This document shows positions 1 to 21,683 of a DNA stretch of 21,683 bases, one piece after another. The DNA lies in assembly GCA_902362275.1 (NCBI GenBank), contig CABIWB010000001.1, positions 320,968 to 342,650 on the forward strand, given 5' to 3'. Each line of letters starts with the position of its first letter. Positions within the stretch are counted from its first letter, which is position 1. The notes beneath the pieces were generated by a model, which saw only the letters and a list, made by a program, of their open reading frames with translations, was not told the DNA's origin and did no database searches. The DNA comes from Coriobacteriaceae bacterium. GTDB taxonomy: Bacteria; Actinomycetota; Coriobacteriia; Coriobacteriales; Coriobacteriaceae. A program made the translations under genes and the position numbers.

Positions 1-42
1 GATTTGGAGAGCAACCCTGTGCCCGGCCGACGGGATCCCTAA
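1..42 (+). CDS. 3' end of an unidentified upstream gene (partial)
   Basis: Frame 1 is open from the window edge to a TAA at 40-42 and ends in the residues ESNPVPGRRDP. Nine of its thirteen third codon positions are G or C, as in the genes nearby. In many actinobacteria the gene before ftsE is prfB (release factor 2), but these 13 residues are too few to identify it. Frame 2 is also open, to 108, so even the reading frame is uncertain. Confidence 0.35.
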   Translation, partial: DLESNPVPGRRDP

Positions 43-132
43 GCACGCCATGCTTCTTATGTGCAGCAAAGCTAATGCTGCTAAAATACAAAGCGCTCAT
101 GTAGTTTAAACGCACGACGATAAGGAGCACCA

Positions 133-1353
133 GTGGGTAACCACTTCCGTACCTCCGGTGCGGGCGATGATGCCCCCAAGACGCAGACAGGCGTCCAGGG
201 CAGCCGTTTCGCCACTCCGGATTCAGAGGGCCAGCCTGTTGCTCAGGCCCCCGCTCAGCCGGCAGATCAGGCACAGCCGGCATCCGATCCCTTTGCCTAC
301 AATCCAACCAGCGATGTCGCGCTTTCCGGCACGGCGGGTTTTGAGCCCGTTCAGGCCGTGACCGCTCGCGTGGAGCAGCCTCAGGCTGGTGCCGCCACGC
401 CGCAGCCTACCATGGCCGGCATTCCCGACCCCATGGCCCCTGCGACGCCGGCTCCTCAGCCTGCGCAGTCCGGTCTCTTTGCCGCTATTCCCGACCCCAC
501 GCAGCCTGCTGCCCCGGTGGTCGAGAGCGATCAGGCGGCCGAGGTCGCAAGCCTCGATAACGCGCTCAACAACCCCGATTTTACGTCGGTGTTTGCGCCC
601 ATCGATCTGCAGGCCAGCCGCAAGAAGATGGCCAAGCAGGCCGGTGTCGAGCCCGTTATCCTTATGGAGCATGTCACCAAGATCTATCCGGCACAGCCCA
701 ACAAGCCTGCACTCGACGACATCAACATCGAGATCTATCCGGGCGAGTTCGTCTTCCTGGTCGGTCACTCCGGTTCGGGTAAGACCACGCTGCTGTCGAC
801 GCTCAACCGCGACGTCAAGCCGACGAGCGGCCGCATCCTGGTTGCCGGTCAGGACCTCATGAAGATCAAGAACCGCAAGGTTCCGTTCCTGCGCCGCCAG
901 ATTGGCGCCGTGTTCCAGGACTTTAAGCTTCTGCCGCAAAAGACCGCCTACGAAAACGTGGCGTTTGCCCTTCAGTGCATCGGCAAGCCCAAGGGCGTCA
1001 TTCGCAGCCAGGTGCCTGAGGTGCTGCGTCTGGTCGGTCTGGCCGATCAGATGGACTCGCTGCCCGACCAGCTTTCCGGTGGCGAGCAGCAGCGCGTTGC
1101 CGTCGCCCGCGCTATGGTCAACCGTCCGCCGCTGCTGATCTGCGACGAGCCCACGGGTAACCTCGACCCGGCGATCTCGCTGGGCATCATGAAGCTGCTC
1201 GAGCGTATTAACCGCACCGGCACCACCGTGATCGTCGCCACGCACGACCGCGAGATGGTCGATAGCATGCACCGTCGCGTGATCGCCCTCGAGGGCGGCC
1301 ACGTTATCCGCGACCAGGAGAGGGGAGGTTACGGCAACTATGGCACCAACTAA
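133..1353 (+). CDS. ftsE: Cell-division ABC transporter ATP-binding protein FtsE with long N-terminal extension
   Basis: ATPase of the FtsEX complex, which sits at the inner face of the membrane and drives cell-wall hydrolase activation at the division septum. The GTG start at 133 follows AAGGAG (122-127) by 5 nt. The ABC domain begins near residue 173. Walker A GHSGSGKT is at 211-218, the LSGGEQQ signature at 314-320, Walker B ending in C337-D338-E339, and the switch His at 371. A normal FtsE is about 220-230 residues; this one is 406. The first 170 residues are rich in Pro, Ala and Gln, with two IPDP-containing repeats, and are probably disordered. An internal Met166 would give a normal-length protein but has no good ribosome-binding site before it. 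The stop overlaps ftsX by 14 nt, so the two are translationally coupled. Confidence 0.95.
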   Translation: MGNHFRTSGAGDDAPKTQTGVQGSRFATPDSEGQPVAQAPAQPADQAQPASDPFAYNPTSDVALSGTAGFEPVQAVTARVEQPQAGAATPQPTMAGIPDPMAPATPAPQPAQSGLFAAIPDPTQPAAPVVESDQAAEVASLDNALNNPDFTSVFAPIDLQASRKKMAKQAGVEPVILMEHVTKIYPAQPNKPALDDINIEIYPGEFVFLVGHSGSGKTTLLSTLNRDVKPTSGRILVAGQDLMKIKNRKVPFLRRQIGAVFQDFKLLPQKTAYENVAFALQCIGKPKGVIRSQVPEVLRLVGLADQMDSLPDQLSGGEQQRVAVARAMVNRPPLLICDEPTGNLDPAISLGIMKLLERINRTGTTVIVATHDREMVDSMHRRVIALEGGHVIRDQERGGYGNYGTN

Positions 1354-2260
1354 CGTGGGCTACTCCTTCAAAGAGGCAATCAGCCACTTCTTCCGTAACT
1401 GGACTACCTCGCTCGGCGCCGTCATCACGATCTTCCTTTCGCTGTTTATCATCGGCCTGTTCATCATGGGCTCCGCGGTGCTGAACTCCGTGATCGGCAC
1501 CGTCGAGGATCAGGTTGTCATCAACGCGTTCATTAGTGATGACGCCGATCAGGCTGATGTTCAGGCTTTTGAGGCCGAGCTTAAGACGTGGAATAACGTC
1601 AAGTCCGTGACCTATAAGGACAAGGACGACGCGAAGGCCGAGTATACTAGCAAGATGTCGGGCAACGCCGACGCCACCATGAGCGCGCTCGATGGCCAGA
1701 ACCCGCTGCCGGCTTCCTTCGCTATTGAGATGGACGATCCGTCCAAGGTCGAGAGCACGGCAGAGAAGCTCAAGAAGGATGCCGATTTCCAGAAGATCGT
1801 GGATGACGGCGACGTCAACGCGAGCGTGCTGTACGGCCAGGAGGCAGTGAGTCGCCTGTTCCAGGTGACCAACTACATCCGCATCGCCGCCGTGGTGCTC
1901 GTTGGCCTTCTGACCTTTATCGCTTTCATCTTCATCAACAACACGATTCGCCTATCCATCACGGCGCGTCGTCGTGAGATTGCGATTATGCGTCTGGTCG
2001 GCGCCAGCAACGGCTTCATTCGCGGCCCGTTTATCACCGAGGGCGTACTGCAGGCCATTTTGGGCTCGTTGCTTTCCATCGGCGTTCTGGAGCTGCTGCG
2101 CAACCTGATGATTCCGCGTCTGCAGGAGAGCATCGGCTGGATGTCGTTTGCCCTGCCGATGCAGTACTACTTGGTGACCTATGCTGCGCTGATTCTGGTC
2201 GGCGTGATTATCGGTTTCTTTGGTTCTACCATCGCCATGCGCCGCTACCTGCGCGTGTAG
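1340..2260 (+). CDS. ftsX: Cell-division protein FtsX
   Basis: Permease-like partner of FtsE. The 306-residue length fits the family. The layout is the FtsX one: a short cytoplasmic N-terminus, a first membrane segment at about residues 25-48, a large extracellular domain (about 50-178) and three more membrane segments near 182-204, 226-248 and 275-297. The stretch after the second segment (RLSITARRREIAIMRLVGAS) is the typical cytoplasmic loop of FtsX/MacB-like permeases. The start lies inside the end of ftsE, behind AGGGGAGG (1321-1328). FtsX passes the FtsE ATPase signal across the membrane to a peptidoglycan hydrolase; no such hydrolase gene is present in the window. A strong terminator follows. 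Confidence 0.95.
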   Translation: MAPTNVGYSFKEAISHFFRNWTTSLGAVITIFLSLFIIGLFIMGSAVLNSVIGTVEDQVVINAFISDDADQADVQAFEAELKTWNNVKSVTYKDKDDAKAEYTSKMSGNADATMSALDGQNPLPASFAIEMDDPSKVESTAEKLKKDADFQKIVDDGDVNASVLYGQEAVSRLFQVTNYIRIAAVVLVGLLTFIAFIFINNTIRLSITARRREIAIMRLVGASNGFIRGPFITEGVLQAILGSLLSIGVLELLRNLMIPRLQESIGWMSFALPMQYYLVTYAALILVGVIIGFFGSTIAMRRYLRV

Positions 2261-2285
2261 GCATGCCTGGAATTCATCCCTTCCA

Positions 2286-2318
2286 ACGGGTCGTCTCTTA
2301 TGGGGCGGCCCGTTTTTT
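2286..2318 (+). terminator. Rho-independent terminator after ftsX
   Basis: ACGGGTCG (2286-2293) pairs with CGGCCCGT (2306-2313) with one G-U pair, and six T follow at 2313-2318. It lies 26 nt after the ftsX stop and closes the ftsEX operon. Confidence 0.85.
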
Positions 2319-2395
2319 GATCCCTAGGGGACGGCAGGAAAGCGAATCATTTGGGTAGACTCTTTGGAGTTCGCAATCGATAGTTAGGAGGCGCC

Positions 2396-4531
2396 ATGGG
2401 GCGCAATAACAAGTATAAGCGTGGAGCTCGCAGTAAGCGCGGGCCGGTGCGCAGCGAACGCCGTCCGAGCCTGACCGGGCGCGTTCAGCTCCATGAGCAT
2501 AGCGCCTACGTTGTAACCGAAAACGGCGACTACAAGGTCATGGGTCGCGGCAAGCGTGAGATCATGGACGGCGATACCGTTGCCGTGAGCATTAAGAACA
2601 GCCCGCATGGCGAGCGTCGCGCCGTGATCGAGGGCGTGGTTGAGCGCGCAGCTATAAGCGTGGTGGGCACGTACCAGACCGCCGGTCCGCTCGGTGTGAT
2701 TGAGCCGCTTGATTCGCGTCTGAAGGCCGACTTCTTCATTCTGCCCGAGGATACCTCGGCGGATCGTCTGGGCGTCCACCCGGGTGATGCTGTTGTCGCG
2801 CGCATTTTGACCTACCCGACGCGCCTGGAATCGGGCACTGTGACGATCGAACGCCGCATTGGCGGAGATGACGCGCCCGATTTGGGCGTTCAATATGTGA
2901 TGGCGCGTTACGGCTATACCGATAGCTATCCCGAAGCCGCGCTAGACGAGGCCGAGGGGCTTTCGCTCGATGTGTCCGCGGCGCTTAAGGACCCGCTCCG
3001 CCGCGATCTGCGCGACCGCTTTGTCATCACGATCGACCCGGTCGACGCGCGCGACTTTGACGATGCCATTTCGCTGGAGCGCACGCCTGAGGGTGGCTAC
3101 AAGCTGGGTGTGCATATCGCCGACGTTTCACACTATGTGGCTTGGGACGGGCATATCGATCTTGAGGCTCGCCATCGTACGACATCGGTGTATCTGGCCG
3201 ATCGCGTGCTTCCCATGCTGCCCGAACGCCTGTCCTGTGACCTGTGCTCGCTTCGCCCTGACGAGGACCGTCTTGCGTTTACCGTCGATATCGAGCTCGA
3301 TGCACAGGGTCGCGTGCGGCATTACGATCCGTACCCCAGTGTGATTCGCTCGCGTGTGCGTATGGACTATGACGGCGCCGAGGCGCTGCTGGTGCGTGCC
3401 GGCGCGGTTGAGTATTCGGTGCTGGAGGGTGCAGCCGAGGATGTTGCGGCTGCCGAGACCTCGCGCGAGGAAGCGCTTGAGCGCGGCCTTGCGTGCGAGG
3501 AGGCCGCCCGCGGCTACAACATCGACCTCGGTGATTTCCTTGTCGCCGCTAACGAACTCGCCGAACTTCGCCGTCGTATTCGTCGCGCCCGCGGCTCAGT
3601 CGATTTTGACACGGCCGAGATTCGCGCTCTATTGGATGAGGACGGAGTGCCCGTGCAGATTGTGGCGCGTGAGCGTTCGTGTGCCACGTCGCTTATCGAG
3701 GAAGCCATGCTGCTCGCCAACGAGTGCGTTGCAGAGTGGCTGGCGGACCGTGATATCGAGGCCTGCTATCGCGTGCATGAGGATCCGAGCCCCGATAGCC
3801 TGCACGGTGCCGCCGTTGCGCTGGCGCAGCTAGGCATCATCGACGATCGCCGTGCTGCCGGTATTGCCCTGGGGAGTCCCGATGAGTTGCAGGCTGCAGT
3901 TGATGCTGCCGCCGGTACGGCAAACGCACCGCTCGTCAACACGCTGCTTCTGCGCAGCATGCAGCGTGCGCTGTACAAGCCGCGCAACGAGGGCCACTTT
4001 GCGCTCGCCGCGCCGTGCTACTGTCACTTTACGAGTCCCATCCGTCGCTACCCCGATCTGGTGGTGCACCGCGTGCTCAAACTGCAGTTGGCCTATGAGC
4101 AGCTCGGCGGCAAGGACGCCTTGGTCCGTACGCCGCGGCTGATCGGCAAGGGGCGCGAGTCGCTGCCGCGCATTCTGCCGCAGATCTGCCGCGCATGCAG
4201 CGATGCCGAGCGCGCGGCAGATGCCGCCAGCCATGCGACGCAAAAGATCAAGATTGCCCAGTACTATGAGGACCGTCTGGGCGAGCGCTATGCCGGAACC
4301 GTCTCGTGGGTTAGCAGCATGGGCCTCTTTGTGCGCTTGGACCTGACGCAGGTCGAAGGCCTGGTTTCGATTAAGAGCCTGGGCAACGAGTGGTTCGAGT
4401 TTGACGAGGACGCGCTTACGCTGACGGGCGCCGACACGGACATCCGTTACGAGCTGGGGCAGCGCGTGATCATCGAGGTCTCGCGCGTCAATACCACGCG
4501 TGGGCACTTGGACTTTAAGCTTATCCATTAG
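2396..4531 (+). CDS. rnr: Ribonuclease R (RNB-family 3'-5' exoribonuclease)
   Basis: Processive exoribonuclease that degrades structured RNA and, with SmpB-tmRNA, clears faulty mRNAs. It starts at ATG 2396, four nt after TAGGAGG (2385-2391). Domains in order: a basic N-terminus (1-25), cold-shock/OB folds (about 26-185), the RNB catalytic domain starting near 195, and an S1 domain from about 632 to 711. The signature IDPVDARDFDD is at 213-223 and supplies the metal-binding aspartates. The HTSPIRRYPDLVVHR-like block of the family is present as FTSPIRRYPDLVVHR. At 711 residues it is a short family member: it lacks the N-terminal helix-turn-helix region and the lysine-rich C-terminal tail of E. 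coli RNase R. It appears to be a single-gene unit, with a terminator on each side. Confidence 0.95.
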   Translation: MGRNNKYKRGARSKRGPVRSERRPSLTGRVQLHEHSAYVVTENGDYKVMGRGKREIMDGDTVAVSIKNSPHGERRAVIEGVVERAAISVVGTYQTAGPLGVIEPLDSRLKADFFILPEDTSADRLGVHPGDAVVARILTYPTRLESGTVTIERRIGGDDAPDLGVQYVMARYGYTDSYPEAALDEAEGLSLDVSAALKDPLRRDLRDRFVITIDPVDARDFDDAISLERTPEGGYKLGVHIADVSHYVAWDGHIDLEARHRTTSVYLADRVLPMLPERLSCDLCSLRPDEDRLAFTVDIELDAQGRVRHYDPYPSVIRSRVRMDYDGAEALLVRAGAVEYSVLEGAAEDVAAAETSREEALERGLACEEAARGYNIDLGDFLVAANELAELRRRIRRARGSVDFDTAEIRALLDEDGVPVQIVARERSCATSLIEEAMLLANECVAEWLADRDIEACYRVHEDPSPDSLHGAAVALAQLGIIDDRRAAGIALGSPDELQAAVDAAAGTANAPLVNTLLLRSMQRALYKPRNEGHFALAAPCYCHFTSPIRRYPDLVVHRVLKLQLAYEQLGGKDALVRTPRLIGKGRESLPRILPQICRACSDAERAADAASHATQKIKIAQYYEDRLGERYAGTVSWVSSMGLFVRLDLTQVEGLVSIKSLGNEWFEFDEDALTLTGADTDIRYELGQRVIIEVSRVNTTRGHLDFKLIH

Positions 4532-4560
4532 CCAAATCCCGACTCGCGGCGGGAGGGCGG

Positions 4561-4590
4561 AGGGCGGTCTTTCGGGATCGCCCTTCGCAT
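4561..4590 (+). terminator. Probable terminator after rnr
   Basis: AGGGCGGTC (4561-4569) pairs with GATCGCCCT (4576-4584) with one G-U pair around a six-base loop TTTCGG. The downstream T-tract is poor, so termination may be weak. Confidence 0.5.
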
Positions 4591-4650
4591 TTGGATCGTG
4601 GCTACCTTGCCGTCTGCTCGGCCGCCCGCTTATCTGCTATTGGAGAGGTA

Positions 4651-4689
4651 AAACCTACCAAAATAAACCTGTCCCTTTTTGGCAGGTTT
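4651..4689. promoter_or_regulatory. 39-bp dyad upstream of the recombinase gene (possible operator or recombination site)
   Basis: AAACCTACCAAAA (4651-4663) and TTTTGGCAGGTTT (4677-4689) are inverted copies matching at 12 of 13 positions, separated by 13 nt. A third half-site-like AAACCTG lies in the middle at 4665-4671 and also pairs with CAGGTTT. The dyad ends 19 nt before the recombinase start. Small serine recombinases bind dyads of roughly this size and often repress their own gene, so this could be an operator, a crossover site or both. It could instead be a REP-like repeat: its centre AACCTGTCCC recurs in inverse form at 21283. Confidence 0.45.
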
Positions 4690-4708
4690 ACAAGAAAGCG
4701 GGGATGAG

Positions 4709-5314
4709 ATGACGATGGTGTACGGCTATGCGCGGGTGAGTTCGCGCGATCAGAATCTTAATCGGCAGCTGGATGCGCTGGGCGCCTATGGCGTGGGCTC
4801 GGCGAATATTTATGCCGACCATGCGAGCGGCAAGAACTTCGATCGACCGCGTTATCGCGAGCTGCTGCACGTTCTGGGAGACGGGGACGTGCTGGTGGTG
4901 CTTTCTATCGACCGACTTGGCCGTAATTACTCCGAGATTCTTGAGGAATGGCGACGCATTACCAAGGAGCTCGGGGTTGCCATTGTGGTGTTGGACATGC
5001 CATTGCTTGACACGCGCGTCAGGGCCAGCGGCGCGCCGGATGTGACCAACACCCTGATTGCCGATATTGTGCTGCAACTGCTGAGCTACGTGGCGCAGGT
5101 GGAGCGCGAGAATATCCATCGGCGCCAGGCGGAGGGAATTGCGGCGGCGCGGGCGCGAGGGGTCCGTTTCGGTCGACCTCGCAAGCCGTGCCCTCCTCAG
5201 TTTGAGCTGGTGCGCGATAGCTATGAGGCAGGCGATATTACCCGCAGCCAAGCAGCAAAGTGCCTGGGCGTGTGCGTGGGGACGTTCGATCGCTGGATGC
5301 GCGAGGCGGGGTAG
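4709..5314 (+). CDS. Small serine recombinase (resolvase/invertase family)
   Basis: DNA site-specific recombinase that cuts and rejoins through a serine-DNA link. The ATG at 4709 gives 201 residues; ATG 4715 is equally plausible. The N-terminal catalytic domain has YARVSSRDQN with the nucleophile Ser11, and IDRLGRNYSEI carries the paired active-site arginines. A C-terminal helix-turn-helix (GDITRSQAAKCLGVCVGTFDRWM, split here as GDITRSQAAKCLG and VGTFDRW) lies at about 172-198. Length and layout match gamma-delta resolvase/Pin-type enzymes, not large integrases. No transposase, invertible segment or phage gene accompanies it, so its target is unclear. It stands alone between rnr and a VanZ-like gene, behind a conspicuous dyad. 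Confidence 0.88.
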   Translation: MTMVYGYARVSSRDQNLNRQLDALGAYGVGSANIYADHASGKNFDRPRYRELLHVLGDGDVLVVLSIDRLGRNYSEILEEWRRITKELGVAIVVLDMPLLDTRVRASGAPDVTNTLIADIVLQLLSYVAQVERENIHRRQAEGIAAARARGVRFGRPRKPCPPQFELVRDSYEAGDITRSQAAKCLGVCVGTFDRWMREAG

Positions 5315-5419
5315 GGGGTTTGCGTCGCTTTGTCGCTTCCTGTTGCGATTCAAATTTTGATACGGTGACGATGTCATTTGGGGCTACACTCGCTGATATT
5401 CAAAAAAGGAGGTTGGCCC

Positions 5420-6001
5420 TTGGCGCGCGTAAAACAAATAATCGGATGGACCGCGATCATTCTGTTCGCCGTAACGCTGGCGGGTATCTGGGTGCTGACG
5501 GAGCAAAATGCGGTGGAGACGTCGTTGCTGAGCGAGTCCACCGCGCGTGTGGTAGAGGGTCAGGCTACGGGCGTTCAGGCTGCCGATGCCACGGGTGAAG
5601 CCCAGACGGAGAACGGAATGACCGGGGGCACCGATTTGGCTGCCCCGCCTGTCCGGTCTGGCCGACTTGCTTCCATTCGCATGTGGGTGGGCACAAACGT
5701 CCGCCGCGTTGCCCATACCGTAGAGTTTTTCTTCGTCGGATTGTTCGCCTCGGTGGTCGTGGTTTGCTTTTCCAGGCGTCCGTGGAGCGTATGCTCCCGT
5801 TGCGTGCCCGTATTGCTCTTTTGCGCCGCCTGCTCCGTTGGCGATCAGGTGCATAAGATCTTTGTTCCCGGCAGGCATTTCGACGTTATCGATCTAGGAT
5901 TCGATGCTGCGGGCTATGTCACTGCCATGCTGTTGGTATTGCTGGCGGCGGCGTTGGTGCGCCATGCGACTCGGCCGATCGGCGCCCATGCGAGGCGCTA
6001 G
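5420..6001 (+). CDS. VanZ-like membrane protein (divergent)
   Basis: The start is TTG at 5420, seven nt after AGGAGG (5407-5412); an upstream in-frame start at 5378 has no such site. The 193-residue protein has a membrane segment near residues 8-27, a Gly/Ala/Thr-rich linker, then RRVAHTVEFF (95-104), further hydrophobic segments, and DQVHKIFVPGR (142-152) followed by a conserved-looking D-x-G region. These blocks match the VanZ family, named after a teicoplanin-resistance protein and mostly of unknown function. The usual D-E-x-H-Q core reads D-Q-V-H-K here, so family activity may be altered. It follows the recombinase by 105 nt and may be transcribed with the ArsC-like gene downstream. Confidence 0.72.
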   Translation: MARVKQIIGWTAIILFAVTLAGIWVLTEQNAVETSLLSESTARVVEGQATGVQAADATGEAQTENGMTGGTDLAAPPVRSGRLASIRMWVGTNVRRVAHTVEFFFVGLFASVVVVCFSRRPWSVCSRCVPVLLFCAACSVGDQVHKIFVPGRHFDVIDLGFDAAGYVTAMLLVLLAAALVRHATRPIGAHARR

Positions 6002-6123
6002 CCTTAAGACGAGACATCGCGACTGCCTATGCTTCGACATTGACTACAATAACGGCTGCAATCGCGAGTGGTCGTCGATGTGCAGTTTTCCAGACACCTG
6101 TTTTCTCTAAGAAAGGAAATCTC

Positions 6124-6483
6124 ATGGCGGTATTGTTTGTTGAATATCCCAAGTGCTCGACTTGTAAGAAGGCCAAGGCATGGCTGGACGAACATGGGGT
6201 AGAGTATATCGACCGCGATATCGTTTTGGACAATCCCACGGCTGATGAGCTTGCGACCTGGATTGCTCGTTCAGGGCTGCCGGTGCGGCGCTTCTTTAAT
6301 TCGTCGGGCATGAAATATCGAGAGCTGGGTCTGAAGGCGCGTCTGGATGCGGGCATGACTGATCGGGAGTGCTACGAGCTGCTGGCGACCGACGGCATGC
6401 TGGTCAAGCGTCCGCTGCTGGTGGGCGACGACTTTGCGATTCCCGGCTTTAGGGAAGCGGCTTGGGCCGAGGCGTTACTGTAG
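6124..6483 (+). CDS. ArsC/Spx-family thioredoxin-fold protein
   Basis: A 119-residue protein of the arsenate reductase/Spx/YffB superfamily. It starts at ATG 6124 after AAAGGA. The N-terminus reads EYPKCSTCKKAKAWL, with the redox pair C11-x-x-C14 of Spx-like members, and the C-terminal KRPLLVGDDFAIPGF is the conserved family block. Members are glutaredoxin-dependent arsenate reductases, Spx-type RNA polymerase-binding stress regulators, or proteins of unknown role. The CxxC and the lack of arsenic genes nearby make arsenate reduction unproven. The earlier in-frame start at 6040 is less likely because it lacks a ribosome-binding site. Confidence 0.85.
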   Translation: MAVLFVEYPKCSTCKKAKAWLDEHGVEYIDRDIVLDNPTADELATWIARSGLPVRRFFNSSGMKYRELGLKARLDAGMTDRECYELLATDGMLVKRPLLVGDDFAIPGFREAAWAEALL

Positions 6484-6488
6484 CGGCT

Positions 6489-6600
6489 GCGGAAAGTGCG
6501 TCCCGTAATTCGCTTGGATTGTGGGACGCGGTTTCCGGTTGAGGGCTCGACGGGAAAGTGGGGACCAGTTTGAGCTTGAAATCTGGGACGCACTTTCCGC
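6489..6600. repeat. REPIN-like element: four copies of a 14-bp motif in alternating orientation
   Basis: GGAAAGTGCGTCCC (6491-6504) and GGGACGCACTTTCC (6585-6598) are perfect inverse copies; the outer arms reach 16 bp when the flanking GC/GC is counted. Nested inside are two diverged copies, GGGACGCGGTTTCC (6523-6536) and GGAAAGTGGGGACC (6553-6566), also inverse to each other. The whole forms a cruciform or long hairpin between the ArsC-like gene and the minus-strand gene that ends at 6618. The form resembles REP doublets; no transposase is present. Confidence 0.7.
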
Positions 6601-6617
6601 CGGCGGGCCTGCCCCAG

Positions 6618-7028
6618 TCAGTCCGCCAGCTGTGCCCATTCGTGCGGATCGTAGACCTTTACGTGCTTGTTGGGCTTGCCGCTCCAGTACTCCTCGTCCA
6701 TAAAGGGCAGGTATGCCTGAATGCCGGGGCAGATAAAGGGAATCCGCTGCTGTTGCAGTCGCTCGCGCTGGCGCTGCTCCAGGCACGCCTCGGATATAAC
6801 GGTCGGCATGCCGGACAGCTCGACGAGGCTTGCCTGGATTCGCTTAAGGTCGGGGAGTCCCGCGTGCCATGACATCCGCATGATCAAAAAGGATGCACGG
6901 CGGTAGTTTGCCTGCATCACCGTGATGGCGGGGCGCAGTGTGGGATGGATTTTGTCCCGTTCGGGCCAAAGGTCGGCAGTGATCTCGAGGCCCAGGGTCT
7001 CCCATAGGTAATCAAGCTCTTCGTCCAT
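6618..7028 (-). CDS. Shortened MarR-associated regulator-like protein (N-terminal part only)
   Basis: A 136-residue protein. The block ISEACLEQRQRERLQQQR followed by IPFICPGIQAYLPFM (about residues 80-112) resembles a conserved stretch found in roughly 300-residue Firmicutes/Actinobacteria proteins whose C-terminal part is a MarR-type winged helix (motif of the form R-x-R-L-x-x-x-x-I-P-F-I-x-P-G-x-Q-x-Y-L-P-F). Here the protein ends soon after that block and carries no DNA-binding domain. Its stop lies 18 nt from the REPIN-like element, so 3' truncation is possible, as is a real single-domain protein. The ATG at 7028 has a weak GAGG site upstream. The family assignment rests on recalled motif similarity. 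Confidence 0.55.
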   Translation of the reverse strand: MDEELDYLWETLGLEITADLWPERDKIHPTLRPAITVMQANYRRASFLIMRMSWHAGLPDLKRIQASLVELSGMPTVISEACLEQRQRERLQQQRIPFICPGIQAYLPFMDEEYWSGKPNKHVKVYDPHEWAQLAD

Positions 7029-7231
7029 GGCGCCTCGATATCTACGTGATCATTGATACTTCGATTGTGTTGCCTGGTGCTATCGTTTTCACGGTAGAAT
7101 CTGCCAACGGTTGACGGCTACCGCTCGCGGCGTTTTGCCCTTCGTGTACAGCGGTTGGCTTCACAGGTCCTTCACGAGTTGGACTAAATTAGGCCAATTT
7201 GACTGAATTTCAAAAAAGTCAAAATTGGGGC

Positions 7232-7260
7232 TTGCGTCACGGCGAGACTTCCCGTATATT
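7232..7260 (+). promoter_or_regulatory. Promoter of the tRNA-Gln/tRNA-Glu operon
   Basis: TTGCGT (7232-7237), a 17-nt spacer and TATATT (7255-7260) form a good sigma-70-type promoter about 45 nt before tRNA-Gln. An imperfect inverted repeat (CCAATTTGACT / AAGTCAAAATTGG, 7194-7228) lies directly upstream. Confidence 0.6.
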
Positions 7261-7304
7261 TCTTTCTTGCGCAAAGGCACAGCCGAGCGCAGCGATGCAG
7301 TCAT

Positions 7305-7378
7305 TGGGATGTCGTCTAATGGCAGGACAGCGGATTCTGGTTCCGTCAATGGGGGTTCGACTCCCTCCATCCCAGCCA
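7305..7378 (+). tRNA. tRNA-Gln (anticodon CTG)
   Basis: The acceptor strands TGGGATG and CATCCCA pair fully, the anticodon loop is TTCTGGT with CTG at the anticodon position, the T-arm carries GGTTCGACTCC, and the discriminator G is followed by an encoded CCA. It is followed after 17 nt by tRNA-Glu, so both are probably processed from one transcript. The two isoacceptors serve Gln CAG and Glu GAG, the favoured codons in this GC-rich genome. Confidence 0.95.
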
Positions 7379-7395
7379 TTGCATTTGCTACATAT

Positions 7396-7472
7396 GGCCC
7401 GTTCGTCTAGCGGTTTAGGACGCCGCCCTCTCAAGGCGGAGATCACCAGTTCGAATCTGGTACGGGCTACCA
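7396..7472 (+). tRNA. tRNA-Glu (anticodon CTC)
   Basis: The anticodon arm is CCGCC-CTCTCAA-GGCGG with CTC as anticodon, the T-arm contains AGTTCGAATCT, the acceptor stem is GGCCCGT with ACGGGCT (the first pair is G-U), and CCA is encoded. It is the second gene of the tRNA pair and is followed within 11 nt by a terminator. Confidence 0.95.
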
Positions 7473-7482
7473 AAATTGAACG

Positions 7483-7510
7483 CCCGGGCCTCGTAAGAGA
7501 CCCGGGTTTT
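7483..7510 (+). terminator. Terminator of the tRNA operon
   Basis: CCCGGGCCTC (7483-7492) pairs with GAGACCCGGG (7497-7506), with one internal mismatch and a GTAA loop, followed by TTTT. It lies directly after tRNA-Glu. Confidence 0.8.
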
Positions 7511-7566
7511 GTGTATTGACCGTATATACGGCGCCTGCCGTGTTTCGCTCAGATCGAGGAGTAGCC

Positions 7567-8484
7567 ATGGATCTGCCCATCAGCTTGCAAGACATCACGT
7601 ATGCCGAGAACTATCTGGCGCAGGGCGACCTGGCTACGGCGACGCCGCTGCTGGAGCGTCTGGTGGAGCTCGCCGAGGAGTATATCGACGCTGAGTGCAA
7701 GACGGAGGAGAAGCGCCAATACTTTAGCTTCGATAGCAAGTTTGAGCGCTTGGCCTATCGCCGCGTGGAGAAGGATCCGCGCGAGCTCGTGCAGGTCGAG
7801 GTGCCGTTTGACCGCCTGTACTCTGACATGGCGTTTGCCTACATTCGCCAGCAGGATTATGTGAGCGCTCGTAATGCCCTGATGCAGGCTGTGCGTTGGG
7901 ACCCCATGAACTGCAACTATCGCCTGGATCTGGCCGAGCTGTTCCGCGCGCTCGAGGACAAGCAGGAATGGGCATCGCTCTCGTTCTCGGTGCTGGAGCG
8001 TGCAAGCGATGGCAAGTGCGCCGCCCGCGCTTACGCCAATCTAGGTCAGTACTTCTTGGAGTCCGAGACCGAGAACGTTTCGGCTGCTGTGGGCTGCGCG
8101 CGTCTGGCGCTGCGCCTGGCGCCCAACGATGCGCATACGACGCGCCTGCTCAACAAGATCCATACCACCTATCCGGATGCCGCTGATGAGAGCGACGACC
8201 ACGTGATGGGTGAATTGGCCCTGCAAGGCGTGCCGACCTCGCCTTCGGCCGAGATTGCCATCTGCCTGATCATGTGCGCGACCGATGCTGCAAGCGACGG
8301 CGACAAGCAGGAGGCGACGCGCCTGACGGTGCGTGCTCGCGACTTGGTGGGCGAGGAGGCCTGCGCGGCGATTATCAAACTGGTGCGCGAGAGCGATGCC
8401 GAGCTCAATGCCGAGCGCAAGGCAAAGCGCGAGGCTACGGGCTCAAACGCCGATGGCGCCAAGGAGGCCGGCGATGCCCAGTAA
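7567..8484 (+). CDS. TPR-repeat protein of unknown function
   Basis: A soluble, acidic, 305-residue helical protein. ATG 7567 is chosen because GAGGAG precedes it; the in-frame codon at 7516 overlaps the tRNA terminator region. Tetratricopeptide-like helix pairs are visible at about residues 12-40, 85-118 (MAFAYIRQQDYVSARNALMQ) and 155-190 (including AVGCARLALRLAPND). The C-terminal 35 residues are Lys/Glu/Ala-rich. TPR arrays are protein-binding scaffolds, and the sequence names no partner. The stop overlaps the smpB start by 11 nt, so the two are made from one message. A role near ribosome rescue is possible from context only. Confidence 0.8.
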   Translation: MDLPISLQDITYAENYLAQGDLATATPLLERLVELAEEYIDAECKTEEKRQYFSFDSKFERLAYRRVEKDPRELVQVEVPFDRLYSDMAFAYIRQQDYVSARNALMQAVRWDPMNCNYRLDLAELFRALEDKQEWASLSFSVLERASDGKCAARAYANLGQYFLESETENVSAAVGCARLALRLAPNDAHTTRLLNKIHTTYPDAADESDDHVMGELALQGVPTSPSAEIAICLIMCATDAASDGDKQEATRLTVRARDLVGEEACAAIIKLVRESDAELNAERKAKREATGSNADGAKEAGDAQ

Positions 8485-8944
8485 GCGTGAACGCAAGCTC
8501 ATTTCCAAGAATCGCTCGGCGCATCACGAGTACTTTATCGATGAGACGTTCGAATGCGGTATTGAGCTGAGCGGCACCGAGGTCAAGTCGATTCGCGAGC
8601 GCGCCTGTCAGATCACTGACACTTTTGCGCTGATTCGTGGCGGCGAGTGCTGGCTCGTCGGCCTGCATATCCACCCTTATAGCCATGGTGGCGTGTGGAA
8701 TCGCGATCCCGATCGTCGGCGTCGTCTGCTGCTGCACCGCAAGGAGATCGACTTTCTTGACGGCAAACTTCGCAACCGTGGTTATGCGCTGGTTCCGTTG
8801 GAGCTCTACTTTAATACGGACGGCCGCGTAAAGCTGCTGCTGGGTCTGGGTCGCGGCAAGAAGCTCTACGACAAGCGCGAGGACATGGCCAAGCGTGATG
8901 TCCAACGCGAGATCGATCGTGCGCTCAAGGAACGCAACCGTTAG
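8474..8944 (+). CDS. smpB: SsrA-binding protein SmpB
   Basis: Binds tmRNA and brings it to stalled ribosomes for trans-translation. The 156-residue length is normal. The start is ATG 8474, six nt after AAGGAGG (8461-8467) inside the end of the TPR gene. Family blocks are present: KRERKLISKNRSAHHEYFI at the N-terminus, GIELSGTEVKSIR, LLLGLGRGKKLYDKRE, and the C-terminal KRDVQREIDRALKER tail that enters the ribosome decoding channel. The tmRNA gene ssrA, often close by, is not in the space downstream, which holds a hairpin repeat and a terminator. Confidence 0.96.
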   Translation: MPSKRERKLISKNRSAHHEYFIDETFECGIELSGTEVKSIRERACQITDTFALIRGGECWLVGLHIHPYSHGGVWNRDPDRRRRLLLHRKEIDFLDGKLRNRGYALVPLELYFNTDGRVKLLLGLGRGKKLYDKREDMAKRDVQREIDRALKERNR

Positions 8945-8956
8945 GCACTCTGTATA

Positions 8957-9023
8957 AGTTGCGGTGGAATACGGACTGTTTTGCCTGTTTGAGGGGCTAT
9001 TCAGTCCCTATTTCACCGCAACT
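8957..9023. repeat. 22-bp inverted repeat forming a long hairpin after smpB
   Basis: The arms at 8957-8978 and 9002-9023 match at 20 of 22 positions as inverse copies (arm starts AGTTGCGGTG and ends GGACTG), around a 23-nt loop. There is no T-tract after it and a proper terminator follows at 9068, so it is unlikely to be the terminator itself. It looks like an intergenic REP-type element, with GGGACTG in its right arm. Confidence 0.7.
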
Positions 9024-9067
9024 GCGGGCGTCTCATGTTCCTCACGGTTCCGACACATATGTCTCAA

Positions 9068-9100
9068 AGGCGGCGTCTGGTATGGGCGCCGTCTTTTTTT
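9068..9100 (+). terminator. Terminator after smpB
   Basis: AGGCGGCGTC (9068-9077) pairs with GGCGCCGTCT (9085-9094) through ten pairs, two of them G-U, followed by seven T (9094-9100). It closes the TPR-smpB operon. Confidence 0.8.
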
Positions 9101-9151
9101 GTGGGTACATACATTTATGAGGTTCAATCCTGGGTTAGGGGAGTGATCGTT

Positions 9152-9655
9152 ATGGACAAAACTGCGTTCTTTACTATGCCGAGCGGTCTGTACGTGGTGA
9201 GCGCTGCGGCAGACGGGCTGCGCGCCGGCTGCGTCATCAACACTGCGGTGCAGGTGACGTCCATGCCGCCGCGTATTTCGGTTGCCGTGAACAAGGACAA
9301 TGTCACCTCGGGCGTCATCGCATCGGCCAAAGCGTTCGCGCTGACCGTGATCGATCAGACCGCCGACATGCTCTACATCGGTAACTTTGGGTTCCGCACC
9401 AGCAGCGATTATGACAAGTTTGCAAAATACGAGACCCGCGAGACGGCTCTGGGCATGCCCTATGTGCCCGAGCACGCGGCGGCCCTGTTTAGCTGCCGTT
9501 TGATCGACACTGTGGATGTGGGCACGCATCTGCTGTTTATTGGCGAGGTCGAGGATGCCGAGCGCCTGAGCGACGAGACGCCGCTCACCTACGACTACTA
9601 TCACAAGGTTCTGAAGGGCAAGACGCCTCCGAAGGCCTCGTCCTATCAAGGCTAG
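9152..9655 (+). CDS. Flavin reductase-like (FMN-binding split-barrel) protein
   Basis: A 167-residue protein. ATG 9152 follows AGGGGAG. The N-terminus SGLYVVSAAADGLRAGCVINTAVQVTS is the typical opening of flavin reductase-like/flavoredoxin domains, and PPRISVAVNKDNVTSGVI and LFIGEVEDAE are later blocks of the same fold. Such proteins bind FMN and pass electrons from NAD(P)H. In several anaerobes this domain is fused to rubredoxin as high-molecular-weight rubredoxin, which serves oxygen or nitric oxide reductases. Here a rubredoxin is encoded separately 89 nt downstream behind its own promoter. A part in oxidative-stress electron transfer is inferred from this pairing. Confidence 0.87.
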   Translation: MDKTAFFTMPSGLYVVSAAADGLRAGCVINTAVQVTSMPPRISVAVNKDNVTSGVIASAKAFALTVIDQTADMLYIGNFGFRTSSDYDKFAKYETRETALGMPYVPEHAAALFSCRLIDTVDVGTHLLFIGEVEDAERLSDETPLTYDYYHKVLKGKTPPKASSYQG

Positions 9656-9672
9656 AATTGTTGTAAAAACAC

Positions 9673-9700
9673 TTGCATTATTTTATTGAGAACATATACT
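9673..9700 (+). promoter_or_regulatory. Promoter of the rubredoxin gene
   Basis: TTGCAT (9673-9678), a 16-nt spacer and TATACT (9695-9700) give a near-consensus promoter in a clearly AT-rich patch. The predicted 5' leader is about 38 nt. Its strength suggests that rubredoxin is made at a higher level than the flavin reductase upstream. Confidence 0.65.
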
Positions 9701-9744
9701 AATAAGCGAAGTACATCACCAGTCGCGTTCGAGAGGAGAACATC

Positions 9745-9888
9745 ATGGCTGAGGAGAAGAAGACGTATAAGTTCGTGTGCATCGTTTGCGGTTACGAGGT
9801 TGAGGTCGACACGCCCGAGCTGCCCGAGGACTACGTGTGCCCGGTGTGCGGCGTCGGTCCCGATCAGTTTGAGCTCGTCGAGGAGTAG
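9745..9888 (+). CDS. Short rubredoxin-like protein
   Basis: A 47-residue protein. The ATG at 9745 follows GAGAGGAG by 6 nt. C12-I-V-C15-G-Y and C32-P-V-C35-G are the two CxxCG iron-binding knuckles of rubredoxins, and the following VGPDQFE is the usual end of the fold. Standard rubredoxins are 52-54 residues with about 26 to 30 residues between the cysteine pairs; here there are 16, so the middle loop (the G-D-P-x-x-G-I-x-P-G-T part) is missing. This is like the rubredoxin domain at the end of rubrerythrins. The partner is likely the flavin reductase-like protein encoded just upstream. Confidence 0.88.
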
Positions 9889-9927
9889 CTCGTAGACACA
9901 CGGCGAAAGCCGAACATAGCTCTGTCC

Positions 9928-9964
9928 AAGGGCCCCGGCTGGATATTCCGGCCGGGACCCTTTT
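9928..9964 (+). terminator. Terminator after rubredoxin
   Basis: Fifteen-base arms at 9928-9942 (AAGGGCCCCGGCTGG) and 9948-9962 pair with one mismatch and one G-U around the loop ATATT, followed by a T-run to 9964. It is a strong hairpin. Its T-run runs into the decayed repeat copy at 9961. Confidence 0.85.
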
Positions 9965-10010
9965 GATTTATCTGACGGTTTAAAACGGCCTTACGTGTTA
10001 CAGATTGAGA
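9961..10010. repeat. Degenerate copy of the TGTTACAGAT hairpin repeat
   Basis: The right arm TGTTACAGATTGAGA (9996-10010) is identical to those at 11621 and 19120. The left arm is decayed (TTTTGATTTATCTGA, 9961-9975) and the spacer is 20 nt instead of 25. It lies between the convergent rubredoxin and Nramp genes. Confidence 0.6.
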
Positions 10011-10040
10011 CGTTATATCTGGACAGTCACGCCATCCCAA

Positions 10041-11297
10041 TTACATCCCCGTTAGCAGCACGATGTCGAGAATCGTCACGATGGCACCGATCCCTACGAG
10101 CAACGCGTTGAGCGGGCGCGAGTTGGCATATTTACCCATGACGCGGCGTGAACTGGTGAGCCGTATGAGCACAAAGACCGTAATCGGCAGCTGAAGCGAC
10201 AGCAGTGCCTGACTCCAGATGAGACCTTCAAAAGGATTTGGGACGACCAGACACGCCGCCACTGCGCCGGCGAAACAGGCCGCCACCCCGATCGAGGAAT
10301 GTCGGTCGTGGATGTCGTATTCCTCGTCGAACATACCCGCGGTGATGGTGCCTGCCGCCATGCCTGCCGTCACACTACTCGAGAGGCCCGCAAACAGCAG
10401 CGCCACCGCAAAGATTGTCGAGCTTGCTGGGCCCAGAATGGGGGAGAGCGTGTCCGCTGCGACGGCGAGGTCGTCTACGACCATGCCGTGCGCAAAGAAG
10501 GTCGTTGCGGCCAGGATGACCATGGCCGAGTTGATTGCCCAGCCCACGCCCATCGAAAAGAGCGTGTCGAAGAGCTCATAGCGCAGACGCTCTTCGATAA
10601 CTTGCTCGCCTTGGCCTTCGAAGTGCATGGATTGGATGACCTCGGAGTGCAGAAAGAGGTTGTGGGGCATAACGACCGCACCCAGGACACTCACGATAAT
10701 CGCGGCAGAGCCAGTGGGCATACTGGGCGTGATCCAGCTTGCGGCGGCTTGCGGCCAGTCGACCTTGGCTAGTGCAAGCTCGGCCAAAAACGAGAGTCCT
10801 ACCACGCCGACGAAGGCGATGATCCAGCGTTCGGCTCGCTTGTAGGAGTTCGTCATGAGCATCGCCATCGATGCTGCCGCCACGATGACGCAGCCCGCGC
10901 GCACGGGCAGCCCAAAGAGCATTTGAAGGGCAATCGCACCACCCAGGACTTCGGCCATGGCGGTGGCGATGGTCGCGAGATAGGCGCTGGCGAGCACCGT
11001 GCGTCCCACGATGCGGGGGAGAAAGCGTGTCGTGGCCTCGGCAAGACAGGCGCCCGTGGCGATGCCCAAGTGCGCCGCATTGTGCTGCAAGACGATCAGC
11101 ATAATCGTGGACAGCGTGACGATCCACAGCAGCGCGTAGCCAAACCGCGAGCCCGCGGCCATATTGGAGGCCCAGTTGCCCGGGTCGATAAAGCCGACGG
11201 TCACGAGCAGCCCGGGGCCGATATGCCGCGCAATGTCTAGGCCTCCGTGACCACCGGTGCGCCGGGAGCCAAAATGATGTTTGAGATGGTTGAGCAT
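10041..11297 (-). CDS. mntH: Nramp-family divalent metal transporter (MntH-like)
   Basis: Proton-coupled importer of Mn2+ and/or Fe2+ in the cytoplasmic membrane. The start chosen at 11297 follows AGGAG by 6 nt and gives 418 residues; the upstream in-frame start at 11333 has no such site. The unwound first helix carries the metal ligands in GFIDPGNWASNMAAG (Asp, Pro-Gly, Asn), and the sixth helix carries MPHN in VLGAVVMPHNLFLHS. About eleven hydrophobic helices are visible. Both signature motifs are intact, so transport should be functional. Mn2+ versus Fe2+ choice cannot be read from the sequence. It is divergent from gltB, with a long repeat-filled gap between them. Confidence 0.93.
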   Translation of the reverse strand: MLNHLKHHFGSRRTGGHGGLDIARHIGPGLLVTVGFIDPGNWASNMAAGSRFGYALLWIVTLSTIMLIVLQHNAAHLGIATGACLAEATTRFLPRIVGRTVLASAYLATIATAMAEVLGGAIALQMLFGLPVRAGCVIVAAASMAMLMTNSYKRAERWIIAFVGVVGLSFLAELALAKVDWPQAAASWITPSMPTGSAAIIVSVLGAVVMPHNLFLHSEVIQSMHFEGQGEQVIEERLRYELFDTLFSMGVGWAINSAMVILAATTFFAHGMVVDDLAVAADTLSPILGPASSTIFAVALLFAGLSSSVTAGMAAGTITAGMFDEEYDIHDRHSSIGVAACFAGAVAACLVVPNPFEGLIWSQALLSLQLPITVFVLIRLTSSRRVMGKYANSRPLNALLVGIGAIVTILDIVLLTGM

Positions 11298-11333
11298 GGT
11301 GAGCTCCTGCGTGCCGTTTGTTTGACGCCGCAA

Positions 11334-11373
11334 AGGATACCCGTTTTAGGCTCAAAAGTTAACCAAGACTAAC
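11334..11373 (-). promoter_or_regulatory. Possible promoter and metal-regulator operator of the Nramp gene
   Basis: Read on the minus strand, TTAACT (11357-11362), a 17-nt spacer and TATCCT (11334-11339) make a moderate promoter about 36 nt before the start codon. GTTA and TAAC half-sites eight bases apart (11358-11373) overlap the -35 box, where a DtxR/MntR-type repressor would act. The dyad is short, so the operator is a guess. Confidence 0.35.
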
Positions 11374-11418
11374 AAAATTGTTGTATTTGAATAGGATGGT
11401 GAAAGAGGGCTGCCGAAA

Positions 11419-11477
11419 TGTCTTGATCTGTAACAACTAGGGATGGAAATTGGGCCTAGGTGTTACAGATCAAGACA
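11419..11477. repeat. TGTTACAGAT hairpin repeat, array copy 1
   Basis: The 17-bp arms TGTCTTGATCTGTAACA (11419-11435) and TGTTACAGATCAAGACA (11461-11477) are perfect inverse copies around a 25-nt spacer. This is the best-preserved copy of the family in the window. Confidence 0.85.
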
Positions 11478-11500
11478 GGAAGAAATGGTCCTATGGAAAA

Positions 11501-11555
11501 TCTCGATTTGTAACAGTTGGCTGCAAAAATCGGCCCTTCGTGTTACAGATCGAGA
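11501..11555. repeat. TGTTACAGAT hairpin repeat, array copy 2
   Basis: TCTCGATTTGTAACA (11501-11515) and TGTTACAGATCGAGA (11541-11555) differ from perfect inversion at one position. The spacer is again 25 nt and carries AAAAATCGGCCC, close to the same position in copies 1 and 3. Confidence 0.85.
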
Positions 11556-11580
11556 CAAACCAAAACTGTCCTGCAGAAAA

Positions 11581-11635
11581 TCTCAACCCGTAACATCTAA
11601 GCGCCAAAATCGGCTCCTCCTGTTACAGATTGAGA
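11581..11635. repeat. TGTTACAGAT hairpin repeat, array copy 3
   Basis: TCTCAACCCGTAACA (11581-11595) and TGTTACAGATTGAGA (11621-11635) differ from perfect inversion at two positions, with a 25-nt spacer containing CAAAATCGGCTC. Copies 1 to 3 start 82 and 80 nt apart. Confidence 0.85.
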
Positions 11636-11719
11636 TGTTTGAAGCGGTGAGCTTACAGGCCGAACTTGGGGCCCTTGTTGTCGCCCTTGAGGTCGGCGGT
11701 GTCCACTCGTAGGGCGTGC

Positions 11720-11778
11720 GTTACGCGATTGTTTCGAAACGGATGGGAAACACAACAGGCCGGCGATGCTCCTAGTAT
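11720..11778 (+). promoter_or_regulatory. Candidate activator-dependent gltBD promoter
   Basis: TAGTAT (11773-11778) is a possible -10 box with no recognisable -35 box at the right distance. Just upstream lie GTTAC (11720), GTTTC (11731), GAAAC (11736) and GAAAC (11747): two pairs with 11-bp steps, and a perfect GTTTCGAAAC palindrome at 11731-11740. Direct repeats with 6-nt gaps are the form of actinobacterial GlnR boxes (GTnAC and GAAAC half-sites), and a nitrogen regulator would make sense here. No regulator gene is in the window. Confidence 0.3.
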
Positions 11779-11819
11779 GCCTATTCAACTGACTGTCTAA
11801 CACCAAGGGGAGGATCGCG

Positions 11820-14800
11820 ATGCAGGCAGATTCCGCTCAGCAGCAGGGACTTTATCGCCCCGAATTCGACCACGATGCATGTGGCATCGGCGCGCTTGCC
11901 GATATCAACGGCGAGCGCCATCACCAGATCCTGGACGACGCGCTGTCCATTCTGGTCAACTTGGAGCACCGCGGCGGCACGGGACTCGAGAAGAACACCG
12001 GCGACGGCGCCGGCATCCTGTTCCAGGTTCCGCATCACTTTTTCCGTAAAGAGGCTCAAAAGTGCGGCCAGATTCTGCCGGCAGAGGGCGACTATGGCGT
12101 GGCCATGCTGTTCTTCCCGCAGGACGACAAGGGCGTAGAGGATGCCCGTCGCGTGTTTGAGGAGGGCTGCGCCGAGGCCGGCGTGCCGCTGCTCTTTTGG
12201 CGCGAGGTGCCGGTCGACCCGCACGACCTGGGTGAGACGGCCCGCGCCTGCATGCCCACTATCCTGCAGGCCTTTCTGGGCCGTCCGGACGACACGCCGG
12301 CGGGCGACGCCTTCGAGCGCCGTCTGTATGTGTGCCGCCGCACCATCGAAAAGAAGGCCGACGCCGAGTTCGCCCTGCGCGACAAGATCTTCTACGTGTG
12401 CTCCATGAGCTCGCGCACCATCGTGTACAAGGGCATGCTGGTCGCCACGCAGATGCGTCGCTTCTTCATCGATCTCAACGACGCCGCCGTCAAGACGGCC
12501 GTGGCGCTCGTCCATTCGCGCTACTCCACCAACACCACGCCCAGCTGGGAGCGTGCGCACCCCAACCGTTTTATCATTCACAACGGCGAGATTAACACCC
12601 TCAAGGGCAACGTCAACTGGATTCGTGCCCGCGAGCCCAACCTGTACAGCCCCGTGCTGCAGCATGATCTTGAGCGCGTGATGCCGATCATCAACCGCGA
12701 GGGCTCCGACTCTGCAATTCTGGACAATGTGCTCGAGTTTTTGGTCATGAACGGTCGCCCGCTCACGCGTGCCGCATCCATGCTGTTGCCCGAACCGTGG
12801 GACCACAACGACAGTCTGAGCGAGGAGCGCCGCGCCTACGACGCCTACCAGTCCATGCTCATGGAGCCCTGGGACGGCCCGGCGGCCATCGCCTTTACCG
12901 ACGGTCGCACGCTGGGCGCCGCCCTCGACCGCAACGGCTTGCGCCCCGCCCGCTACTACGTGACGCGCGATGGCCGCTTTATGCTGGCAAGCGAAGTGGG
13001 CACCATCGAGGTACGCCCCGAGAACATCCTGACGAGCGGCTGCCTGGGACCGGGCCAGATGCTCGAGGTCGATTTTGCCCGCGGCCGCGTGATCTACAAC
13101 GACGAGCTGCGCGCCCGCTATGCCAAGGAGAAGCCCTACCGCGACTGGATTGCCGAGGAGACGCTGGCCGTCGACGCGCTTGATGAGCCCGTTGCGGCAA
13201 CGCCCGCCGAGGACGCCGAGGTGCCCGCCGCCGTGCGCATGGCTAAGCTCGGGTATCACTGGGATGATGTTGACGAGGTCGTGCGCCCCATGGCCCAGCA
13301 GGGCAAGGCCCCGCTCGCCTCGATGGGTATCGATGCGCCGCTGGCCTGCCTGTCCAAGAAGACGCGTTCGTTCTTTGACTACTTCTATCAGCTGTTCGCT
13401 CAGGTCACGAATCCTCCGATCGATGCCCTTCGCGAGCATATGGTAACTTCGACCACGCTCTACCTGGGCAACCACGGCAACCTGCTCGAGGATTCCCGCA
13501 CGGCCTGCCAGCTGGTTCGCTTGGAGCGCCCGTTGCTCAACGAGGAGGAGTTCGACCGCATCTGCGCCATCGAGCGCGTGGGCTTTAAGACCCGTCGTTT
13601 TCGTGCCGTCTACCGCCGCGATGCCGGCGAGGGCGCGCTGCAGGCTGCGCTCAAACAGCTTGCCGAGGACGTCGAGGCTGCGGTCCGCGACGGCGTGAAC
13701 ATTGTGGTGCTGAGCGATCGCGCCGGAGCGGACGAGGTCCCTGTGCCGTCGCTGCTTGCCGTGGGCTGCGTGCACAACCACCTGATCCGCGCCGGTGTGC
13801 GTACCTTTGCCGATATCGTGGTGGAGTGCGGCGACGCCGTGTCTCCGCACGACTTTGCGGCACTGGTGGGCTACTCCGCGAGCGGCATCTATCCGTACAA
13901 CGCACATGCGTGCATCCGCGATCTGGCGGCACGCGGCGATCTGGACGTGACAGCCGAGCAGGGCATCGCCAACTACAACAAGGCTGCGACCGCCGGCATC
14001 GTCTCCATCATGTCCAAGATGGGCATCTCCACGGTGCAGAGCTACCATTCGGCGCAGATCTTCGAGGCCGTGGGCTTTACGCCGGAGTTCGTCAACGCAT
14101 ACTTCGCCGGCACGGTGAGCCGTGTGGGCGGTATGGGTGTCGAGGACGTTGAGCGCGAGCAAAACGAGCGCTACGACGCCGCGCTCGCCATCCTTAAGAG
14201 CCCGGCTCCCGATCAGCTGCCCACACTGGGTCTGACCAAGTGGCGCCCACTCGGTGGCGAGGATCACCTGATCGACCCTCAGAGCGTCTACTTGCTGCAG
14301 ACCGCCTGCCGTGAGGACAGCTACGACACCTTTAAGGAGTACAGCGCCCGCCTGCACCGCACCGGCCGTGCCGTGCGCCTGCGCGACTTGCTCGACTTTA
14401 ATGCCAGCGGCTGCACGCCGGTTTCGCTCGACGAGGTCGAGCCCGCGCTCAACATCGTCCGCCGCTTTAACACCGGCGCCATGTCGTACGGCTCCATCAG
14501 CAAAGAGGCACACGAGTGCATGGCCATCGCTATGAATCGCCTGCACGGCCGTTCCAACTCCGGCGAGGGCGGTGAGGATCCGCGTCGCGAGACCCCGCTG
14601 GCCAACGGTGACTCCAAGAACTCCGCCATCAAGCAGGTAGCAAGCGCGCGCTTTGGCGTGACGAGCCGCTACCTGTGCAGCGCCTTCGAGATCCAGATCA
14701 AGATGGCCCAGGGCGCCAAGCCCGGCGAGGGCGGTCACCTGCCCGGCAAGAAGGTCTACCCCTGGATTGCCGAGGTCCGTCAGTCCACGCCCGGCATCGG

Positions 14801-16517
14801 CCTGATCTCGCCTCCGCCGCACCACGACATCTACTCCATCGAGGACCTGGCAGAGCTGATCTTTGACCTTAAGAACGCCAACCCCGGCGCGCGCGTGTCG
14901 GTCAAGCTGGTCAGCGAGGCCGGCGTCGGCACCATCGCCACTGGTGTTGCCAAGGGCGCTGCCGACAAGATTTTGATCAGCGGCCACAACGGCGGCTCGG
15001 GTGCCGCTGCTCGCGATTCCATTTGGCACGCCGGTCTGCCGCTGGAGCTCGGTCTTGCCGAGGCCCAGCAGACGCTGCTGCAAAACGGTCTGCGCTCGCG
15101 CGTGGTGCTCGAGGCCGACGGCAAGCTCATGGACGGCACCGATGTTGCCGTCGCCTGCCTGCTGGGTGCCGAGGAGTTTGGCTTTGCGACCATGCCGCTC
15201 ATCTCGATGGGCTGCCTCATGCAGCGCGACTGCCAGCAGGATACCTGCCCCGCCGGCATCGCTACGCAAAACTGCCGCCTGCGTCGCGGCTTCCGCGGCA
15301 AGCCCGAGCACGTTGAGCACTTTATGCTCTTTGTTGCCGAGCAACTGCGCGAGGTCATGGCGAGCCTGGGCTTTCGCACCGTCGACGAGATGGTCGGCCA
15401 TCCCGAGTGCTTGCGCCAGATTGAGGTCCCGGGCAACCGCAAGGCTAACCTGCTGGATCTGTCACCCGTGCTGGCGAGCGCGACCTGTAAGTTTGGTGCC
15501 CACATCCCGGGTGCCGACGGCCGTCACTTCCTGCCCCAGATGGCTGCGGACGGCGAGCTCGACAAGACGCTCGACTCCACGTTGTTTGTGCCCTATACGG
15601 CCGATGCCCGTGCGCACCTGCGTCCGATTCGCTTCCGCGCCGATATCGCCAACGTCAACCGCTGCGTGGGCACCATCTTGGGCAACGCGGTGACCAAGGC
15701 GCATCCCGAGGGCCTGCCCGCCGGCTCCATCACCATCGATTGCGATGGTTCGGCCGGTCAGAGCTTTGGCGCCTTCCTGCCGCGCGGCATTACGCTCAAC
15801 GTGTGCGGCGACGCCAACGACTACTTTGGCAAGGGCCTTTCGGGCGGCGAGGTGTCGGTGCGCCCCAACCCGCATGCGACCTACAAGTTCGATGAGAACA
15901 TCATCGTGGGCAACGTTGCGTTCTTTGGCGCCACGAGCGGCCGTGGCTTCATTAACGGCCTGGCAGGCCAGCGCTTTGGCGTACGCAACTCCGGTGCCAC
16001 CGTGGTGGTCGAGGGCTGCGGCAACCATGGCTGCGAGTACATGACGGGTGGTCTGGCGCTCATCCTGGGCGAGGTCGGGCAGAACTTCGCCGCCGGCATG
16101 ACGGGTGGCGTGGCCTATGTCTTTGACCAGTACGGCACGCTCGATGCCCGTGTGAACCACGAGAGCGTTGAGCTTAAAGCCCCGACGGCCGGCGAGCTGG
16201 CACAGATTCGCGAGCTCATCCAGGAGCACGTGGACGCGACGCAGAGCCCGCGCGGCATTAAGCTGCTCTACAGCTTTGAGACGATGAACAAGCACTTTGT
16301 GAAGGTCATTCCGACCGAGTACGAGCGCGTGCTGGCGATTGTCGCCGCCGCCGAGGCCGTCGGTAAGACGCATGCGCAGGCCGAGGAACTGGCGTTTGAC
16401 ATTGTGACCGGTCGCGCGAGTGCCGCGGATGTTGCTCGCTTCGATGTCGCGGGCGGTGCTGCGGGTGCTGCGTCCGTGGCTGCCAGCTCTGTTGCTTCGA
16501 CCAAGAAGGAGGCGTAA
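11820..16517 (+). CDS. gltB: Glutamate synthase large subunit
   Basis: With GltD it makes two glutamates from glutamine and 2-oxoglutarate, the GS-GOGAT route of ammonium assimilation. The 1565-residue length is typical. ATG 11820 follows AAGGGGAGGA. A 20-residue propeptide precedes Cys21 (DACGIGAL), the nucleophile of the class II glutaminase domain (about 21-430). A central domain follows, then the FMN synthase domain (about 830-1240). C1132-x5-C1138-x4-C1143 binds the 3Fe-4S cluster. The C-terminal GxGxG beta-helix domain spans about 1270-1510. The last 35 residues are an Ala/Ser-rich tail that may be disordered. gltD starts 5 nt after the stop, so the two form one operon. Confidence 0.97.
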   Translation: MQADSAQQQGLYRPEFDHDACGIGALADINGERHHQILDDALSILVNLEHRGGTGLEKNTGDGAGILFQVPHHFFRKEAQKCGQILPAEGDYGVAMLFFPQDDKGVEDARRVFEEGCAEAGVPLLFWREVPVDPHDLGETARACMPTILQAFLGRPDDTPAGDAFERRLYVCRRTIEKKADAEFALRDKIFYVCSMSSRTIVYKGMLVATQMRRFFIDLNDAAVKTAVALVHSRYSTNTTPSWERAHPNRFIIHNGEINTLKGNVNWIRAREPNLYSPVLQHDLERVMPIINREGSDSAILDNVLEFLVMNGRPLTRAASMLLPEPWDHNDSLSEERRAYDAYQSMLMEPWDGPAAIAFTDGRTLGAALDRNGLRPARYYVTRDGRFMLASEVGTIEVRPENILTSGCLGPGQMLEVDFARGRVIYNDELRARYAKEKPYRDWIAEETLAVDALDEPVAATPAEDAEVPAAVRMAKLGYHWDDVDEVVRPMAQQGKAPLASMGIDAPLACLSKKTRSFFDYFYQLFAQVTNPPIDALREHMVTSTTLYLGNHGNLLEDSRTACQLVRLERPLLNEEEFDRICAIERVGFKTRRFRAVYRRDAGEGALQAALKQLAEDVEAAVRDGVNIVVLSDRAGADEVPVPSLLAVGCVHNHLIRAGVRTFADIVVECGDAVSPHDFAALVGYSASGIYPYNAHACIRDLAARGDLDVTAEQGIANYNKAATAGIVSIMSKMGISTVQSYHSAQIFEAVGFTPEFVNAYFAGTVSRVGGMGVEDVEREQNERYDAALAILKSPAPDQLPTLGLTKWRPLGGEDHLIDPQSVYLLQTACREDSYDTFKEYSARLHRTGRAVRLRDLLDFNASGCTPVSLDEVEPALNIVRRFNTGAMSYGSISKEAHECMAIAMNRLHGRSNSGEGGEDPRRETPLANGDSKNSAIKQVASARFGVTSRYLCSAFEIQIKMAQGAKPGEGGHLPGKKVYPWIAEVRQSTPGIGLISPPPHHDIYSIEDLAELIFDLKNANPGARVSVKLVSEAGVGTIATGVAKGAADKILISGHNGGSGAAARDSIWHAGLPLELGLAEAQQTLLQNGLRSRVVLEADGKLMDGTDVAVACLLGAEEFGFATMPLISMGCLMQRDCQQDTCPAGIATQNCRLRRGFRGKPEHVEHFMLFVAEQLREVMASLGFRTVDEMVGHPECLRQIEVPGNRKANLLDLSPVLASATCKFGAHIPGADGRHFLPQMAADGELDKTLDSTLFVPYTADARAHLRPIRFRADIANVNRCVGTILGNAVTKAHPEGLPAGSITIDCDGSAGQSFGAFLPRGITLNVCGDANDYFGKGLSGGEVSVRPNPHATYKFDENIIVGNVAFFGATSGRGFINGLAGQRFGVRNSGATVVVEGCGNHGCEYMTGGLALILGEVGQNFAAGMTGGVAYVFDQYGTLDARVNHESVELKAPTAGELAQIRELIQEHVDATQSPRGIKLLYSFETMNKHFVKVIPTEYERVLAIVAAAEAVGKTHAQAEELAFDIVTGRASAADVARFDVAGGAAGAASVAASSVASTKKEA

Positions 16518-16522
16518 GTGCC

Positions 16523-18004
<1,482 letters not shown>

Positions 18005-18017
18005 AGTAGTCATTTAA

Positions 18018-18066
18018 GAACGTCTCCAATGACTAGTCATTTTTTGTCTAGTCGTTGGGGACACTC
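18018..18066. repeat. Inverted repeat after gltD, may also terminate gltBD
   Basis: GTCTCCAATGACTAG (18022-18036) and CTAGTCGTTGGGGAC (18048-18062) are inverse copies at 13 of 15 positions; both differences allow G-U pairs. The similarity extends weakly to 18018 and 18066. Inside, AATGACTAGTCATT (18028-18041) is a perfect palindrome that runs into six T, which could act as a terminator. Confidence 0.6.
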
Positions 18067-18310
18067 TTTGCGAGCGATTTGCTCGTTTGTCGACGTACGG
18101 GTGTTCATTTGTCGACTTCTTGGGCTGTGGTCACCTGTTGTTTCTGTGGTGGCTGTGGGTATCTGGCTCAAAAGGGCGTGTTGGCCGTCTATGTTTACCT
18201 GCGGTTTTGTTGCGGTGCGCATTTTCGGTCAAGCTTTTTGTCAAGTGTTTGGTCAGCATCTGGTTTGCAGCCGGAGGCCTATTTTGCCCGCGCTGGTCGT
18301 GGCCGACCAC
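18067..18310. other. T-rich gene-free stretch
   Basis: No convincing gene: the 110-codon frame across it (18029-18361) has poor codon bias and runs through the repeat and the next gene's start. The DNA is clearly T-rich on the plus strand. TTTGTCGAC occurs twice exactly 22 bp apart (18086 and 18108), which would suit a dimeric DNA-binding protein. Its length suggests a long 5' leader or regulatory region for the gene at 18358. Confidence 0.5.
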
Positions 18311-18352
18311 CCTCCTCGTAAGCTCAAATTGAGGTCTATCAGTTTGAGGAGG
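18311..18352 (+). promoter_or_regulatory. Possible ribosome-binding-site-masking hairpin
   Basis: CCTCCTC (18311-18317) is perfectly complementary to GAGGAGG (18346-18352), the ribosome-binding site of the next gene. A second pairing, CTCAAA (18323-18328) with TTTGAG (18343-18348), shares bases with it, so the two cannot form fully together. This is the form of a translational switch. No ligand or known riboswitch class is recognised. Confidence 0.35.
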
Positions 18353-18357
18353 ATGCC

Positions 18358-19053
18358 ATGATTGACCACGCTTTAGACCGAGCGCAGCTAGCCGAAGCCG
18401 TCGGCAACGATATTGCCGACATGGCCCATTTTTGGATGCTGCGGAAGTTCCAGTTTTTGGAGCCGGCGCGCGAACAGTTCGAGATCATTGTCGACCCGTG
18501 GCTCAGCTATTGCACCGAGCCTTCGCAAAACGAAATCATGGCCTACAACATGGCATTTACCGATTGGCTGCTCTTCGAGCGCCCCTATCGCCATGGCAAG
18601 ACGCTGCTCGAGCTGTATGTTGACGAGCCGCCGGCATCGCTTTTGCCTGCCTCGCTCAAGCGGCTCGAGCAGGTACGCGACACGCAGTATTTCTCGCGCT
18701 TTGGCATTTTGGACAAGGATCCTGCGACTGGTATGGTCGCGCTGAAGGACACGCGCACCGACCGTCGCTTTGATGTCTACGACCCGCATATCGTGCAAAA
18801 GGAGCATTGGAGCGACGGAGCGATTGCGGTGCGCCTCGCCTGCGTCGACGATGTCTGGCTGACGGCGGGACAACTCTATCTGTATGACATCGCACGCCTG
18901 AGTGACACGGCGGTCGATGGGCCGGGTGCGGTGCATCCGGAGGACCTGCAGGACGGCTTTGACACCTCGTGCGTCAGCTTCTTTTTGCGCCTGGTCCGCG
19001 ACATCATGGGCGCCCAGGGGCGGTACGTAAAGTCGCTCAACATCTACGAATAG
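18358..19053 (+). CDS. Conserved-looking hypothetical protein
   Basis: A 231-residue acidic soluble protein with no signal peptide or membrane segment. ATG 18358 follows GAGGAGG by 5 nt, and codon bias is like that of its neighbours, so the gene is real. The middle part (TDWLLFERPYRHGKTLLELY, about 63-82, then a YFSRFGILDKDPATGMVALKD-like segment, quoted here in part) faintly recalls a group of uncharacterised bacterial proteins with a F-E/D-x-P/R-x-x-x-G-x-T-x-L-E pattern, some of which carry SEC-C zinc motifs. No cysteine cluster of that kind is present here. Function is unknown. A hairpin repeat separates it from the amidohydrolase, so a shared operon is not certain. Confidence 0.75.
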   Translation: MIDHALDRAQLAEAVGNDIADMAHFWMLRKFQFLEPAREQFEIIVDPWLSYCTEPSQNEIMAYNMAFTDWLLFERPYRHGKTLLELYVDEPPASLLPASLKRLEQVRDTQYFSRFGILDKDPATGMVALKDTRTDRRFDVYDPHIVQKEHWSDGAIAVRLACVDDVWLTAGQLYLYDIARLSDTAVDGPGAVHPEDLQDGFDTSCVSFFLRLVRDIMGAQGRYVKSLNIYE

Positions 19054-19079
19054 GAATGGGAGTAGGAGCTGCTGATAAG

Positions 19080-19134
19080 TCTCGATGCGTAACGTTTAAC
19101 GGCCTGGGGGCGGCCTAACTGTTACAGATTGAGA
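19080..19134. repeat. TGTTACAGAT hairpin repeat, single copy
   Basis: TCTCGATGCGTAACG (19080-19094) and TGTTACAGATTGAGA (19120-19134) enclose a spacer of exactly 25 nt, as in the array at 11419. It lies 26 nt after the hypothetical gene. Confidence 0.8.
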
Positions 19135-19287
19135 TGTTTCGTCAGCACGGCCGAAGTATCGCCACGCTGTCTCCGTTTGCCCTCGCATCTCACTCGTCCC
19201 TCCGTTAACCGATATGCTCGACTTTAGGTCGCTGCATTAGGTGATAATGGACAAATGTTCAAGTTAATCGTGAGGGAGGAACTCGAT

Positions 19288-20658
19288 ATGGCATCTGCCG
19301 ATCGTTCCACGTTGTTTATCAATGCGACCATTCTGGATGGTTCGGAGCATATGGAGCCGCAACCCGATATGGCCGTGGCCGTTGAGCGCGGTGTCATCAC
19401 ATGGATGGGGCCGAGTGCTGTGGCGCAGGTGCCTGCGGGTGCCGAGGTTATCGACCTGGCAGGTGCGTATCTCATGCCGGGCCTCATCAATATGCATGTG
19501 CATCTGTGCGGTTCGGGCAAGCCGGTTTCGGCGGGCGATGCGGGTGCGTTGATGAAGAAGCTCGATAATCCCGTGGGGCGCGCCATCGTGCGCCATATTC
19601 TTAAGGGCAGCGCCCAACAACAACTGGCAAGTGGCGTGACCACGGTGCGCGGCGCGGGCGACCCGCTGTTTGCCGATCTGGCCGTGCGCGATGCTATCGA
19701 TGCCGGCAAGTATCAAGGTCCTCGCCTGGTGGCGCCGGGAACGGGCGTAACGGTGCCGGGCGGCCATGGCGCGGGCTTGTTCGCCCAGGTGGCAAACAGT
19801 CCCGCCGAGGCAGCCGAACAGGTGCGACACCTGTATGCGCGCGGTGCCGATGTCATCAAGCTGTTCGTGACGGGCGGCGTGTTCGACGCTACCGAGGTGG
19901 GCGAGCCGGGCGTGCTGCGCATGCCAGTGGAGGTTGCCACGGCGGCGTGCAAGGCTGCGCACGAGGTGGGCTTGCCGGTTATGGCCCATGTCGAGAGTAC
20001 CGAGGGCGTGAAGGCCGCGCTTGAGGCTGGCGTTGACACGATTGAGCACGGCGCTCCGTTGACACCCGAGATTTTGGAGCTGTACCATGGCGCCGCGGGC
20101 ACGCAGCTCGAGGGGCGTGCGCCGAGTGTGACCTGCACTATCAGCCCGGCGCTGCCGTTTGTGTTGCTCGACCCGGAAAAGACCCATTCGACCGATACAC
20201 AAAAGAAGAACGGCGACATCGTGTGCTCGGGCATCATCGAGAGCGCCCGTGCCGCACTGGAAGCTGGCGTTAAGGTGGGCCTGGGTACGGACTCGAGTTG
20301 CCCGTTCGTGACGCAGTACGACATGTGGCGTGAGGTGGCCTATTTTGCTAAGTACGTGGGCGTGAGCAATGCCTTCGCACTGCATACGGCCACGCAGGTC
20401 AATGCCGAGCTGCTGGGGCTGGGCGGCGAGACCGGCACAATCGAGTGCGGCAAGGCCGCCGACATCCTGGTGACGCGCAAGAATCCACTCGATGACCTGT
20501 GCGCACTGCGTGAGCCGACGCACGTGATGTGTCGCGGTGATCTGGTGCGCAAGCTCAAGGTGAAGCGTATTCCCGAGGTGGACGCCGAGCTCGACGCGAT
20601 TATGGCCATGCCTGTCGAAGCGCTTGCCGAGGAGCTCGCCCGCGATGGCGTAGCATAG
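19288..20658 (+). CDS. Metal-dependent amidohydrolase (imidazolonepropionase-like)
   Basis: A 456-residue enzyme of the amidohydrolase superfamily that hydrolyses amide or peptide-like bonds with one or two metal ions. ATG 19288 is chosen because AGGGAGGA precedes it; the in-frame ATG at 19255 has none. The metal ligands are all visible: H70-V-H72, K191 in VIKLFVTGG (the lysine that is carboxylated in binuclear members), H234 in MAHVES, H254 in IEHGAP and D335 in LGTDSS. There is no signal peptide, so it is cytoplasmic. Relatives include prolidases, imidazolonepropionase-like enzymes and mycotoxin or drug hydrolases; the substrate cannot be told. No histidine-degradation gene is nearby, which argues against HutI. 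Confidence 0.88.
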   Translation: MASADRSTLFINATILDGSEHMEPQPDMAVAVERGVITWMGPSAVAQVPAGAEVIDLAGAYLMPGLINMHVHLCGSGKPVSAGDAGALMKKLDNPVGRAIVRHILKGSAQQQLASGVTTVRGAGDPLFADLAVRDAIDAGKYQGPRLVAPGTGVTVPGGHGAGLFAQVANSPAEAAEQVRHLYARGADVIKLFVTGGVFDATEVGEPGVLRMPVEVATAACKAAHEVGLPVMAHVESTEGVKAALEAGVDTIEHGAPLTPEILELYHGAAGTQLEGRAPSVTCTISPALPFVLLDPEKTHSTDTQKKNGDIVCSGIIESARAALEAGVKVGLGTDSSCPFVTQYDMWREVAYFAKYVGVSNAFALHTATQVNAELLGLGGETGTIECGKAADILVTRKNPLDDLCALREPTHVMCRGDLVRKLKVKRIPEVDAELDAIMAMPVEALAEELARDGVA

Positions 20659-20661
20659 GTG

Positions 20662-20686
20662 TGACAAAGGGACGGTCCCTTTGTCA
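20662..20686. repeat. Perfect 12-bp-arm palindrome
   Basis: TGACAAAGGGAC (20662-20673), one G, then GTCCCTTTGTCA (20675-20686): 12-bp arms with no mismatch. It starts 3 nt after the amidohydrolase stop and lies immediately before a separate terminator, so it is not needed for termination. It has the shape of a REP element or a dimeric-protein operator. Confidence 0.75.
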
Positions 20687-20691
20687 TAATC

Positions 20692-20729
20692 AAAAAAAGC
20701 CGAGGTCTCAACACGAGGCCTCGGTTTTT
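20692..20729. terminator. Bidirectional terminator between convergent genes
   Basis: CCGAGGTCTC (20700-20709) pairs with GAGGCCTCGG (20715-20724) with one G-U pair and the loop AACAC. Seven A precede and five T follow, so it can stop transcripts both from the amidohydrolase and from the minus-strand zinc-ribbon gene. Confidence 0.9.
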
Positions 20730-20751
20730 ATTTTGTTCCATGGCATGGCGG

Positions 20752-21225
20752 CTAGGAGCGCGTCTCCATCTTGGCGTGGCACTTGGGGCAGGTGACGCGG
20801 ATTTTGCCCTTGCCCTTGGGGACGGAGAGCATCTGGCCGCAGTTGGGGCACTTGAGGTATGCCGTGGTCTTGCGACCCTTCCACATCTTCTTGGCTGTGC
20901 GCTTGGCGCGCTCAAAGTCTTCCTTGCTCGTTCCGGCTGCGCGTGAGGTGCTGGCCGCTGCGGCGCCGGCGCCCAAGCTGGCGACAAACTTGCCCAAGCC
21001 GGGAACATTGGCGGTCGCGGCGACAAAGGCCTCGTTCTCCTTGCGACGTGCATCGATATTTTTGGACAGGCCGCGCAGCACGCCAATCACGATTACGGCG
21101 ATGGCAATCCAGCTGAGCCACTGGATACGAGCCATCGAACCGATCATGGCGATGATAATGCCTGCGAAGCCCATCACGATGGTGAGCTCGTCGGCGCCAT
21201 TGCGACCCTTCATAAAGTCATTCAT
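20752..21225 (-). CDS. Membrane protein with C-terminal zinc ribbon
   Basis: A 157-residue protein. The start at 21225 follows AAAGG. It begins MNDFMKGRNGADELT, then has two close hydrophobic segments (about 15-32 and 36-50), the basic SKNIDARRKEN stretch, a flexible Ala/Ser/Gly part, and a C-terminal ribbon CPNCG (125-129) and CPKC (145-148). This order (F-M-x-G-R-x-G-x-D-x-L, two helices, R-x-x-S-x-N, K-C-P-x-C, R-V-P-x-G-K-G-K-I) matches a family of uncharacterised zinc-ribbon membrane proteins common in Firmicutes and Actinobacteria. The two CxxC pairs should bind one zinc. Its function is not known. Confidence 0.82.
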   Translation of the reverse strand: MNDFMKGRNGADELTIVMGFAGIIIAMIGSMARIQWLSWIAIAVIVIGVLRGLSKNIDARRKENEAFVAATANVPGLGKFVASLGAGAAAASTSRAAGTSKEDFERAKRTAKKMWKGRKTTAYLKCPNCGQMLSVPKGKGKIRVTCPKCHAKMETRS

Positions 21226-21280
21226 GCAAATTGCCTTTCATTCGATATGCCGCACGCCCTTATACCCGATTTAGAGCAAG

Positions 21281-21327
21281 GGGGACAGGTTAATCTGCAC
21301 CAATGTGGTGCAAACATACCTGTCCCC
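21281..21327. repeat. Hairpin repeat with GGGGACAGGT arms
   Basis: GGGGACAGGT (21281-21290) pairs perfectly with ACCTGTCCCC (21318-21327). Inside a symmetric 5-nt internal loop, TGCACCA (21296-21302) pairs perfectly with TGGTGCA (21306-21312). A further TCTGTCCCC at 21353-21361 repeats part of the arm. It lies between two minus-strand genes and has no T-run on the minus-strand exit side. Confidence 0.75.
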
Positions 21328-21371
21328 GGAATACCAAGACGGTGCAAAGAAGTCTGTCCCCAATGCCCCAA

Positions 21372-21644
21372 TTACTTGGAGAGCTTGTCGACGACGCGTT
21401 CGATTTCGGCGAGCTTGGCGGCTTTGAGGTCTTCGTCGCCCGATTCGATTGCCGAAGTCACGCAGCCCTCGATATGCGCCTTGAGCACGTCGGCGTTGAT
21501 GCGCGCGATGAGCGCCTGCGTGGCCATGAGCTGCGTGGAAATATCGACGCAATAGCGGTCCTCCTCGACCATCCGCAAGATGCCGTCGATTTGGCCGCGT
21601 GCCGTCTTGAGCATGCGGGTCACCGATTTGTGGTCAGCCATCAT
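21372..21644 (-). CDS. csoR: Copper-sensing transcriptional repressor, CsoR/FrmR family
   Basis: A 90-residue all-helical DNA-binding repressor that leaves its operator when it binds metal. C32, H57 and C61 have the 25- and 4-residue spacing of the Cys-His-Cys Cu(I) site of CsoR, which separates it from FrmR and RcnR members whose ligands differ. The N-terminal RMLKTARGQIDGILRMVEED is the family signature. The start is one of two adjacent ATG codons (21644 or 21641) after GAGGA. Copper-efflux genes that such regulators control are not in the window; they may lie beyond 21683. A hairpin repeat lies downstream. Confidence 0.9.
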   Translation of the reverse strand: MMADHKSVTRMLKTARGQIDGILRMVEEDRYCVDISTQLMATQALIARINADVLKAHIEGCVTSAIESGDEDLKAAKLAEIERVVDKLSK

Positions 21645-21683
21645 GGCGGGTCCTCGTTTCTGGTCGATCTTCCGGATGCCCCC

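Follow-up and report, generated by a model that had tools for sequence, protein, structure and literature searches.

Short intergenic arrays of an inverted 15-bp word, dispersed over the chromosomes of Collinsella aerofaciens and its relatives, are on balance probably BIME-like docking arrays for a putative DNA-binding protein; that is, the repeat would act as a double-stranded DNA site and not as an RNA. This reading is supported by the architecture of the arrays, the slower change of their arms, the lack of covariation between arms, the occupation of the same two sites in all 21 array-bearing genomes, and an intergenic placement with a bias toward convergent gene pairs.

The window, that is, the whole 21,683-nucleotide stretch analysed, contains nine copies of the arm TGTTACAGATYGAGA with at most three mismatches (0.53 expected; 0 of 100 shuffles reach nine), five starting on the plus strand (9996, 11461, 11541, 11621 and 19120) and four on the minus strand (11421, 11501, 11581 and 19080). 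A 25-nt spacer is found in all four intact modules (Table 1); these counts, and the occurrence of the family across related genomes, bear out the initial annotation, which described a dispersed family with a fixed 25-nt spacer. Modules 1–3 of the array begin exactly 80 bp apart, which leaves 25 nt between one module and the next as well; this equal gap had earlier been passed over. A spacer similar to that of module 1 is present at the orthologous site upstream of gltB in relatives. The half-decayed copy first placed at 9961 does retain its right arm and a spacer-like 25-mer, the start having been slightly off, and the place of its left arm (9956–9970) is occupied by what appears by eye to be the tail of a terminator hairpin. 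At the gathering score, Rfam identifies nothing but two tRNAs in the window, in keeping with the earlier remark that no named family with these arms was known; in a permissive scan of 9900–11800, the sole match, to a microRNA family, scores 21 bits versus a cut-off of 80. Our literature search, outside of which lay most subscription journals and supplementary tables, found no published description of the element; PMC8040213 reports 250 candidate structured RNAs of palindromic form, drawn from human microbiomes, which might include the module.

Table 1. Repeat modules and neighboring genes in the window.
Feature	Positions	Strand	Description	Basis
Small serine recombinase (PF00239)	4709..5314	+		Resolvase, E 2.9e-30; syntenic 'recombinase family protein' in NZ_OY725717.1
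Truncated module	9971..10010	+	Spacer-like 25-mer 9971-9995, intact right arm 9996-10010; left arm lost	By eye and arm scan
Nramp-family metal transporter gene	10041..11333	-	Flanks array, divergent from gltB	Named from syntenic gene in NZ_OY725717.1
Module 1	11421..11475	.	Arms 11421-11435 (-), 11461-11475 (+); inner spacer 11436-11460	Arm scan
Inter-module gap 1/2	11476..11500	.	25 nt	Sequence and arm scan
Module 2	11501..11555	.	Arms 11501-11515 (-), 11541-11555 (+); inner spacer 11516-11540	Arm scan
Inter-module gap 2/3	11556..11580	.	25 nt	Sequence and arm scan
Module 3	11581..11635	.	Arms 11581-11595 (-), 11621-11635 (+); inner spacer 11596-11620	Arm scan
gltB, glutamate synthase large subunit	11820..16517	+	Flanks array	Named from syntenic gene in NZ_OY725717.1
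Module 4, single	19080..19134	.	Arms 19080-19094 (-, 3 mismatches), 19120-19134 (+)	Arm scan

Across the arrays, each module is an inverted pair of the 15-bp word whose TGTTACA ends face each other over exactly 25 bp, and arms of alternating direction follow one another at a pitch of exactly 40 bp inside modules and 40 or 41 bp between them. Neighboring minus/plus arms lie 40 bp apart in 449 of 453 pairs, a count in which overlapping loci enter some arrays more than once and from which 18 further pairs, 8 bp apart, were set aside as overlapping matches. Among 169 unique arrays (orthologues not merged), 146 hold 2, 4, 6 or 8 arms, that is, whole modules, and 145 of these strictly alternate from minus to plus. 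The spacers carry an A-tract at the dyad between GC-rich shoulders and share the symmetric consensus NNTAG..A-tract..CTANN. The initial annotation took the spacer core to give the element a direction; the A-tract is on one given strand in 187 of 374 modules, so no direction is fixed, and in modules between same-direction gene pairs, the only ones used for this test, its strand shows no relation to transcription (30 A, 28 T, 8 neither). Besides 10 bp, the module's AT profile has peaks of power at 7.5 and 14.5 bp, so it gives no clear helical signal.

The repeat is a genuine genus-level family: in 43 Collinsella genomes, copies of the arm number 49–127 in 22, 1–3 in seven and none in 14. Two array sites, in orthologous regions that include that of module 4, hold array modules in 21/21 array-bearing genomes of the sample; a third site, at glmS, is filled in four of the 21 and empty in 17 (strand-corrected alignment), so an individual array is not always required. 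A genome has about 40 modules, in arrays of 1 to 8; in G003, the sole genome mapped throughout, 43 modules are distributed over arrays at ~19 places. The arrays are intergenic (62 array rows near locus edges set aside), and convergent gaps account for 36 of 82 arrays versus 39 of 334 array-free gaps (8 of 19 in G003 alone), a comparison that sets aside gaps >1 kb and arrays <50 bp and in which orthologous loci are counted repeatedly, so its p-value is too small. The 19 arrays of G003 have no significant bias toward the replication origin when placed relative to dnaA (KS p 0.07; p 0.16 with neighbors merged to 12 loci), and array order relative to dnaA looks largely collinear between G002 and G003. 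The flanking genes include those for elongation factor Tu, glutamine-fructose-6-phosphate transaminase, 1-deoxyxylulose-5-phosphate synthase, ClpB, phospho-beta-galactosidase, a copper ATPase, GltB and others; the named ones have no common function, and a regulon is not supported.

Single modules in three otherwise array-free genomes (G016, G037 and G038) are located in DNA that is 85–96% identical to C. aerofaciens-group DNA; from this likeness we read them as probable transferred DNA and not as independent families, and for the module of G037 a misbinned contig could also be the source. Two viral contigs match: in one (L285), the array sits in sequence that matches the loci of G003 and G001 close to a hydroxymethylpyrimidine kinase gene, and the other (L284) has one arm only. 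Searched whole, the window array finds no counterpart in the phage collection, and the sole 'plasmid' match is a 0.9-Mb C. aerofaciens record. Another dispersed palindrome shows the same clade range as the arrays.

The arms change more slowly than the DNA around them. At the gltB site, the pairwise difference is 0.025 in the arms, 0.089–0.095 in flanking intergenic DNA, 0.082 at third codon positions of gltB and 0.141 in the inner spacers; relative to the intergenic flanks, the arms thus evolve ~3.6 times more slowly, a comparison made over a short evolutionary distance because only closely related members of one clade carry the family, with gltB regions 94–97% identical to the window. The same relation is found in clusters with at least three members (smaller ones were left out), where arms differ less than spacers in 53 of the 59 inner clusters and 30 of the 31 outer ones. 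Spacer length stays constant while spacer sequence drifts. From the slow change at the gltB site, the arm sequence itself seems to be under selection, as for a putative protein site.

We therefore favor a mechanism in which a sequence-specific protein of the host, as a dimer or as two paired dimers, would most likely bind one module, with the DNA perhaps bent or wrapped at the A-tract; the 80–81-bp step between neighboring modules would allow the protein to form a row over 1 to 8 of them. Intergenic placement, the convergent bias and the dispersal over ~19 places in G003 suggest a chromosome-level role like that proposed for the BIMEs of Escherichia coli, that is, the arrays may be docks that structure the nucleoid or insulate supercoiling and transcription, instead of controlling a set of genes.

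A rather unlikely account, and the one that survives best beside docking arrays, is that the arrays are repeats of old selfish or relic origin that no longer serve the host: a single spread in the ancestor of the C. aerofaciens group would have produced them, and sequence exchange between copies would keep their arms alike. Presence is clade-limited and all-or-none, the second dispersed palindrome has the same range, one site is empty in most genomes, and modules are lost by inter-module recombination: loci L153 and L162 resemble a fusion of one half of module 1 with one half of module 3, their joint shares the string GAAATTGG, and the break lies near the module dyad, hybrids that can be explained by ordinary recombination. 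However, such a history does not readily account for arms that stay alike on either side of a diverging 25-bp spacer, or for a spacer length that is fixed despite sequence drift; in our judgement, 15-bp conversion tracts on both sides of an unconverted spacer seem unlikely.

The breaks in L153 and L162 also bear on a quite improbable explanation, that the arrays are recombination or accessory sites of the small serine recombinase encoded <5 kb from array sequence in the window. Of the 21 array-bearing genomes in the sample, 20 have its orthologue at 85–99% identity (split in two pieces in G012), the exception being G033, a genome 72% complete; among the 21 others, a homologue at 59–68% occurs in six and a weak partial match in two, and 13 have neither. 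The same pattern is, however, expected of any gene fixed in the clade. Serine-recombinase sites are ~28 bp with 12-bp arms, unlike a 55-bp module with arms 25 bp apart, and array order in G002 and G003 looks largely collinear. Re-use of spacer halves between modules is not above chance (four pairs versus 2.2 expected inside G003; among cluster representatives, five versus 3.7 at 11/12 letters and 49 versus 39.4, sd 7.3, at 10/12), and with no clear excess of half-site re-use we also reject recombination at the dyad as the source of spacer diversity. Co-inheritance nonetheless makes the recombinase a weak candidate for the cognate protein of the arrays.

The initial annotation offered a REPIN-like mobile element as one of two readings, beside a structured RNA, and proposed a search for Y1/RAYT genes flanked by the same arms; we now consider a REPIN-like element, moved by a RAYT/Y1 transposase acting on hairpins, very unlikely. 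The inverted pairs, intergenic placement and dispersal do resemble REPINs, and Y1_Tnp genes occur in 36 of 42 Collinsella genomes (83 matches), but in array-bearing and array-free genomes alike. At 20 of the 83 Y1 loci, 10 of them from array-bearing genomes, we scanned ~1.5 kb on each side and found arms (at most three mismatches) at none; the contrary case, outside these 20, is an IS200/IS605 transposase (Y1) of G001 (C6, 422883–423341) located ~170 bp from an arm (422700–422714). The 15-bp arm consensus is not itself a palindromic hairpin, has neither a GTAG nor a CGTC tag, and shows no covariation that would keep such a structure; also, modules occupy the same two sites in all 21 array-bearing genomes of the sample.

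The view that an RNA or cruciform form is kept, with paired or compensatory arm changes, fared worse. In 114 module clusters the arms vary independently, with no compensatory change: 0.945 of arm cells are paired versus 0.943 after shuffling (24% of shuffles reach 0.945) and, on the other strand, 0.951 versus 0.948 (7% reach 0.951). Of the two features that the initial annotation had expected of copies elsewhere if the family were real, the constant spacer holds and compensatory changes are absent. Pairing at mirror positions of the spacer is lower than after shuffling (z −4.3 at 1–2, −1.5 at 3–5 and −4.3 at 6–10), and inner spacers, with any register allowed, fold worse than half-swapped ones (z +4.9 and +5.1); the outer spacers give no signal in the half-swap test. 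Telling against rejection, some off-mirror positions pair above chance (6–18 and 7–18, z 4.2; 8–20, z 3.5; 7–17, z 3.1; these are the best among all position pairs separated by 4 or more), so a weak offset stem may exist. The inverted arms are able to pair and the arrays favor convergent 3′ ends, but A/T orientation is independent of transcription, the modules have no Rfam match at the gathering score, and the consensus of arm plus flank (the consensus only) has no T-run after the arm, as an intrinsic terminator would; a transcribed structured RNA, processing hairpin or bidirectional terminator is thus hardly credible.

Should the arms serve as docks for a protein, a bacterium common in the human gut would have a system of sequence-specific chromosomal sites with ~40 modules per genome, and the cognate protein would be retrievable directly with a two-module bait. 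More tentatively, and with some doubt, C. aerofaciens and its relatives may have a chromosome-architecture system of their own, in which a putative dimeric protein on ~20 arrays acts at gene ends to structure the nucleoid or to insulate it. The arrays also offer a clean test of how extragenic arrays persist, with a word that is near-fixed, intervening DNA that drifts, and a module number that changes.

Several known systems share features with the arrays. CRISPR arrays also consist of short conserved repeats and variable spacers of constant length; however, the Collinsella repeats alternate in direction and the spacers share a symmetric consensus, instead of direct repeats with unrelated spacers. 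Protein-docking site families such as matS, parS or sopC arrays likewise consist of short double-stranded sites that are highly conserved and lie scattered or in arrays on a chromosome or plasmid. To our knowledge, none of them has this sequence, an inverted-pair module or a 40-bp alternation; the Collinsella arrays differ also in having no significant origin bias and a cognate protein that is putative. REPINs and other GTAG- or CGTC-tagged REPs associated with RAYTs are inverted, intergenic pairs at tens of copies per genome; PMC3733652 places most dimers 20–100 bp apart and defines REP groups by the GTAG/CGTC tags. The Collinsella arm, in contrast, lacks a palindromic REP core and either tag, was absent from the 20 Y1 loci, and occupies array sites common across species. 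The BIMEs of enterobacteria, which are bound by gyrase, IHF or DNA polymerase I, differ in that their unit is a REP hairpin and not a 15-bp non-palindromic word; in Collinsella, module spacing is also fixed to the base, and no strand preference was found. Their REPs, as described in PMC2817692, are regularly spaced, alternate in orientation and are bound by several proteins, and the Collinsella arrays share with BIMEs the regular spacing, the alternating orientation and the organization in short extragenic arrays.

The 15-bp arm TGTTACAGATYGAGA occurs nine times in the window, where 0.53 copies would be expected (≤3 mismatches). As described in the initial annotation, every intact module in the window is an inverted pair of arms with a 25-nt inner spacer, and one copy is half decayed; that is, read by eye, the copy at 9996 retains its right arm and a spacer-like 25-mer, and its left arm is gone. 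The array upstream of gltB (the gltB site) contains three modules (starts 11421, 11501, and 11581), so the direction of the arm flips each 40 bp throughout the array.

Positions of the arms and of a recombinase gene in the window
Feature	Position	Strand	Setting	Basis
Plus-strand arms	9996, 11461, 11541, 11621, 19120	+		arm-pattern match
Minus-strand arms	11421, 11501, 11581, 19080	-		arm-pattern match
Small chromosomal serine recombinase, PF00239	4709-5314		beside ribonuclease R-like gene	domain match

In the loci fetched from Collinsella genomes, neighboring minus and plus arms are exactly 40 bp apart in 449 of 453 pairs (18 further pairs, 8 bp apart, are overlapping matches outside the 453); from one module to the next, plus and minus arms are 40 (173), 41 (111), 39 (8), or 38 (1) bp apart, with some arrays counted more than once because the loci overlap. 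Among 169 unique arrays (orthologues unmerged, some arrays clipped by locus ends), 146 have 2, 4, 6, or 8 arms, and 145 of these alternate strictly, beginning with a minus and ending with a plus arm; the others are 14 single arms and nine arrays with 3, 5, 7, 9, 10, or 16 arms. Because the arrays mostly hold even, alternating numbers of arms, the unit appears to be the module rather than a single arm. The consensus of the inner spacer is symmetric (NNTAG, five variable, mostly G/C bases, an A-/T-tract at the dyad, five variable bases, and CTANN). Within the module, AT content is high at the dyad and then ~10, 21–22, and 30–31 bp away; the AT spectrum has peaks at 7.5 and 14.5 bp beside that at 10 bp, so we draw no firm helical conclusion.

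The proposal that the family is dispersed beyond the window is borne out: of 43 Collinsella genomes, 22 contain 49 to 127 arms (≤1 mismatch), seven contain 1 to 3, and 14 contain none, with at most one match to a control pattern. The closest genome compared, G001, has 92 arm matches (≤2 mismatches) and no match to the reversed control pattern. A shorter pattern for the module, searched in 197 genomes of the order, has 32 to 59 matches solely in array-bearing Collinsella and 0 to 4 elsewhere (controls, 0 to 2). At least 120 matching stretches were found in named genomes; among the matches listed, all are titled Collinsella except one uncultured Coriobacteriaceae.

The single modules of three otherwise array-free genomes (loci L280, L281, and L282) are embedded in near-C. 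aerofaciens-group DNA; the copies in genomes G016 and G038 each have one arm with mismatches (two and one, respectively). The first ~1.1 kb (1–1118) of a viral contig (L285) matches Collinsella chromosomal loci and bears a two-module array. The 0.9-Mb record NZ_OY725717.1 carries ftsE/ftsX, gltB, and smpB, suggesting that it is chromosomal DNA despite its title, 'plasmid 6'.

A REPIN-like element had also been proposed, to be checked by looking for REP-associated transposase genes flanked by the arms. Y1 transposases are encoded by 36 of 42 genomes, array-bearing and array-free alike; none of 20 fetched Y1 loci (of 83 hits; half from array-bearing genomes) contains an arm, which speaks against a RAYT. 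One Y1 gene outside these 20, an IS200/IS605 transposase gene in G001 (G001:C6 422883-423341, NZ_OY725717.1), is located between Nramp and rubredoxin-like genes, ~170 bp from an arm (422700-422714); on balance, the REPIN reading is disfavored. An orthologue of the serine recombinase (85–99% identity) is encoded by 20 of the 21 array-bearing genomes sampled; the 21 other genomes have a homologue at 59–68% (six), a weak partial match (two), or none (13). As a candidate cognate protein, however, the recombinase is a lead only, because any clade-fixed gene would show the same pattern.

At the gltB site (window plus 20 relatives), the pairwise difference is 0.025 for the arms, compared with 0.095 and 0.089 for flanking intergenic sequence and 0.082 for gltB third positions; the values for the inner (0.141) and outer (0.194) spacers include exchange between modules. 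Among clusters with ≥3 members, the arms are less divergent than the spacer in 53 of the 59 inner ones and 30 of the 31 outer ones, a result against which clustering by spacer is biased. Selection on the arms as double-stranded sequence, which these comparisons suggest, is the best-supported step of our reading.

The initial annotation considered changes in the arms to be mostly paired, as in a kept hairpin. In 114 clusters, the two arms agree no more than expected at position 11 (C or T about equally; 39/24/26/25, Fisher p 0.26), and differences at the other positions fit independence; the fraction of standard pairs is 0.945, vs 0.943 with right arms redealt (24% of shuffles reach 0.945), and on the other strand 0.951, vs 0.948 shuffled (7% reach 0.951). 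Position 11 is anti-correlated between modules (p 0.007). In the spacer, mirror positions pair below shuffled (z −4.3 for 1–2, −1.5 for 3–5, and −4.3 for 6–10), and position 6 is a pyrimidine in both halves in 0 of 114 modules; in any register, true inner spacers have weaker predicted folds than half-swapped spacers (z +4.9 and +5.1), with no difference for outer spacers. With independent arms, under-paired mirror positions, and inner spacers that fold worse than their swapped counterparts, a kept hairpin is rejected. The best off-mirror pairs among those tested are above chance (6-18 and 7-18, z 4.2; 8-20, z 3.5; 7-17, z 3.1), so some modules may form a weak offset stem. Nor does the A-rich core give the element a direction: the A-tract is on one strand in 187 of 374 modules (no strand bias) and, between same-direction genes, is unrelated to transcription (30 A, 28 T, 8 neither). 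In our reading, the module is a double-stranded site with a palindrome that is kept interrupted at its center, perhaps owing to the instability of long perfect palindromes.

Two window sites have array modules in all 21 array-bearing genomes sampled, with 1 to 3 modules at the gltB site and 1 to 5 at the second (19080-19134); the nine array-free loci fetched for the gltB site hold no arm except one with 4 mismatches. Upstream of glmS, an array is present in 4 of 21 genomes (G003, G004, G019, and G035); of the 17 empty loci, 11 were inspected (eight with both flanks aligned and three, L267-L269, with a different left flank). A second repeat flanks the glmS array as two direct copies and is present once in the empty allele; the array may therefore have been removed or brought in by recombination between these copies. 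In G003, an insertion-sequence-like element of ~1.36 kb with inverted ends and an apparent short target duplication interrupts the inner spacer of one module (L222 ~3000-4350).

The second repeat, a palindrome with the core AAACCACCACAAAGG whose two half-arms start ~24 bp apart, is dispersed: half-arm counts are 28 to 65 in the array-bearing genomes sampled (21) and 0 to 4 in the other 21. It has no match in the window, but is seen in L039, L059, L067, and other loci and, at the glmS site, in L250, L251, L256, and L261. Of 144 arrays, orthologues included, 38 have a copy ≤50 bp away. Upstream of glmS in L250-L270, and also in L248, there is another hairpin-like repeat, similar to AAACCTGCCAAAATAAACCTGTCCC...GGTAGGTTT, that has the string CCTGTCCC in common with this palindrome.

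Of 166 array rows, which include single arms, a simple gene call put 11 inside an ORF and 93 between two genes; the other 62 were too close to a locus edge or a long gap. In gaps ≤1 kb, 36 of 82 arrays are between convergent genes vs 39 of 334 array-free gaps ≥60 bp; the p-value, 4e-10, is too small because orthologues repeat. In G003 alone, 8 of 19 arrays (one of the eight a single arm) are convergent, and the 19 have no significant bias towards the origin. Arrays lie a median of 93 bp from gene ends and 185 bp from gene starts; the named flanking genes have no common function.

The alternating-site arrays are a real family, with no description found in the literature searched (main texts). 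We infer a binding protein and a chromosomal role: the predicted protein would act on the arms as double-stranded sites. The arrays are not BIMEs, REPs, or REPINs, because the hairpin unit in the definition of these elements was tested for and is not present, and the loci examined provide no transposase link; in how they work, however, the arrays are most like BIMEs.
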